DNA of 64,000 nucleotides from the NCBI RefSeq assembly GCF_900142205.1, contig NZ_FRAA01000004.1:1-64000 (forward strand). The letters run 5' to 3'. The stretch is from Reichenbachiella agariperforans (GTDB taxonomy: Bacteria; Bacteroidota; Bacteroidia; Cytophagales; Cyclobacteriaceae). Positions 1-64,000 of this stretch are shown here, one piece after another. Within the stretch, counting starts at the first letter, position 1. Every line of letters starts with the position of its first letter. A program made the position numbers and the translations under genes. Below the pieces are notes generated by a model. That model saw only the letters and a list, made by a program, of their open reading frames with translations, was not told the origin of the DNA and searched no databases.

Positions 1-1349
1 TTGTCGGCTGGGATCACGTTGAAGGTACAAGTCTCCGTGTTACCATTTCCATCTGTAGCGGTCAGTGTGATGACTTGGCTCGCAGTAATCACTGTTCCAA
101 CGGCTGGGGATTGTGTGATCGTAGCAGTTCCGCAATTGTCAGCGGCAGTTGCCATAGTCGTGTAATCCAACAGCGTATATTCACAACTCGTATCGAAACT
201 CACATTCTGATCTGCAGGGCACGTGATCGTAGGTTTCGTGTTGTCGGCTGGAGTCACACTAAACGTGCAAGTTTTTATATTTCCGTCCCCGTCATTGGCA
301 GTAAGTGTAACGACTTGAGTAGCGGACAAAACAGACCCTGGAGCAGGAGATTGTGTAATGGTAGGCGTACTACAGTTGTCACTGGCGATCGCCAAACTCC
401 TATAATCAGGCAAAGTATATTGGCAACTGGCGTTAAAATCTATCGTCTGGTTTGCTGGACAGGTAATCGTAGGTTGATCATCTACAATGGCTACAGATTG
501 GGTTTTGAACTGAGAACATGTTCCTCCCGTCGTGTATCTCACAGTATAGGTGCCACCGCTGCTAGCCGACAAATCTATTTTACCCGTAGAACTATTGATA
601 GAAAGACCCGAAGGAGAACTGGTAAATGTACCTCCTGCATCCCCTGATATAGTAGGCGTGGGATCAGGTAGATTAGAACAATAGCTGCTGCTACCGTAAC
701 TAAAAGAAGGATCTCTAACTATCCCCAGTTTTGCTATTATTTTCAGATCTATATCGCTACTGTAAACGCTAAGTAATTTTTCATTTCCAAATCCAGTTGT
801 TGTAATACTATTGGACCCATCTCCGTTGCCCTGTCCTTTAGCACTAGCTTGGACAACCAGTTGATCGCTGGCATCCCCAGGGTGCATCACTACGCCAATA
901 TAAAATCTACTGGTAGTCGGAACTGGCAAAGAAGGCAGCTCAATCCAAAACTCTCTAAAATTATGCACTACCCCTAACGAAGTAGGTGAAAGACCTGTTA
1001 CACCCCCGACCTGAGTACCTGGTCTGCCTGACCCATTGTCATCATAAACCATCACATCAATCCTAAGATTATCATTGGCGTCCGAAAGAAACCCAAGACC
1101 TAATAAAACAGCTCCTACTGAGGTCGTACCAGGGCTAGGGCTAGTAAATCCTTCAAAGATTGTTTTTGCGTCTGTTGGGTTTGTAGAGTTCGATGGATCT
1201 GGTACACCTGTAAGCCTACCAGATCCATAATTAAAAACAGTTGTGGTTGGAGTGGGGGTTTCCCACTCATAGGATAGCGTATCACATTCTTGCGCTTTGG
1301 ATAGGGTGAATGTCAACAAGGTAAGAGCAATAAGTAGTATCTTTTTCAT
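1..1349 (-). CDS. Secreted HYR-repeat protein, 3' end beyond window
   Basis: Open from an ATG at 1349 to the window edge with no stop, so the C-terminus is missing. The N-terminus is a clear signal peptide (MKKILLIALTLLTFTLSKAQ). A roughly 200-residue region of unknown type follows. The last ~160 visible residues are two tandem HYR-type modules of about 80 residues, each opening with ITCPA and carrying the pattern DNC...T.TQSPA.G...A.QVVTLTA.DG.GN...CTF. HYR modules are immunoglobulin-like folds in secreted or adhesive proteins. It lies 36 bases downstream of a PorP/SprF-type gene on the same strand, an arrangement common in Bacteroidota for large type IX-secreted surface proteins. A C-terminal sorting domain would be expected outside the window and is not seen. 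The ligand is unknown. Confidence 0.85.
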   Translation of the reverse strand, partial: MKKILLIALTLLTFTLSKAQECDTLSYEWETPTPTTTVFNYGSGRLTGVPDPSNSTNPTDAKTIFEGFTSPSPGTTSVGAVLLGLGFLSDANDNLRIDVMVYDDNGSGRPGTQVGGVTGLSPTSLGVVHNFREFWIELPSLPVPTTSRFYIGVVMHPGDASDQLVVQASAKGQGNGDGSNSITTTGFGNEKLLSVYSSDIDLKIIAKLGIVRDPSFSYGSSSYCSNLPDPTPTISGDAGGTFTSSPSGLSINSSTGKIDLSASSGGTYTVRYTTGGTCSQFKTQSVAIVDDQPTITCPANQTIDFNASCQYTLPDYRSLAIASDNCSTPTITQSPAPGSVLSATQVVTLTANDGDGNIKTCTFSVTPADNTKPTITCPADQNVSFDTSCEYTLLDYTTMATAADNCGTATITQSPAVGTVITASQVITLTATDGNGNTETCTFNVIPAD

Positions 1350-1385
1350 CTATGTATCGGAATAATAAGGGGATGATTTACTGAA

Positions 1386-2738
1386 TCAGTTGACATGAAA
1401 AACGACCTGTACGCATCGGTTCTCTTCATCCTGTTCGGAGATAGGGTCTATTTCACCTCTCCCAATCGTAGAGATGCGATCCCAAGCCACACCAATCTGA
1501 ACAAGTTCGTTGGCCACCGCTGTTGCCCTTGCTTCAGATATTTGCTGATTAAATTCTTCTGTACCAGATGCGCTCGCATGTCCGATGATCGTAACATTAA
1601 GTTCCTGATGCGCTTCTAGTATTTCAGCTACTCTAGAGATGACCTTGTATTGATTTCCCGAAATCACCGAATCTTCAGATGCAATTGCAAATCTGATGAT
1701 TAAGTCCTTTTGAGTAAAAACAGCATTGAGAGAATCAGGTAATGCTTCAACATTTGTGGGTTGGGTCACGAGCTGCGCCGAGGTTTCAACTGGCTCAACT
1801 AGAGTAGGCCATGTGACAAGTGCTGGTTGAGTGTGAGTGACATAGGTTTGTCTCTCTACAGGTTTGTTTCTGCGACATAGTTTAATCCCCAGCATAAGCC
1901 CATGCGAACCTCCTAGAGATTGGGTTTTGGTAGGGATTTCATAGTTATAAGCAAAAATGAATCTATCATTGATTTGCACGTCAGCCATTACCGCCAAGCC
2001 ATAGCCAGTTTTGTAGATCGCTCCAAGGCCTAAGATATCTTTGAGCAAGACGCTGCTACCGATATCTAGTTGATCGGTTTGTTCATCGTAGTTTCGATAG
2101 AGAAGAAATCCTTCGAGCATCCAGTTAGGCCCACTAGCGAGATCATAAGCAGCGTAAGCATTGAACAGCTCACTCTGCGCAAAGTTCAACTCTGATTTTC
2201 TCGAAAATGTCTGAGGCATGGCCGCCCCTAGCGTCAACCTTCGAGAAGTAAACATCAGCCCCAAACCATTGGATACCCGTGATTGGGGTTGATTTTGCCC
2301 AACCAACAATTCGTCTGTGTAATCACTAGCGATCACTTCATTCATATCGAATCGCTGCTGATCGATCCCCAGAGAGAAAGCGGCATGCAGCGAGCTATGC
2401 TCAGATACCTTCAGATGATAAGCATAACTGATGTTCCCTGAAAACTGAGTGACTAATCCTAAATCCGAATAGCGTATGGTAGTTCCCAAACCATGTGTAG
2501 GAGTTAGACTCCCATAGAGACTCAGTTGCTGCATAGAAGGAGCATTATCTACTCCGGCTGTTTGTACTCTACGATTGACAAAACCATACCAGCAGTTGTT
2601 CATACCTGCTACAGCGGGATTGATCAGAAAGGTATTTTGGTTGTAGAGGCTATAGGGCGTGATCTGTTGGGCCAATGCAAACGGACCATGCGTAGCAAGA
2701 ATAACTACTAGTGTGGTTAGGAGGTGAATTTTTCTCAT
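1386..2738 (-). CDS. PorP/SprF-family outer membrane protein fused to OmpA-like domain
   Basis: 450 residues from the ATG at 2738. A longer frame begins at 2792, but only the 2738 start puts a normal signal peptide (MRKIHLLTTLVVILATHGPFALAQ) at the N-terminus. Residues ~25-300 match the PorP/SprF pattern: the opening QQITPYSLYNQNTFLINPA, then alternating beta-barrel-like segments. After a Pro/Thr/Val-rich linker, the last ~95 residues are an OmpA-type peptidoglycan-binding domain (NVTIIGHASASG...A.AVANELVQIG...I.TIGRGE). PorP/SprF proteins are accessory outer-membrane proteins of type IX secretion, often paired with one large secreted substrate. The HYR protein directly downstream is the likely partner and is probably co-transcribed. 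Whether this protein binds that substrate is inference. Confidence 0.88.
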   Translation of the reverse strand: MRKIHLLTTLVVILATHGPFALAQQITPYSLYNQNTFLINPAVAGMNNCWYGFVNRRVQTAGVDNAPSMQQLSLYGSLTPTHGLGTTIRYSDLGLVTQFSGNISYAYHLKVSEHSSLHAAFSLGIDQQRFDMNEVIASDYTDELLVGQNQPQSRVSNGLGLMFTSRRLTLGAAMPQTFSRKSELNFAQSELFNAYAAYDLASGPNWMLEGFLLYRNYDEQTDQLDIGSSVLLKDILGLGAIYKTGYGLAVMADVQINDRFIFAYNYEIPTKTQSLGGSHGLMLGIKLCRRNKPVERQTYVTHTQPALVTWPTLVEPVETSAQLVTQPTNVEALPDSLNAVFTQKDLIIRFAIASEDSVISGNQYKVISRVAEILEAHQELNVTIIGHASASGTEEFNQQISEARATAVANELVQIGVAWDRISTIGRGEIDPISEQDEENRCVQVVFHVN

Positions 2739-3016
2739 GTGCTGACGCTGATTTACAAATACAAAGATGAAAACAGCAGCTACGCGAGGCAATACGAGGC
2801 ATCCCGTAAATACATACGTGGCAGTACGTAAAAGTCAAGCACATTTGGATGGAGTCAGATGAGAACCCTACATATCCGTTTCATTTCACATGAAAAGGCA
2901 GCTAGGAAACTGTAGCATTTTTTTATCCTCCCCGAACCTATATTTTGCATTTAATCAGCTTATTTTATGATTTTATCCTGATCTTGGTTACTCGAATTAA
3001 TTACATCTCACTAGTG

Positions 3017-5041
3017 ATGCAGCGATTATTCCTTTTAGCAGTTTTTATATTCTCAGCAGGTGGTTCGTCCTATGGCAATCACAACTACGATTCACTTTTT
3101 CAGGTCATTGATAGTCAACCTACTTGGGAGGCTAAACTTCCCTTGTATGACACCTTGGACTTATGGATATACCCCGAAAAGCTGGATCTATACCAACAGT
3201 GTCTTTCTCGGGCTATCCAGAACACTAAAGCAGAACAACAGTACGATTTTGCTGCCAAGTACGCCATTCGTCTTGCTCAAACGTATTATTCAGAAGTATT
3301 CATCCCTGATTCTGCTTTTGCTATCCTCAGTAGAGCACTTAGCTGGGATGATCGGTTGTCTCCATCCTCCAAAGGATCGCTATTCATACAGCGGGGGCAT
3401 GCCTATTCATATATAAACGAATATGACAGTTCACTACGTGAGTATAATAATGCAGCTCATGTTTATGAAACACTCAATGATTCAACTCAGAGGGAATTTG
3501 GAGAGGCCTACTTATATATGGCAGCCAGACACATGCAAAAGGGCGATTTTATAAAATCAGGTGAATTGTTAGAAAATGCCCGTGCGATATTTGCCCACAA
3601 CTATGATACTGCTAGCCTGATCAAAACGATCAATGAGACGGCTATCCTCTATGGGATGAACGGGTTTGCTGAAAAGGCAATTGAACAGCGAAAAAGAATC
3701 ACTCAGTTGAGCAATACTGATACAGAAATAGGACTGATTCTGGTGAACTATATTAACTACGCCACTGAAGCCCGCAAATTGAATAATGATAGTCTAGGGA
3801 TTCGTTTATTGAAAAAAGCAATCTCACTTGGTGGTCCAAAGCCAGACCTAAGGTATTCCGCTTACAGTAAGCTCACGGTTGCATATACCAAAATCAACCG
3901 CTGTGATTCTGCGAACCACTATTTTCAGCGCATGCAAGCCGAACGAGATAAATTTAAGGAATCCAAATGGCTGGATGAGCTTTATTTATGGGCACAGGTC
4001 TATTCCCTTTACTGTCAAAACAGATATGACGAGACAATTGCTCTGTCTAAGCAATTGATCGATCAGTGCCGAACACAAAACAAGTACGAAGAGGTGATGG
4101 AAATGGAGAATTTGACCTATAAATGCTATTTGGCAAAAGGGGATTTCGAAAATGCTCATACACACCTACAGTCTTCCATTCATATCAAAGACTCCATACT
4201 CAGCGCCAGCAAATCCAATGCACTGGTCTATATGGAGACATTGTATGAGAAAGAGCACAGGGAGAGGCAGATATCTGATCAAGAAAATGAAATTAAGGTT
4301 CTCGCAACAGCCAATTTATTCAAAACCCGACTGAGCTGGGCTATCGGGATTGGTTTGCTCTTATTCTTTGCGGGAATTTATTTCTATCGCTCATCAAGGT
4401 TTGCCATTCAAGCCAAAAAAATGGAAGCCCTCTATTCGCGGCAATTGATCGTAGCACACGAGGATGAAAGAAAACGCATCTCCCAAGACCTCCACGATTC
4501 AGTCGGCCAAAGTCTTATTTTGATCAAAAATAAGGTAGCCTTGAATCAAGATGAAAACACCACCAATATGGTATCCAAAGCACTAGAGGAAGTGAGATCA
4601 ATCTCCAAGGCACTGCATCCAGCTGTATTAGAAAACTTGGGTCTTACAGCTGCCATCCAAAAATTGGTAAGTGACGCAGATGAATACTCCGACATTTTCT
4701 TTTCCGAAGAGATTGACACCATAGATGGTTTATTTGACGAAGCAAAGGAATTACAAATTTACAGGATCATTCAGGAGTGTTTGAATAACGTACTGAAGCA
4801 TTCGATGACAGATTCTGCGTCAATAGTCGTAAAGAACGAACCGAAACGTATATCGATCCAAGTGAAAGATTATGGCGTGGGTTTTGACTTGACTGAAGAC
4901 TCCAGAGTGGTGACTAGCTTAGGAATGAAAACGCTCAAAGAACGAACACAACTTCTTGGTGGCAAATTGATGATAGAATCCATCAAGGGAAAAGGAACTA
5001 GTGTCACACTCCATATTTCAAAACGAACAGAAAATGCTTGA
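3017..5041 (+). CDS. TPR-containing sensor histidine kinase (NarL/HisKA_3 type)
   Basis: 674 residues from the ATG at 3017, which gives a signal peptide (MQRLFLLAVFIFSAGGSSYG). Upstream in-frame starts would bury that peptide. The extracytoplasmic part (~25-435) is helical with TPR-like repeats. One membrane segment follows at ~438-458 (LSWAIGIGLLLFFAGIYFY). The kinase has the HisKA_3 box ERKRISQDLHDSVGQSL with predicted phospho-acceptor His493, and a HATPase domain with N-box NNVLKHS near residue 590 and G-box DYGVGFDL. The 3' end overlaps the response regulator gene by 8 bases, so the two form a translationally coupled pair. The signal sensed by the TPR region is unknown. Confidence 0.92.
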   Translation: MQRLFLLAVFIFSAGGSSYGNHNYDSLFQVIDSQPTWEAKLPLYDTLDLWIYPEKLDLYQQCLSRAIQNTKAEQQYDFAAKYAIRLAQTYYSEVFIPDSAFAILSRALSWDDRLSPSSKGSLFIQRGHAYSYINEYDSSLREYNNAAHVYETLNDSTQREFGEAYLYMAARHMQKGDFIKSGELLENARAIFAHNYDTASLIKTINETAILYGMNGFAEKAIEQRKRITQLSNTDTEIGLILVNYINYATEARKLNNDSLGIRLLKKAISLGGPKPDLRYSAYSKLTVAYTKINRCDSANHYFQRMQAERDKFKESKWLDELYLWAQVYSLYCQNRYDETIALSKQLIDQCRTQNKYEEVMEMENLTYKCYLAKGDFENAHTHLQSSIHIKDSILSASKSNALVYMETLYEKEHRERQISDQENEIKVLATANLFKTRLSWAIGIGLLLFFAGIYFYRSSRFAIQAKKMEALYSRQLIVAHEDERKRISQDLHDSVGQSLILIKNKVALNQDENTTNMVSKALEEVRSISKALHPAVLENLGLTAAIQKLVSDADEYSDIFFSEEIDTIDGLFDEAKELQIYRIIQECLNNVLKHSMTDSASIVVKNEPKRISIQVKDYGVGFDLTEDSRVVTSLGMKTLKERTQLLGGKLMIESIKGKGTSVTLHISKRTENA

Positions 5042-5687
5042 TTCGAAAGTAGTACGCATCGTAATCGCAGATGATCACCCGCTGTTGTTGCAGGGGTTGA
5101 AAGAACTACTGCATCAAAAAGGTGATGTAGAATTGTTGGGAGCTGCAAGCGATGGTGCCACAGCTTTAAAATTGATCTTAGATAGCCAACCTGACATTGC
5201 TCTATTGGATATTGAAATGCCCTATTTGAGTGGCTTGTCCATTGCAGAGGAGTGTAGAAAAAAGCAGCTAGACACTAAATTCATTCTCCTATCCTATCAC
5301 AAAGAGCCCGACTTGATCGCTCAAGCGAAAAGTCTCAACATAGCGGGCTATATCCTAAAAGAAGATACCAGTACAGAAATATTCAAATGTATAGATGAGG
5401 TCATGCAGGGTAATTCTTATTACAGCCCCTCGATTCTCTCTACTGCCACTACCACCGATAGCAAAAAGACCGTCAATTTAGATTTGCTTTCATCATCAGA
5501 AAAAAAGATCCTCAAACTTGTAGCAAGTCAATGTAGCTCTCAAATGATAGCCGAAAGACTTCATATCTCTGAACGAACGGTAGAAAAGCACAGAAGCAAC
5601 ATTATCAGCAAACTAAACCTAGCAGGTCAATCAAATAGTCTTTCGTTGTGGGCAGTAGAACAAAAGAGGTTGATTATGGCTTTGTGA
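5034..5687 (+). CDS. LuxR/NarL-family response regulator
   Basis: 217 residues. The ATG at 5034 overlaps the kinase stop codon in the typical coupled arrangement; a start at 5001 would add residues inside the kinase gene. The receiver domain (~7-125) has the acidic pair DD at 13-14, the phospho-acceptor Asp59 in ALLDIEMP, and the conserved Lys in YILKEDTS. The C-terminal ~65 residues are a LuxR-type helix-turn-helix (SSSEKKILKLVASQCSSQMIAERLHISERTVEKHRSNI). It is the cognate output of the upstream kinase. Target genes cannot be inferred. Two hairpins follow the stop codon. Confidence 0.93.
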   Translation: MLDSKVVRIVIADDHPLLLQGLKELLHQKGDVELLGAASDGATALKLILDSQPDIALLDIEMPYLSGLSIAEECRKKQLDTKFILLSYHKEPDLIAQAKSLNIAGYILKEDTSTEIFKCIDEVMQGNSYYSPSILSTATTTDSKKTVNLDLLSSSEKKILKLVASQCSSQMIAERLHISERTVEKHRSNIISKLNLAGQSNSLSLWAVEQKRLIMAL

Positions 5688-6040
5688 AATTGACTAAACC
5701 ACTATGGGCTGAAAGCACCATAGGTTTAGGAGAGAATGAAATTCTCTACATTCTGAATCAAGACCTTAGATCCATAGACACGAGATTGTAGACAGAAAAC
5801 TATCATATTTACTAAAATATAAATACTAGTATCCTATTAGAGGTTGGTAGAAGCTAAAGCGAGATCCACTAAAGCGCATACCCGCCGGCAAAGGTACGGT
5901 TTCAACTACCTCTTGTTACTAAATAAGACACGAAGCAGTCCTCAAACGAAATCCTCGGTCATATAAAATATTGTGGAGCCAATTATCTAGTTTTGCGTCC
6001 GAATCCCCGCCCAGTTCAAAACAACCATAAAACAAGATTG
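5688..6040. other. Intergenic gap with two hairpins and a promoter
   Basis: No coding sequence seen. Just after the response regulator lie two inverted repeats: CTAAACC..TATGG / CCATA-GGTTTAG (5694-5729, one 2-base bulge) and AGAGAAT-GAA-ATTCTCT (5731-5747, perfect). Neither has a strong T-run, so they may be weak terminators or mRNA 3'-end stabilisers. The right end holds the -7 promoter element listed separately. Confidence 0.5.
5988..5995 (+). promoter_or_regulatory. Bacteroidota -7 element for the SpoIIAA-like gene
   Basis: TAGTTTTG matches TAnnTTTG. It would start transcription ~40 bases before the ATG at 6041. No good -33 TTTG is present at the expected spacing, so this is a half-supported promoter. 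Confidence 0.4.
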
Positions 6041-6505
6041 ATGAAGACTATATACGAAGCAAATGACGCTATACTAGAGTTTGACGAAGAAAAAACCACC
6101 TTATACATTACTTGGAAAGGGGAAGTATCTGAAACTTCGGTAATAAAGGTTTTGTCTCTAGCAGCCAAAGCTTCCTACCTCACTGATACGATACACTGGC
6201 TAATTGATAGAAGACAACTAGAGTCATACGAAGCAGAAGCACGAATCTGGGTAAAAAACGACTTCATAGATAAAGTAGGCAAAGAGCTGATCCAAAAAAC
6301 GGATAAAATTGCAGCAGTTATGTCAGATAGTGCCATGGCGCAAGTCTCCTCCAATGTCCTGATCGACTTGATCGTCGAACAAAACCCAAACATAGCGTTT
6401 AAGGAATTCGATATGGTACTGCCTGCGTCCAACTGGCTGATCGGTAGCGTGGAAGAAACCAAAGAAGAACCGAAAAAGAAAAAAGGCTTCTTTAGTAGAA
6501 AATAG
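6041..6505 (+). CDS. SpoIIAA-like (STAS/SEC14-type) hypothetical protein
   Basis: 154 residues from the ATG at 6041; the longer in-frame start at 5993 lies inside the predicted promoter. No signal peptide or membrane segment. The pattern (short beta strands ILEFDEEKTTLYITWKG, then TIHWLIDRRQLESYEAEARIWVKNDF and a helix) resembles the SpoIIAA-like fold found in many Bacteroidota conserved hypotheticals, but no diagnostic motif is visible. It ends in a Lys/Glu tail (EETKEEPKKKKGFFSRK). It is followed by a good terminator and is probably monocistronic. Function unknown; the fold assignment is tentative. Confidence 0.7.
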   Translation: MKTIYEANDAILEFDEEKTTLYITWKGEVSETSVIKVLSLAAKASYLTDTIHWLIDRRQLESYEAEARIWVKNDFIDKVGKELIQKTDKIAAVMSDSAMAQVSSNVLIDLIVEQNPNIAFKEFDMVLPASNWLIGSVEETKEEPKKKKGFFSRK

Positions 6506-6540
6506 CCCCTCGTGCTAAACAATATTGCCCAAATCAAAAA

Positions 6541-6570
6541 AAGCAGCCTTTCGAGCTGCTTTCCTTTTTT
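6541..6570. terminator. Bidirectional rho-independent terminator
   Basis: Arms AAGCAGC (6541-6547) and GCTGCTT (6555-6561) with a 7-base loop. A T-rich run follows on the plus strand and an A-run precedes it, so it can serve both the plus gene ending at 6505 and the minus gene ending at 6569. Confidence 0.75.
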
Positions 6571-7630
6571 ATAACGTGAATACCCAACCGTGCGGGTCGG
6601 GTTTTCTACCCATCTTGATATCATCTAATTCACTGAACAGCTTATCCGCCAGCGGCGTCTCTGTTGGCAGTTGATACTGCTTGCCTTCATTTCCTATCAT
6701 CTTGATCTTCGAAATCGTCGCTGCAGTCCCCGCTCCGAAGGCTTCCTGTACTGTACCTGCTTCCAGTGCTGCTATCAGTTCTGTCACCGTTAGTCGGCGT
6801 TCCTCTACTTTCATCCCCCAGTCGCGTGCAAGTGTCAGTACACTGTCTTTGGTGATTCCATTAAGTATGCTATCTCCTGCTGGGGCAGTGATCAGCGTAT
6901 CGTTGATATAAAACAACAAATTCATCGTACCAGCCTCTTCGATATACTCATGCTCCTTGCCATCTGTCCAGATCAACTGGTGGTAGCCTTCTTTGAGCGC
7001 CTCCATAGCTGGATATAAAGACGCGGCATAGTTACCCGCAGTCTTTGCAAACCCCACGCCACCAGAAGCAGCACGAGTATATTTTTTTTCTATCTTGACA
7101 TTAACGGGTTCTGAGTAGTACGCACCTACAGGCCCTGTGAAAATCAAAAACTTATAGGTCATCGAAGGTCTGATTCCTACATAAGGATCATTGGCAAATA
7201 TCACTGGACGAATATACAAAGACGTATCAGGTCTCGTCGGAATCCATGCCGCATCTAGCTTGAGTAACTCGGTCAGTGCCTCCATGAACAGATCTTCTGG
7301 GATAGGAGGAATACACATCCGCTCCGCACTAATTACCATACGCTTGGCATTGGCATCTGGTCTAAAAATACGGATAGCCCCTTGGTCATCTTTGTAAGCT
7401 TTCAAGCCCTCGAATACAGACTGAGCATAGTGCAAGGTCGCATTGGCAGGACTAATCGATAGATCACCATAAGGCTCAATTCGAAAATTCTTCCATTCCC
7501 CATCTTCATATTCAGCTGCGAACATGTGATCAGAATACACCTTCCCAAATTCAATGTGATTAAAGTCAACCTCGTTGATTTTGGATTGGGCAACCTCTTT
7601 GATATCAAAATCGATCGTACTACTACTCAT
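6569..7630 (-). CDS. ilvE: Branched-chain amino acid aminotransferase, long (353-aa) form
   Basis: 353 residues, fold-type IV PLP aminotransferase interconverting Leu/Ile/Val and their 2-oxo acids. Family marks: QSVFEGLKAYK, FRPDANAKRM, RPVIFANDPYVGIRPS, the Schiff-base Lys in GGVGFAKTAGNYAAS, and EEAGTMNLLFYI. The length and these motifs fit the larger BCAT subfamily shared with eukaryotes, not the ~300-residue enterobacterial type. It stands alone, far from the ilv operon, which carries its own 296-aa BCAT at 48208-49098. Cytoplasmic. The T-run of the neighbouring terminator touches its stop codon. Confidence 0.93.
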   Translation of the reverse strand: MSSSTIDFDIKEVAQSKINEVDFNHIEFGKVYSDHMFAAEYEDGEWKNFRIEPYGDLSISPANATLHYAQSVFEGLKAYKDDQGAIRIFRPDANAKRMVISAERMCIPPIPEDLFMEALTELLKLDAAWIPTRPDTSLYIRPVIFANDPYVGIRPSMTYKFLIFTGPVGAYYSEPVNVKIEKKYTRAASGGVGFAKTAGNYAASLYPAMEALKEGYHQLIWTDGKEHEYIEEAGTMNLLFYINDTLITAPAGDSILNGITKDSVLTLARDWGMKVEERRLTVTELIAALEAGTVQEAFGAGTAATISKIKMIGNEGKQYQLPTETPLADKLFSELDDIKMGRKPDPHGWVFTL

Positions 7631-7739
7631 CTCTTATATATTTGATTGATTCTGCCTTTTCTGTCTACAAAAAGACGATGCTAAGTTACAGAATTTGCCA
7701 TGTTTTTCTGCTTTGTTCTGATTTTTTGAAAAGTCCCTA

Positions 7740-8288
7740 TTATTTATTTGGCCTCCATGGCACTTCATCGATATTTAATTGCACAGCCATCCATCTACAC
7801 AGCACAAATAAGTAGTCTGACAACCTGTTAAGGTAGATTTGTACTTCGTCCGCAACATACTCTTCTTGTGCCAATGCGATAACAATCCGCTCAGCTCTAC
7901 GGCACACCGTTCGCGCCACATGCCCAAACGAAACCGACTGATGGCCACCAGGCAACACAAAGAATTTCATCGAGGGCAAATCGCCATCCAGTACATCAAT
8001 GGCACGCTCTAGTTGCTCCGTCTCTTCTGACTCCACTGGAGGCTTCTTTACTTTGGTCTTTTGAGGATCGGTGGCCAAATCCGCTCCGATCACAAATAAA
8101 TGATTCTGAATAGAGATGAGCAACTCGATATGTCGTGTATTAACTGCCTGATCTCGGAGCAACCCAATGTAGCTGTTGAGTTCGTCAACCGTACCATAGG
8201 CCTCTATCCGCAGAGCGGATTTAGGCAATCGTGTACCTCCCAGCAAACTTGTTTCTCCCTTATCTCCTGTTTTAGTGTATACTTTCAT
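7740..8288 (-). CDS. Cob(I)alamin adenosyltransferase, PduO/MMAB type
   Basis: 182 residues. Transfers the adenosyl group of ATP to cob(I)alamin to make adenosylcobalamin. The N-terminal ATP-binding signature is intact (MKVYTKTGDKGETSLLGGTRLPK then RIEAYGTVDELNSYIG). The helical core carries RTVCRRAERIV and NRLSDYLFVLCRWM, the expected active-site segments of the PduO-type trimer. Length is typical. It is single and not in a cobalamin operon here, as usual for organisms that salvage the vitamin. About 110 bases separate it from the aminotransferase gene downstream on the same strand. Confidence 0.94.
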   Translation of the reverse strand: MKVYTKTGDKGETSLLGGTRLPKSALRIEAYGTVDELNSYIGLLRDQAVNTRHIELLISIQNHLFVIGADLATDPQKTKVKKPPVESEETEQLERAIDVLDGDLPSMKFFVLPGGHQSVSFGHVARTVCRRAERIVIALAQEEYVADEVQIYLNRLSDYLFVLCRWMAVQLNIDEVPWRPNK

Positions 8289-8392
8289 GTTGTCGATTGT
8301 GCTTTATTCTCATTTCGAATATTGTATCTTACTGCCAAATATCGTAAACTTATAAACTAGAATTCGTCCACTTGATTCAAAAGCATCGTTTC

Positions 8393-10081
8393 ATGAAACT
8401 TACTTATGTATTCCTCTCCTTTTGGATGCTAGGTTTATTCACATCCTGTGTTGACAAACACCCCAAGGCAGACATGGTTATATTCAACGGATTGATTCAT
8501 ACACTGAACAAGAAAGAACCTCGTGCAGAAGCTCTCGCCATAGTAGATGGAAAAATAGTCTACGTCGGTAACAACCTCAACGCCAACAACTGGGTAGGTG
8601 ACAGTACGAAAATTTTGGATTTAAACAAAAAAACAGTTGTTCCCGGCTTCATCGATGGTCATGCACACCTGATGGGTGTTGGCTACAACATGATGAACCT
8701 CGATCTATCAAAAACCAACAGTTACGAAGAGATCATTTCAGCAGTAAAAGCCAAGGCATCCTCTACCAAAAAAGGTGAGTGGATCATCGGGCGAGGATGG
8801 CATCAAGAAAAATGGGACAGCATCCCCTCTCCTTCCTTTCAGGGCTTCCCTACGAACGATTCATTATCCGCGGTATCCCCTAACAATCCCGTCGTACTCA
8901 TGCATGCGAGTGGACACCTTATTTTGGTCAATCAAAAAGCACTCAAACTCGCCAAAATCACTAAAAAAACAACTAATCCAGAAGGTGGTGAAATCTTCCG
9001 AAACGAAGACGACCTCCCAACTGGGATACTCAATGAATCCGCTACTCAACTCGTCCAAAGCATTATCCCTGAACCTAGCGACGAAAAAAGAATAGAAGCG
9101 CTAAACCATGCCATAGAAGAATACCTCAGTCATGGCGTCACTGCTGTACACGACGCAGGGATCGACCAAAAAACAATCGCACTCTACGAATCCTTCTACA
9201 ACCAAAACATGCTTCACCTCCGTGTCAATGCCATGCTAGATGGAAGTGACAGCAAACTGCTAGATCATTGGTTCCAAACTGGACCAAAAGTAGACAATGA
9301 TTTTTTAACTGTGCGCACGATCAAACTCTATGCTGACGGTGCCTTAGGCTCGCGTGGAGCACTCATGTTAGAGCCCTACAGTGATGCGCCCGAAGAGTCT
9401 GGCAAAAAAATCACCACCGCAGACCAACTACTCCGCGTATCTGAGCGCGCTTACGAGACGGGTTTTCAAGTAGCCATCCACTGTATCGGAGATGCCGCTA
9501 ACAAGGCCGTACTTAACATCTACAAAATTGTATTTCAGTCCGACACCACGAAAGTAAACCCAAGGTTTCGCATCGAACATGCACAGCACATCGCTGCGGA
9601 TGACATACCGAGATTTGGCGAAATGGGCGTGATCCCATCTATGCAAGCCATACACATGTCCTCCGATCGACCATGGGCAATACACCGTATCGGCGAAGAG
9701 CGCATCAAAGAGGGAGCCTATGTCTGGAGAAAACTCATCGACTCTGGCGCCACAGTCATGAATGGTACAGATGCCCCCGTCGAGCCCGTTAGTGTCCTTG
9801 CTAATTTTTATGCATCCATCACCCGAAAAACACTCAGTGGTGATCCAGAGGATGGTTTCGAAGGAGACCAAAAAATGACTCGAATCGAAGCACTAGAATC
9901 TCTCACCATCAACAATGCCTACGGTGCATTCCAAGAAGACATCAAAGGCTGTATAGAAATCGGAAAAGTAGCAGATCTCACGATACTCTCTCAAGATATC
10001 ATGTCTATCCCTGAAGAAGACATCCTAAAAACAGAGATCGAATACACCATCGTCGATGGTCAAGTCAGATACAAGAAATAG
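8393..10081 (+). CDS. Lipoprotein amidohydrolase, YtcJ-like (Amidohydro_3)
   Basis: 562 residues from the ATG at 8393, giving a lipoprotein signal (MKLTYVFLSFWMLGLFTSC). The following Cys would be lipidated. Metal-site segments of the amidohydrolase superfamily are present: GFIDGHAHL (HxH), AIHCIGDAANKAVL, RIEHAQH and NGTDAPVEP. N- and C-terminal beta-sandwich strands flank the barrel (AEALAIVDGKIVYVG, GKVADLTILSQD). Family members hydrolyse cyclic or N-acyl amides; the substrate is not predictable. The anchored position suggests periplasmic hydrolysis. It converges with the metallophosphoesterase gene, leaving one base between the two stop codons. Confidence 0.9.
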   Translation: MKLTYVFLSFWMLGLFTSCVDKHPKADMVIFNGLIHTLNKKEPRAEALAIVDGKIVYVGNNLNANNWVGDSTKILDLNKKTVVPGFIDGHAHLMGVGYNMMNLDLSKTNSYEEIISAVKAKASSTKKGEWIIGRGWHQEKWDSIPSPSFQGFPTNDSLSAVSPNNPVVLMHASGHLILVNQKALKLAKITKKTTNPEGGEIFRNEDDLPTGILNESATQLVQSIIPEPSDEKRIEALNHAIEEYLSHGVTAVHDAGIDQKTIALYESFYNQNMLHLRVNAMLDGSDSKLLDHWFQTGPKVDNDFLTVRTIKLYADGALGSRGALMLEPYSDAPEESGKKITTADQLLRVSERAYETGFQVAIHCIGDAANKAVLNIYKIVFQSDTTKVNPRFRIEHAQHIAADDIPRFGEMGVIPSMQAIHMSSDRPWAIHRIGEERIKEGAYVWRKLIDSGATVMNGTDAPVEPVSVLANFYASITRKTLSGDPEDGFEGDQKMTRIEALESLTINNAYGAFQEDIKGCIEIGKVADLTILSQDIMSIPEEDILKTEIEYTIVDGQVRYKK

Positions 10082-10082
10082 T

Positions 10083-11324
10083 TTAAGCCTTTTTCAGCTC
10101 CAAAATCGTGATCTCTGGCAAAATACCTATACGGCCAGGGTAACCCAAAAAGCCAAACCCACGATTAACATAGAGATACTGTTCCCCTTGCTGATATAGA
10201 TCAGCCCATTGCTTATAGATGTACTGTGATGGACTCCAACGAAAATCTCCTATCTCTATCCCAAACTGAAAACCATGCGTATGCCCAGACAGCGTCAAAT
10301 CTATATCTCCAAACTCGGGACGTACCTGAGCATCCCAGTGACTAGGGTCATGAGATAGCAGAATCTTTGTATCCGCCTCCACATATTGGCTGGCCTTGGT
10401 CAGATCACCATATTTAGCAAATCTCCCCTTCCCCCAGTTCTCCACACCTATTAAAGCGAGTCGTTCGCCATCTACTTCCACATATCGATGCTCGTTGAGC
10501 ATGATATCCCACCCCATATTTTTATGTGATTGGATCAAGTCTTCTAAATTCTTTTGCTTGGACTGTGTAGATCTCCATTGTTTATAATCTCCATAGTCAT
10601 GATTACCCAAGACGGAAAACTGCCCTAGAGGAGCCTTCACCTTAGAAAAGATATCCATGTAATCAGCCACTTCTTTGGATTCATTGTTGACCAGATCGCC
10701 GGTAAATAGGAACAAGTCGGGCTTCTCCGCCATCATCAGGTCTATACCTCCCTGAACTGCCCGTTTGTTATAGAAGCTCCCGCTATGGATATCCGACAAC
10801 TGAGCAATCTTCACTCCATCAAATGCTTTGGGTAGATTTGGGAGCAAAATGGTTTTCCTTCTGACTCTGTAGTCATAAGCTCCTGATAAAATCCCATAAC
10901 TCATCATCGCTACGGGTACAGCACCAGCCACCAAAGCTGATTTCGCCAAGAATTCCGATCGCGTTATTCCTTCCGCCGCTTGCGTCACCCCTCCATTGTT
11001 CACTATCCCTCGATAAGCGTACTTACCCAGCCGAATGATATCATCCAAAAAGACAAACACGCCCGCGATCAATTTAGAAACAATATTCATCATGATACCT
11101 GTCGCGACAAAATTCCGAAAAGTAGCCAATTCGAAAGTATCCATACGATTCCAAAAGAGTAGCCCTACTACTGCCAACAACGTAAACAACCAGTAAATAG
11201 AATATAGTATGGTTTTAATCAGCTGGGATTGATTCTGGGTGAGTAATCTAACCGCCTGAAACACATAGTAGTCCAAAGCTAGGAAAGCCAGAAAAAAGAA
11301 AACAAGAAGTACGAATCTATTCAT
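10083..11324 (-). CDS. Membrane-anchored metallophosphoesterase
   Basis: 413 residues. Three hydrophobic N-terminal segments (~3-28, ~37-60, ~70-98), then a linker with another apolar stretch (EFLAKSALVAGAVPVAMMSYGIL). The C-terminal ~260 residues are a calcineurin-like phosphoesterase with the full metal-ligand set: QLSDIHSG, FTGDLVN, VLGNHDYG, LLSHDPSHW and SGHTHGFQFG. This matches the YaeI/YkuE-like group acting at the membrane on lipid-linked or unknown phosphoesters; the substrate is not determined. The gene ends one base from the convergent amidohydrolase gene, with no terminator between. Confidence 0.9.
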   Translation of the reverse strand: MNRFVLLVFFFLAFLALDYYVFQAVRLLTQNQSQLIKTILYSIYWLFTLLAVVGLLFWNRMDTFELATFRNFVATGIMMNIVSKLIAGVFVFLDDIIRLGKYAYRGIVNNGGVTQAAEGITRSEFLAKSALVAGAVPVAMMSYGILSGAYDYRVRRKTILLPNLPKAFDGVKIAQLSDIHSGSFYNKRAVQGGIDLMMAEKPDLFLFTGDLVNNESKEVADYMDIFSKVKAPLGQFSVLGNHDYGDYKQWRSTQSKQKNLEDLIQSHKNMGWDIMLNEHRYVEVDGERLALIGVENWGKGRFAKYGDLTKASQYVEADTKILLSHDPSHWDAQVRPEFGDIDLTLSGHTHGFQFGIEIGDFRWSPSQYIYKQWADLYQQGEQYLYVNRGFGFLGYPGRIGILPEITILELKKA

Positions 11325-11390
11325 AGATCACTGTTTACGGCGGTATGGCCGAGATGTTATTATACAATTGATTGATTTTTACGCCAGTCA

Positions 11391-11420
11391 TTTGACAATT
11401 GCGAAGGGATGTTAACTTTG
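11391..11420 (+). promoter_or_regulatory. Promoter of aroB
   Basis: TTTG at 11391-11394 and TAACTTTG (TAnnTTTG) at 11413-11420, 18 bases apart: a full Bacteroidota -33/-7 pair. Transcription would begin near 11425, which rules out the in-frame start at 11409 and supports the ATG at 11439. Confidence 0.6.
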
Positions 11421-11438
11421 CGACCTCAAAAGCACACC

Positions 11439-12485
11439 ATGGAAAATCACAATACGGAAGTTACCACGAATATACAGGAGAGCATCACGCGTTTTCTAGC
11501 CAGTAGAAAGTATAGCAAAATAGCCGTATTGGTGGATGAAAACACGGAAGCACATTGTCTTCCCAAAATACTGGATGCCCTACCTGACCACTACCTCATC
11601 ACCATCCCCAGTGGAGAGTCTAACAAGAACCTCTCTACCTGTGAAGACATTTGGATGGCATTGACCGAAGCAGGTTTTGACCGCAAAGGACTCATGATCA
11701 ACCTCGGCGGTGGTGTCATCGGTGACATGGGAGGATTTGTAGCCAGTACTTACAAGCGTGGATTTGAGTTTCTCAACATCCCTACCACATTACTTTCACA
11801 AGTGGATGCCAGTGTAGGCGGCAAGCTAGGCGTAGATTTTCATGGATTTAAAAACCACATCGGCATCTTCAACGAACCTCAAAACGTACTCATCTATACC
11901 GACTTCTACAGTACACTACCCAAAGAAGAGGTTCGATCAGGTTTCGCGGAAGTCATCAAGCATGGGCTGATCTATGATGCAGCCTACTGGGAGCAAGTCA
12001 AAACCATCGACCCTTACCGTCACGACTGGACGGAGGTTGTTTCACATTCCATCGACATCAAAAAAAAGGTGGTTACAGAAGACCCTTTCGAGTCTGGGTT
12101 GAGGAAAATCCTAAACTTTGGTCACACGATCGGTCACGCCATTGAATCTTACTTTTTGGAAATCCCTGGAGAGAGACTATTACATGGAGAAGCGATCGCA
12201 GTAGGCATGATTACAGAAGCGTATCTCTCACACAAACTGACAGGGCTGAGCAAAGAGTCTCTTGAGGAGATTACGGATTTTTTGATTAAAGTCTATGCAC
12301 CGAAGAAAATCGATGCGAAGTTGTTCGAGGAGATATTGGGACTGACGACACAGGACAAGAAGAATGAAGGAGGAATAGTGCAATTCAGTCTACTCAAAGA
12401 AATAGGTAGCTGTACGATCAATATCCCGATAGGGATTCCAGACATGATCGACAGCTTGTTTTACCTCAACGAGCGAATAGGATAA
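11439..12485 (+). CDS. aroB: 3-dehydroquinate synthase
   Basis: 348 residues. Second step of the shikimate pathway: DAHP to 3-dehydroquinate using NAD and a divalent metal. Seen: the nucleotide-binding loop GGGVIGDMGGFVASTYKRG, IPTTLLSQVDASVGGKLGVDF, the metal/substrate segment RSGFAEVIKHGLIYD, and the His-rich NFGHTIGHAIESY and LLHGEAIAVGM. Slightly shorter than the ~360-residue enterobacterial enzyme. The ATG at 11439 is chosen because the promoter lies just upstream. aroA lies 520 bases further on the same strand, separated by a small minus-strand gene. Confidence 0.95.
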   Translation: MENHNTEVTTNIQESITRFLASRKYSKIAVLVDENTEAHCLPKILDALPDHYLITIPSGESNKNLSTCEDIWMALTEAGFDRKGLMINLGGGVIGDMGGFVASTYKRGFEFLNIPTTLLSQVDASVGGKLGVDFHGFKNHIGIFNEPQNVLIYTDFYSTLPKEEVRSGFAEVIKHGLIYDAAYWEQVKTIDPYRHDWTEVVSHSIDIKKKVVTEDPFESGLRKILNFGHTIGHAIESYFLEIPGERLLHGEAIAVGMITEAYLSHKLTGLSKESLEEITDFLIKVYAPKKIDAKLFEEILGLTTQDKKNEGGIVQFSLLKEIGSCTINIPIGIPDMIDSLFYLNERIG

Positions 12486-12496
12486 ACGCAGAGCGG

Positions 12497-12655
12497 CTAG
12501 ATAAACATCCGCTCTTGTTTCTTCTTAGAATCCACTCGATTCACTTTTTGAACCACTCTATCATTCTTAATGATAGAGTAGGTAGCCAATCCTAAGACTG
12601 TCGCAGTGACACCTGCGATCAGTGTAGGTACGATACTTTTTCTTGCTTTTTTCAT
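12497..12655 (-). CDS. 52-residue single-span membrane protein
   Basis: A small unlisted frame running from an ATG at 12655 to a TAG at 12497-12499. It encodes a basic N-terminus (MKKARKS), one hydrophobic segment of about 20 residues (IVPTLIAGVTATVLGLATYS), and a charged tail rich in Lys/Arg/Asp ending ERMFI. The layout is a plausible N-in membrane microprotein. A purine-rich AGGATTG lies upstream of the start. It is antisense to and between aroB and aroA, so it is not part of their transcript. No family recognised. It is supported by amino-acid layout only. Confidence 0.5.
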   Translation of the reverse strand: MKKARKSIVPTLIAGVTATVLGLATYSIIKNDRVVQKVNRVDSKKKQERMFI

Positions 12656-13004
12656 ATCTTTTTCATTCAATCCTCATGCCTCTCACACCTTAGTGAGCAG
12701 TGGGTATATATACGCTGATAATACAATTTTAGATGGCTCATCCCCCTAAATATTATCATATATATTTTCATCGATGCTAACAATGTAGGGGATGGCTAAA
12801 ACTCAGATTATTATTCAAAGTACGGTTTCTCCTACCTCCCTCTCCAAATAATATTTGGCTGAAACAGGTCAAACGAACCATTCCCTCCACCTTTTTATCT
12901 CTCCTCATCCGTAAAACCATAATTCGGTTTCAAAATCCATCAATCTATCTAGTGCCTGTCTGATTTTCGGATTAATATTGCCGAATAATCTAAGACTAGA
13001 AAAT
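12656..13004. other. Intergenic gap upstream of aroA
   Basis: No gene seen. Contains a loose inverted repeat CATCCCCCTA (12739-12748) / TAGGGGATG (12786-12794) around an AT-rich 37-base interior, and TAATATTG (12973-12980), one mismatch from the -7 consensus, 25 bases before the aroA start. Confidence 0.4.
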
Positions 13005-14240
13005 ATGAGTGACGCATTATTCCTTGCAAAACACCAAGCCAAACTATCATTAACTGTTCCTTTGACCTCATCCAAGAGCGAAAGCAACAGGGCTCTTTTG
13101 ATTCAAAAACTAGGTGGCAACCAAGCGTCACTAGATAACCTCTCGACTGCACGGGACACTGTCACGATGAAGCGCCTGCTGTCCTCTGATGACGAAAAGC
13201 TAGACGTATTAGATGCAGGTACGGTCATGCGTTTTATGACGGCTTACCTTGCCATGGGATCGACCCAAAGACAAATCACAGGTACACCACGCATGTGCAA
13301 GCGTCCCATCAAGATACTCGCTGAGGCACTCAACGACCTAGGTGCTAACATCAGCTACCTAGGAGAAGAAGGCTACCCACCCCTACAGTTCGAGCCATTT
13401 CAATCGCAAAAAACAAACAGTCTCACGATCCCTGGCAACATCAGCAGCCAATACATATCTGCGCTACTAATGATCGCTCCGACACTACCAGAAGGATTAA
13501 CCATCCATCTCGAAGGAGAAATATATAGTCGTCCATACATAGAGATGACGCTCAACCTCATGAAACACTTCGGTATAGACAGTCAGTTCGAAGAGCAATC
13601 TATCACCGTAGCGTCTCAAAACTACCAAGCCAACAGCTATACCATAGAATCCGACTGGTCAGGCGCTAGCTACTGGTACAGTCTCGTATCCATGGCATCA
13701 GAAGCAGAGGTTACACTTACGGGACTAAGAGAGAAATCCAACCAAGGCGATAGTGCCATAGCACAGATCATGGAAGGAATCGGTGTAAAATCTGTATTCA
13801 CTGACAATGCGGTCACACTAACCAAATGTGACCACAAAGCACACATGGTGATAGACTTCAAATCCTGCCCTGACCTAGCACAGACAGTATTCGTATGTGC
13901 AGCGGTCAAAGGTGTAAGTCTAGAAATGACAGGGCTAGAAAGTCTTCGTATCAAAGAAACCGACCGTACAGCCGCCATGGCTACCGAGCTTGCCAAACTA
14001 GGTGCCAAACTAGAAGAAACCAAACCAGGCACATGGGTACTCACTCCTATGCCAAAGGATCATGTGATCACTGCTCCTGTCACGTTCGATAGCTATGACG
14101 ACCACCGCATGGCGATGGCACTTGCACCTGTATCTATGCTTTGCGATGTAGTGATCAACGAACCAGAGGTAGTGGTCAAGTCCTACCCAGAATATTGGGA
14201 CCACCTCAAAATGGCAGGCATCCAAATCACAGAAAAATAA
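13005..14240 (+). CDS. aroA: 3-phosphoshikimate 1-carboxyvinyltransferase (EPSP synthase)
   Basis: 411 residues from the ATG at 13005 (MSDALFLAKHQ). Condenses shikimate-3-phosphate with PEP in the shikimate pathway. Motifs: SKSESNRALLIQ near residue 26, DAGTVMRFMTAYLA, TPRMCKRPIKILAEAL, the two-domain hinge region, ESLRIKETDRTAAMATEL and DSYDDHRMAMALAP near the C-terminus. The length is a little short of the usual ~430 and some loops (such as VMRF for the common AMRP/TMRF) diverge, as in other Bacteroidota enzymes. It lies downstream of aroB but has its own leader. Confidence 0.94.
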   Translation: MSDALFLAKHQAKLSLTVPLTSSKSESNRALLIQKLGGNQASLDNLSTARDTVTMKRLLSSDDEKLDVLDAGTVMRFMTAYLAMGSTQRQITGTPRMCKRPIKILAEALNDLGANISYLGEEGYPPLQFEPFQSQKTNSLTIPGNISSQYISALLMIAPTLPEGLTIHLEGEIYSRPYIEMTLNLMKHFGIDSQFEEQSITVASQNYQANSYTIESDWSGASYWYSLVSMASEAEVTLTGLREKSNQGDSAIAQIMEGIGVKSVFTDNAVTLTKCDHKAHMVIDFKSCPDLAQTVFVCAAVKGVSLEMTGLESLRIKETDRTAAMATELAKLGAKLEETKPGTWVLTPMPKDHVITAPVTFDSYDDHRMAMALAPVSMLCDVVINEPEVVVKSYPEYWDHLKMAGIQITEK

Positions 14241-14295
14241 GTACCACTGAACCGAAAGAGAAGGATTTGGGTTCTTATACATTGAAACATATATT

Positions 14296-15501
14296 TTGAA
14301 ACAAAACCGAATCCTTTCTACTATCGTCATTGCGCAGTTTGGCTGCACCTCTATTTGGTTCGCTAGTAATGCCGTGATTGACCAACTCATCACGGCCTAT
14401 AGTTTTCCCGATAATGCAATGAGTGTACTGACATCTGCAGTGCAGTTGGGTTTCATAGCAGGTACGCTTAGTTACGCACTACTCAACCTGACGGATAAAT
14501 ATTCGCCTTCAACAGTCTTTTTGATCAGTGCGCTAATAGGAGCATCTGCTAACTATGCCATCACTTGGGTCACTCCATCTTTGCTATATTTCTCATCTCT
14601 ACGGTTTCTAGTAGGTTTCTTTTTAGCTGGAATTTATCCTGTCGGCATGAAAATCGCCGCAGATTACTCTCAAAAAGGGCTAGGAAAATCACTAGGCTAC
14701 CTAATAGGAGCACTAGTGATAGGTACTGCACTACCTCACCTACTCCGTGGTAGCTTTAATGATCTATCTTGGCAGGTTGTCTTTGTCAGCACTTCTGCAC
14801 TATGCGCTACGGGCGGTATACTGATACGAATATTCGTACCAGATGGGCCACACCGTAGACCCGCTCAAAAAATAAAACTCAATCAGACCTTCCTCATATT
14901 CAGAGACAAAAAATTCACTTCGGCAGCATTAGGCTACTTCGGTCACATGTGGGAGCTTTATACTTTTTGGGCACTCGTCCCTGCTATTATTAGTTTTTCG
15001 GTCTCTTCTGAGACATCTATCAGTCCATCGATACTTTCCTTTGGAGTCATAGGGATAGGTAGTGTAGCTTGTATAGTCGCTGGCCGACTATCGCAACATA
15101 TCGAACCCTCGCGAATTGCATACGCTAACCTATTGGGGTCAGGATTATGTGCTTTGGGAGCAGGACTACTTGTCATCATAGGGTACCCTCCACTTATTTA
15201 TGGTTTCTTATTGGTGTGGGGGTGGTTGGTGATTGCAGATTCTCCGATGTTCTCTACGCTCGTAGCAAATAGCGCACCCGCTCATCTCAAAGGCAGCGCA
15301 CTAACATTGGTCAATTGTATAGGTTATGCAATCACCATCATTAGTCTCCTATGCATAGGGTATCTATATAGGAGCTTTGGTCTCTATTTTGCGCTCCCAG
15401 CATTGGCTATCGGCCCAGTACTGAGCTGGATACTACATCAACAAGACAACCACAATAAAACACCTGTGATAAAACATGAAAAAATCACTACAAATAGGTA
15501 G
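14296..15501 (+). CDS. MFS transporter
   Basis: 401 residues with about 12 hydrophobic segments in two halves separated by a cytoplasmic loop near residues 185-215 (PDGPHRRPAQKIKLNQTF). The major-facilitator pattern is visible (LRFLVGFFLAGIYPVGMKIAADY in the first half). There is no in-frame ATG near the N-terminus, so TTG at 14296 is the probable start; it gives the normal opening LKQNRILSTIVIAQFGCTSIWF. The family resembles the CynX/NarK-like small-anion or nitrate transporter group, but the substrate is not determined. It begins 55 bases after aroA and could be co-transcribed. Confidence 0.85.
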   Translation: MKQNRILSTIVIAQFGCTSIWFASNAVIDQLITAYSFPDNAMSVLTSAVQLGFIAGTLSYALLNLTDKYSPSTVFLISALIGASANYAITWVTPSLLYFSSLRFLVGFFLAGIYPVGMKIAADYSQKGLGKSLGYLIGALVIGTALPHLLRGSFNDLSWQVVFVSTSALCATGGILIRIFVPDGPHRRPAQKIKLNQTFLIFRDKKFTSAALGYFGHMWELYTFWALVPAIISFSVSSETSISPSILSFGVIGIGSVACIVAGRLSQHIEPSRIAYANLLGSGLCALGAGLLVIIGYPPLIYGFLLVWGWLVIADSPMFSTLVANSAPAHLKGSALTLVNCIGYAITIISLLCIGYLYRSFGLYFALPALAIGPVLSWILHQQDNHNKTPVIKHEKITTNR

Positions 15502-15921
15502 GTAAATCTCTTAACATACATATAACATGCAGTCCATCCCCATAAATATGGAAAGAAACATAGCGATAGTTTCAGAGTATAGAAATAAAATTATATTTTA
15601 CAATAAGCCTATATAGACAAATTAGTTAGAGGTGATTTCAGCAAGAGAAGAACATACATTTACTCGATATAAACAATCAAAAACCTATTGTTTAATATCT
15701 CAATACCCAGCTATTCTAATACACATGTCATTCCTAGGCAAAATCACCTAACTTAAAAATATGGGTTTTGACCAATTGTTTTATACCCTGCAGTGTAGCT
15801 ACTTTTGCCTTAGATTTTTATCTCAGAGACGAGTATAACAGTCCTAGGCAGAAGGTTTAGTTAACCTGACTATTTAATATCTTCTAACTAGAATAAGTAC
15901 AATCCAAACACCGACTTTACC
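15502..15921. other. Long leader/intergenic gap before the chemoreceptor gene
   Basis: 420 bases, AT-rich, with no coding frame recognised. It holds the promoter listed next and a 5' leader of about 108 bases. No riboswitch-like fold recognised. Confidence 0.5.
15775..15807 (+). promoter_or_regulatory. Candidate promoter of the chemoreceptor-YfiR-receptor group
   Basis: TACTTTTG at 15800-15807 fits TAnnTTTG. ATTG at 15775-15778 is a weak -33 at 21 bases spacing. Confidence 0.4.
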
Positions 15922-18072
15922 ATGAATAAGGTTAAAGATTTTTTTAGCAATATCAACGTCACCATTGGCAAGAAAATTAGGACCAGTTTTTTGATTCTAA
16001 TACTAGTGATCTTATTTAACGTTCTGTACACCTCACTGACGCTCAATACGAGTATAGGAGTACTGAACACGATCTCTAATGATGTCAACCCTACGCTGAC
16101 CGTACTCCGAGACTTTAATAGGCTCATCACGGACAGTAAAACCTATAGCACCAACTGGGTCTATATCAGTACCTATAAAAAGGACAAAGAAAAGCTAGCG
16201 GAGATTCACAGTACGATCTATCCCGCACAGAAAGAGAAGATACTATCAATGGTCGACCAGTTAGCGCTGGAGGAAGAACGAGAAGAAATACGGTCGATCG
16301 TTGATGCTTTTGAACTCATACTCGCAGACCAAACCACAGTCATGGAGAGTCTCCAAAGTGGAATGGATTATGAAGACCCTATGACGGTATTCATCTGCGA
16401 AGACCTGATCGAAAGTAACATCGTACCACAGAGTGACGACCTCATCGATAGACTCAATGCTACCATAGCTGTCAAAAACCAACACTCCGATGAGTTAAAG
16501 GAAACCATGCAGGAGTCTTTCAGCAGCCTCACGATTAACATCATCGTATTGGGTGTGCTAGCAGCCGTATTTGCTTTCATCATATCCAATTGGCTATCGC
16601 GAAACATTACACTACCGATCAAATCACTCCAGGATAAAATCAGCCAAATCCAATTGGGTAAAATCCCTGAAAGCATACATGTTAAGAACAGGGATGAAAT
16701 CGGCAGCATGAGTGAAGGAATCAATTCTCTAATCGAAGGGTTCACCTCTTCATCAGAATTTGCAAGCCAAATCGGTCGAGGAAATCTAAATGCAAACTTC
16801 ACCGCACTGAGCAGCGAAGACGTATTAGGAAATGCTCTCCTATCAATGAGAAACAATCTAACTCGTGTCATCGAAGAAACCAACGATGTAGTAAAACTAG
16901 CTGGTCAGGAAGGACAGCTGGATTCACGAATCAACGTAGAGGATAAAGATGGTGCATGGAAAGACCTAGCACAGGCGGTCAATGATCTGCTCCAATCATT
17001 TGCTACACCGATCATGGAAGTCAAAAGAATCGTATCTGCCATGGCAGAAGGGGACCTAAGAGCTAGATATGAAGGCCAAGGCAAGGGAGAGATCAAACAA
17101 CTCATGGATAGCCTAGAGCGTGCTTTGGTAAACCTGAGTACACTGATTTCTAATATCGTATCCAACGCCAACATTGTAGATGAATCCTCCGTGGAAATGC
17201 TCAATGCCAGCGTAGAAATGAATGCAAACACAGACGAAATTGCTTCTGCCATCGCACAGATGAGTTCTGGTGCTCAGAACCAGGTGGTGAAGGTCGACGA
17301 AACATCAACGCTCGTAGAAGGAATCCTCAGCTCATCGGTACAGATGGGAGCTAAAGCAGAATCTATCAACGATGCTGCCAAAGCAGGGGTGCTCAAAAGT
17401 GAGCGTGGTAGAGCCATGATCGAGAACATCGGTAGTGCCATGGGTGAGATTGACACCTATGCCAAGGAAACTTACACTTCGATCAACGTACTCACACAGC
17501 GTTCTGCGGAGATCAGCAGAGTCCTGGGCGTGATCACAGATATCGCCTCACAAACCAACCTACTCGCACTGAATGCTGCCATCGAAGCAGCTCAAGCAGG
17601 TGATGCTGGTCGTGGTTTTGCGGTAGTTGCCGAGGAGATTAGAAAACTCGCAGAGGATTCTAGAAATTCCGCACAAGAAATTGAAAAACTAGTAGAAGAC
17701 GTACAAAAAGATACACAGCAGGCCTCTAAAGTCATGGAAACCATGAACAAGAGTGTAAGTACAGGATCGTCTGCCACTACAGAAGCATCCGTTGCTTTCC
17801 AAGACATAGCAGAGTCCACGAATCAATCGCTAGCACTCTCTGAAGATATTGTGAATGCAACCAAAGCACAAGGACAGGATATTAGCCAAGTGGTATCTAT
17901 TACCGAATCGGTGGTAGTCATCGCAGAGCAGACCGCAGCAGGTACAGAAGAAATTGCTAGTTCAGCGACTGAACTTTCATCTGGGATGAATAACTACAGT
18001 GAAAAATCCGAAAGGTTGACCAAGGTAGCTGCCTCACTGAAAGAGTTCGCTAGCCAGTTTACATTAAGATAA
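15922..18072 (+). CDS. Methyl-accepting chemotaxis protein
   Basis: 716 residues. Membrane segment 1 at ~19-39 ([20 protein letters not shown]) and segment 2 at ~198-220 enclose a periplasmic helical sensor. A HAMP domain follows, then further HAMP-like helical repeats (~270-400). The signalling domain runs from ~430 to the end. The conserved hairpin tip is intact at ~536-572 ([25 protein letters not shown] then [18 protein letters not shown]). The family relays periplasmic signals to CheA/CheW. No che genes are in the window. The next two plus-strand genes (YfiR family, TonB-dependent receptor) suggest a surface-signalling or c-di-GMP-linked role, but that is inference. Confidence 0.93.
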
Positions 18073-18110
18073 CAGAATCATATAATCAACTCATCTATTT
18101 TACGAATACC

Positions 18111-18611
18111 ATGATGAAAAAAACATTCATAATAACCGCTTTGCTCATCAGCACCCTAGTCATCAACTACAGTGCTCAAGCGCAAGAGAGCAAGTTCAAG
18201 GCTCTATTTATATACAAATTCTCAGAATATGTACAGTGGTCTACCACACCTAGCCCAATGACAGTAGGTATAGTAGGCACCTCTGATGTAAAGGATAAAC
18301 TGGAGTCATTCGCTGCGAGTAAAGGGAATATGCAGGTTATCTCCATCAACTCAGCATCTGATGCCGCAAAATGCCAAATGCTCTACGTACCTGAATCAGA
18401 AGAAAAGAACCTAAGTCTCTATACTTCATTCATTAACAAAAAGAGTATCCTACTCATTTCAGACAATAGCTCTAAAGTGGGTAGAGGAGCAGATATTGGT
18501 TTCTTCTTAGAAGCTGGAAAACTGCGCTTCAAAATAGACAAAAACAACATAGAATCTAAGAATATGGTTCCGAGTTCTAAACTCTTAGCCCTCGGTCAGT
18601 CTATCAACTAA
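18111..18611 (+). CDS. YfiR-family (DUF4154) periplasmic protein
   Basis: 166 residues with a signal peptide ending AQAQ near residue 25. Matches the YfiR/HmsC-type pattern: KFKALFIYKFSEYVQWS at the start, TVGIVGTSDV, the short MLYVPESE strand, KKSILLISDNSS, GADIGFFLEAGKLRFKIDKNNIESKNM and SSKLLALGQSI. In Pseudomonas YfiR represses a membrane diguanylate cyclase from the periplasm. Here the likely partner is the HAMP-containing chemoreceptor 38 bases upstream. The two Cys of Pseudomonas YfiR are not conserved; only one Cys is visible (AAKCQML). It is 110 bases upstream of a TonB-dependent receptor. Confidence 0.88.
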   Translation: MMKKTFIITALLISTLVINYSAQAQESKFKALFIYKFSEYVQWSTTPSPMTVGIVGTSDVKDKLESFAASKGNMQVISINSASDAAKCQMLYVPESEEKNLSLYTSFINKKSILLISDNSSKVGRGADIGFFLEAGKLRFKIDKNNIESKNMVPSSKLLALGQSIN

Positions 18612-18721
18612 GTTCCTACTTACACACGATAACAAAATTCTAGTAACTCTGATTTTCTCAAATCGCATTTGAGGGCGGAAGAGGACTGTCTAGTAATTAC
18701 CAACACCTAAAACTTAATACA

Positions 18722-21082
18722 ATGAAAAATCAAAACAAACCTCGCTACCTGCTAACCCTAATTATGCTCGTACTGAGCATAGGTCTAGCGCAGGCACAAG
18801 AAAACGACGAAGACATATTAGATATGTCACTCGAAGACCTAATGAACATGGAAGTCACTTCGGTTTCCAAAAAAGCCGAAAGACTACAAGATGTAGCGTC
18901 ATCCATTTATGTTTTGACCGCAGATGACATCATGAAGTCGGGTGCGACCACCCTGCACGAAGCACTGAGAAATGTACCTGGCTACTGGGGCGTTCAAACT
19001 TCATACAGCAACGTATATTCTTCGATTCGCAATTCCACTACAGAAAACTCCGACCCAGGAACAGTACTATATCTACTCGATGGCACCCCAATTCAAGATT
19101 TAATGGGTTCCGTATTATCTTTTCAGAACTTCGATATCCCATTAGATGAAATAGACCGAATTGAAGTGATCAAAGGCTCTGGTGGAACGGTCTATGGTGC
19201 CAACTCCGCAACGGGTGTTGTCAACATATTCACCAAAAATCCTGAAAAATACGATGGTATTAACATCAAAGCAGAAGGTGCAGCACCAGGCTATGCTGCT
19301 GTATCTGTTAGAGCTGGAGGAAAAATCTCGGAGAAAGTAGCCGTCTCTGGCTATGCTAAGTACCGATACTTCTCTGGATGGGAATCTATGGCTGGAAAAG
19401 ACGAAGACGGTAACAGTACAAGTATCACGACTGCTTTTACCGAAAATTACGACGAAAGCAATTACTACAGTTGGGGAGCTAAATTAAATTTCGACCTGAC
19501 CGAAAAATCAAAAATATCTGCTCGCCTACACCACAATGGCTATCAACAAAATGTATATACAAGCGTCTTTGATCAGAGTTTTTTACTTACAAGAGACGAT
19601 GATTTACAATACACCGAGGTAAGTGCAAACCGTACAGTAGCCAATGTACGATTTGATCATTCGTTCAATGACACACACAGTTTATTTGTCAGAGCATCTA
19701 CCAACATTGAGAACGACTTTTACCGTGGAGGGGGAGGAATGAATATCTCTAATGCTATTTATGATTTTGAAATTCAAGACAACCTTTCTCTCGGACAATA
19801 CAACGACCTCAGTGTGGGTATCAACTACCGTATTGTAGATTTTGACGTACATAATATCAAGTCCACAGATTACATAAACTACGTCGACCCTCAAGCCAAT
19901 GAATCCATCAAAGGTGCCTTCGTTCAAAACAAAATCAAGTTATTGGATACAAAGCTAAATCTTGTACTTGGAATCAAAGCAGAGAACTATTCTCTGGTCA
20001 ACGACAAGTACTACTTCTCACCTATGGCCAAAGCCTCTTTCATTGCTAACAAAAACATTACACTATGGGGAGGGTTTACCCAATCTTATACTACCCCAGG
20101 CTTCAACAGTACCAACGTCAACGTATTCTTGCTACAAACCCCCACTGCGGTTACACAACTCATCACAAAAGAGGTTTATGACATAGCATATCAACAAGCC
20201 ATCAATGCAGGAGCCGATGATGCTACGGCAGATGCTACTGCAAACGCATTTATTGCATCTGAGGCTGGTCAAGCAGCTATTCAAGCTGAAACCCGTAATC
20301 AAGGTGTTCAAAATTTAGCTGCAAAAAATGGTTCTGAAACTTCTCCTTCCAAATTCCAAACATGGGAATTTGGCATCAAAAGCCATCTAGGGGACAAAGT
20401 TCAGCTAAATGCGACCTTCTTTAAGACTTACATTACTGATGGTGTTTCTGCCAACCCAGGAGCTGCTATTTTAATCGATCAAAAATCCATCACAGACGAT
20501 CGAGTCACTGACTATTATCTCTATGGTAACTATGTGAGTGGAGAAAGTATCGGTACTGAAACTGTCATCAAATTTTTTCCAATGCAAGGGTTAATTTTCG
20601 AAGCTTCTCACGCTTGGTCTGAGACCACATGGGAATACCAAGAAAATAGAGACTTTGACATCAGCGGTATCACAGAAGACCCGACACCCTCTACCCCCTT
20701 CATGCCCAAGCACGTATTTAGACTCAAAGCAGATTATTCGTTCAGTCAAGGTTTCAACGTTACGGCAAGTTTAATTCAGACTTCTGCTTTTTGGACTGAG
20801 TCCAACTACTATTACGACACAGAGAGATATCCAACGCTAACTGAAGAGTCATTGCCTCCAGCAACAACCTCTCCCACTGTAGTAGCAAAAAATAGTGGAC
20901 GAACGATAGTCAACTTAAGACTTGAAAAAAAGCTATTAAATGATAAGATATCCCTTTATGTATTTGGCAATGACATTACCAATACTGGTAATGTCTCTGA
21001 TACAGATAATATAAGAAATGCAGCAACTCTCAGTCGTATTGGTGCCATGTATGGTGCTGGTCTCAACTATAGACTGAAATAA
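18722..21082 (+). CDS. TonB-dependent outer membrane receptor (YfiR-linked type)
   Basis: 786 residues with a signal peptide ending AQAQ at ~26. The mature start has LDMSLEDLMNMEVTSVSKKAERLQDVASSIYVLTADDI, a pattern typical of receptors found beside YfiR genes. The plug domain runs to ~190 (VLYLLDGTPIQDL, IDRIEVIKGSGGTVYGANSATGVVNIFTK). The rest is a beta-barrel ending in the usual C-terminal strand (GAMYGAGLNYRLK). It lacks the carboxypeptidase-like N-terminal domain common in Bacteroidota receptors, and has an Ala-rich insertion at ~490-520. Ligand unknown. A good terminator follows, closing the three-gene group. Confidence 0.9.
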   Translation: MKNQNKPRYLLTLIMLVLSIGLAQAQENDEDILDMSLEDLMNMEVTSVSKKAERLQDVASSIYVLTADDIMKSGATTLHEALRNVPGYWGVQTSYSNVYSSIRNSTTENSDPGTVLYLLDGTPIQDLMGSVLSFQNFDIPLDEIDRIEVIKGSGGTVYGANSATGVVNIFTKNPEKYDGINIKAEGAAPGYAAVSVRAGGKISEKVAVSGYAKYRYFSGWESMAGKDEDGNSTSITTAFTENYDESNYYSWGAKLNFDLTEKSKISARLHHNGYQQNVYTSVFDQSFLLTRDDDLQYTEVSANRTVANVRFDHSFNDTHSLFVRASTNIENDFYRGGGGMNISNAIYDFEIQDNLSLGQYNDLSVGINYRIVDFDVHNIKSTDYINYVDPQANESIKGAFVQNKIKLLDTKLNLVLGIKAENYSLVNDKYYFSPMAKASFIANKNITLWGGFTQSYTTPGFNSTNVNVFLLQTPTAVTQLITKEVYDIAYQQAINAGADDATADATANAFIASEAGQAAIQAETRNQGVQNLAAKNGSETSPSKFQTWEFGIKSHLGDKVQLNATFFKTYITDGVSANPGAAILIDQKSITDDRVTDYYLYGNYVSGESIGTETVIKFFPMQGLIFEASHAWSETTWEYQENRDFDISGITEDPTPSTPFMPKHVFRLKADYSFSQGFNVTASLIQTSAFWTESNYYYDTERYPTLTEESLPPATTSPTVVAKNSGRTIVNLRLEKKLLNDKISLYVFGNDITNTGNVSDTDNIRNAATLSRIGAMYGAGLNYRLK

Positions 21083-21108
21083 AGATCAGGTTAGGTGGTT
21101 TGGATTTA

Positions 21109-21144
21109 GGGTCGGAGCAGAGGTGTTCCGACCCTTCTTGTTTT
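21109..21144 (+). terminator. Rho-independent terminator
   Basis: Perfect arms GGGTCGGA (21109-21116) and TCCGACCC (21127-21134), 10-base loop, tail TTCTTGTTTT. It ends the chemoreceptor-YfiR-receptor unit. Confidence 0.8.
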
Positions 21145-21181
21145 AAGTCCAGCTCCTTTTAAGTACTGTGAAAGCTATCCA

Positions 21182-21943
21182 CTACTTCTTGAGTGCTTGT
21201 AATGCAGCGATGATCTCTGATGGTTCCGCACGGTTGCGATACTCAGCATCTAAGAATGCATAGGTGATCTTACCATCTGTATCTATTACGTATGTCGCTG
21301 CGAGTGGTAGCTCGTCGCTCTCGTCACCGTTATAGCCATGCAAGTCAAAGCCTTTTTGGTAGCTATCAGCAACTTCATCTGTCAGCTGATAAACGATACC
21401 GTATTCTTTACCGATCGTGTTGCTAATATCACTGAGCACTTCAAATTCCAATTCGTTTTTTTCTTTCGTTGAAATAGATTTGTCTGGTAGCTCAGGCGTG
21501 AGAGCAAGTAAATTCGCACCTTCTGCCTGAAAATTAGGTAGTTCAGACTGCAAACTATTCAAAGTCAGGTTGCAATAAGGACACCACCCTCCGCGATACC
21601 ATGTGAGTACGACGGGACCTTTCTGGAGGTAATCGCCGAGCGAAACCTCATCTCCAAGTGCATTTTTCAGCGTAAAATCAGGTGCCTGATCGCCCACATT
21701 TTTAGCATTTTGAAGTACGCCACTTTCCGAGACAGCTGCGATGCCTTCTGCATAGATTTTCTTTTTCTCGTCGGAGGCTTTCGCATTGAAATCTGCCTTT
21801 TTCGCATCGAGTGTTTCTTGAAGTGAGCTTTCTTCTACAGGTAGCTCTGTTTTGTTTTCCATGGGTGTTTCTTTCTTTTTGGGTGTACAGCTGACCAATA
21901 CCGTAAATAGCAATGACAGACTGAATAAAGCAATGTTTCTCAT
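21182..21943 (-). CDS. Peroxiredoxin-like (AhpC/TSA) lipoprotein
   Basis: 253 residues. Lipoprotein signal MRNIALFSLSLLFTVLVSC. A Lys/Glu-rich helical linker runs to ~75. Then comes a thioredoxin-fold domain of the AhpC/TSA family: GDQAPDFTLKNALGDEVSLGDYL, VVLTWYRGGWCPYCNLTLNSLQ (CxxC), AEGANLLALTPE, and TYVIDTDGKITYAFLDAEYRNRAEP. It probably reduces peroxides or thiols in the periplasm. The WCPYC pair fits a peroxiredoxin-like/thiol reductase rather than a cytochrome-maturation thioredoxin. No operon partner is seen on the same strand within 2 kb. Confidence 0.88.
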   Translation of the reverse strand: MRNIALFSLSLLFTVLVSCTPKKKETPMENKTELPVEESSLQETLDAKKADFNAKASDEKKKIYAEGIAAVSESGVLQNAKNVGDQAPDFTLKNALGDEVSLGDYLQKGPVVLTWYRGGWCPYCNLTLNSLQSELPNFQAEGANLLALTPELPDKSISTKEKNELEFEVLSDISNTIGKEYGIVYQLTDEVADSYQKGFDLHGYNGDESDELPLAATYVIDTDGKITYAFLDAEYRNRAEPSEIIAALQALKK

Positions 21944-22346
21944 TTTGTAAAATTGATTGTTATGTATTTCTAATAAAGGTAATCGTATCCTCCATCAAAA
22001 GGTTTTTGAATATTGTTAATTCCCTAACATTTGATCATCCTCACCTGTTTGTATTGGTTTCCCCACATTTGTCAGTGAGAATCGTAGAATGACTTTATAC
22101 GATATTGTATGACACTCCCGGTGCGTCATAGGGGACGCTATAATCCATGTACCATAGGAGCATTCTCTCGATCAGTCATGCCCCAGATTCCCTGTTATTT
22201 ATCTGATAAGATTAAAGCTTTGACTTGTGAGACACGAAGCAGAGCAAAAGTACTGGCCATATATTCGTATCCTCACGAAACACAGAAGTAGACAACTCAT
22301 CAGTTCTTATTTCGTTTGACTAGCCGAACCAAAAACAACATTTGTT
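21944..22346. other. Divergent intergenic gap, no features found
   Basis: 403 bases between divergent genes. A 60-codon plus-strand frame at 22109 lacks a ribosome site and any recognisable content. No strong TAnnTTTG element or terminator seen. Confidence 0.4.
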
Positions 22347-22832
22347 ATGATCAAATCTGTCTTGTCTGTACTGCTCATTAGTTTGTCACTCCAGACCGAG
22401 CTGCCCGAGCTCAACCAGAAGGTCGTCCAGTATGTGGATAGTGTCATGGGAACCAAGGTTGACCGTGGCGAATGCTGGGATCTGGCAGCTGGTGCGTTGA
22501 AGTATTCTGGGGCTTATTTTGACAGGAGCTCGATGAAAACCATCAGTATCTATGGTAGAAAACTGAACCCAAAGAAAGAAGATATACTACCAGGAGACCT
22601 GATCCAATTCGAGAATGTGGAGATGAAATGGAAGGATGGAAATACAACCTATTCGGCGACCATGGCGCAGCACACTGCCATCGTCTATCAAGTCAACGAA
22701 CCCATGAACTACGAGATCGCACATCAAAACACAGGAGAGTGGGGCAAGAAAGTCGGTGTGAGCAACTTTCGGCTCGACCAAGTCACCAAAGGTAAAGTGA
22801 TGATCTACCGTCCGGTTAAGGAAAAAAGCTGA
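22347..22832 (+). CDS. Secreted NlpC/P60- or CHAP-like papain-fold protein
   Basis: 161 residues with a short hydrophobic N-terminus (MIKSVLSVLLISLSL). A Cys at the head of a helix (RGECWDLAAGALKY), a later His on a strand (MAQHTAIVYQV) and a polar partner (EIAHQNTG) are placed as in papain-like CHAP/NlpC folds. DILPGDLIQFENV is the strand that commonly precedes the catalytic His in these families. Possible roles are peptidoglycan amidase/endopeptidase or a non-catalytic relative; it also resembles the cysteine-proteinase-fold domain of fungal BBC1. Function not settled. Confidence 0.65.
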   Translation: MIKSVLSVLLISLSLQTELPELNQKVVQYVDSVMGTKVDRGECWDLAAGALKYSGAYFDRSSMKTISIYGRKLNPKKEDILPGDLIQFENVEMKWKDGNTTYSATMAQHTAIVYQVNEPMNYEIAHQNTGEWGKKVGVSNFRLDQVTKGKVMIYRPVKEKS

Positions 22833-22958
22833 TATCATCTAGTATAGTAGCTACCTTAGCGTGTGACAGATGCCCTGACTATTCTATTGTTTTTTATCCA
22901 ACATTGGATCATTTTTACGTGTATGCTGTTTAGCATGTATTCATAAACAAACTGAACT

Positions 22959-23333
22959 ATGAAAAGTAAAATACTATTGGTACTGACGGTACTGTTTGGG
23001 TTGATGATGGTCAACTCAGGCTTGAACAAATTTCTTAACTACATGCCTATGCCAGAGATGAGCGAGGAGCAAATGGCGCTTTTTGGTGCATTTGCGAAGA
23101 TCGGTTGGTTGTTTCCTCTGGTGGGATTCATCGAAGTGGTCGGAGGGATATTGATTGCGATACCAAAGCTGCGTGCTTTGGGTGCGATAGTGATATTACC
23201 TGTGATGGTGGGGATCGTGATCCACCACATTGTACATGATCCGTCGACATTGGTCGTTGTCTTGGTGATGCTAGCGATCAATCTCTGGGCGATCCTAGAC
23301 AATAAAGACAAGTACATGCCGATGATTAGTTGA
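22959..23333 (+). CDS. DoxX-family membrane protein
   Basis: 124 residues with four hydrophobic segments (~4-25, ~45-72, ~75-92, ~95-112). NSGLNKFLNYMPMP after the first segment and GFIEVVGGILIAIPKLRALGAIVILPVM in the middle are typical of small DoxX-like proteins. These sit in the inner membrane with loosely defined roles in redox or quinone-linked processes. Monocistronic, ending at a strong bidirectional hairpin. Confidence 0.82.
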   Translation: MKSKILLVLTVLFGLMMVNSGLNKFLNYMPMPEMSEEQMALFGAFAKIGWLFPLVGFIEVVGGILIAIPKLRALGAIVILPVMVGIVIHHIVHDPSTLVVVLVMLAINLWAILDNKDKYMPMIS

Positions 23334-23340
23334 GGTTGAT

Positions 23341-23377
23341 ACAATGACGTTCTCGCTCGAAGCGAGGACGTCATTGT
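23341..23377. terminator. Bidirectional terminator hairpin
   Basis: Arms ACAATGACGT (23341-23350) and ACGTCATTGT (23368-23377), extended inward by CTCGCT/AGCGAG, lie between the convergent DoxX gene and substrate-binding-like gene. The stem is very long and the T-run on each side is short. Confidence 0.65.
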
Positions 23378-23391
23378 TTATTGCATAAAGA

Positions 23392-24267
23392 TCAAAGTAT
23401 CGTCAACCCTTCTTCAGTCAGTAGCGGTTCTTCGCCAGACACATTTGAGATCAAGCCATTTCCCTCTATGATGTTCTGCGCTCGTTCGCTGGACAAATAG
23501 GATAAAAAGGAAGTAACTTTAGCATTCTCTTTATCCTCATAGTACATTCTAAGTCCTCTACGGAGCGGGTATTCTCCCTGGCGAATCGTCTTAAATGATG
23601 GCGCGATAAAAAACGTATCCTTCTCCTTGATAGAGGGTAGTTGTAGTTCTCTTACATTGAGTGTTACATACGCAAACCCAATAAAACCGATTCCTCTCTT
23701 GTCCTCATATACTTTGGATACGATTTCATTGTTTTCTGATGCGATCACTGCATCTTCCGAAATAGTACTCAACTCAAAAAATTCTGAGAAATACTTCTGC
23801 GTTCCTGAGTTTTGATCTCTCATAACAGGCATGATCTTGCCAGGCTCTCCGCCTAGCTCACTCCAGTCTACGATCTCACCACGATAGATTCCACCGATTT
23901 GTTCGCGAGTCAACTGCTCTATTGGATTGAGATCATTGTTGATAATTACGATCCCATCATAGGCGACTATTTGTTCTTTCACACCATGATTAGCTCCTAA
24001 TACAGAGTCCAAATCAAACGCATAAGACGACAAGCCTATGTCCACCGAATGATCTTTGATCGCCATCAACCCCGTACGACTCCCTCCCCCCTCTATCTCT
24101 AGAGATAGGGTGTCTTGTAATTTTTCAAAATCTCGCTTCAATGCATCGAAAGTCTCATGCATCGACTCACTCCCCTTTATTTTTAATACTTGTTTCTCCC
24201 TCGTTACGCTGCTGCACGAAAACTGAAGAATAATTATAACTGCTGGTAATAGCCTAATAATTCTCAT
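23392..24267 (-). CDS. PstS-like phosphate-binding lipoprotein
   Basis: 291 residues from the ATG at 24267, giving a lipoprotein signal (MRIIRLLPAVIIILQFSC); an in-frame ATG at 24282 is also possible. Resembles PstS-type periplasmic binding proteins: IKGSESMHETFDALKRDFEK at the first lobe, EGGGSRTGLMAIKDHSVDIGLSS, QLTREQIGGIYRGEIVDWSELGG, VMRDQNSGTQKYF and LRRGLRMYYE. SRTG and NSGT are the usual oxyanion-binding turns. No pst transport genes are adjacent; it is divergent from a TonB-dependent receptor. It may be an orphan phosphate or oxyanion sensor/binder. Confidence 0.85.
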   Translation of the reverse strand: MRIIRLLPAVIIILQFSCSSVTREKQVLKIKGSESMHETFDALKRDFEKLQDTLSLEIEGGGSRTGLMAIKDHSVDIGLSSYAFDLDSVLGANHGVKEQIVAYDGIVIINNDLNPIEQLTREQIGGIYRGEIVDWSELGGEPGKIMPVMRDQNSGTQKYFSEFFELSTISEDAVIASENNEIVSKVYEDKRGIGFIGFAYVTLNVRELQLPSIKEKDTFFIAPSFKTIRQGEYPLRRGLRMYYEDKENAKVTSFLSYLSSERAQNIIEGNGLISNVSGEEPLLTEEGLTIL

Positions 24268-24380
24268 TTGCTGTATGATCAATATGATTTGTTAATTGTA
24301 AATAGGACGCAAAAAAATCGATCCCACATCACAATCCATTCTATGAGTAGGTTATCAAAATAAGAACAAATCATTACCAT

Positions 24381-24404
24381 CCTAAACCTGCTTCTTGGTT
24401 TAGG
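24381..24404. repeat. Perfect 8-bp inverted repeat in divergent intergenic region
   Basis: CCTAAACC and GGTTTAGG separated by 8 bases, lying between the PstS-like gene and the TonB-dependent receptor gene. No T-run follows, so it is an operator or leader hairpin candidate rather than a clear terminator. Confidence 0.5.
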
Positions 24405-24450
24405 GTATTTCACCAGACTAATTAATATTTTAATTATACATTATTATATT

Positions 24451-24466
24451 TTTAGCCATGTCTAAA
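24451..24466. promoter_or_regulatory. Operator candidate, TTTAG-N6-CTAAA palindrome
   Basis: TTTAGCCATGTCTAAA is a 16-bp near-perfect palindrome centred on CATG, ending 4 bases before the -7 element of the receptor gene. It thus sits in the promoter spacer, where a bound repressor would block polymerase. The arrangement resembles metal-dependent DtxR/MntR-type sites; the regulator is not known. Confidence 0.5.
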
Positions 24467-24470
24467 TTAA

Positions 24471-24478
24471 TATATTTG
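24471..24478 (+). promoter_or_regulatory. -7 element for the TonB-dependent receptor gene
   Basis: TATATTTG fits TAnnTTTG exactly, 19 bases before the ATG at 24498. The -33 position carries TTTTTA, a poor match. Confidence 0.55.
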
Positions 24479-24497
24479 CAAAGCTAAAAACAGAAGC

Positions 24498-26732
24498 ATG
24501 AAGCATTACTTAATATTACTGATACTCATATTTGTACCATGTTATATATGGGCACAGTCCGCAGGGACATTAGAAATCAAGGTGTATAGTGAGGGACAGC
24601 CAGTAGAGTTTGCCTCCATAGGGATCAAAGGCACAAACCGAGGTGGCACAACCAATACAAAAGGGATCCTAAGACTCACAGACCTCAGTTATGGTAGCTA
24701 TGATATATTGGTATCGATCATGGGATTCAAAAGTGAAAAAGTAACGGTAGTACATCAGGCCTCTCTGAGCGCTTTGACCGTTGATCTAGAAGAATCTGCG
24801 ACAGCATTGGATGAAGTGGTGGTCTCTGGTACCATGACCGAAATTAGCAAGATGGAGAGCGCGGTTTCCATTGATGTTTACTCCCCTAAATTCTTCAAAG
24901 CCAATCCAACTCCATCAGTTTTTGAATCCATGCAAAACATCAACGGTGTGCGACCACAGATCAATTGCAACGTGTGCAACACTGGTGATATCCATATCAA
25001 CGGTTTGGAAGGCCCCTATACTATGGTTCTCATCGATGGTATGCCTTTGGTTAGCGGTTTGTCCTCCGTATATGGCCTGACTGGAATACCTCAGTCGTTG
25101 ATAGAAAGAGTAGAAATTGTAAAAGGTCCTGCCTCCACACTTTATGGGTCTGAGGCTGTTGGCGGTTTGATCAATCTAATTACCAAAACCCCTGAAAACA
25201 CGCCGACCGTTTCGACGGACGCATTTGCGACTAGCTGGGGAGAGGTCAATACTGATATTGGACTTAAACTCAATACGGGGAACAAGTCACACACGCTGGT
25301 AGGAATCAATTATTTCTACTATCAAAACCCCATTGACAACAACGGGGACAATTTCACGGATTTAACATTACAAAATCGCATATCGCTATTCAACAAATGG
25401 ACGATGAAACGAAAAAACAACCGCCAGCTCTCTCTAGCGGGGCGCTACGTGTACGAAGATCGGTGGGGAGGAGAAATGCAATGGACACCCGAAGACCGAG
25501 GAGATGACACGGTCTATGGCGAAAGTATCTATACTAAACGATGGGAAACCTTTGGTACATACCAATTACCTGTGGAAGAAATTATCAATTTTCAATTCAG
25601 TGCCAATGGTCACAAGCAAGATTCTTATTATGGTGACCTTTCCTTTCAGGCACAGCAAAACATTGGATTCGGTCAACTGACTTGGCATAGACCTGTGGGG
25701 CGTCACGAGTTCCTCTTGGGTGCTGCCTACCGATATACCTACTACAACGACAATACAGTAGCAACAACCAGCCCATCCATCACACACTTGCCAGGAGCAT
25801 ACCTCCAAGACGACTTTAGGATCGATAACCAAAATAAGATACTCTTAGGAGTCCGCTACGACTACAACTCTCTGCATGGTGGTATCTGGTCTCCTCGCAT
25901 CAACTACAAATGGAACACGACCAACAAAAAAAATATCCTGCGACTCAGTCTAGGAAATGGTTACCGTGTAGCAAATGTGTTCACAGAAGACCATGCGGCA
26001 TTAACAGGCGCTCGGGATGTGGTGTTCGAAGAAGAGCTAAAACCAGAGGAGTCTTGGAACGTTAACCTTAATTTTGTCAAAAAAATTATCACCAATCACC
26101 AAAATTACATTGGGATTGATGCGAGTGTTTTCTATACCTACTTTGACAATCGTATCGTACCCGACTATGAATCTGACCCAAACGAAATTCGCTATGCAAA
26201 CTTAGATGGGTCTGCAGTATCTAAAGGTGTATCGCTCAACCTCGACCTATCATGGCATAGCGGACTCAGTGCACTAGTAGGGACTAGCATCATAGACGTG
26301 AGTATAGAAGAAGATGGCGTGAAGAGAAGACAACTACTGACCGAAAAGGTCTCAGGTGTATGGAACATCGGTTATACTTTTGGTGCTTCATTAATTTCGA
26401 TAGACTATACTGGCAACCTATATGGACCGATGAGACTACCTCTCTTAGGCCCAGAGGACGACCGTCCAGCTTACTCTCCTTGGTACAGTATTCAAAACAT
26501 TCAAATCACGAAGAAATTCATCAACGGACTTGAGATATATGGTGGTATCAAAAACCTACTCAATTTCACTCCTCCAGCCAACAGTATCGCCAGAGCACAC
26601 GATCCATTTGACGAAAATGTAAATGATCCGATAGATAACCCTAACAACCTAACATTCGACCCATCCTATGTATATGCTCCCAATCAAGGGATCAGAGGTT
26701 TTGCTGGAGTGCGCTATGCGTTGTTTAAGTAA
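24498..26732 (+). CDS. TonB-dependent receptor with carboxypeptidase-like domain
   Basis: 744 residues. Signal peptide to ~20 (ending WAQ). A carboxypeptidase-D-like domain covers ~22-105 (GTLEIKVYSEGQPVEFASIGIKG, TNTKGILRLTDL, YDILVSIMGFKSEKVTV). The plug (~115-225) has INCNVCNTGDIHINGLEGPYTMVLIDGMPL with a CxxC pair, and IERVEIVKGPASTLYGSEAVGGLINLITK. A beta-barrel follows, ending GIRGFAGVRYALFK. BtuB/siderophore-like overall; ligand unknown. The palindrome in its promoter suggests tight repression, perhaps metal-dependent. It is transcribed away from the PstS-like gene and upstream of a large sensor kinase. Confidence 0.9.
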   Translation: MKHYLILLILIFVPCYIWAQSAGTLEIKVYSEGQPVEFASIGIKGTNRGGTTNTKGILRLTDLSYGSYDILVSIMGFKSEKVTVVHQASLSALTVDLEESATALDEVVVSGTMTEISKMESAVSIDVYSPKFFKANPTPSVFESMQNINGVRPQINCNVCNTGDIHINGLEGPYTMVLIDGMPLVSGLSSVYGLTGIPQSLIERVEIVKGPASTLYGSEAVGGLINLITKTPENTPTVSTDAFATSWGEVNTDIGLKLNTGNKSHTLVGINYFYYQNPIDNNGDNFTDLTLQNRISLFNKWTMKRKNNRQLSLAGRYVYEDRWGGEMQWTPEDRGDDTVYGESIYTKRWETFGTYQLPVEEIINFQFSANGHKQDSYYGDLSFQAQQNIGFGQLTWHRPVGRHEFLLGAAYRYTYYNDNTVATTSPSITHLPGAYLQDDFRIDNQNKILLGVRYDYNSLHGGIWSPRINYKWNTTNKKNILRLSLGNGYRVANVFTEDHAALTGARDVVFEEELKPEESWNVNLNFVKKIITNHQNYIGIDASVFYTYFDNRIVPDYESDPNEIRYANLDGSAVSKGVSLNLDLSWHSGLSALVGTSIIDVSIEEDGVKRRQLLTEKVSGVWNIGYTFGASLISIDYTGNLYGPMRLPLLGPEDDRPAYSPWYSIQNIQITKKFINGLEIYGGIKNLLNFTPPANSIARAHDPFDENVNDPIDNPNNLTFDPSYVYAPNQGIRGFAGVRYALFK

Positions 26733-27047
26733 TTTATTCCAATGAGTGTCTCATTATCTAACGTCTAAAACACTGACACTACCAGTAGCTCATAAAATAT
26801 TCATATACAATTACTTAACCATCATTGACACGCATAGAAGTAAAATTTAACAGACAGCTGTTTTCAAAAAATAATCCTATATAAGAACCGAACTTTTATA
26901 CTTTGATTATTATATTACAGAACCCGTAAAACAATTTTTAACAACATTTAACCAATTAGATTCACTGTCCATCCGTATTATCTTATTTCAAAGTCAACAC
27001 CGTTAGACTAATTAATATCCTAACAGAGTTGACTGTAGACCAATGAG
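26733..27047. other. Intergenic gap before the propeller kinase
   Basis: 315 AT-rich bases with no gene. AGACTAATTAATAT at 27005-27018 also occurs at 24415-24428 before the receptor gene. It sits inside GTTAG...CTAAC (27002-27023), a loose inverted repeat just before the kinase start. Confidence 0.4.
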
Positions 27048-30000
27048 ATGATTTTCAAACCTAAACATATCAAGTACATATTGGCAATAGTCACTATGTG
27101 TTTGTCCATACACTATCGGACAATCGCCAATGGTACTCACGACAATATCTGGTTCAATCATTTGGGCATATCCCAAGGGCTTTCACATGCCAATGTCAAA
27201 ACGATCCTACAAGACAGCGAAGGCTACATATGGATTGGCACCTTCGATGGACTCAATAAATATGATGGATACCAAATCACTACCTATAACAACGACCATT
27301 ATCACCCCAAATCCATCTCATCCAATTTCATCACAGATATAATAGAGGATCAGCAAGGATATCTATGGGTGGCAACTAGCTATGGTATCAACCGGTTCGA
27401 TAAAAAAACAGGGCAATTCGACCGTGTTATGCACAGTACTGAAAACACCAATAGTATCAGCAACAATTCAGTCTGGTCGCTTCTGGAAGATCAAAATGGC
27501 AACATCTGGGCAGGGACATTTGGTGGTGGACTCAATAAGATAGAAAACCTCGATCAATTCCCCAACCTAAAGATTACTCGATATCAAAATTCCCCCCGAG
27601 ACTCCACTAGTCTATCAAAAGACTGGGTAATGAACATCTACGAAGACCAAGAAGGCTCACTATGGATAGGTACAGTTGGGCAATACATCAACCGTTACAA
27701 CCCAACTCATGACCATTTCGAGAGGATCATACTACAAGATGGGGATCAGATTAATAGTAGTGTTTGGGACATTACAGAAGACAAAAATGGCAATATCTGG
27801 ATAGGGGCTGAGGGTGGACTGAGTAAACTTGAAAAAAGCACGCAGAAAATCACTAATTATACTTACTCCCCAGATGAAAAGAACGGTATTAGCCAAGGAC
27901 AGATAAGATCACTTTGTTTTGATTCGAAAGATAATCTTTGGGTAGGTTCTCAATTCGGGTTAAACCTCTACAACCCTACTGACGATAGTTTTTCACATTT
28001 TAAACATGATGATATCAATGGGCTATCGATTAGCAGTGATGAAGCTTGGTGCATCTACGAAGATCACAATGGCACCATATGGATTGGCACTTATAGTGGA
28101 GGCGTTAGCTATTTTCACCCTAGCTATACTTCGTTCAAACACATCACCTATAACCCACTCGATCAACAAGGAATTCAAGGCAACAACATTACCTCATTTG
28201 CTCAAGATCAAGACAATAAACTATGGATTGCTGTAGATCACAGTGGACTGGATCGATATGACCCTGCTACGCACGAATATACCCATTACACTGCAGACAT
28301 CAATGATCCCAATAGCTTGAGTGGTGTCTCCGTCATGGAAGTATTCATTGATTCCCATGAGTACGTTTGGCTGGGTATCTACAACCAAGGATTGAACCGA
28401 CTAGACCCGAAAACCAACGAAATCAAAAAATATTTTGCCAGCTACTCTGATCAAGGAAAACTAAACAATGGCAATGTATGGTCTATCGAAGAAGATGAGA
28501 AAGGCGACCTATGGATAGGAACTATTGGTGGTGGGCTCAATAAATATATCCGCAACGAAGATAAGTTCATCAGTTTTGGGTGGAACTACGAAGATCCGTC
28601 TGCACTTAGCAACGAAAACATCTGGTCTATTTTTATAGAAAATGAAAACACACTCTGGTTAGCCACTAGCCATGGACTAAATAGAATGAATAGAAATACG
28701 GGGGAGTTTAAGCGATTTCTTCATGACGAGAGCGACAGTACAAGCATCTCTAACAATGCGATTCATACAATTTTTCAAGACTCCAAAGATAGGATATGGG
28801 TTGGCACCCAAGGTGGTGGGCTTAACCTATTCAACCCTGAAAAAGAAAACTTCTCCCATTTCGCAGCAATTGATGGTTTAGCGAATGAGAATATTTCGAG
28901 TATTCTCGAGGATGACCATGGCAATCTATGGATTAGTACCAACGGAGGAATCAGTAAATTCGACCCAGAGACCAGAGCAATACGAAACTTCAGTACGGGG
29001 CTAAGAACCAATCAATTCAACTTAGAGTCATGCATCAAGACTCATGACGGAAAAATGCACTTTGGTGGAACCAATGGGTACAATTCCTTTCACCCAGACA
29101 GCATCATTGACTCGCGCCAAAACGCTAGAGTTGCTATTACCAACTTTCAAATATTCAACAAAACTGTTCCGCTAGAAAACTATACAACAAAAAGTTCAGA
29201 TGATATTCCTACGATTAAACTAACAGATGAACAGTCCGTTTTTAGTTTCGAATTTTCATCGCTCAACTACATAGATCCAGATCAAGTTAAGTACGCCTAT
29301 CGCTTATACAACTTCGAACAGGACTGGATAGAGACAGACGCCAAACGTAGGTTCGTCACCTATACCAACATTACGCCAGGAGAATACCTTTTGAGTATCA
29401 AGGCATCGGACAGCGAAGGCCAATGGTCTGACACCATTACCAAACTAAGAGTCATTATTCTCCCGCCGTGGTATAATACTTGGTGGTTCAAGCTCTACGT
29501 TCTTTTAGCAGGTCTGACCTTGATCTATTTCATCTACCAACTCAGGATGAAATTAATCTATAATCAGAAAAGAGCACTCGAAGAAGAAGTAAAGTACCGC
29601 ACAGCAGAAGTAGTCAAACAAAAAGAAGAATTGGAACTACAAGCCCAAATGCTAACCCAATACAATCAAGATATTTTGACCAAAAACAATCTTTTAGAAG
29701 ATCTCCATCGACAAAAAGACGGAATGATAGGCGTAGTAGCTCATGACCTCCGTGCTCCGTTAAACAACATTAAAGGACTGATCCATCTGGTCACAAAGTC
29801 CGGTGAAACTAACGAAGAACAAGAGAAATACATTCAACTGATAAGGAGACTTATCAATCAAGGCGATCTACTCATCAGTGACTTGCTCTATGTCAATGGG
29901 ATGAAACAGTTCGATATCAAATTGAAAACGATAGAATTCAACCTAAATGAGTTCATCAATACGTGGATAGAAAATTATCAAAATGACTTGGCAAAGAAAG

Positions 30001-30398
30001 AGCAAACGCTAGTGCTCACTAACGATCTACAACAGCTAGAGATTAAGTCGGACAAGGACGTACTCACACGGATATTAGACAATATATTCACCAATGCCAT
30101 GAAGTTTGCTCAGCCTGGGACTAGCATCTTTCTATCCCTTCAATCATCCGATAAGCACTTCTGTATTAGCATCAAAGACCAAGGACCAGGAATTAGTCCA
30201 GAAGACCAAAAAATCATGTTTGAGATGTTTCAAAAGCTCTCTGCAAAGCCCACTGCAGGCGAAGGATCCAGCGGACTGGGGCTTTCGATCGTTAAGGCCT
30301 TAGTCCATAAACTTAACGGAGAGATTGAGGTAAAAAGTGAACTCGGTCATGGGACAGAATTCATCATCACATTTCCTATTCAGGCCGAACTCACCTAA
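27048..30398 (+). CDS. Sensor histidine kinase with two-component-regulator propeller
   Basis: 1116 residues. An N-terminal hydrophobic segment (~10-27) is followed by about 14 Reg_prop-type repeats (pattern I.ED..G.LWIGT.GGGLNK) over ~35-680. A Y_Y_Y domain follows at ~720-800 (FSFEFSSLNYIDPDQVKYAYRL). A membrane segment lies at ~812-832 (WWFKLYVLLAGLTLIYFIYQL), then a coiled coil (~835-880). The HisKA box has His899 (VVAHDLRAPLNNIKGL). The HATPase domain ends the protein (NIFTNAMKFAQPG, IKDQGPGISPE, SSGLGLSIVKALV). Unlike classic hybrid two-component systems of Bacteroidota, it has no receiver and no AraC domain, so a separate regulator is needed; none is adjacent. It may sense a substrate tied to the preceding receptor. 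Confidence 0.92.
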   Translation: MIFKPKHIKYILAIVTMCLSIHYRTIANGTHDNIWFNHLGISQGLSHANVKTILQDSEGYIWIGTFDGLNKYDGYQITTYNNDHYHPKSISSNFITDIIEDQQGYLWVATSYGINRFDKKTGQFDRVMHSTENTNSISNNSVWSLLEDQNGNIWAGTFGGGLNKIENLDQFPNLKITRYQNSPRDSTSLSKDWVMNIYEDQEGSLWIGTVGQYINRYNPTHDHFERIILQDGDQINSSVWDITEDKNGNIWIGAEGGLSKLEKSTQKITNYTYSPDEKNGISQGQIRSLCFDSKDNLWVGSQFGLNLYNPTDDSFSHFKHDDINGLSISSDEAWCIYEDHNGTIWIGTYSGGVSYFHPSYTSFKHITYNPLDQQGIQGNNITSFAQDQDNKLWIAVDHSGLDRYDPATHEYTHYTADINDPNSLSGVSVMEVFIDSHEYVWLGIYNQGLNRLDPKTNEIKKYFASYSDQGKLNNGNVWSIEEDEKGDLWIGTIGGGLNKYIRNEDKFISFGWNYEDPSALSNENIWSIFIENENTLWLATSHGLNRMNRNTGEFKRFLHDESDSTSISNNAIHTIFQDSKDRIWVGTQGGGLNLFNPEKENFSHFAAIDGLANENISSILEDDHGNLWISTNGGISKFDPETRAIRNFSTGLRTNQFNLESCIKTHDGKMHFGGTNGYNSFHPDSIIDSRQNARVAITNFQIFNKTVPLENYTTKSSDDIPTIKLTDEQSVFSFEFSSLNYIDPDQVKYAYRLYNFEQDWIETDAKRRFVTYTNITPGEYLLSIKASDSEGQWSDTITKLRVIILPPWYNTWWFKLYVLLAGLTLIYFIYQLRMKLIYNQKRALEEEVKYRTAEVVKQKEELELQAQMLTQYNQDILTKNNLLEDLHRQKDGMIGVVAHDLRAPLNNIKGLIHLVTKSGETNEEQEKYIQLIRRLINQGDLLISDLLYVNGMKQFDIKLKTIEFNLNEFINTWIENYQNDLAKKEQTLVLTNDLQQLEIKSDKDVLTRILDNIFTNAMKFAQPGTSIFLSLQSSDKHFCISIKDQGPGISPEDQKIMFEMFQKLSAKPTAGEGSSGLGLSIVKALVHKLNGEIEVKSELGHGTEFIITFPIQAELT

Positions 30399-30399
30399 T

Positions 30400-31638
30400 T
30401 CACTTCTTCTTTTTCTTCTTTTTGGCTGGTTTTGGTCGAGTTTCTTCGTTGACAATCAAGCTCTTCCAGTCTCTCTCCTGACTCGCACTCAGTTCTACCG
30501 TATCGGCATAGGCTACTTTATCGATTTCCAATACACGGATAGGTTTCGAGACATACGTTTCAATTTCTTTGAGGAGTTCTTTTTCTTCAGTACTACAAAA
30601 CGACATGGCCTGTCCCTTGTTCTTGCCACGCCCTGTTCTACCTACACGGTGGACATAAAACTCAGGATCCTCTGGTAGATCATAATTGACCACATAGTCA
30701 ACATTGGGTATATCAATACCCCTTGCAGTCACGTCAGTAGCAATCAAAAGATTGTTCTTCCCAGACCTAAAATCAGACATCACTGTATTTCTTTGGCTCT
30801 GTTCCTTGCCACTGTGTATAGTGTCCGCTTTGATATCCACCCGCTGCATAGCCGCTAGCACACGTTCAGCTCTCACCTTAGTCCTGACGAATACTAGTAT
30901 CTTTTTATCAGGGTTTTCATCCACTACCCTTTCGAGGAAAAAACGCTTGTCATCCATTTCTACAAACGCTACAAAATGCTCTACATTCTTAGACACAGGG
31001 TCTTTTGGTGAGATTTGAATTCTAATGGGCTTATTGACCAGAGAATAAGCTACCTTTTTGATCTTCTCATCTATCGTAGCAGAAAAGAAAAGTGTTTGTC
31101 GCTTCTTTGGTAGCATTTTGATAAGATCCTGAATATCCTTGATGAACCCCAATGCCAACATGTGATCCGCCTCGTCTAAGATGAGTTGCTCTACGCGATT
31201 AAAATGGATATAGCCCTGACTCGCCAAATCAAACATTCGCCCCGGTGTGGACACCAATACATCGACTTGCTTCGACAACTTCTGTATCTGGGCATCCTGA
31301 TCTACTCCACCATACAACCCGAAAATTTTAACCTTGGTCCCTTTGGCGATACGCTCAAAGGCTTGAGAAATCTGAATGGCCAACTCACGAGTAGGCACCA
31401 TTACCACGCACCGTATACCATCTTCTCGCTTGGCATTGCGGGACCTTTGTATGCGTTCGATTACAGGGATAGCAAATGCAGCCGTTTTTCCAGTGCCCGT
31501 TTGAGCAATGGCCAAAACATCCTCCCCTTTTAGTATAGCGGGGATGGACTTGAACTGGATATCGGTTGGTCGAAGTAGACCCATTTTGGTCAAATTCGAC
31601 TTTATTTCATCGGCAATATTATAATCCTCGAACTTCAT
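30400..31638 (-). CDS. DEAD-box RNA helicase, RhlE-like
   Basis: 412 residues. ATP-dependent RNA unwinding. All core motifs are present: Q-motif GLLRPTDIQFKSIP, motif I AQTGTGKTAAF, Ia VPTRELAIQ, Ib STPGRM, motif II LDEADHML, motif III FFSATI, then the second RecA domain with VFVRTK, IATDVTARGIDIP and YVHRVGRTGRGKNKG. The C-terminus ends in a Lys-only run after PKPA, a common RNA-binding tail. It converges with the propeller kinase gene with one base between stop codons. Likely roles are ribosome assembly or mRNA turnover. Confidence 0.93.
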   Translation of the reverse strand: MKFEDYNIADEIKSNLTKMGLLRPTDIQFKSIPAILKGEDVLAIAQTGTGKTAAFAIPVIERIQRSRNAKREDGIRCVVMVPTRELAIQISQAFERIAKGTKVKIFGLYGGVDQDAQIQKLSKQVDVLVSTPGRMFDLASQGYIHFNRVEQLILDEADHMLALGFIKDIQDLIKMLPKKRQTLFFSATIDEKIKKVAYSLVNKPIRIQISPKDPVSKNVEHFVAFVEMDDKRFFLERVVDENPDKKILVFVRTKVRAERVLAAMQRVDIKADTIHSGKEQSQRNTVMSDFRSGKNNLLIATDVTARGIDIPNVDYVVNYDLPEDPEFYVHRVGRTGRGKNKGQAMSFCSTEEKELLKEIETYVSKPIRVLEIDKVAYADTVELSASQERDWKSLIVNEETRPKPAKKKKKKK

Positions 31639-31697
31639 TTTGCATATCTTAATAGCTGATGCAAAGCTAAGGATTAAATCCTGCCCAATAAGTATAA

Positions 31698-32282
31698 TTA
31701 GTGATTGAGGCGGTTCTCGTGAATCGTATTCAGTGCAGTTTGAAGTTCTCGTTTTAGCTTAACCTGTATCTCTCTAGCATTATCTTTATGCTCCTTAAAC
31801 TCTTCGTCTAGCGCATCCAAAGACGCTCGTGAAAGAGTCGTTACTCGGTTACTTCTCGTGTACATATAATAGCACACACCTACAGCGACAGCCAGAATAA
31901 AAATGATCAACCATACGATGACATTGTATGAAGCCTTGTTCATTTCGATCCCGATGAAGGTAATACTCTCATTGAGTGTCTCACTCAATGTTAACTCTCC
32001 TTCTATCGTAGATAGTTTAGCTGTTAACGAAGAGATTTGGCCATTTAGAGATGTGATCTCTGATTTTAGTGAAGCAATTTCTTCATTTTTCACCCGAACT
32101 GTATCACTTGCTATCTTCCAAAACTCTTGTAATTTAGGTGTCTTTACCAGCTTATACTCCTGCCACGAAGAGGTGTTGTTTTCATAGAATTTTTGAAACT
32201 GATCATCAATCGTTTCTTGACCGACTGCAAAGTGGCAAGTGAACAACATTAACATACATAGGGCAGCAATATTTCGAATCAT
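31698..32282 (-). CDS. Coiled-coil membrane protein of unknown function
   Basis: 194 residues from the ATG at 32282, which gives a signal peptide (MIRNIAALCMLMLFTCHFAVGQ); a start at 32351 would precede it with 23 polar residues. The central part is a heptad-like coiled coil (~60-105: VKNEEIASLKSEITSLNGQISSL...). A membrane span follows (VIVWLIIFILAVAVGVCYYMY), then a charged helical cytoplasmic tail (DALDEEFKEHKDNAREIQVKLKRELQ). It probably places a coiled coil outside the inner membrane with a helical tail inside. No recognised family. It lies 59 bases upstream of the helicase gene. Confidence 0.72.
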   Translation of the reverse strand: MIRNIAALCMLMLFTCHFAVGQETIDDQFQKFYENNTSSWQEYKLVKTPKLQEFWKIASDTVRVKNEEIASLKSEITSLNGQISSLTAKLSTIEGELTLSETLNESITFIGIEMNKASYNVIVWLIIFILAVAVGVCYYMYTRSNRVTTLSRASLDALDEEFKEHKDNAREIQVKLKRELQTALNTIHENRLNH

Positions 32283-33005
32283 ATCTAGGGGTTTATTATA
32301 CAGTAATCCCCCAAAATTAATGCAATATTTTCTTTCCCTGATGCTATCCATTGAATTATGAAAATATTGTCACCCCTAGACAATATTCTAACAGAGAATT
32401 ATGAATACAAATCACTAGCCACTCCGAAGATTCTAATTAGCAAACTACTACCAATTGCGTATTTGAAATCTAGGCCATCTTCTTTCTTCCAACACCGAGC
32501 ATTGGCCGCTATATAATCAACTTGATGTTCAATCGACTCTATGTCTGACATTGAGTAAAAATTCGTAAACCCATCGGTAGCTGAAGCTAAGCTTACCCGA
32601 GCCCCAACCTAAGCTTACAACAGGGTGAACCTAAGCTTACAACAGGGTGGAACTAAGCTTACCTCGACCCTGAGGTAAGGCAACATGGGAGCCGAACTAA
32701 GCTTAGGTTGGACAGGTCAGGTCTCACCCCCCTCCCAACCCAAAATATAGCACCCATCTCATAGCGTATTGTGATATACCAAGGGATTTGCCTGTAGCCT
32801 TGGGATATATCGACAGGAAATACTAGTTTGGCTTTACCAAGCCGATCAGCAGTCGGCTTCCCGCAGCATCATTCGAGAAGAGAAAACATTTTTTTAACCG
32901 TATATAAACACGTGCAAACGGGTTTATTATACATTTGATGCAGTGCGCATTATAGTGCACTGTGTACTTTACATAAGTGTTATCAGCAATACTCAGAAAC
33001 ATTCT
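32283..33005. other. Long non-coding stretch with repeat array and hairpins
   Basis: 723 bases upstream of the OLD-like gene, with no convincing coding frame. It holds the 22-bp-period array (32565-32718) and a hairpin GATATACCAAGG/CCTTGGGATATATC (32773-32811). Another hairpin is AAGCCG/CGGCTT (32839-32859). The inverted repeat CAGTGC/GCACTG (32941-32962) lies close to the start of the next gene and could be an operator. Confidence 0.6.
32565..32718. repeat. Tandem array with exact 22-bp period and TAAGCTTA core
   Basis: CTAAGCTTA recurs at 32587, 32609, 32631, 32653 and 32697, always a multiple of 22 bases apart. The positions at 32675 and 32565 hold decayed units (GTAAGGCAA, GTAAACCCA). 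The core TAAGCTTA is self-complementary. The other 13 bases vary and carry either a GGG (CAGGGTG in units 32609 and 32631) or a CCC (CGACCCTG in unit 32653). Because 22 is not a multiple of 3, it does not encode a peptide repeat. Confidence 0.85.
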
Positions 33006-34586
33006 ATGCTAAATCTCCAAAACATAAAGGCTGCTAAGAACAACTTGCTAAAGTATGATCCTTCTACATTTTCTGGAAATCAGAACAGCTATCGATATTT
33101 TCTAAACAAAGTTAAGATCAACAATTTCAGGCACATTGATGAGCTTGAGTTTTCAATGGATCATGCAGTTACGGTAATTTCTGGCACGAATAAAATAGGA
33201 AAAACTAGTATTTTATTACTCATCGCTTGTAGTCATGAAAACTTTATGAAGTACGATTCCACTAAACCGGATACAGTTTTCAGAAGACACACATGGCGGG
33301 ACGTTCTGAATTTCACGTCCTATGAATCTGCCGTAAGAAGCTATTCATATGAACTCTTTTGGAGGGTCGGAATAGATCCCAGGCAAGGAGAAGGTAAGCG
33401 TGCAATTGGTAAACAATCTTGGACTGGATTAGGTAAGGCAAGTAAGGATTTAAATAGAATTAATGCTCAAATTAGAGATAAACAGGTTCGGCTGATAGAT
33501 TTAGACCGTTTACTACCTGCAAGAAATTTTTCTAACAGTCTAATTAGAAAGATAGCTCGATATCCTCAAGAACGGGTTCATGAAGATATTGAACAAGCTT
33601 TTAATTATGTTTTTGAGATTCCTAATCCTGTACAAATCCACAAAATTGGTTCTCATATAAATAAGCTGGCTTACTTAATTACTCCAAATGTAGCAGCACT
33701 TAATGAACCATACTCTAGTTACAATGCTGCTTCAGGAGAAGAATCTTTACTAAATATTCTTGTTGATATCTTCGAAGCTCCCAACGATTCTTTAATACTG
33801 ATTGACGAGCTAGAGGCAGCAATTCATCCTAATGTGCAACGTAGATTAGCAGACATTATACAATATGTCTCTTGGCATCACAAAAAGCAGTTCATCCTTA
33901 CAACTCATTCGCCATCATTAATTTCTTCCTTTCCACAGGTGTCTAGAAAATTCATCGACATAGGAGTAAATGGGAAGTATGAAGCTATATCTTCGATTTC
34001 AGTCAATGCAGCATTTTCAAAAATGGACTCTAGAGCTTACCCTTTACTACAACTTTATTGTGAAGATCAAGAGGCCAAATTCATAATTCAAAATATTTTG
34101 ATCAAGGTGAATCAGACCAGAAAACACTTTGACAGGTTAGTCAATATTATAGTTTCTGGTGCTATAAATGAAGTTAAAGGAGATTATGAAAGACACAAGA
34201 AAAATTATCCTCAAATGAGACTGAAGATAGGTTATTGTTGTGTTTTTGACGGAGACTATAAGAATGATCCTAAATATTCCCATTACCACCAGCATCCTAC
34301 CGAACACACCTTCTTCCTTTATCCATATACTGCTCCTGAAAAGTTCCTGATTAAATCATATCTAAATAGTAACCCTAATGCTCAACTAACAACTGCATTA
34401 AACTATTCTGATCATCATGCTTTATTTCAGGAAATGGTTAGTCAAGGATTAGCAGCTAATGAAGATCAGGCACTAAATTTATGCTGGCAGTCCTTCATAG
34501 AGACACCAGAATATTCGAAACTGGAAACAGAATTAACCAAATTTTTAATCGATACGGTAAAGTTTTTCTCTGCACAAAGTGATTAA
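33006..34586 (+). CDS. OLD-family-like AAA ATPase with TOPRIM domain
   Basis: 526 residues from the ATG at 33006; an earlier in-frame start (32943) would run through the inverted repeat. Walker A is at 60-67 (GTNKIGKT). An ABC-type signature (NAASGEESLLNILV), Walker B (SLILIDELEAAIHP) and the His switch (FILTTHSP) follow. The C-terminal third has the TOPRIM acidic set: LLQLYCEDQEAKF for the catalytic Glu and YCCVFDGDYKND for DxD. OLD-family ATPase-nucleases include P2 Old and many phage-defence effectors. It stands alone. The gene is much AT-richer than its neighbours (one 60-base line at 33601 has 16 G+C) and sits in long non-coding flanks, suggesting horizontal arrival. Defence is inferred from family only. 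Confidence 0.85.
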   Translation: MLNLQNIKAAKNNLLKYDPSTFSGNQNSYRYFLNKVKINNFRHIDELEFSMDHAVTVISGTNKIGKTSILLLIACSHENFMKYDSTKPDTVFRRHTWRDVLNFTSYESAVRSYSYELFWRVGIDPRQGEGKRAIGKQSWTGLGKASKDLNRINAQIRDKQVRLIDLDRLLPARNFSNSLIRKIARYPQERVHEDIEQAFNYVFEIPNPVQIHKIGSHINKLAYLITPNVAALNEPYSSYNAASGEESLLNILVDIFEAPNDSLILIDELEAAIHPNVQRRLADIIQYVSWHHKKQFILTTHSPSLISSFPQVSRKFIDIGVNGKYEAISSISVNAAFSKMDSRAYPLLQLYCEDQEAKFIIQNILIKVNQTRKHFDRLVNIIVSGAINEVKGDYERHKKNYPQMRLKIGYCCVFDGDYKNDPKYSHYHQHPTEHTFFLYPYTAPEKFLIKSYLNSNPNAQLTTALNYSDHHALFQEMVSQGLAANEDQALNLCWQSFIETPEYSKLETELTKFLIDTVKFFSAQSD

Positions 34587-34624
34587 AAAAACTGATAATC
34601 GAGTAGACGGCTGACGGTCAAATG

Positions 34625-34750
34625 CCCCCGCTCTTTTAAGCCTTAGCGCAAAGCGAGACCTGAAAGCATATATACAGGACAAGTCTCCAGACTTGCTTAG
34701 TCCTAATTGGCGATCTTCATTGGCTCAATACCCAGCCATAACCATGCGTT
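34625..34750. repeat. Direct repeat ~120 bp, copy A
   Basis: Runs from GCCCCCGCTCTTTTAAG to ACCATGCGTT. Matches copy B at 35013-35130 with a few substitutions and an 8-base difference after GCTTAGTCC. Both contain the hairpins CTTTTAAG.../...AAAG and CAAGTCTCCAGACTTG. Confidence 0.8.
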
Positions 34751-34933
34751 TTTGAGTCAGCCAGCCCCTTCTACGTCATAGCCCGACGTGAGATCGGGCT
34801 ATCTCCATCGGTGAGAACTGATGTGAGCCAATTAGCATTTCTGCGATTAGTGGGGGATTACCCAATCTGTGTCCTCGTACCTCGTCCTTGTTGGGTAATG
34901 ACGGGGAGCGGTGAGCCGTTCCATTCATAAAAA

Positions 34934-34966
34934 AGACCTGACAGGTTTTGAAAACCTGTCAGGTCT
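34934..34966. repeat. Perfect 16-bp-arm hairpin
   Basis: AGACCTGACAGGTTTT (34934-34949), one G, then its exact reverse complement (34951-34966). Hairpins of this GACCTGACAGG type look like dispersed palindromic repeats in Bacteroidota genomes. It could also terminate transcription in either direction. Confidence 0.8.
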
Positions 34967-35012
34967 AAAAAGTATCAACTTGAGTGATAGGATAGCCTCA
35001 TGGCAATCACCC

Positions 35013-35130
35013 CCCCCGCTCTTTTAAGTCTTAGCGCAAAGCGAGACTTAAAAGCATATATACAGGGCAAGTCTCCAGACTTGCTTAGTCCTATCTTCAT
35101 TGGCTCAATACCCAGCCATAACCATGCGTT
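35013..35130. repeat. Direct repeat ~120 bp, copy B
   Basis: Second copy of the 34625-34750 repeat. Here the outer hairpin CTTTTAAGTCT/AGACTTAAAAG is perfect (35021-35054), while copy A has diverged in both arms. Confidence 0.8.
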
Positions 35131-35589
35131 CATCAGGGGATTTATTTCATCACATTTGCAGTCGTAGAATGGATAGATGTTTTTTACCCGACGGCAGTAT
35201 GCAGAAGAAAAGGCTTGGTGGAAGTTCATTTTTTATAGATCAACAAGTCTGAAGACTTGCGTTTTATCAGTAAGTTTCAAGTGATCCTAACGGAACACTT
35301 GAAACAGCGAGGGCTGATTGGGAGGTGGTACCAAAGGAGCTCAATGTCCAAAATCAAGAAGATTTTTTTCACTTCTCGAACAAACCGATGATCTAAAGGG
35401 CTTAATTCATCGATTTTGTAGTGTCATAGGGATGCGAGTCCATTGGTTCCGAGACTTCTATTTGTTCCTGGTCACGTCATCGGGAAAATAGGCAACTTGC
35501 TTACCTATAAAACAATATAATATTTCAAAAAAAACACACAAAAACCACTCCTGACAAATTTTATTTCGTCATGTAGGGCTTTTATATTC

Positions 35590-35694
35590 CCCGGAACGGT
35601 TAGGGGTCGTCCCGGATGACTTTCACCCTTTCCCGGGAGACCTAGAGGGCGTCCCGGGAGGTTTCTGACCCTTCCCGGGAGACATATACCCCTC
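35590..35694. repeat. Tandem array with exact 21-bp period and CCCGG(GA) core
   Basis: CCCGG occurs at 35590, 35611, 35632, 35653 and 35674, exactly 21 bases apart. The last three units share TCCCGGGA, a self-complementary core. The unit ends alternate: odd units finish with GGGGTCGT or GAGGGCGT, even units with CACCCTTT or GACCCTT, giving a 42-bp super-period. No coding meaning seen. Confidence 0.85.
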
Positions 35695-35717
35695 CATGGC
35701 AGGCATGGAGGGGTTTT
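35689..35717. terminator. Hairpin between array and thrC 3' end
   Basis: CCCCTCCATG (35689-35698) and CATGGAGGGG (35704-35713) form a perfect 10-bp stem with a 5-base loop, followed by TTTT on the plus strand. It ends one base before the thrC stop codon and probably serves as the thr operon terminator or as a barrier to plus-strand read-through. Confidence 0.6.
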
Positions 35718-35718
35718 G

Positions 35719-37014
35719 TTAGGCTTTTTCTAAGATCTTGATCAATTCCTCTTGGGTAGCATCGATCTCGGTGGCGACTTTGGTACGCTTGGCAAACTCC
35801 GCTAGGCGCTCAGGCATCTCTACAGGCTGCTGGATGATAGGTTCGACCACATCGCCAAACTTGGCGGGATGCGCCGTCTCCAAGAAGACCCCTACACTCC
35901 CCTTGTGATCCTTCATGTATTCTTTGAGACCGAGGTAGCCTACTGCGCCATGTGGGTCGAGTAGATAATCGGTCGCTTGATAGACCTGCTTCACAGTCTC
36001 AGCGGTTTGTTTGTCGTCGTAGGCATAGCCTTTCACGCCTTCTTTCATCGCCTCCCATGACGAACCGAAGACCTCTTTCATACGGTAGAAGTTGCTCGGG
36101 TTGCCGACATCCATGGCGTTGGAGATGGTCGAGGTAGACGGGCGCGGTGTGAACTCACCAGTCGTCAAATACGACGGCACGATATCATTGACATTGGTCG
36201 ATGCGACGAATTGCTTGACAGGCAGTCCCATCTTTTGCGCCAGCAGACCAGCTGTCAGGTTGCCAAAGTTGCCGCTCGGCACAGACACCACCAGATCACC
36301 CTGATCCTTGAGCAAGGCATAGGTCCAGAAGTAGTAAAACGACTGAGGAATCAAGCGCGCCATATTGATCGAGTTGGCAGAGGTCAGGTTGTATTTCTCC
36401 TTCAGTTCTTTGTTGAGGAAAGCGTCTTTGACCATTTTTTGACAGTCGTCAAAAGTCCCACGCACTTCGAGTGCTTGGATGTTTTGCCCAAAAGTCGTGA
36501 GCTGTTGCTCCTGTATTTTGGAGATCTTCCCTTTCGGGTAAAGGATGATCACATCGATGTTTTCCACCCCAAAGAACCCACTCCCTACGGCTGCCCCTGT
36601 ATCGCCAGAGGTCGCCACGAGTATGGTAGATTTCTTGTCGCTCTTGGCAGAGAAGTAGCTCAGGCATCTCGCCAAAAACCTCGCCCCCACGTCCTTGAAC
36701 GCACAGGTAGGGCCGTGGTACAGCTCCAGCGAATAGACCTTGTCCTCCACCTCTACCACAGGCAACTCAAAGCTCAAAGTCTCCTCGACGATCCGTCTCA
36801 GGTCTGCCTCGGGGATCTCCTCCCCGATGAACTGACTCGCCACCTCGTAGGCGATATCGTGCAGTTTCATGTCCCCGATATTCTCGAAAAACTCTGCCGA
36901 TAGCTTCGGGATATGGTCGGGCATGTACAGGCCATTGTCATCCGGCAACCCGTTGAAAATCGCGTCCTCATAACTCACCTCTGGGACTTGTCTGTTCGTG
37001 CTGTAATATCTCAT
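35719..37014 (-). CDS. thrC: Threonine synthase
   Basis: 431 residues, PLP-dependent conversion of O-phosphohomoserine to threonine. The N-terminal MRYYSTNRQVPEVSYEDAIFNGLPDDNGLYMP, the PLP-Lys segment HGPTCAFKDVGARFLAR, the phosphate loop ATSGDTGAAVGSGFFG, and NSINMARLIPQSFYYF are all typical of the long bacterial/yeast form. Last gene of thrA-thrB-thrC, starting 33 bases after thrB. The region is noticeably GC-richer than the rest of the window. Confidence 0.96.
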   Translation of the reverse strand: MRYYSTNRQVPEVSYEDAIFNGLPDDNGLYMPDHIPKLSAEFFENIGDMKLHDIAYEVASQFIGEEIPEADLRRIVEETLSFELPVVEVEDKVYSLELYHGPTCAFKDVGARFLARCLSYFSAKSDKKSTILVATSGDTGAAVGSGFFGVENIDVIILYPKGKISKIQEQQLTTFGQNIQALEVRGTFDDCQKMVKDAFLNKELKEKYNLTSANSINMARLIPQSFYYFWTYALLKDQGDLVVSVPSGNFGNLTAGLLAQKMGLPVKQFVASTNVNDIVPSYLTTGEFTPRPSTSTISNAMDVGNPSNFYRMKEVFGSSWEAMKEGVKGYAYDDKQTAETVKQVYQATDYLLDPHGAVGYLGLKEYMKDHKGSVGVFLETAHPAKFGDVVEPIIQQPVEMPERLAEFAKRTKVATEIDATQEELIKILEKA

Positions 37015-37047
37015 GGTATTCTTCTCTTGTGTATGGAGTATTGTGAC

Positions 37048-37971
37048 TTAAAGAACTCTCACGCCTTCTGTGCCGATTTTGGATAAGTAAGTATAAGCCA
37101 GTATGCCTACTTCGTCGTAGATGGCTTGCATGCTGGCCTTGATTTTTTCTGCGGTTGCTTTGCCCTCGGCAAATGCGAATATCGAAGGGCCTGACCCAGC
37201 GATGCTGCATCCGATGGCACCCTCTTCGAGCGCTTTGGCCTTCACTTCGTCATAGAGCGGAATCAGCAGCTTGCGCACCGGCTCGACGATATGGTCCTCC
37301 ATCGAGCGACCAATCAGCCCAAAGTCCGATTCGTACAGTCCCGACACGAGCCCACCGACATTGCCCCATTGGGCGACTGCTTGGTCGAGCTTGACCGTCT
37401 GCTTGAGCATACGCTTGGCATCTGTGGTCTTGACCACCACCTGTGGGTGGACGATCGCCACGTACATGTTGTCCGGTGTGGGCAACTGCAGCACGTCGAG
37501 TGGCCCATAGGCACGCACGAGCGTAAAACCGCCGAGCAGGTTGGGCGCGACGTTGTCTGCATGTGCCTTGCCTGAGAGCATTCTTTCTCCTTCCATCGCG
37601 AACTCCACGAGCTGATGCGTATTGAAAGGACGGCCGATCAGTTCGTTGACCGCAAACACAGCGCCTGCCGAGCTCGAAGCACTCGTCCCCATCCCACTAC
37701 CGGGATGGATCTGCTTGTCAAACGCGAAGCTGTAGCCCTTCTTGATACCTGCTGCATCGAGTAGCGCCTGAGCGGCCACCGATGCGACGTTTTTGTCAGG
37801 CTTGAGCGGCAGATCAAACTTGTCATTTTCGAGGATGACCATCTTGTCATCTGACAATTCGGTCACGACCATTTCTTCGCCTATGCCATCGAGAGCGAAC
37901 CCCAAAACGTCATATCCACAGCCTACATTGGCGACTGTAGAGGGTGAAAAAACTTTGATTGAATTAGACAT
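37048..37971 (-). CDS. thrB: Homoserine kinase
   Basis: 307 residues, GHMP-family kinase phosphorylating homoserine. Motif 1 FSPSTVANVGCGYDVLGFAL, ATP loop HPGSGMGTSASSSAGAVFAVN and motif 3 GCSIAGSGPSIFAF are intact. Eighteen bases after thrA and 33 before thrC, so a tight operon. One 60-base line inside (37201) has 35 G+C, about twice that of the OLD-like gene. Confidence 0.96.
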   Translation of the reverse strand: MSNSIKVFSPSTVANVGCGYDVLGFALDGIGEEMVVTELSDDKMVILENDKFDLPLKPDKNVASVAAQALLDAAGIKKGYSFAFDKQIHPGSGMGTSASSSAGAVFAVNELIGRPFNTHQLVEFAMEGERMLSGKAHADNVAPNLLGGFTLVRAYGPLDVLQLPTPDNMYVAIVHPQVVVKTTDAKRMLKQTVKLDQAVAQWGNVGGLVSGLYESDFGLIGRSMEDHIVEPVRKLLIPLYDEVKAKALEEGAIGCSIAGSGPSIFAFAEGKATAEKIKASMQAIYDEVGILAYTYLSKIGTEGVRVL

Positions 37972-37989
37972 GGCTTGACTCGGTTTTTG

Positions 37990-40434
37990 TTAGCTATTTG
38001 CGATGCGCATTACGTCCGCAAATATACCCGAAGCTGTCACTTCTGCACCCGCTCCGGCGCCTTTTATCACCAAAGGCTGATCCTGGTATCGGTTGGTATA
38101 GAAGAGTACGATGTTGTCTTTTCCTTCCAAGATATAGAACGGGTGGTCTTTCGGAATCTCCTGCAAGCCCACAGATGCTTTGCCCTTGTCAAAGGTCGCT
38201 ACGACCTTGAGGCGGCAGTTTTTGGCTTCTGCATCGCTCACCAGTTTCTGGAACACCTCGTCGTGTTGTTCTAGGCTGGCATAGAACTCGTCGTTGGTTT
38301 TCGTATCCATACACGCCGCTGGGATGAAGGATTCGCTGACGATATCGTCCAGTTCGAATTTCAACCCACTCTCGCGGATCAAAATCAAAATCTTGCGCAT
38401 CACGTCTACCCCACTGAGGTCGATTTTCGGATCGGGCTCGGTGTAGCCTTCTACCCCCGCTTGCTTGACCACATCCACGAATTTCACCCCTGGTTTGAAG
38501 GAGTTGAAGATGAAGTTCAAACTACCCGAAAGGACGGCTTGTATCTTTTGGATTTTGTCCCCGCTCTTGATCAAATCCCCTAGGGTCGTCAAGACAGGTA
38601 GCCCTGCACCGACGTTGGTCTCGTAGTAGAACTTGGCCTGGTATTCTCTGGCGGTGCTTTTGAGGTTGACGTAGGTATCATAGTCGGATGCACAAGCGAT
38701 CTTGTTGGGCGTGACGACCGAGATACTCTTGCGCAAGATCCCTTCGTAGAGTCCTGCAATCTCTGCATTGGCGGTATTGTCCACGAAGATACTGTTGCGC
38801 AGGTTCGACTCGACCATCTTGTCTACGAATACCTGTGGAGCCATTTTCTCTCCTTTGGACTCCAGTTGCCCTTTCCAATCGGCGAGATCGATCCCGTCTA
38901 TATCGAAGAGCATCTGACGGCTGTTGGCAATCCCCACGATGCGTAGGTCAACATTTTCGAACTCATCCAAATAGTTGTACTGCTTCTTGATTTGCTCGAT
39001 GAAGGTACCGCCGACATTGCCGATCCCGATCATGAACAAGTTCATGCGCTTGCGCTGAGATAGGAAAAAGCTCTCATGCAATACGTTGAGTGCCTTACTG
39101 AGGTGCTTCTCTTCGAGCACCACGGTGATATTTCTTTCGGATGATCCCTGCGCGATGGCTTTGATACTGATCCCGTTTTCGCCCAGTGCAGAAAACATCT
39201 GCCCACCGATCCCGACGTGCTCACGCATCTTGTCACCGACGAGTGCCACGATGGCCATGCCTGTCTCGACCTCTAGCGGGTCGATTTTACGCAGGCTCAG
39301 TTCGAGCTGAAACTCCTCCGCAATGGCTGCTTGGGATATCTCGATGTCTTTCTTGTCTATGCCCACACAGATCGAGTGCTCCGAAGAAGCCTGCGTGATG
39401 ATGATGACATTAACTTTGGCTTCTGACAGTGCTTTGAACAATCTGAAGGAGAACTTCGGCACACCGACCATGCCACTGCCTGTCAAGTTGAGCAGCGCGA
39501 TATCGCTGACGCTAGATAGTCCCTTGACGAACTGCTTGTCGCCATTGGCATCTTCGCAGATGGTAGTCCCCGCGTCCTCCGGCGCAAATGTATTTTTGAT
39601 TTTGATTGGAATTTTCTTGTCCAACACGGGCTGAATCGTCGGTGGATAGATCACCTTCGCCCCAAAGTGCGAGAGCTCTAATGCCTCCTGAAACGACAGT
39701 TTCTCGATCGGATGAGCCGCCGCAACCTGACGCGGATCAGAAGTCATCATACCGCTCACGTCAGTCCAGATTTCAAACGAATCTGCATCCAAGGCCGCCG
39801 CGAAAATAGCCGCTGTATAGTCAGACCCTCCTCTACCCAAGGTAGTCGTCACGCCCTCTGCATTGGACGACACAAATCCTGGACAAACCACCAAATTGGC
39901 CGCTGTAGGAATATAGTCTGTGATGTTCTTGTTGGTCGAGGCAAAATCCACGTTGGCATTGTTGTGGATATTGTCTGTTTTGATCAATACGCGTGAGTCA
40001 CCAAGGTCGGTTTTCAACCCTTCTGCGTTGAGGAAGTCCACGATGATATTGGATGAAAGTATCTCCCCAAAGCTAAGCACCTTGTCCAAGGTCTTTGGCG
40101 AAAGCTCACGAATCAGGTAAATCCCCTTCATGATGTCTTCGAGATCATTGAGCAGGATTCTGATCTTGCTAAAGATCACCGATTGGCTCTTGACCGGAAT
40201 CAATTCCTTGATCGTATCGAGGTGTCTCGCTTCGATCTGTGCCAACGACGCTTCGTAGGACTCGTCACCCACTGCTGCGAGATCGCTGCATGCATGTAGC
40301 AGATTGGTCACTCCGCCTAGAGCCGAAACCACACAAACGGTTTTCTCAGGCTGACCTGCTGCTAGGATATCCTTTACTTTTCTCAAGTTGTCTGGGGTAC
40401 CTACGGATGTACCTCCAAATTTTAATACTTTCAT
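37990..40434 (-). CDS. thrA: Bifunctional aspartokinase / homoserine dehydrogenase
   Basis: 814 residues. The N-terminal aspartokinase (MKVLKFGGTSVGTPDNLRKV, then TTLGRGGSDYTAA and DVSGMMTSDPR) is followed by two ACT regions (~320-460), then homoserine dehydrogenase from ~465 (MNLFMIGIGNVGGTFIEQI for NAD(P), PNKIACASDYDTYV, YYETNVGAGLPVL, LSGSLNFIFN). It performs the first and third steps of the aspartate branch; the ACT domains usually give threonine feedback. The leader (40435-40476) contains short hairpins, including TGCCTG/CAGGCA (40458-40476), but no Thr-rich leader peptide. Confidence 0.96.
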   Translation of the reverse strand: MKVLKFGGTSVGTPDNLRKVKDILAAGQPEKTVCVVSALGGVTNLLHACSDLAAVGDESYEASLAQIEARHLDTIKELIPVKSQSVIFSKIRILLNDLEDIMKGIYLIRELSPKTLDKVLSFGEILSSNIIVDFLNAEGLKTDLGDSRVLIKTDNIHNNANVDFASTNKNITDYIPTAANLVVCPGFVSSNAEGVTTTLGRGGSDYTAAIFAAALDADSFEIWTDVSGMMTSDPRQVAAAHPIEKLSFQEALELSHFGAKVIYPPTIQPVLDKKIPIKIKNTFAPEDAGTTICEDANGDKQFVKGLSSVSDIALLNLTGSGMVGVPKFSFRLFKALSEAKVNVIIITQASSEHSICVGIDKKDIEISQAAIAEEFQLELSLRKIDPLEVETGMAIVALVGDKMREHVGIGGQMFSALGENGISIKAIAQGSSERNITVVLEEKHLSKALNVLHESFFLSQRKRMNLFMIGIGNVGGTFIEQIKKQYNYLDEFENVDLRIVGIANSRQMLFDIDGIDLADWKGQLESKGEKMAPQVFVDKMVESNLRNSIFVDNTANAEIAGLYEGILRKSISVVTPNKIACASDYDTYVNLKSTAREYQAKFYYETNVGAGLPVLTTLGDLIKSGDKIQKIQAVLSGSLNFIFNSFKPGVKFVDVVKQAGVEGYTEPDPKIDLSGVDVMRKILILIRESGLKFELDDIVSESFIPAACMDTKTNDEFYASLEQHDEVFQKLVSDAEAKNCRLKVVATFDKGKASVGLQEIPKDHPFYILEGKDNIVLFYTNRYQDQPLVIKGAGAGAEVTASGIFADVMRIANS

Positions 40435-40924
40435 TTATTTTTAAGTTCAAAGTTTAATGCCTGCCATCGACAGGCACGTTGACTCTCGTCAATTTATATT
40501 CTTGTATGTAAGCCCCTCTATGGAGGGACAAACACTTCAATATTCATTATTAACAATATCGAACAAGGAATGTTGAATAGTGAATAGCGAAGTTATCGCT
40601 TACACCTTCTTCTGATTTCCTTCTGCAGTGACTACACTTCAACGCTATGAAGGTGGAATCACTTCACAACCTACCTTTCGATAGACCAATTCAATATTCT
40701 GTATTCAATACTCGACATTCGTTATTAACAATATCGAACAAGGAATGTTGAGTAGTGAATGGCGAAGTTATCGTTTATCCCTTCTTCTGATTTCACTTCT
40801 GCAGTCACTACACTTCAACGCTATGAAGAGTAGAATCACTTCAATATTCGTCATTCCTTGTTCTTTATTCGATGTTCAAAATATCGAACAAGGAATGTTG
40901 AATAGTGAATAGCGAAGTTATCGC
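40435..40924. repeat. Repeat cluster with copies of a gene 3' end
   Basis: Three copies of one ~100-bp unit start at 40552, 40727 and 40878. Each begins (A)ATATCGAACAAGGAATG and runs through the tail GAAGTTATCG...CTTCTTCTGATTTC.CTTCTGCAGT.ACTACACTT. The third copy is the real 3' end of the four-helix-bundle gene. The first still encodes the same final residues (VVTAEGNQKKV, stop) in the minus direction; the second is frame-shifted. CATTCCTTGTTC (40851-40862) and GAACAAGGAATG (40885-40896) form a 12-bp inverted repeat. Confidence 0.8.
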
Positions 40925-41293
40925 TTACACCTTCTTCTGATTTCCTTCTGCAGTGACTACACTTTTTACAAAGATTGAAATCAACTGATTATTCTCATCC
41001 AAAATCTTTTCGATCAATTCCATGTGGTCAAACAATTTGGCTCGCTTAATAATTTGAAGATTGATATAAGACTCTCTCAATTCTTTCAATACTACTTTCA
41101 GTTTATGAATAAAATCCCGTCTGGATTCCCCTGCCTGAGCCTCTCCATAATTCAATGCTACTGAAGTCCCAGACCGAACCAATTGCCCAGCCAAATGATT
41201 TCCTGCTTTTGAACTAGGCATTTTGTCCACAACATCAATGATCGAGACTGAAAATTCAATTAGTCTTTCTTCTAAATCATAATTGTACTTCAT
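40925..41293 (-). CDS. Four-helix-bundle protein (23S rRNA intervening-sequence type)
   Basis: 122 residues. Matches the four-helix-bundle family first seen inside 23S rRNA intervening sequences: LEERLIEFSVSIIDVVDKMPSSKAGNHLAGQLVRSGTSVALNYGEAQAGESRRDFIHKLKVVLKELRES then IKRAKLF. Function is unknown across the family. It lies between the ilv and thr operons and is flanked by related repeats on both sides (40837-40924 and 41315-41383), with partial copies of its own 3' end downstream, so it looks like a repeat-bounded unit inserted into the amino-acid block. Confidence 0.9.
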   Translation of the reverse strand: MKYNYDLEERLIEFSVSIIDVVDKMPSSKAGNHLAGQLVRSGTSVALNYGEAQAGESRRDFIHKLKVVLKELRESYINLQIIKRAKLFDHMELIEKILDENNQLISIFVKSVVTAEGNQKKV

Positions 41294-41314
41294 ACTTGGT
41301 TGGTTCTAGTCACT

Positions 41315-41383
41315 CACTTCAATATTCGTCATTCTTTATTCGATGTTCAAAATATCAAACAAGGAATGTTGAATTCCGAAGTT
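41315..41383. repeat. Upstream flank repeat of the four-helix-bundle gene
   Basis: CACTTCAATATTCGTCATTC, then TTTATTCGATGTTCAAAATATC and AACAAGGAATGTTGAAT, matches 40837-40910 apart from a 7-base deletion (CTTGTTC) and one substitution. The gene is thus bracketed by direct copies of the same element. Confidence 0.75.
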
Positions 41384-41505
41384 CGTATATATTTCATTCA
41401 ATCTATTGATCGTCTACCAACTTTTACCTCTATCCAGCCATACCCTTCGCAGATTCAGCAAAAACAAAAGCACGACCCACAGCGCTATGTTCTGAGCTTT
41501 CTTCA

Positions 41506-42771
41506 CTACACCAAATACTGCAACAAGTCCGGCTTGTCGTTGAGATACTCGTAGACAAAATTCTTGGCAGTCATGCGGTCCAGCAGCCCCTGTAGGTTGT
41601 CTTTGTTTTGCAACTCGATTCCGATCAAAGCGGGTCCCTTTTCGCGGCTGTGCTTTTTCGAATATTCGAAGTGCACGATATCATCCCCTGGTGATAGTAT
41701 CTCCGAGACGAACTCCTTGAGTGCCCCCGCTCGTTGTGGAAATCGCAAGATGAAATAATGCTTGAACCCCTCGTAGAGCAACGAACGTTCCTTGATTTCT
41801 TCGGTACGGGTGATATCGTTGTTGCTACCGCTGATCACGCAGACGACATGCTTGCCTTTGATTTGCTCCTTGTAGAAGTCCAGAGCGGTCAGCGTCAAGG
41901 CGCCTGCAGGTTCTACCACGATGGCTTCCTCGTTGTACAACTGTAGAATCGTCGTACAGATCTTGCCCTCTGGCACGAGAATAATCTCCTCCAGCCCGTC
42001 TTGGCAAATCTCCAAAGTCTGAGTCCCCACGGCCCGCACTGCCGCACCATCTACGAAAGTGTCGATCTCGTCGAGGGTCACATTCTCCCCTGCAGCGATG
42101 GAGTCGCGCATGGCCGGTGCTCCAGCAGGTTCTACCCCGATGATTTTGGTCGCTGGCGACAGTTCTTTGAACACCGTGATGATGCCAGAGGCCAGACCTC
42201 CACCCCCGATCGGTACAAACAAATAGTCGATGGGCGCACCAGTATCATTGGCAATCTCTAGTCCTACTGTTCCTTGTCCTTCGATGATTTTCTGATCGTC
42301 AAACGGATGTACAAACGTCGATTGGTTTTCTTCGCCATAGCGCTGTGCCTGCTTATAAGCGTCATCGAAGGTGTCGCCTGTCAGTACGACTTCTACCTTG
42401 TCCTTGCCAAACATCTTAACCTGCCGGATCTTCTGCTTGGGTGTGACACTCGGCATGAATATCGTGCCGTGTATACCTAGCTTCTGACAGGAATATGCTA
42501 CGCCCTGAGCATGGTTTCCAGCACTGGCACAGACGATTCCATTGTCTTGTTGGGCTTTGCTGAGGCTTGCGACTTTGTTGTAGGCTCCACGGAGCTTGTA
42601 CGAACGTACGACCTGTAGGTCTTCACGCTTGAACTCCACCTCCGCATCGTAGCGCTCGGAGTAGTTGAGATTGGGCATGAGCGGAGTATGCACCGCCACG
42701 CCTTCCAGCCCCTTACTCGCTTTCATCACACCTACCAGTGTAGGTTTATTGGATTTGACAGCCGACTCCAT
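41506..42771 (-). CDS. ilvA: Threonine ammonia-lyase (threonine deaminase)
   Basis: 421 residues, PLP enzyme making 2-oxobutanoate for isoleucine. The PLP Lys lies in VVRSYKLRGAYNKVASL; the CASAGNHAQGVAYSC and VPIGGGGLASGI loops follow. A single ACT-like regulatory domain sits at the C-terminus (~325-421, FKHYFILRFPQRAGALKEFVSEIL), so this is the shorter biosynthetic form with one regulatory domain instead of two. Last gene of the ilv operon, 3 bases after the aminotransferase gene. Confidence 0.95.
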   Translation of the reverse strand: MESAVKSNKPTLVGVMKASKGLEGVAVHTPLMPNLNYSERYDAEVEFKREDLQVVRSYKLRGAYNKVASLSKAQQDNGIVCASAGNHAQGVAYSCQKLGIHGTIFMPSVTPKQKIRQVKMFGKDKVEVVLTGDTFDDAYKQAQRYGEENQSTFVHPFDDQKIIEGQGTVGLEIANDTGAPIDYLFVPIGGGGLASGIITVFKELSPATKIIGVEPAGAPAMRDSIAAGENVTLDEIDTFVDGAAVRAVGTQTLEICQDGLEEIILVPEGKICTTILQLYNEEAIVVEPAGALTLTALDFYKEQIKGKHVVCVISGSNNDITRTEEIKERSLLYEGFKHYFILRFPQRAGALKEFVSEILSPGDDIVHFEYSKKHSREKGPALIGIELQNKDNLQGLLDRMTAKNFVYEYLNDKPDLLQYLV

Positions 42772-42774
42772 AGC

Positions 42775-44109
42775 TTAGGACAGTGTTGCCTCTACTGATT
42801 CGTCGACATCTGAGGTACAGAACTCATAGATTGCTTCAGCGATTTTGCTAAAGGTCTGCTTCAACACCTCTTGGTTCTCTTCGAGTAGCGTGATTCTAAA
42901 TCCTCTCAGTTCGGACTGAAACGAAGACAAAGGCACTACACACACACCTTTGGCAGCTAGCAAGTAATAGACGAAGCGCTTGTCTGGCTCTCCAATTTTC
43001 TCCACCCAGTCTTCCGCTAAGGCTTGGATTTGCTCGTCCTCGATCTTCAAAAATTGCTTGTCATTGATAGATCCGTCTTTGAATACAATGGTGTTGTAAA
43101 ACGCCCCATTGGTCTTGTTGAAAGTGATGTAAGGAATCTCATGGAGATACTGTGAAATGATCTCACTTCGCTCCTCAATTTCTTTTCTACGTTCACGCAG
43201 ATACTCCTTGAACTTCGGGTGTTCTTGGATGATAGGCAATGCCTTTTGTGGCAAAGTCGTCGAACATACCTCTACCATCTTGGCATTTTCCAGCGTCGAA
43301 CAGTACTGATCGAACTGCTCATCCACCTTGCGGTTGTAGAATTCCATCCAACCACACCGAGACCCTGGCCATGGAGTATCTTTGGATATCCCCTTCATGG
43401 CAATCCCAGGTACATCACCGAGTACTTCGGCGAGAGATTTGGTCTCTACACCATTGTAGATGATGTTGGTATAGATTTCGTCACTCACCAAAAACAAGTT
43501 AAACTCCCGAGCAATCTCCACGATCTCCTCTAAAATCTCCACGGGATAGACCATCCCAGTTGGGTTGTCTGGATTGATAATCAATATCCCTACGATGTTG
43601 GGGTTGTATTTGACCTTCAATCGGAGATCTGCCAAATCTGGATACCAGTTGTTCTCGGGATCAAGGTTGTAGGTCAGTGGTTCCTTGTTGGAGTGTGCCG
43701 CCTCCAATGCAGAGTGTGTCGAGTAAGCTGGCGAGGGACCTATCACACGCGAGTAGGGATTCAAAAACTGGTAGAGCTTGCCTATCGCATCTCCCAGCCC
43801 GTTGAAAAACAAGACATCGTCTGCAGTGATTTGTGCACCGCCTTTTTCGTTGTTTTTACCCGCGACGTATTTGCGTGTTTCGAGTTCTCCTTTGGAGTGG
43901 CAGTAACCGTAGGTCGAATTTTCATTGACCAGAGTGGTCAAGATTTCTTTGATCCAGGCGGGTACTACCGCATGCTTGAGGATAGGGTCTCCGATGTTTT
44001 CCCAATAGATTTTTTGTCCGAGTGCTTGCAAAGCCTCTGCTTTCTTGACGATATCTCTGATCTCATAGTCAAGCTGTCTCGAACCCTCATGAAGTAGTAC
44101 TTGTCTCAT
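42775..44109 (-). CDS. PLP aminotransferase, class I/II (alanine-aminotransferase-like)
   Basis: 444 residues from the ATG at 44109; a start 12 codons earlier would extend into the palindromic spacer. Fold-type I aminotransferase: YGYCHSKGELETRKYVA, GPSPAYSTHSALE, IINPDNPTGMVYP, SDEIYTNIIY, the Schiff-base Lys in AMKGISKDTPWPGSRCGW, and FRITLLEE. It resembles the AlaA/alanine-glutamate group. Its place between ilvN and ilvA implies use with branched-chain or 2-oxobutanoate metabolism, such as alanine-valine exchange. Exact substrates are not determined. Confidence 0.88.
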   Translation of the reverse strand: MRQVLLHEGSRQLDYEIRDIVKKAEALQALGQKIYWENIGDPILKHAVVPAWIKEILTTLVNENSTYGYCHSKGELETRKYVAGKNNEKGGAQITADDVLFFNGLGDAIGKLYQFLNPYSRVIGPSPAYSTHSALEAAHSNKEPLTYNLDPENNWYPDLADLRLKVKYNPNIVGILIINPDNPTGMVYPVEILEEIVEIAREFNLFLVSDEIYTNIIYNGVETKSLAEVLGDVPGIAMKGISKDTPWPGSRCGWMEFYNRKVDEQFDQYCSTLENAKMVEVCSTTLPQKALPIIQEHPKFKEYLRERRKEIEERSEIISQYLHEIPYITFNKTNGAFYNTIVFKDGSINDKQFLKIEDEQIQALAEDWVEKIGEPDKRFVYYLLAAKGVCVVPLSSFQSELRGFRITLLEENQEVLKQTFSKIAEAIYEFCTSDVDESVEATLS

Positions 44110-44128
44110 TGTATTAGATGTTAGATTC

Positions 44129-44174
44129 TTAGCACCTAGATTCAAGACTTTGACGCCAAGAGCCTAGGTGCTAA
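44129..44174. repeat. Palindromic spacer with 11-bp arms
   Basis: TTAGCACCTAG (44129-44139) and CTAGGTGCTAA (44164-44174) are exact inverse complements around a 24-base interior. It lies between ilvN and the aminotransferase gene, inside the operon, with no T-run. Probably a dispersed palindrome acting at the mRNA level. Confidence 0.7.
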
Positions 44175-44190
44175 TATCTAGTGTCTGTTC

Positions 44191-44745
44191 TTAAAAATTT
44201 CGGATGTCCAACAGGTTATCCTTGGAGTTCTCTAGTTCCTTGATGTACTCCTCCGTCTTGCGCTTGGACTTAGAAAGTGCCACACGCCCCGAACGCACAA
44301 ACTCCAAAAGCCCTAACGGCACGAGTTTTTCGTATAGATCGTGTGTTTCGTCCTTGAGTCCTGTCTTCTCTAGGATAATGTGATCCTCTTCGATCACCAA
44401 AATCCGCGCACCGTTTTCACGGACGAGCTTCTCGATACTTTGACCGTTCAAAAACACCGACGTAGGCACCTTATATAGAGCGATCTCTTGGTAATAGATC
44501 TGATCCTCGTTGTACAAAAAGGCCCCCAATACATCCACAATCTTGCGGATTTGCTTGACGGTTTTTTCTGCTTCGTCCTGCGTACACGTTACCACGATGG
44601 TGAATCGGCTGATACCTGCCACCTCCGTAGAAGACACGTTCAAACTATCTATATTGATCTTCCTTCTCGTAAAGATGATCGTGATTTGATTCAACAAACC
44701 TGCTTTATCTTCGGTCAGTACCGATAATGTATGTTGCTTATCCAC
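44191..44745 (-). CDS. ilvN: Acetolactate synthase, small regulatory subunit
   Basis: 184 residues. The N-terminal ACT domain (HTLSVLTEDKAGLLNQITIIFTRRKINIDSL) binds valine for feedback. The C-terminal small-subunit domain follows (YYQEIALYKVP, ILVIEEDHIILEKTG, FVRSGRVALSKSKR). GTG at 44745 is the likely start: no upstream ATG is in frame and it sits just after ilvB, with a 14-base gap. Confidence 0.93.
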   Translation of the reverse strand: MDKQHTLSVLTEDKAGLLNQITIIFTRRKINIDSLNVSSTEVAGISRFTIVVTCTQDEAEKTVKQIRKIVDVLGAFLYNEDQIYYQEIALYKVPTSVFLNGQSIEKLVRENGARILVIEEDHIILEKTGLKDETHDLYEKLVPLGLLEFVRSGRVALSKSKRKTEEYIKELENSKDNLLDIRNF

Positions 44746-44759
44746 TTTAATCTAATTTT

Positions 44760-46493
44760 TTAGTCCAACCTCATTTCCGAAACCGAAGCTCCTGTTGGAA
44801 TCATTGGAAATACATTTCCTTCTTTTTCAACCATCACTTCGAGCAAATAAGGCCCTTCGTGATCCAAGAACGTCTTGAGCGCATCGTCGAGATTTTCTCG
44901 CTTATCGACGCGACTACATGGGATACCATAGCCTTCGGAGATCTTCTGAAAATCCGGATTGACCATCTCAGTAAAGGAGTATCGACTATCGAAGAACAAC
45001 TGCTGCCACTGACGCACCATGCCGAGGAAGTTGTTGTTCAAGATCAAAATCTTCACCCCAATCTTGCTCTGGAAGATCGTACCCAACTCCTGAATTGTCA
45101 TCTGGAATCCACCGTCACCAATCACCGCGATGACCTCCTTCTCTGGTCGTCCCATCTTGGCACCCATCGCCGCTGGCAGGGCAAACCCCATGGTTCCTAA
45201 ACCGCCAGAGGTCACATTCAACCTCGTATCGCTAAACTCGTAATACCTCGTCGCAATCATCTGGTGTTGTCCTACATCCGTCACTAGGATGGCTTTTCCT
45301 TCGGTCTTGTCAGAGATCGCTTTGATAACCTCAGACATTTTCAACTCTTCTCCCTTCGGGAAAAAATCACCTTCGATAACCTTGTCATATTCAATTTTGT
45401 CACACGCCTTGAACTCTTCAATCCATGATTCGTGCTTGTTCTCTTTTACTTTCGGTACCAAGTTCAACAATGCCGCTTTGGCATCCGATACGATCGCGAC
45501 TTCTGTCTTCACGTTCTTGTCTACTTCCGCTGGGTCGATCTCGATATGTATCACCTTGGCCTGCTTGGCATAGGTATTCAAATCTCCTGTCACCCTGTCA
45601 TCGAACCTCATCCCGATTGCAATCAAAAGATCACATTCGTTGGTCTTGACGTTGGGGCCGTAGTTGCCATGCATCCCGAGGTAGCCCATGTACAATGGGT
45701 GAGCAGTAGGTACAGCTGACAGTCCCAGCAGCGTAGACGCCATTGGTATGCCCGTTTTTTCGGCGAATGCCAAAAGCTCATGCTGTGCCTGTGAGATGAT
45801 GACACCATGTCCTACGAGGATCATCGGTTTCTTCGCCTCGTCGATCAGTTTGGCAGCAGCATCTACTTTGGACTCATCCAAAATTGGATACGGGTGATAG
45901 CTACGGATTCTTTCACATTTCTGATAAGAAAAATCAAACTCCTCAAACTGTGCATCCTTGGTGATATCGATCAATACCGGACCTGGACGACCCGTATTGG
46001 CGATATAAAAGGCCTTGGCCACCGCCTCAGGAATCTCCGATGCTTTGGTCACCTGTATATTCCACTTGGTGACAGGCATAGAGATACCCACGACATCCGT
46101 CTCCTGAAAAGCATCCGTCCCCAGCAAGTGCGAAGCGACCTGCCCTGTGATACATACCATCGGCGTAGAGTCGATCTGTGCATCCGCGATCCCTGTGATC
46201 AAGTTGGTTGCACCTGGCCCAGAAGTCGCAAAGCAGACACCTGTTTTGCCGTTGACACGAGCATAACCCTGTGCGGCATGCGCGGCACCCTGCTCGTGAC
46301 GTACGAGTATGTGATTGAGTCTGTCCATGTACTTGTATAGCAAGTCATAGATCGGCATGATGGCTCCACCGGGATAGCCAAATATGGTATCGACATCCTC
46401 CTCGAGTAGACATCTGAGGAGTGCCTCAGAGCCAGTCATTCTTTCGGTTTTGGCCATAGCTTTCTTTTCTTGTTCTAATGTAGAAGTCTCCAT
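44760..46493 (-). CDS. ilvB: Acetolactate synthase, large catalytic subunit
   Basis: 577 residues. ThDP-dependent condensation of pyruvate with pyruvate or 2-oxobutanoate. The ThDP Glu is in [16 protein letters not shown]; the FAD-binding middle domain has [12 protein letters not shown]; the Mg-ThDP motif is [16 protein letters not shown] through [15 protein letters not shown]. Full length for the family. The start at 46493 is followed 12 codons later by MAKTERMTG, a possible alternative. It works with ilvN downstream. Confidence 0.96.
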
Positions 46494-46505
46494 TTCTCCT
46501 AATAT

Positions 46506-48176
46506 TTATTCGTCGGTCACACATCCTTCGGATGCAGACTTTACTTGATTGATATATTTCTTGAGTATGCCTTTGGTTGCTTTGTAAGGAGGCTGTACCC
46601 ATTCTTTCTTTCTTTTCTCCATCTCCTCGTCACTGATCTTCAGTTCGAGTTTGTTGTTGACTGCATCGATGGCGATGATGTCTCCATCTTTCACCAATCC
46701 TAGCGGCCCACCTTCTTGCGCTTCTGGAGTGATGTGCCCCACCACGAAACCATGCGAACCACCAGAGAATCGACCGTCCGTGATCAATGCCACGTCTTTG
46801 CCTAATCCTGCGCCCATCACAGCACCTGTAGGCTTGAGCATTTCTGGCATCCCTGGCCCACCTTTTGGTCCAGAGTATCGGATGACAATCACTTCTCCTT
46901 TTTGCACCTCTTCGCCGATTCCTTTGATCGCCGCGAACTCATCGTCGTAGCATCTCGCTGGCCCTTCGAAGTACTCGCCTTCTTTGCCTGTAATCTTCGC
47001 TACCGCACCAGTCGGTGCGAGGTTTCCATACAGAATCTGCAAGTGTCCCGACTTTTTGATCGGATCTCCAAAGGAGTGAATCACATCCTGCTTCGCTTTC
47101 AAAGAAGGTCCTTCTTCTATGTTTTGTGCCAAAGTCTTACCCGTCACAGTCATACAATCACCGTGTAGATAACCTTCTTTCAACAAGACTTTCATCACAC
47201 CTGGAATACCTCCCACGTTGTGAAGATCCTCCATGAGGTACTTTCCACTTGGTTTCAAATCCGCTAAGAAAGGAGTCGTATCTGACAATCTTTGGAAGTC
47301 ATCCAATCCGATCGGCACATCGACAGACTTGGCCATGGCGATCAAGTGAAGCACCGCATTAGTAGAGCCTCCTGTAATCATCACCAATCGAATCGCATTT
47401 TCGAACGCCTCTTTGGTCATTATGTCGCTCGGACGAATATCCTCGGTCAGCAAATGTCTCACCGCCTGCCCTACTCTATAGGTCTCTTGCTTCTTGTCCT
47501 CGCTTTCGGCAGGATTGGAAGAAGAAGAAGGTAAACTCATCCCCATTGCCTCGATAGCAGATGCTAGCGTATTCGCGGTGTACATCCCTCCACATGCCCC
47601 TGGGCCTGGGATTGCATTTTTGATAATTCCTTTGAAATCCTCGTCAGAAATATTATTTCCTAGTTTTTGGCCGTATGCCTCGAAAGCCGATACAATGTTG
47701 AGATCTTCGCCCTTCCATTTCCCAGGCTTGACCGAGCCGCCGTAGACCATGAGTCCCGGTCTGTTCAATCGTCCCAAAGCCATGATAGCGCCAGGCATGT
47801 TCTTGTCACACCCTACGACTGGAACTACTGCATCGTAAAACTGTGCATTGACCACTGTCTCGATGGAATCTGCGATAATGTCACGAGACACCAATGAATA
47901 TTTCATCCCAACTGTACCATTGGATATCCCGTCGGAGACCCCTATAGTATGGAAAATCAAACCGACTAGATCAGCTTCTTTGACCCCTTTTTTGACTTGG
48001 TGAGCCAAAATATTGAGGTGCATGTTACATGGGTTTCCTTCAAAACCGGTACTGACTATACCTACTTGTGCTTTGCTCATGTCGGCTTCTGTCAATCCCG
48101 TCGCGTACAATTGTGCCTGTGAACCAGGTTGCGAAGGATCTTGCGTGATCGTCTTACTGTGTTTGTTAAGTTCCAT
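46506..48176 (-). CDS. ilvD: Dihydroxy-acid dehydratase
   Basis: 556 residues. Fe-S enzyme making 2-oxo acids of Val/Ile. Cluster and Mg ligands are visible: [64 protein letters not shown]. The C-terminal [25 protein letters not shown] and [20 protein letters not shown] are typical. It precedes ilvB by 12 bases. ilvC, the step before it, is absent from this operon and window. Confidence 0.96.
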
Positions 48177-48207
48177 TTATATTCTAATAATTTCTAATCT
48201 TCTCTTG

Positions 48208-49098
48208 TTATCCTACCGCCGACTCACTCAACTCTTCGTTGGTGACTCTGGCTCTATACATCTGAAACAGCTCGTAGGCCACTGTTTCTTTCCAATCTTT
48301 TTTGAACTCAATATCTCCTATCGAGGAAATACTCGCAACCTCTGTCGCCGTACCTGTGAAAAAAGCAACTTCCCCTCCTCTCATATCCTCTGGCACGAAC
48401 AGCTTTTCCACGACAGGATAGCCGAGCTCCATCGCGTACTCGATGATAGTTGCTCTCGTGATACCTGGCAGGATATTGCCCAATGGAGGCGTATAGATCA
48501 CACCGTCTTTGACAAAGAAGAAGTTCTGTCCAGACCCCTCCGACACATAACCGTCCGAATCCAACAACAAAGCCTCATCGTACCCCTCTCGCTTGGCTTC
48601 ATTGGTTGCCAAAATAGAGTTTGTATAGTTGCCAGTCACCTTCGCCTCAATCGGAATTGACTTTGGGTTTGGACGCTGGTAGGATGAAATCATCACTTTG
48701 AGTGACTCATCTCCGAGGTATGGAGGCCACTCCCAAGTCGCCATCATGATATGTGTCTCACCACAGGTAATCAGCTTCATGTTAGCGCCGAGATATATCA
48801 ATGGTCTGATGTAGGCATTCTCCAGATTATTCTTTTCTATCAACTCATAAGAAATCTTGACGAGTTCGTCCACCGAGTAGGGAAACTTAATTGCCATTCG
48901 CTCTGCCGAAAACTTCAAGCGTTCAAAGTGCTGCTTAGCCTTGAAAATATTTGGTCCTGCAGCACTACCATAAGACCGTATTCCTTCGAACACACCATTG
49001 CCATGGTGCATGGTTTGGCTATACAAATTGACTTTAGCCTCAGAAGCCTTGAGCCACTGGCCGTCTAGGTAAAGAATCGAATTTTCGTTGTAATACAT
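48208..49098 (-). CDS. ilvE: Branched-chain amino acid aminotransferase, short (296-aa) form
   Basis: 296 residues, fold-type IV BCAT of the bacterial size class. Family marks: LYSQTMHHGNGVFEGIRSY, RPLIYLGA, the PLP-Lys region IEAKVTGNYTNSILATNEAKREGYDEALLLDSDGYVSEGSGQNFFFV, and LPGITRATIIEYA. First structural gene of the ilv operon, directly behind the double attenuator. Its presence in addition to the 353-aa BCAT at 6569-7630 suggests a biosynthetic role here. Confidence 0.94.
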   Translation of the reverse strand: MYYNENSILYLDGQWLKASEAKVNLYSQTMHHGNGVFEGIRSYGSAAGPNIFKAKQHFERLKFSAERMAIKFPYSVDELVKISYELIEKNNLENAYIRPLIYLGANMKLITCGETHIMMATWEWPPYLGDESLKVMISSYQRPNPKSIPIEAKVTGNYTNSILATNEAKREGYDEALLLDSDGYVSEGSGQNFFFVKDGVIYTPPLGNILPGITRATIIEYAMELGYPVVEKLFVPEDMRGGEVAFFTGTATEVASISSIGDIEFKKDWKETVAYELFQMYRARVTNEELSESAVG

Positions 49099-49130
49099 GG
49101 TCTAATCTCTTTAAGTTATTTAGCAATAGA

Positions 49131-49167
49131 CATAAAAAAAGCCCTTCACTGTAAAGAGAAAGGCTTT
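49131..49167 (-). terminator. Attenuator terminator B of the ilv operon
   Basis: On the minus strand, AAAGCCTTTC and GAAGGGCTTT pair over 10 bp (one G-U, possible only in minus-strand RNA) and are followed by seven T. The 5' arm region also contains CTTTCTC (plus 49156-49162), complementary to GAGAAAG overlapping the stop codon of leader B (plus 49191-49197). The two pairings exclude each other. Confidence 0.8.
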
Positions 49168-49195
49168 CGGATATTTTTAGATATACGCAGCTTTC

Positions 49196-49255
49196 TCAGT
49201 AACCGTACACGGCAGTCACAGTGACAATAGCTAATATGTCAATAATCGTTATCAC
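49196..49255 (-). CDS. Leader peptide B of the ilv operon
   Basis: A 19-residue frame from a GTG at 49255 to a TGA at 49196-49198. Composition: 5 Ile, 3 internal Val, 3 Thr, 1 Leu, ending VYGY. The stretch ITIID then ILAIVTVT would stall a ribosome when Ile or Val tRNA is uncharged. There is no in-frame ATG, so the start codon is uncertain. Its stop codon overlaps the antiterminator segment of attenuator B. Confidence 0.6.
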   Translation of the reverse strand: MITIIDILAIVTVTAVYGY

Positions 49256-49278
49256 TTTTATCTGTTGTTTTTGGGCAA

Positions 49279-49312
49279 TAAAAAAGCGTCATCCTTTGGG
49301 GGAATGACGCTT
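49279..49312 (-). terminator. Attenuator terminator A of the ilv operon
   Basis: AAGCGTCAT and ATGACGCTT form a 9-bp stem followed by six T on the minus strand. The 5' side includes TCATTCCC (plus 49300-49307), an exact complement of GGGAATGA at the end of leader A (plus 49341-49348), giving a mutually exclusive antiterminator. Confidence 0.82.
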
Positions 49313-49340
49313 CAAATATTTTTTTAGAATTATTGATATA

Positions 49341-49409
49341 TCATTCCCGGCCTGTGATCACGGTGACCACTGCTACAATCGTTAATGCTATGACAATAAT
49401 TGCTATCAT
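49341..49409 (-). CDS. Leader peptide A of the ilv operon
   Basis: A 22-residue frame from an ATG at 49409 to a TGA at 49341-49343. It has 6 Ile, 5 Val, 3 Thr and 1 Leu; the opening MIAIIVIALTIVAVVTVIT is a classic ILV stalling sequence. AGAAAG precedes the start. The last codons and stop (GGGAATGA) are the antiterminator strand for terminator A: a ribosome reaching the stop would mask it and allow termination, while one stalled on Ile/Val codons would leave it free. Confidence 0.8.
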   Translation of the reverse strand: MIAIIVIALTIVAVVTVITGRE

Positions 49410-49428
49410 TTCTTTCTTTTAATTAATG

Positions 49429-49461
49429 CCAAAATAGCTCATTTTAATTTTCAGTTCCAAA
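49429..49461 (-). promoter_or_regulatory. Promoter candidate of the ilv operon
   Basis: On the minus strand, TTTG (49458-49461) and TATTTTG (within 49429-49436) lie 21 bases apart. The -7 is one base shorter than TAnnTTTG. Transcription would begin ~13 bases before leader peptide A. Confidence 0.4.
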
Positions 49462-49613
49462 CAAACAGTCGGGTTTTTGACAAAAATAAAATACACTCGC
49501 TTGTAGCCTACTAAACAATACTTAGCTCAGGAAGAATTGAAATTTCACTTTTCTCCTACCCAAAGAAACCACCTACTGCGATTTCGACTTAACTTACCTT
49601 ATTCGAAAAACAA

Positions 49614-49781
49614 TCATTCAGCCCCAAAGGCATACAGGTAGTTCGTCCTAGTGCCTCTACACTGACTAGACCCTAAGAACATACGGCCAGTCAATTCTTC
49701 GTCATGCTGTTTTGGAGTCCGCTTACTACTTTTGACAGTTGCTGATGCGTATTCTGCTTTATTTGTGTTTCGATTCTTCAT
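49614..49781 (-). CDS. 55-residue basic protein downstream of leuA, hypothetical
   Basis: An unlisted frame from an ATG at 49781 to a TGA at 49614-49616, starting 9 bases after the leuA stop. The product is hydrophilic and basic (MKNRNTNKAEYASATVKSSK at the start, then KQHDEELTGRMFLG and a single Cys near the end). The spacing would allow translation from the leuA mRNA. No family recognised; it could be a chance frame in the leuA 3' region. Confidence 0.35.
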   Translation of the reverse strand: MKNRNTNKAEYASATVKSSKRTPKQHDEELTGRMFLGSSQCRGTRTNYLYAFGAE

Positions 49782-49790
49782 ATCTTATGC

Positions 49791-50948
49791 TTAGGCACTA
49801 ATTGCTAGTGCATTCATGAGCTCTTTCAACTGCTCCTCCTCTACCACATTATGCTTGTCTGCTACAGATAAAAACTGCTTGTACGCTACATCCAGCTCTT
49901 CTTTGGCTAACTTGAAACCGATTTTTTCCAATCGGTAGCTCAATGCTGCTCTACCACTGCGGGCAGTCAGGATAATAGATGACTCGTTCACGCCGACTTC
50001 CGCTGGATCGATAATCTCGTAATTGTCCCGATTCTTAATCACACCGTCTTGGTGTATCCCCGATGAGTGTGCAAAGGCATTAGAACCCACGATCGCCTTG
50101 TTTGGCTGTACAGGCATTCTCATTTTTTCAGAGACCAATCGGCTCATGGCGTTGAGGCGTCTAGCATCTATCCGCGTATCACTTTTCAACCAGCTGTGCT
50201 TGCGCATGATCATCACGACCTCTTCGAGTGATGTATTTCCTGCACGCTCTCCAATTCCATTGATAGTACATTCGATTTGTCTCGCTCCATTTTGTACCCC
50301 AGCGATAGAGTTGGCAGTCGCCAAACCTAGATCGTTGTGACAGTGCGTCGACAAGATCGCTTTCTCAATTCCTTTGACGTTTTCTTTGAGGTATTTGATT
50401 TTAGCCCCATACTCTTCTGGCAGACAATACCCTGTGGTATCTGGGATATTAATCACTGTGGCTCCTTCTGCAATGACCGCTTCTACGACTTGCGCCAAGA
50501 AGGCATTCTCGGTACGTCCCGCATCCTCCGCATAGAACTCCACGTCTTCCACATATTTTTTTGCCCACTTGACAGCCTGCTTACTTCTCACTAGGATATC
50601 TTCTCTAGTGGTTTTGATTTTAGTAAACACGTGCTGATCCGATGTCCCGATCCCTGTATGGATTCTTGGGTGCTTCGCATGTTTCAATGCTTCGGCAGCT
50701 ACTTCTATATCTTTTTGTACTGCACGCGTCAATCCACACACAGTAGCATTTTTAACCAATTTGGCTATCTCAGACACAGACTCAAAGTCTCCAGGGCTGG
50801 AAACCGGAAAGCCCGCTTCGATAATATCAACCCCCAACAGCTCTAGTTCTTCCGCTATCAGCAACTTATCTTTGGTATTCAACCTGCACCCAGGTACTTG
50901 TTCTCCATCTCTAAGCGTCGTATCGAATATGTGTATGCGATTTTCCAT
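49791..50948 (-). CDS. leuA: 2-isopropylmalate synthase, short form without regulatory domain
   Basis: 385 residues. Condenses 2-oxoisovalerate with acetyl-CoA for leucine. The HMGL-like barrel has [15 protein letters not shown], the metal ligands [11 protein letters not shown], and [26 protein letters not shown] marks the linker subdomain. The ~110-130-residue C-terminal allosteric domain of the ~510-residue enzyme is missing, so Leu inhibition is not expected at this site. Homocitrate or citramalate synthase are related alternatives, but the motif set and neighbours favour LeuA. leuBCD are not in the window. Divergent from 51094. Confidence 0.88.
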
Positions 50949-50973
50949 AGTTCTGTTTCTATTTCTTACACTC

Positions 50974-50981
50974 CAAAAGTA
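50974..50981 (-). promoter_or_regulatory. -7 element of leuA
   Basis: On the minus strand, TACTTTTG matches TAnnTTTG, 25 bases before the leuA ATG. An operator-like palindrome lies immediately upstream. Confidence 0.5.
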
Positions 50982-50982
50982 A

Positions 50983-51000
50983 TTAGCGAATTATCGCTAA
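50983..51000. promoter_or_regulatory. Operator candidate of leuA: perfect palindrome
   Basis: TTAGCGA-ATTA-TCGCTAA, a perfect 7+7 inverted repeat one base upstream of the leuA -7 element, filling the promoter spacer. Placement suggests a repressor site; the regulator is unknown. It could also act on the divergent gene at 51094. Confidence 0.55.
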
Positions 51001-51093
51001 AAAATACCATTGTTTTATTTATTTACGATCTCTAACAAGTCATAATCGAACCAAATACTCCAATTAACGTAAATAGAACAAACTTTAAATACA

Positions 51094-52641
51094 ATGTCTA
51101 AAGAAAGATCCGACTCTCTATTTCTTTTGATCAAGTCACTCAAGAAAAGTGAAAAGCGCTATTTCAACCTATCGAATAGTGGCACAGAAAATGCCAAATA
51201 CACCCATCTATTTAGCGTTATTGACAAGCAGAAGAAATTCGATGACGATGAAATATTGATCAAAGCGCCCATAATCAAGGCACAACAACTCTCTAATCTC
51301 AAAGCTCACCTCTACACCAAAGTACTCGAATCACTGCGAGACTACAATTCTAGTACACTCCCCAACATCCGTATCCGGGACATGGTGGATCACGCCGAGA
51401 TTCTATTCAACAAAAGTCTCTATACCCAATGTGCTGAGGTAATCAAAAAAGCAAAAAAAATGGCCATCAAGAGTGACAACCTTGAGATGCAATTGGAGAT
51501 TTTAAAATGGGAGAAACAAATGCTCACACGACATACGGTCCGTGACAGTCTAGAGCGAACCAACAAAGTGATACGAGAGATAGAGGAAACCACCACACGC
51601 ATCAACCATATCAACTCTTTCTCCAACCTCCAGTTCAAACTACAAGCGATGTACAAAAAAATTGGGTTCATCCGAAATGAAAGTGACTACAAGGACATCA
51701 ATCAGGTTTTCAACTCCAACTTGCCATTATTCAATGAAGCGACTTTTTCTGTCAGTGAAAAAATCAGTTTGTATACTCTGTATATAGGTTACTATTTTTT
51801 TATTCAGGATTTCAAAAAAGGGTATCAGTACGCCAAACGGCTCGTCGAGCTCTTTTCGGGACAAAAAACACTAATCCAATCAAGGCTGGAAGCTTACATC
51901 TCTAGTCTGAACTATCTACTAATCGCTCAAAACAAACTCCTGAAATACCGTGAATTTCAAAACACCACACGTGAGCTCCGTGCATTATACACCCTGCCTT
52001 CTGCTCACCTCAACGAAAACATCAAGCTAAAGCTGCAGAAATACACCTTCGTCCACGAGTTTAATCGACTCTTTATGAAAGGAGATTTTAGGAGAGGTGT
52101 TAACCTAATAGAACGGATCATGCCAGGAATCGAACCCTTTGCTCTACAGCTTGACCCACACTCTCGAGTCATCATGTACTTCAAAACCGCCTGTCTATAC
52201 TTTGGAAATGACGACCACAAAACTGCCATTATCTGGCTCAACAAAATCATCAACTCGCACGAAGTGGATTTGAGAGAGGACATTCACGGTTTTGCACGGA
52301 TAGTTAACCTGATCAGCCACTATGAACTAGGCAACATGGAGTTGATCGAGTACTACGTACGATCCACCTATCGTTTTCTTCTGAAGAAAGAAGACCTCCA
52401 TCAGTTTCAAAAATACATCCTCAACTTCCTCGTAAGACTAAAGACAAACATCACGGAAAAAGAGCTAGAAAAACGATTCGAAACACTGCGTAATAATCTC
52501 CTCTTGCTATCCAAAGATCCTTACGAAAAAAGAGCTTTCTTGTACTTCGATATCATCTCGTGGCTAGAATCCAAAATCGAAAAGCGTCCCGTACAGAATA
52601 TCATCCAAGAAAAAGCGGCTGTTCGCTTGACGAACGCCTAG
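51094..52641 (+). CDS. Conserved helical-repeat protein, unknown function
   Basis: 515 residues, no signal peptide or membrane span. Rich in Lys/Leu and predicted all-helical, with TPR-like segments (HAEILFNKSLYTQCAEVIKKAKKMAIKS; YQYAKRLVELFSG; CLYFGNDDHKTAIIWLNKII). The N-terminal SLFLLIKSLKKSEKRYFNLSN is a pattern seen in cytoplasmic Bacteroidota hypotheticals. Divergent from leuA; a 46-base gap separates it from the thiolase gene downstream. No function is claimed. Confidence 0.75.
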   Translation: MSKERSDSLFLLIKSLKKSEKRYFNLSNSGTENAKYTHLFSVIDKQKKFDDDEILIKAPIIKAQQLSNLKAHLYTKVLESLRDYNSSTLPNIRIRDMVDHAEILFNKSLYTQCAEVIKKAKKMAIKSDNLEMQLEILKWEKQMLTRHTVRDSLERTNKVIREIEETTTRINHINSFSNLQFKLQAMYKKIGFIRNESDYKDINQVFNSNLPLFNEATFSVSEKISLYTLYIGYYFFIQDFKKGYQYAKRLVELFSGQKTLIQSRLEAYISSLNYLLIAQNKLLKYREFQNTTRELRALYTLPSAHLNENIKLKLQKYTFVHEFNRLFMKGDFRRGVNLIERIMPGIEPFALQLDPHSRVIMYFKTACLYFGNDDHKTAIIWLNKIINSHEVDLREDIHGFARIVNLISHYELGNMELIEYYVRSTYRFLLKKEDLHQFQKYILNFLVRLKTNITEKELEKRFETLRNNLLLLSKDPYEKRAFLYFDIISWLESKIEKRPVQNIIQEKAAVRLTNA

Positions 52642-52658
52642 GTCATTGATTACATTTG
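52626..52658 (+). promoter_or_regulatory. Promoter of the thiolase gene
   Basis: CTTG (52626-52629) and TACATTTG (52651-52658, exact TAnnTTTG) lie 21 bases apart, overlapping the end of the preceding gene. The -33 lies inside a small inverted repeat GTTCG-cttga-CGAAC (52621-52635). Confidence 0.5.
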
Positions 52659-52687
52659 GTATATAACAACCCAAAAACAAAATCATT

Positions 52688-53866
52688 ATGGAAGAAGTAT
52701 ATCTGGTATCTGCCGTCCGCACACCAATAGGAAGTTTTGGCGGTAGTTTATCCTCTCTCTCAGCGGTCCAACTTGGTTCTATTGCTATCCAAGGCGCGCT
52801 CAACAAAGCAGGAATACAAACCGAAAATGTAGACGAAGTATTCATGGGCAATGTCGTATCAGCAGGATTAGGACAAGCACCCGCACGCCAAGCAGCGATC
52901 GGAGCTGGCATAGGCTACAACGTCCCGTGCACTACGGTCAATAAAGTCTGTGCCTCTGGCATGAAGTCCGTCATGCTCGCTGCTCAATCCATCATGCTTG
53001 GACAAAACGACGTGGTAGTCGCTGGTGGCATGGAAAGCATGTCCAATATCCCGTATTACGTACCAAAAGCACGCTACGGTCTCGGTTATGGACATGGACA
53101 AATGCTCGATGGATTGCTACATGACGGGCTCTGGGAGCCATATCATAAATTCCCCATGGGTAGCTGCGCAGACAACACTGCCAAGGAAATGAACATCAGC
53201 CGCGAAGCGCAGGACGAATACGCTATTGCTTCTTACCAAAAAACAGCTACATCTACCGAAGCTGGTTCTTTCAAAAACGAAATCGTACCCGTAGAAGTCC
53301 CACAAAGAAAAGGAGAGCCCGTCGTAGTAAATGAAGACGAAGAATTCCGCAAGGTCAAATTCGACAAAATCCCATCGTTACGTCCCGTCTTCAACGCTGA
53401 TGGCTCTGTCACGGCAGCCAATGCGTCCACCATCAACGACGGAGCTTCCGCCCTAGTGGTAATGAGCAAGCGAAAAATGGAAGAATTGAAACTAAAACCC
53501 ATCGCAAAAATATTGGGGTTTGCAGATGCCGCACAGGAACCTATCTGGTTCACCACTGCTCCATCGCTGGCAATCCCAAAAGCGATAAAACACGCTGGAT
53601 TAACACCCAAAGACGTAGATTTCTATGAGATTAATGAAGCGTTCTCAGTCGTCGCACTCGCCAACATACAAGCACTCGGCCTCAAGCCAGACACAGTCAA
53701 TGTCCTCGGTGGAGCAGTAGCACTAGGGCATCCACTCGGTGCATCAGGTGCACGCATTATCACAACACTAACCTCTGTACTCGATCAGAAAAAAGGTAAA
53801 ATCGGTGTAGCAGGCATCTGTAACGGTGGAGGTGGCGCATCTGCCATCGTTATAGAAAAGTGTTAA
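52688..53866 (+). CDS. Acetyl-CoA C-acyltransferase (thiolase)
   Basis: 392 residues. Catalytic Cys in TTVNKVCASGMKSVMLA (~90), His in NEAFSVVALAN/GHPLGASGARI, and second Cys in GICNGGGGASAIV: a complete thiolase II set. Either acetoacetyl-CoA synthesis/cleavage (AtoB/PhaA type) or fatty-acid degradation is possible; there is no fad or pha partner nearby. Own promoter upstream; an inverted repeat follows. Confidence 0.94.
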   Translation: MEEVYLVSAVRTPIGSFGGSLSSLSAVQLGSIAIQGALNKAGIQTENVDEVFMGNVVSAGLGQAPARQAAIGAGIGYNVPCTTVNKVCASGMKSVMLAAQSIMLGQNDVVVAGGMESMSNIPYYVPKARYGLGYGHGQMLDGLLHDGLWEPYHKFPMGSCADNTAKEMNISREAQDEYAIASYQKTATSTEAGSFKNEIVPVEVPQRKGEPVVVNEDEEFRKVKFDKIPSLRPVFNADGSVTAANASTINDGASALVVMSKRKMEELKLKPIAKILGFADAAQEPIWFTTAPSLAIPKAIKHAGLTPKDVDFYEINEAFSVVALANIQALGLKPDTVNVLGGAVALGHPLGASGARIITTLTSVLDQKKGKIGVAGICNGGGGASAIVIEKC

Positions 53867-53921
53867 TATCAACCCAATAATGCTCATGCAAACGAATGAG
53901 CCAATAAACCGTTATTTCTTC

Positions 53922-53963
53922 AAAGACTTTACATTTGCGAACTGATACAAGTGTAAAGTCTTT
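53922..53963 (+). repeat. 12-bp inverted repeat overlapping a promoter
   Basis: AAAGACTTTACA (53922-53933) and TGTAAAGTCTTT (53952-53963), perfect arms 18 bases apart, followed by TT. It can form a terminator for the thiolase gene, yet the -7 element TACATTTG (53930-53937) of the next gene lies partly in its first arm. Confidence 0.65.
53930..53937 (+). promoter_or_regulatory. -7 element for the MORN-like gene
   Basis: TACATTTG, an exact TAnnTTTG, 39 bases before the ATG at 53977. It overlaps the first arm of the inverted repeat, so hairpin formation in the transcript begins at the promoter itself. Confidence 0.45.
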
Positions 53964-53976
53964 TTCACCCCTAGAT

Positions 53977-55299
53977 ATGAGAAAAATATTAGTCCTTTTG
54001 CTTCTTTCTATCCCTTCTGTATCGCTATTCGCACAGACCAAAGTAACCAAACGCTACGATCAGGAGCGAAACGGAGCCTATCCAATCAGAGAGACTTACA
54101 CCACGATAAAAGTGGATACAACCACCGTACTACATGGTGAATACAAAAAGTATAGTTATGATGGAGCAGTAATAGTAACAGGATACTATCATCGGGGCAA
54201 TCGTGAGGGGGAGTTTCTCAATTACTACGAAGACGGGCAGATACAACGCAGCACTTTCTATCTCAGAGGAAAAAGGCAGGGAGACACCAAAGTCTTCGAC
54301 GATGCTGGACACCTAATCCAGTCAGGCACATTTCAAAACGATAGCTTGATTGGCATACTCAAATCCTACTACCCAGACGGTACGATCAAAAATGAAACAG
54401 AATTCAAAAAAGGTAAACCAGACGGACTAGTCAAAGAATACTGGACAAACGGAAAGATCAAAGAAGAAATCAGCTACCTAGGAGGTAAACAACACGGCCC
54501 TAACAAGACCTACTACGACACTGGTATCATCAAGTCCTCCATCCATTATAAAAATGGCGTAATCGATGGACAACTACTCAGCTACTACCCTAGTGGACAG
54601 GTCAGTACCGAAACATTCCAAAAAAATGGGTCTAACGAAGGAAGTTTCAAGAAATACTATGAAAATGGTCAGCTAGAAACTGCTGGCAACTACGAGCATG
54701 GACAGCTCAACGGGGCGATCATTTCTTACTATCCTGATGGAGCAGTCAAGCAGGAACTCAACCTAGCAAACGGTAAAAGATCTGGAACCAACATCGTCTA
54801 CCATCCCAACGGTCAGATCAAAACCAAAGGCAACTACTCCAACTATGAAAAAGACAGCAACATAGATGAGTTCGACGAATCAGGCATTTTAATCGCTACT
54901 CGCAAATTCAAGGATGATTTCAAAACTGGAACATGGAAGTATTTTAATGAGAAAGGCGATTTACATATAGTCGAGAGATACAACGAAGGAAAACTAGAAG
55001 GAAAACGTATCATCTATGACAACAAAGGCAATGTACTTACCGAAGAAGCATATATCAAAGGGAAGAAACATGGGGAGAGTCTCGCATACTATCCCAATGG
55101 CAAAATACTGGAAAGTAAAAACTACAAATTCGATCGACTAGATGGAGCTTACACACAGTATTTCAAATCTGGTGACCCTGAAATTCAAGGTCAGTACAAC
55201 CGCAATGAAAAAGATGGACGGTGGATATACTATGACAAGAGAGGTAATATTATCAAAGAGGAAAGCTATAAATTTGGGCGGCTGATCACCCAGCCCTAG
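53977..55299 (+). CDS. Secreted MORN-like repeat protein
   Basis: 440 residues from the ATG at 53977, giving a signal peptide (MRKILVLLLLSIPSVSLFAQ). The rest is about 15 repeats of ~23 residues with the pattern YYPDG.IK.E...K.GK.DG....Y, the MORN-variant (toxin_15/antitoxin-like repeat) type common in secreted Bacteroidota proteins. These form an elongated beta-solenoid sheet. Neither enzyme nor anchor is visible. Upstream of purC with a 66-base gap; the two are not obviously linked. Confidence 0.85.
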   Translation: MRKILVLLLLSIPSVSLFAQTKVTKRYDQERNGAYPIRETYTTIKVDTTTVLHGEYKKYSYDGAVIVTGYYHRGNREGEFLNYYEDGQIQRSTFYLRGKRQGDTKVFDDAGHLIQSGTFQNDSLIGILKSYYPDGTIKNETEFKKGKPDGLVKEYWTNGKIKEEISYLGGKQHGPNKTYYDTGIIKSSIHYKNGVIDGQLLSYYPSGQVSTETFQKNGSNEGSFKKYYENGQLETAGNYEHGQLNGAIISYYPDGAVKQELNLANGKRSGTNIVYHPNGQIKTKGNYSNYEKDSNIDEFDESGILIATRKFKDDFKTGTWKYFNEKGDLHIVERYNEGKLEGKRIIYDNKGNVLTEEAYIKGKKHGESLAYYPNGKILESKNYKFDRLDGAYTQYFKSGDPEIQGQYNRNEKDGRWIYYDKRGNIIKEESYKFGRLITQP

Positions 55300-55352
55300 C
55301 ATGAATTAAAATCCTGTCTGCTTTTTATATCTACTAATTAGCTGTGATGCTT

Positions 55353-55360
55353 TAGATTTG
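55353..55360 (+). promoter_or_regulatory. -7 element just before purC
   Basis: TAGATTTG, an exact TAnnTTTG, ending 5 bases before the purC ATG (55366). If real, the purC mRNA would be nearly leaderless. Confidence 0.35.
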
Positions 55361-55365
55361 CCCCT

Positions 55366-56310
55366 ATGAATACAGGTTTAAAATCTACTGATTATCACTT
55401 TGCTGGACAAACGAAGAAATACACTGGCAAAGTGCGTGACGTTTATGAATTCGACCATGCACTGGTCATGGTCGCTAGCGATAGGATTTCTGCTTTTGAT
55501 GTGGTGCTCCCAGAGCCCATTCCCTACAAGGGACAAGTGCTCAATCAAATCGCTGCTCGATTCTTAGCAGCAACCGCCGATATCGTACCCAACTGGGTAG
55601 AATCTGTACCTGACCCTAACGTCACCGTCGGCAAGAAATGTGACCCCTTCAAAGTAGAAATGGTTATCCGTGGCTATTTAGCTGGACATGCGGCTCGCGA
55701 ATATAAAGCCGGAAAGCGTATTCTTTGTGGGGTGAACTTACCTGACGGATTGAAAGAAAACGACAAGCTCCCTACCCCTATCATCACCCCTACGACAAAA
55801 GCCTCAGAAGGACATGACGAAGATATTTCTAGAGAGGAAATCCTAAAACAAGGAATCGTCGAAGAATCATTGTACATCCAATTGGAGGAATATACCCAAG
55901 CACTATTCCAACGGGGAACAGAGATGGCTGCAGAGCGTGGGTTGATTTTGGTAGATACCAAATATGAATTTGGCCTCTACAATGGAGAAATAATTTTGAT
56001 CGATGAAATCCACACCCCTGATTCGTCACGCTACTTTTATGCAGACACTTATGCAGATTTACAAGCAAAAGAAGAACCGCAACGACAACTTTCTAAGGAG
56101 TTTGTACGTCAATGGTTAATCTCTGAAGGGTTTCAAGGCAAGGACGGACAAACGATTCCTGATATGTCTGAGGAAAAAATCAAGTCTATTTCTGATCGCT
56201 ACATAGAGCTATACGAAAAGATCATCGGTGACACGTTTGATCGAGTAGACACTTCAGATATTTACAACAGAATCAAAGGAAACATCGAAAATTCGATTAA
56301 TTTACAATAG
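55366..56310 (+). CDS. purC: Phosphoribosylaminoimidazole-succinocarboxamide synthase
   Basis: 314 residues. ATP-dependent joining of CAIR and aspartate in purine synthesis. Motifs: [113 protein letters not shown]. This is the longer (~300-residue) form, not the ~240-residue enterobacterial one. Followed 18 bases later by a STAS gene. Confidence 0.96.
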
Positions 56311-56328
56311 AAGAGGAGAAAACACAAT

Positions 56329-56706
56329 ATGAAATTCACACTAGATAGACAAGAAAAATACAATACAATAAAGTTCAACGAAGAGAAACTAGACGCTACC
56401 ATTTCGGCAGAGCTAAAAACCGAGTTTTTGGCTTTTCAGGGGCAGGGAGTTGCTAATATGATTGTAGACTTATCAGAGGTCAAATATATCGACTCATCAG
56501 GACTCAGCGCTCTTCTCGTAGGCAACAGGGTGTTTACTGAGGCTGGAGGGACATTCATCCTCAGTGGTGTATCTGATCACGCCATGAAACTCATTAAAAT
56601 CTCGCAACTCGATAAAGTACTCGAAATCCTACCTACAGTAGAAGAGTCAGTTGATCTCGTTTTCATGAACGAGCTAGAGAAAGGATTAAAAGAGGGAGAA
56701 GAATAG
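56329..56706 (+). CDS. STAS-domain anti-anti-sigma-like protein
   Basis: 125 residues, single STAS domain of the SpoIIAA/RsbV kind: VANMIVDLSEVKYIDSSGLSALLVGNRVFTEAGG with the phospho-acceptor Ser in DSSGL. No anti-sigma kinase is adjacent. The close spacing to purC and RNase Z suggests co-transcription. It may act in a partner-switching module located elsewhere. Acidic C-terminus (ELEKGLKEGEE). Confidence 0.9.
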   Translation: MKFTLDRQEKYNTIKFNEEKLDATISAELKTEFLAFQGQGVANMIVDLSEVKYIDSSGLSALLVGNRVFTEAGGTFILSGVSDHAMKLIKISQLDKVLEILPTVEESVDLVFMNELEKGLKEGEE

Positions 56707-56736
56707 TCTTCTCCTTAGTTTTTCAGCCCCTAACAT

Positions 56737-57651
56737 TTGTCATTTAGCGTCAAAATACTCGGATCCAATGCATCGGTACCTGCTCATAACAGGAATCAAA
56801 CATCACAACTGCTGACGATGATGCAAGTGCCTTTTCTTATCGATTGTGGAGAAGGCACACAGGTTCAACTCAAAAAGAACAAAATCAAAGCCCAGAAGAT
56901 AGACTACATTTTCATCAGTCATCTACATGGAGATCACTACTATGGACTCATTGGGCTGATCTCTTCTTTACACCTCTATGGACGAAAAAAAGACCTAAAC
57001 ATCTATGGCCCTCCTGGGTTGAAAGAAATTTTAGCTATCAATCTCAAGCATTCGCAAACTGCACTAAACTACAAAATCAATCTGACCGAGTGGATTTACG
57101 GAGAGCAACAGCTACTAATGGAGACGCAGAACATCACTGTACACTCTTTTCCACTCAATCATCGAATTCCCTGTTCTGGATTTATCTTCCGAGAAAAACC
57201 TAAAAAGAGAAGAATAGACCGATCAAAAGTAATTGCAGACATCCCTCCATCTAAAATCATTTCGCTCAAAAACGGAAATGACGTATTCGACCAAGATGGA
57301 AATCTTCAATATAAGAACGAAGACTACACCCTAGATCCTGCTCCATCACGTGCCTATGCTTTCTGCTCTGACACGAAATATGACGAAGCAATCATCCCAT
57401 ACATACATGGTGTGGACATACTCTACCACGAAGCTACCTTCATGGACAACATGAAGGACCGTGCCGCACAAACCCATCACACTACAACCATAGAAGCTGG
57501 ACTCATCGCTCAAAAAGCGCAGGTAAACAAACTACTCATCGGCCATTTTTCTACGCGTTACAAAGAGCTACTCCCTATGCTCGCCGAGACCAAAACTATC
57601 TTTGAAAATACAGAACTAGCCCTAGAAGGGTATGAGTTCAGTATTGATTGA
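56737..57651 (+). CDS. rnz: Ribonuclease Z
   Basis: 304 residues; 3' processing of tRNA precursors by a metallo-beta-lactamase-fold endonuclease. Seen: SVKILGSNASVPAHNRNQTS, the HxHxDH motif FISHLHGDHYYG, PLNHRIPCSGFIFRE, SDTKYDEA, and the HEATFMD / THHTTTIEAGLIAQKA metal ligands. The only suitable start is TTG at 56737, preceded by an in-frame stop; it yields the family's normal N-terminus (TTG-initiated MSFSVKILG). 30 bases after the STAS gene. Confidence 0.93.
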   Translation: MSFSVKILGSNASVPAHNRNQTSQLLTMMQVPFLIDCGEGTQVQLKKNKIKAQKIDYIFISHLHGDHYYGLIGLISSLHLYGRKKDLNIYGPPGLKEILAINLKHSQTALNYKINLTEWIYGEQQLLMETQNITVHSFPLNHRIPCSGFIFREKPKKRRIDRSKVIADIPPSKIISLKNGNDVFDQDGNLQYKNEDYTLDPAPSRAYAFCSDTKYDEAIIPYIHGVDILYHEATFMDNMKDRAAQTHHTTTIEAGLIAQKAQVNKLLIGHFSTRYKELLPMLAETKTIFENTELALEGYEFSID

Positions 57652-57781
57652 TAAGTACCAAAAAAGGGTTAGCACAAACATGCCACCCCTTCTTCTTCAC
57701 TTTAAACTTCATGAAACAACTATCTATCAGTAGGATAGCTAAAAAGTAACTGTCACTCTTCAACTGATCATTCATTTCATA

Positions 57782-58858
57782 CTACTTCCAATAATCGGGC
57801 TTGGTAGTTCGCGAACTAGCCCCGTAGGCTCTACAGTCTATGCAATTCACGGGGTAACACCCACTATTATTTGCTTCACAGACATAAGTATGCGTGTATG
57901 GCACCTCATAATCCATTAACATGATCCGTTGACTCGCAACTCCTGACACCCCAAAATAACCCAACACCAATTGCTCTGGATCATCTATAGAGCTTACATT
58001 CCCTTTGATCTGAAAATTACTCGTATCAAAAATAGACCCGCTGTTTTCTGCTTGTTTTTCAATAGCGGCCCAGTATTCATACGCTTGCTCACTCAAACTG
58101 TACAATTGAATATTTGCACTATATCCAATCGCAAATTTCTTATCTATATCAGTAACAAACACCTCATGTCCTAGCAGCTCCAGACCATCATAATATCCGT
58201 CATTCATAATGTTAAGAAACTCCGTATCAAATTGATCTACCCAACAATCCCGATGAGAAATAGCCATCGTACACCCTCTAGATTGTAAAATTTCACCTTC
58301 ACTTTGACCTGCCAATGGTGACAATACCTGATAAGTTTCTTTATACCTCCATCTATAAAAATTATCAACGCCTTTGGGGTTATTGAAATCAGCGTAAAAC
58401 ACTACTACTGACTCCTCCGTAAGTACATCAGAGCTACTCAGTACACTACGCTGTTCTATCCGATGATAAACCTTATCTATCGTTGGCACTTCATTCAGTG
58501 ACTCAAAAGATGACTCAAACTCCTCACCTGACCTCAAAACAACCCTTAACCTATAACTTCCTCCAAGTTCTGCTCGAAAATTTTCTGGTGTCTGATACTT
58601 ACCTTCTCCTATATTTTCCAAATCAATTGCACCTCCCAGATTATCCTCAATAGTCACATTTGCTCCTTGTACTAGGTAGTAGTCTGTAGGGGCACCGAAC
58701 TCTTTAGTTGTTGCTAATTTCACAATATGAGGACCAAATTCATTGGTTATAACCCCTTCAATAACTATATCTCCATTTCTTCCTTTAAAAACCCCTAGAT
58801 TTTCAATGCAAGAAGAAGCAACCACTATAAATAACAAATAAAATAAAACTCTCTTCAT
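57782..58858 (-). CDS. DUF4249-type outer-membrane lipoprotein
   Basis: 358 residues. Lipoprotein signal MKRVLFYLLFIVVASSC. The pattern IVIEGVITNEFGPHIVKL then GANVTIEDNLGG and GGSYRLRVVLRSGEEFESSFE is that of DUF4249 proteins, which regularly follow a TonB-dependent receptor. The C-terminus has paired Cys (CEANNSGCYPVNCIDCRAYG). Twelve bases after the receptor gene, so a two-gene operon. Presumed surface partner of that receptor; ligand unknown. Confidence 0.88.
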   Translation of the reverse strand: MKRVLFYLLFIVVASSCIENLGVFKGRNGDIVIEGVITNEFGPHIVKLATTKEFGAPTDYYLVQGANVTIEDNLGGAIDLENIGEGKYQTPENFRAELGGSYRLRVVLRSGEEFESSFESLNEVPTIDKVYHRIEQRSVLSSSDVLTEESVVVFYADFNNPKGVDNFYRWRYKETYQVLSPLAGQSEGEILQSRGCTMAISHRDCWVDQFDTEFLNIMNDGYYDGLELLGHEVFVTDIDKKFAIGYSANIQLYSLSEQAYEYWAAIEKQAENSGSIFDTSNFQIKGNVSSIDDPEQLVLGYFGVSGVASQRIMLMDYEVPYTHTYVCEANNSGCYPVNCIDCRAYGASSRTTKPDYWK

Positions 58859-58870
58859 CTCTAACTCCTC

Positions 58871-61261
58871 TTAAAACTCAATATTTAACATAATGGAAGG
58901 AAACGCACTACCCAAAACAGATAATTTATAGGCACTCGGTGGACTACCAACTTCATTCTTATAATACACTGAAAAAGCATTCTTTCGACCATATACATTG
59001 TATACAGCAAAAGTCCAACTTGCTCTCCACCACCTTTCTACCTTCGGTTTGGTTTTAAGATTCATTGAAATATCTAACCTATGGTAATCTGGAATTCTAA
59101 GTTCATTACGCAATGAATAACTATTAACATAGGTCAAATTACCTACATTGTAATTAAGCTCTGGTGCAGTAACTGGACGTCCAGTACTATAGGTGAAATT
59201 CACTCCAAAACTAACCAGAGGGGTCGACTGGTAATTGATAGCCGTAGTGAAATCATGTGGTTTGTCATAGTTAGACGGGTACCAATCTCCGTTACTTATT
59301 GTTTCATCATCATTCTCACCCTCTACTTTTCTAAATGACCTGGAATAAGTATAACTCATCCAACCAGTTAGCTTCCCCATTTTCTTATTCACAAAAAATT
59401 CAATCCCATAAGAATTTGATTCTCCTGTTAAGAGATCTGCTTCTAAATTTGTATTCATAAACAAATCCTTTCCATTCTTGAAGTCCGTCACGTCAGTGCC
59501 ATGCTTATAATAGACCTCTACCGATGTTTCATACTGGTTTTCTCTAAAATTCCTGAAATAACCTAGAGAAAGCTGATCTCCTATCTCGGGGGGTATGTAG
59601 TAGTTGCTTGTTTTCCAAATATCATATGGGGAAACAGCTGCAGTATTGGAGATCATGTGAAGGTATTGCCTAGTTCTATTATAGCCCATCTTGATTGAAC
59701 TCGTAGGCGTTAATTCATAATTGACAGTCACCCGAGGCTCCAGTCCTTGATAAGACGCTATTTGCTCACCATTGTCATAGTAGACTGTATCTGTGATATT
59801 GTTTTCCTTTCTCGAATCATTGGCTCCATACAAATAATCTATCCCTGGCCCTAGGTTAACAAAGTGACTAAATCTCAATCCAGCCCGTATTGATAATGAG
59901 GAGTTAACTGTGAAATCATCCTCTAAATAGATTCCCGTTTCAATAGATTTTTCCTTCTCAATATTCAAATCGGTAAGACTTGTATTTTCAGTTATAACAT
60001 CTCGATTACCTGGTTGAAACTGATAATAGGTTGATTCCAAACCAGCATTTAAGCTATGCCTTTCATTTATGAGGTAGGAATACTTAACACTCATTTTTTG
60101 ATAATCTATGATCGAGGTAACATCATAACGGATATTTTGATCATTCTCCTTCACTAACGAAGTGTAATTACCTACTACGAAATTCACATCTAAATCTGCC
60201 CTATCAGAAAAAATATGACTCCATTTCACCACATGATTCATCATAGACCATTCAAAGTCAGACTCTGCTGCAAATTTGAACCCATCGCGACTGTAGTAGC
60301 CAGAGTAGCTTATCTTATTCTTGTCATTAACCATGTAGGCCAACTTTGCATTCATATCCTGAAACATAGCACTGCTCTGGCGCAGCTCTAGGTCCTTAGC
60401 CCTATTGAGCAACCAATCAGAGTAAGAGGCTCTTCCTCCAATCAAAAATGATACTTTTTGCTTAACGATAGGACCTTGCAAGGCTAATTTACTAGCCACC
60501 AAGCCTAATCCTACCTCTCCCTTATACTCATTAAAATCTCCTTCTTGTAGCTCTACATCCAGTACAGACGAGAGGCGACCTCCATACTGTGCTGGCATAC
60601 CATTTTTATACAAAGACGCACTTTTAACAACAGCTGGGTTAAAAACCGAGAAGAAACCAAATACGTGAGAAGGGTTAAAAATCAGAGCGCCATCCTGGAG
60701 AATAAGGTTTTGATCCACGCCACCTCCTCGTACATTGAACCCAGATGCACCTTCGCCCACTGTACTCACTCCTGGCAACAACATCAATGACTTTACCACA
60801 TCAGGCTCACCCATAAATGCCGGCATAGAATTAATCTTGTTAATATCTAACTCGTTCTTACCCACATCAAGGCTCTTGACGTTTGCGTCTTGTTTCTCAG
60901 CAAAAACGGTCACTTCATTAAGATTAAGAACCTCTTCGCGTAGCTCAACTTCAATATTGACATCCTTAATCAAATCAATCTCTATGATCTGAGTCTTCAT
61001 ATTGACACTGCTAAAACGAACTTTAAATAGTCCTTTGGGAACAACAATTTTAAAATTACCCTCTACATCAGTAGCTGTTCCCTTTTGGACACTCTCTAAA
61101 TACACCGTCGCTCCTATAACATCCAGCCCTGTGTAAGCACTCTTAATATGTCCTGATAGTGTGGCTTTATAAGGGTCTTTGTTTTGAGAAAAACTAGAAG
61201 AAACGGTAAAGAGGACTAACATGAATAGCATAACTATTCCTCTTGAATTGATTAAACTCAT
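58871..61261 (-). CDS. TonB-dependent receptor partnered with DUF4249
   Basis: 796 residues. Signal peptide to ~26. Carboxypeptidase-D-like domain ~32-115 (ATLSGHIKSAYTGLDVIGATVYLESVQKGTATDVEGNFKIVVPKG), plug ~120-230 (VVKSLMLLPGVSTVGEGASGFNVRGGGVDQNLILQDGALIFNPSHVFG), then a beta-barrel ending PSIMLNIEF. The N-terminal plug variant (no TonB-box DEVVV, but NEVTVFAEK) matches DUF4249-linked receptors. A terminator (61319-61350) separates it from the upstream SusD-type unit. Confidence 0.92.
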   Translation of the reverse strand: MSLINSRGIVMLFMLVLFTVSSSFSQNKDPYKATLSGHIKSAYTGLDVIGATVYLESVQKGTATDVEGNFKIVVPKGLFKVRFSSVNMKTQIIEIDLIKDVNIEVELREEVLNLNEVTVFAEKQDANVKSLDVGKNELDINKINSMPAFMGEPDVVKSLMLLPGVSTVGEGASGFNVRGGGVDQNLILQDGALIFNPSHVFGFFSVFNPAVVKSASLYKNGMPAQYGGRLSSVLDVELQEGDFNEYKGEVGLGLVASKLALQGPIVKQKVSFLIGGRASYSDWLLNRAKDLELRQSSAMFQDMNAKLAYMVNDKNKISYSGYYSRDGFKFAAESDFEWSMMNHVVKWSHIFSDRADLDVNFVVGNYTSLVKENDQNIRYDVTSIIDYQKMSVKYSYLINERHSLNAGLESTYYQFQPGNRDVITENTSLTDLNIEKEKSIETGIYLEDDFTVNSSLSIRAGLRFSHFVNLGPGIDYLYGANDSRKENNITDTVYYDNGEQIASYQGLEPRVTVNYELTPTSSIKMGYNRTRQYLHMISNTAAVSPYDIWKTSNYYIPPEIGDQLSLGYFRNFRENQYETSVEVYYKHGTDVTDFKNGKDLFMNTNLEADLLTGESNSYGIEFFVNKKMGKLTGWMSYTYSRSFRKVEGENDDETISNGDWYPSNYDKPHDFTTAINYQSTPLVSFGVNFTYSTGRPVTAPELNYNVGNLTYVNSYSLRNELRIPDYHRLDISMNLKTKPKVERWWRASWTFAVYNVYGRKNAFSVYYKNEVGSPPSAYKLSVLGSAFPSIMLNIEF

Positions 61262-61318
61262 TATCTGGGTATGATTAATGAAGAAATATGTGATTGAAAA
61301 ATAAAACAGCTGTCAAAG

Positions 61319-61350
61319 AAAGAGGCAGTCTCGTCAGAAACTGCCTCTTT
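61319..61350 (-). terminator. Terminator of the SusD-type unit
   Basis: Perfect arms AAAGAGGCAGT (61319-61329) and ACTGCCTCTTT (61340-61350), 10-base loop. Minus-strand tail TTTCTTTG. It lies after the gene ending at 61376. Confidence 0.7.
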
Positions 61351-61375
61351 AAAAAATTTATCTCTCGTGATTCAA

Positions 61376-62221
61376 TTAAAATGTAAAAGTCACGTCGTAA
61401 GTATTACCCGTTTGAACAACTCTCAAAATTCGGTACATAGTTGAACCAAATGCTGTAAAATCATCCGCTATGTAGGTACTTAAATCCGCTTTATTAAATG
61501 TACCCTCAAAGATTTCAACGTCTCCATTTGGGTATCCAACATGAACCTTAAAGGAAATATCTCCATCTGGCACATCGTACGGATCAAGTCCAACTAAATA
61601 GGTATCATCAGTATCGTCACCATAATCTGATCTAATTGAAGTATCGATCTCTGGATTAGCTCCAGTAGCGCCTTGATTACTCCATGACCCTTGATCTTCC
61701 GCTTCAACTAAAACATCAAAATCAGTTACGTGCTCAGGATCATCCCAAATCACACCAATTGTTAAGGCATCTGGATCATTCACGTTTTTAACGTCAACAT
61801 CAACCATATAAGGTTCTGACTCTGGGCTAAACTGCCATGTATCAGCTAACTCATATGATCCTATTTCAATTGCCAATTTCGTAGTTTCTTGCGGGAAATT
61901 ATCCATAGGAATCTCTAATGTAAATGTCGTCTCGAATGCATATGGAGCCAGAACACCAGAAGAAACATCAAAATCCATCCCTTCCACAGAAGCATTCCCT
62001 TCAGACTCTTTATAACTGAACGCAATGTTCTCCTTCATTAACTTACTAGTCATGACATTAAATGTAAACACATCTCCTTCCGAAACACTTGTCAAGTCAT
62101 CATCTGTACTGATAGTGACTAAGGGCTTTGTAGTAGGATCCATAATTGGAGCTACTTCCCGCTCATTAACACATGAACTTAGAAAAGCTACTGCTATATA
62201 TATATAAAGTATATTTTTCAT
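61376..62221 (-). CDS. Lipoprotein of unknown function (Calx-beta-like fold)
   Basis: 281 residues from the ATG at 62221 (signal MKNILYIYIAVAFLSSC); the in-frame start at 62269 would overlap the gene upstream. An N-terminal ~100-residue region with TISTDDDLTSVSEGDVFTFNV and VEGMDFDVSSG resembles Calx-beta-type surface domains. The C-terminal half (FDVLVEAEDQGSWSNQG, DISFKVHVGYPNGDVEIFEGTF) is unrecognised. Twenty bases after the preceding lipoprotein gene, last of the SusD operon. Confidence 0.75.
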   Translation of the reverse strand: MKNILYIYIAVAFLSSCVNEREVAPIMDPTTKPLVTISTDDDLTSVSEGDVFTFNVMTSKLMKENIAFSYKESEGNASVEGMDFDVSSGVLAPYAFETTFTLEIPMDNFPQETTKLAIEIGSYELADTWQFSPESEPYMVDVDVKNVNDPDALTIGVIWDDPEHVTDFDVLVEAEDQGSWSNQGATGANPEIDTSIRSDYGDDTDDTYLVGLDPYDVPDGDISFKVHVGYPNGDVEIFEGTFNKADLSTYIADDFTAFGSTMYRILRVVQTGNTYDVTFTF

Positions 62222-62241
62222 TCTTAAATAATTTATATGAA

Positions 62242-63054
62242 TTATTGTCTGGTATACGTAGATGTCCAATTACGTGGGCCACCATCGAAATAAGTTTCCT
62301 CATGCTCCATAGTTAGCACTCCAGTTACTTCGTTAAACGAACCTCCTAAAATAGTTCCAATACCAAGCCCTCCATAGTCCAAATCTGAAGTAGGTAAAAT
62401 CTCACCACAAAGCTCAACTATATTCCCTGGGTTTAGCAATGTCGAATTACTAGTACACTGGTGCAACCAACCTCCATCTGCAGAAGAGAGAGCCCATGAA
62501 CCATCTGCGTTCTTAGAGATAGTAGCCGTAAACGAAGGATTACAGGAATCATTAGTTACTAGGTAAGTACCACTCAAATCTGCAGGACACTGATAGACCA
62601 AGTTCAAATTGATTGTTGATCCATTAGCTATTACGTTTTCTCCATCCACATTGGACACCTTCAATACAAGTGAAAACGTTGCAGGAGGAACTACTCCCTG
62701 AGTCATAACGGCAAGAGGCAATAGGCTCAGAAAATCCTGTCCCTCTGTCAACTCGATACTTTTTGTACTCAAACTAAAATGAGTACCCTCAATCGCAGTA
62801 GATGACTCATCCACCTCAATATTTACAATAACAGTACCCTTGGTCTTGTTCATTGCAGGCCCCTTTACTTGCATAGGAACCTCCACAGCATATTCACTAC
62901 CATCTGCCACAGCACTTACAGCTTGGCTACCATTCACGAAACCAGCAAGGTTATATCCTTTGCCATATTCATCTTCTGGAGCAGTAGTCTCTACACACGA
63001 AACCAAAGCTCCGAATGTACACGACATAATTAATATATATATGTATTTCTTCAT
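62242..63054 (-). CDS. Lipoprotein of unknown function (DUF1735-like)
   Basis: 270 residues from the ATG at 63054 (signal MKKYIYILIMSCTFGALVSC). A beta-rich N-terminal domain (VPMQVKGPAMNKTKGTVIVNI, STAIEGTHFSLSTKSIELTEGQ) resembles the DUF1735-type domains that often follow SusD. The C-terminal ~100 residues are a separate beta domain (CPADLSGTYLVTNDSC, SWALSSADGGWLHQC) with several Cys. Twelve bases after the SusD-type gene. Probably a surface ligand-binding lipoprotein. Confidence 0.75.
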   Translation of the reverse strand: MKKYIYILIMSCTFGALVSCVETTAPEDEYGKGYNLAGFVNGSQAVSAVADGSEYAVEVPMQVKGPAMNKTKGTVIVNIEVDESSTAIEGTHFSLSTKSIELTEGQDFLSLLPLAVMTQGVVPPATFSLVLKVSNVDGENVIANGSTINLNLVYQCPADLSGTYLVTNDSCNPSFTATISKNADGSWALSSADGGWLHQCTSNSTLLNPGNIVELCGEILPTSDLDYGGLGIGTILGGSFNEVTGVLTMEHEETYFDGGPRNWTSTYTRQ

Positions 63055-63066
63055 TTCAATCATATT

Positions 63067-64000
63067 TTAGTTAGCCCAAAAAATCTTATCTGAAAATGCA
63101 TTTGGTTGATCTGGAACATTACTCGCATTACTTGCTGATTCACTTGCTGGGTAAAATAACCGTACAGGTCTATCTGTAGTAGACGCCTGTGCAGATATAG
63201 GTAAATTAGAAGGAAAGCCAGTTCTACTATAATCAAACCACGACTGCTCTGCAGTAAGTCCATTTACTGCTAGCCACTTCTGCGTAATAATCGCTTCTAG
63301 TTTATTCGCTGACCCTGCATAATTCACATTATTAATATTTTGAGAATAATATGCTATAGCGTCTGCAGACGTTAAAACTGCTGCTCCATGTGATAAAGTC
63401 ACAAAAGCCGCAGAAATACCTGCTTCGTAAAGAGTCTGTGGATCTCCACCAAATCCTTTGAGTGCGAGTTCAGCTCTATTAAAATTACTCTCTGCAAGAG
63501 TAAATATGATGTCACCCATCGTAGCACTTTTCAAAATCCCAGGCCCTATATTAGAAACCAACTCAGGCGCATAATTTTCATCTACTTCTAGTCCTTGATT
63601 AACACCTAGATGTCCTGTATCTGGCTCTTCATACAAAAAGCTGATTCTCGGATCATTAGTGCTTGCCAGATAATCTAAAATATACTGCGTTGCACAAGTA
63701 GCTCTATAGTTTAGCTGCTCGTCCCCAGTAGGGGTGAATCCCATTTCATCCCAATAAGGATTTTGCTTTCCCTCAGACACTTCATAGCCAGGATCGACTA
63801 CTACATTAGCTGTAATAAAACCAGACCCCTCAGCTGTAATTGCATCGAATTCAGTCTGGATATACCCCTGCATAGAAGTCATATCAGAAAGTCTGGTAAG
63901 AATACGAACTTTTAAAGTGTTAGCAAATTGCTTCCACATAGTCATATCACCACCAAACATCACATCGTCGCTTCCTGGTTTAACAGCGACACCACTTCCT
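63067..64000 (-). CDS. SusD/RagB-family nutrient-binding lipoprotein, 5' end beyond window
   Basis: Open through the window edge; 310 visible C-terminal residues. The segment GDMTMWKQFANTLKVRILTRLSDM, then QLNYRATCATQYILDYLASTNDPRISFLYEEP, ILKSATMGDIIFTLAESNFNRAELALKG and WLAVNGLTAEQSWFDYSRTGFPSNLP fit the SusD_2 group of outer-membrane lipoproteins. These pair with a SusC-type transporter expected just upstream, outside the window. The two lipoprotein genes that follow are co-transcribed. Substrate unknown; no glycoside hydrolase or peptidase is in the visible part. Confidence 0.9.
   Translation of the reverse strand, partial: GSGVAVKPGSDDVMFGGDMTMWKQFANTLKVRILTRLSDMTSMQGYIQTEFDAITAEGSGFITANVVVDPGYEVSEGKQNPYWDEMGFTPTGDEQLNYRATCATQYILDYLASTNDPRISFLYEEPDTGHLGVNQGLEVDENYAPELVSNIGPGILKSATMGDIIFTLAESNFNRAELALKGFGGDPQTLYEAGISAAFVTLSHGAAVLTSADAIAYYSQNINNVNYAGSANKLEAIITQKWLAVNGLTAEQSWFDYSRTGFPSNLPISAQASTTDRPVRLFYPASESASNASNVPDQPNAFSDKIFWAN

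Follow-up and report, generated by a model that had tools for sequence, protein, structure and literature searches.

Two predicted ribosome-mediated attenuators in series upstream of ilvE in Reichenbachiella agariperforans

When the 64,000-nucleotide stretch of Reichenbachiella agariperforans DNA analysed here (the window) was annotated, a run of ilv genes was observed on the minus strand, with leuA upstream on the same strand and a bifunctional aspartokinase/homoserine dehydrogenase gene downstream (Table 1). On the minus strand between 49461 and 49098, a promoter-like site is followed by leader ORF 1 and a terminator, then by leader ORF 2 and a second terminator, and finally by ilvE. Two modules are thus located 5' of ilvE, spanning 49409-49131. 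Each consists of a leader ORF, a segment (S) that overlies the stop of this leader, and a terminator, and S is complementary to the 5' arm of that terminator.

Table 1 Features of the ilv locus and its leader in the window
Feature	Position	Strand	Basis or remark
Promoter-like site, TTTG + TATTTTG	49430..49461	(-)	Loose near match to the Bacteroidota type TTTG/TAnnTTTG
Leader peptide ORF 1, MIAIIVIALTIVAVVTVITGRE and stop, ATG, 22 codons	49341..49409	(-)	ORF; indel-free in 8 congeners
Segment 1, within leader 1 codons 3-11; partner is segment 2	49377..49401	(-)	Consensus fold, 8 congeners
Apical helix of 1:2 hairpin, 7 pairs, covarying	49354..49370	(-)	94.6 % of cells paired; two-sided change in 4 of 7 pairs
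Segment 2 of 1:2 hairpin, includes S1	49328..49352	(-)	Consensus fold
S1 GGGAATGAT, over leader 1 stop, antiterminator strand	49340..49348	(-)	Complementarity and conservation
Terminator 1, stem 49313-49283 and U run	49279..49313	(-)	Fold, shuffles, conservation
Leader peptide ORF 2, VITIIDILAIVTVTAVYGY and stop, GTG, 19 codons	49196..49255	(-)	ORF; ATG start in three congeners
S2 GAGAAAG, at leader 2 stop, antiterminator strand	49191..49197	(-)	Complementarity and conservation
Terminator 2, stem 49168-49137 and U run	49131..49168	(-)	Fold, conservation
leuA (2-isopropylmalate synthase)	49791-50948	(-)	Upstream of ilv leader, same strand
ilvE, branched-chain amino acid transaminase, first gene of the operon	48208..49098	(-)	NCBIfam TIGR01122 above cut-off
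ilvD	46506..48176	(-)	Profile match
ilvB, acetolactate synthase large subunit	44760..46493	(-)	Profile match
ilvN-type acetolactate synthase small subunit	44191..44745	(-)	Profile match
PLP aminotransferase	42775-44145	(-)	Between ilvN-type gene and ilvA
ilvA, threonine ammonia-lyase	41506..42771	(-)	Profile match

Three minor features of the neighbourhood were also recorded. The leuA product has only 385 amino acids and aligns to positions 4-383 of a 516-position model, so that the C-terminal part is missing; this is the region in which Leu feedback sits in other LeuA proteins. A 515-aa ORF (51094-52641, plus strand) is divergent from leuA and has no Pfam match at E 0.001. The interval from the aspartokinase gene to ilvA holds a small ORF (40925-41293, minus strand) that matches the four-helix-bundle/23S rRNA intervening sequence protein family.

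Leader 1 contains six Ile, five Val, three Thr and one Leu codon, with Ile, Val and Leu accounting for 12 of its 22 codons, and leader 2 contains five Ile, four Val (GTG start included), three Thr and one Leu. A first-pass annotation of the sequence had described two minus-strand leaders rich in Ile, Val and Thr, each before a terminator, and its coordinates are correct. The exact S/arm complements that it listed are present in both modules, the first extending by one G-U pair. The terminator 1 5' arm GTCATTCCC (49308-49300) pairs with S1 through 9 pairs, one of them G-U, and the terminator 2 5' arm CTTTCTC (49162-49156) pairs with S2. As there is a single Leu codon in each leader, Leu limitation, named beside Ile and Val limitation in the first-pass annotation, is not an obvious signal.

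The fold of terminator 1 (49330-49267) has an energy of -16.2 kcal/mol (z -5.25) and none of 200 shuffles was as good. Terminator 2 (49190-49120; -14.7, z -2.18) was equalled by 7 of 200 shuffles and is only moderately above them. A generic terminator scan (1.0 expected from shuffles) caught terminator 1 alone; the loop of terminator 2 is longer than the scan permits. When region 49099-49470 was subjected to 3000 dinucleotide shuffles under fixed criteria (a terminator, an S with at least 7 pairs to its 5' arm, and an Ile/Leu/Val-rich ORF ending at S), no shuffle yielded even one module, and the real sequence yielded two. On both strands of the 64 kb, 13 strong terminators were found, and only these two have an S and an Ile/Leu/Val-rich leader. 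In the organism's own genome there is a single occurrence of the pattern GGGARTGAT-N20-50-GTCATTCC. The detector thresholds were set after the window had been seen and differ between the genus, survey, swap and shuffle analyses, so that counts are comparable without following one fixed definition.

Eight Reichenbachiella species, including that of the window, were compared. The consensus fold of module 1 in these eight congeners is one long hairpin formed from most of leader 1, in which the partners of codons 3-11 are the S region and a dozen bases 3' of it (1:2 pairing), capped by a 7-bp stem. The true register of this apical helix is far better paired than slid versions, which reach 57.1 % at most. 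Compared with 500 shuffles, none matched its percentage paired or its covariation score, 10 matched its number of two-sided pairs and 62 its number of pair types. The first Ile/Val codons of leader 1 hardly vary in their bases because the long 1:2 helix includes them. A reading of the leader 1 helix as a stand-alone pause hairpin was rejected, since it is the tip of the longer 1:2 helix in the consensus fold; the hairpin may nevertheless also act by pausing the polymerase.

With the conserved hairpin between leader 1 codons 3-11 and the S region, module 1 is a predicted full four-segment attenuator with the lay-out 1:2, 2:3 and 3:4. In all eight congeners it has a short ORF rich in end-product codons before the first gene, and its intrinsic terminator and antiterminator are mutually exclusive. 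The anatomy given in the first-pass annotation was right for S and the terminator and was incomplete in that the conserved 1:2 hairpin of module 1 had been overlooked.

Module 2 likewise combines an amino-acid-rich leader, a terminator and an antiterminator. When a 1:2 hairpin was sought there, no long helix was found in the consensus fold, and the leader-plus-S segment gave z values from -1.5 to 0.4 in the seven congeners with this module (module 1, -1.6 to -4.7). Some attenuators work without a 1:2 hairpin, so its absence makes module 2 less of a textbook four-segment structure, and not less of an attenuator. Among 141 modules of relatives, the leader-plus-S segment had a mean z of -1.55, and 33 % were below -2 relative to shuffles.

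Reading frames and pairings are kept within the genus. Module 1 was found in 8 of 8 congeners and module 2 in 7 of 8; the exception is G007, where terminator 1 is followed by ilvE. As the ilvE tree nests G007 within this otherwise tandem genus, module 2 was most likely lost there. No indel was observed in leader 1 and one of 3 nt in leader 2, and indels of 1, 2, 3 and 4 nt occur after the stop codons, which speaks for kept reading frames. All 72 cells of S1 and its arm were paired, and there was one two-sided change. For S2 and its arm, 95.2 % of 62 cells were paired and no two-sided change was seen; for terminator 2, the values were 98.6 % of 70 cells and one such change. The observed covariation scores were reached by 52, 500 and 75 of 500 shuffles for S1:arm, S2:arm and terminator 2, respectively. 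These helices vary too little for covariation to be provable within the genus, and the evidence for it comes from between genera (see below).

A ribosome was modelled by masking 28 nt and refolding the RNA, its footprint and the kinetics being assumed. In leader 1, the S:arm probability was 0.99 with A-site codons up to 17, 0.77 at codon 18 and 0.19 at codon 19, and the pairing was gone from codon 20; all Ile and Val codons of this leader are at positions 2-18. In leader 2, it was 0.92 up to codon 16, 0.61 at codon 17 and about 0 after, and the last Val is codon 16. Thus, in both leaders the switch falls after the Ile/Val codons, and no S:arm pairing was predicted at the last codons or the stop. 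Under the 28-nt mask, a stall frees segment 2 and completion masks it in both modules. Congeners resembled the window, except for module 2 of G003 with weak S:arm pairing (0.12-0.65).

The unmasked folds limit how such a switch could work. Module 1 has a 1:2 hairpin that would hold segment 2, yet at equilibrium S:arm beats 1:2 even without a ribosome, so that 1:2 could act only kinetically, either through a temporary hold on S or through a pause of the polymerase. In the full-length RNA, the complete terminator was favoured over the antiterminator in most states. Antitermination must therefore rest on S:arm forming first, as a kinetic switch.

Taking the conserved anatomy and the folding together, the leader RNA very probably represents two complete ribosome-mediated transcription attenuators in series, both sensing the charging of Ile- and Val-tRNA, before ilvE-ilvD-ilvB-ilvN. 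The leaders would be translated as they are transcribed, and a ribosome stalled on Ile or Val codons would leave S over the leader stop free. Free S would pair with the terminator 5' arm while the 3' arm is still to be transcribed, and RNA polymerase would read on. A ribosome reaching the last codons or the stop would cover S, and the terminator would form and end transcription. In module 1, the 1:2 hairpin would in addition let the leader codons hold S while a ribosome is absent. On a single transcript running across both modules, the polymerase would have to get past each of them. The tandem pair may, as the first-pass annotation proposed, give a sharper response. That the attenuators are of the type in which a stall frees S and completion masks it had been claimed from the sequence, and conservation and masked folding support it.

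A single transcript is consistent with the promoter search. The Bacteroidota promoter type is taken here to be TTTG/TAnnTTTG, with TAnnTTTG as the -7 element. In 35 of 123 loci (6.6 expected from shuffles), a strict -7 motif precedes the first leader by no more than 90 nt. The strict match of the window itself lies elsewhere, 79 nt upstream, and only a near match is at the right place. Between terminator 1 and leader 2, no strict -7 motif was observed in the 15 tandem loci tested. One start before leader 1 therefore likely serves both modules. A sigma-70 scan returned 2 sites compared with 3.1 in shuffles.

For the survey of relatives, 174 ilvE loci were collected from 59 relatives, 245 family genomes (110 with the gene at E 1e-70) and 80 named loci. 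Nearly all are labelled Bacteroidota by record title, and two MAGs (L043 and L046) are labelled otherwise. Left out were distant aminotransferases (L025-L038), L100-L118 (18 loci that are outside Bacteroidota by title or weak relatives, and L114, a duplicate of L019), further duplicates (L119-L125, L130, L131, L133, L141, L142 and L146), two loci too short upstream (L099 and L143), and the family matches G211, G156, G075 and G172 (partial). When the 18 loci of L100-L118 were run through the module detector, no module was found in them. Identical ilvE genes occur across the named and unnamed sets (e.g. L058/L135 and L057/L139/L140), which makes both totals, 174 loci and 77 genus labels, somewhat too high.

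A leader and a terminator precede ilvE in 139 of the 174 loci, the leader being picked without regard to S. The mean S:arm complementarity was 18.79 for a module's own partners. It was 13.55 when partners were exchanged across genus labels and 12.15 when the stop regions were shuffled, and none of 200 swap permutations exceeded 14.51. Near-copies under different genus labels would bias this test against the observed result. About half of the modules were in the top tenth of their swaps, and covariation is thus not clear for every module. For the pooled modules, S and the terminator arm covary between genera in these sequences, with codes including GGGAATGAT/GTCATTCCC, GGGGCG/CGCCCC, GTCGGATG/CATCCGAC and TGAAGTAGGA/TCTTACTTCA. 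Conservation of the leader codons and of the alternative pairings in relatives, the absence of which the first-pass annotation had named as grounds for refutation, is therefore observed, with the covariation seen between genera.

Between genera the leader peptides are alike in composition and not in sequence, while S and the arm covary, which argues against functional small proteins. Both leader ORFs are short and hydrophobic and leuA lies upstream on their strand, so that the hairpins might be ordinary terminators of the leuA unit or of these ORFs. We consider this highly improbable, as terminator 1 lies about 480 nt past leuA and the small-protein reading does not explain why two such units, each with an S at its stop, follow one another between leuA and ilvE. 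Control of the terminators by a metabolite riboswitch, a T-box or a bound protein has equally slight probability. A structured 5' leader with terminators does resemble such elements, but the conserved structure is located within and across Ile/Val-rich ORFs with a kept frame. No Rfam family, be it a T-box, a riboswitch, a Thr or Phe leader or any other, reached its gathering score in the window, and all 17 matches at E up to 10 within 49050-49500 were below gathering scores. Riboswitch or T-box identity was thus rejected.

With slightly looser criteria, two modules were found in 27 of the 174 ilvE loci, one in 116 and none in 31. Inspection by eye removed L064, L079 and L098, whose first "leader" is far upstream and probably inside a gene (24 loci), and added L011, L156, L191 and L210 (28 loci). 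Tandem pairs are therefore present in 24 to 28 of 174 loci (14 to 16 %), including, by record title, those of Roseivirga pacifica, a Flavobacterium, Chryseobacterium lathyri, Tenacibaculum adriaticum and a Flavobacteriales MAG. A tandem pair had initially been regarded as unusual for Bacteroidota; it is recurrent instead.

Among the 21 tandem loci that also passed the criteria of the swap analysis, own pairing exceeded cross pairing in 40 of 42 comparisons. The weak members of the whole tandem set are L072 (cross pairing above own), L019 (the same for module 1), L190, L039, L011 and L156. The residue fractions in leader 1 and leader 2 of these 21 loci were 0.276 and 0.312 for Ile, 0.150 and 0.152 for Val, and 0.053 and 0.064 for Leu, and both leaders of tandem pairs are, as judged by composition only, of the same Ile/Val type. 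In L014, the last 200 nt before ilvE contain a clear module 1 followed by two more hairpins and an ORF in degenerate form; the arrangement is perhaps decaying, or perhaps has three steps.

These data bear on whether one module alone works as an attenuator, the other being a relic or a plain leader terminator. One congener, G007, has only module 1, most surveyed loci have a single module, terminator 2 is the weaker fold, and leader 2 begins with GTG in the window and three congeners (ATG in three others). We nevertheless regard this as improbable. Module 2 and its pairings are kept in the genus at the level given above, the sole indel of leader 2 keeps the frame, and tandem pairs recur elsewhere, each with private codes. 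Two working attenuators are thus the preferred reading.

The history of the pairs was followed on an ilvE tree of 121 rows, in which the tandem label changes 12 times, at least 9 of them forced by well-supported branches. In this tree the bootstrap is unsettled, L156 and L210 are labelled single though tandem, the 12 changes being counted on these labels, and L099 and L143 are labelled single although their upstream regions are too short to tell. Tandem pairs may be ancestral or may have arisen several times. Upstream of ilvD, one module was found in 9 of 29 loci and two in none; these 29 are a part of the loci from 74 genomes of the phylum with a match, taken regardless of the place of ilvD in its operon. 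Five of the ilvD loci (L292, L294, L295, L298 and L300), all from one family (f40), share a well conserved leader type, MLSIIISLVIIQIIGIPYRPGKAL, followed by a terminator.

Attenuation of ilvGMEDA through ilvL is the textbook enterobacterial system. The leader described here resembles it in being rich in the amino acids of the operon, in the 1:2, 2:3 and 3:4 pairings of module 1, and in a terminator before the first gene. It differs in that two attenuators are in series instead of one and module 2 is without 1:2; the phylum and gene order also differ, and no Rfam family matches here. In other words, the ilv tandem leader is a predicted same-signal, series-connected and orthogonal version of the classic attenuator, recurrent in the phylum.

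Several published systems share some of these properties. According to the sections available of PMC3641672, the two attenuators of the Salmonella mgtCBR leader respond to different signals, one to ATP and one to proline, which is termed a singular example. As here, two short ORFs in one leader are each part of an attenuator, whereas both leaders here are of the same Ile/Val type and the genes and sequence differ. For the double T-boxes of Firmicutes, a sharper response has been proposed (PMC9413887, in part); they too are two same-signal sensors of tRNA charging in series, but bind tRNA directly, whereas here a translating ribosome would read the charging. Excerpts on Corynebacterium ilvBNC (PMC11857589, PMC10272879) describe one attenuator with three hairpins, also an ilv operon with a leader ORF and a terminator outside enterobacteria, but in another phylum.

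Within Bacteroidota, the accessible portion of a Flavobacterium psychrophilum transcriptome study (PMC9723704) gives strong clues for leader-peptide attenuation before amino-acid operons, naming pheA and hisG elements as conserved, and that of a Bacteroides thetaiotaomicron study (PMC7366714) describes short ORFs in 5' UTRs reminiscent of leader peptides. Both share with the window the phylum and short ORFs in 5' leaders; unlike here, neither an ilv attenuator nor a tandem pair appears in those portions. Attenuators of ilv genes in Bacteroidota are not mentioned in the portions available of PMC4833913, PMC2965389, PMC1262725, PMC8632094 and PMC2864571. Among the matches listed from the open-licence literature, none reported ilv attenuation or a tandem pair of leader-peptide attenuators for this phylum, which is weak evidence of novelty.

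A wider reading is tentative and, in our view, rather doubtful: Bacteroidota may repeatedly have wired same-signal ribosome-mediated attenuators in series with codes that do not cross-pair, in Reichenbachiella with unlike defaults, as a two-step multiplicative filter of leader peptides alone. If so, an untranslated module 1 (with 1:2) would shut the operon off and an untranslated module 2 (without 1:2) would let the polymerase pass. The polymerase would meet two tests some 150 nt from each other, and it would take a deep or lasting shortage of charged Ile/Val-tRNA for the operon to open. The comparative evidence sets predicted ilv attenuation before ilvE in most Bacteroidota loci examined, with no Rfam match in the window. 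Same-signal serial attenuators with private codes and a natural single-module congener would offer a clean system for asking what doubling a ribosome-coupled decision buys, be it dynamic range, noise or timing.

Leader-peptide attenuation seems to be used elsewhere by this organism too, as a His-rich leader and a terminator precede hisG. In its own genome (L241, G000:C11, upstream of hisG near 304001), the leader MTTNRQHHHHTMKRSGEVI with its stop contains four His codons in a row and is followed by a terminator; it is likely a single his attenuator, sharing with the ilv leader the combination of leader peptide and terminator but being single and specific for His instead of Ile/Val. Among 29 relatives, hisG is present in 23, of which 11 have an upstream ORF containing a run of three or more His; a terminator follows this ORF in 10 of them. 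Seven of the eight genus members have a His-rich leader before hisG.
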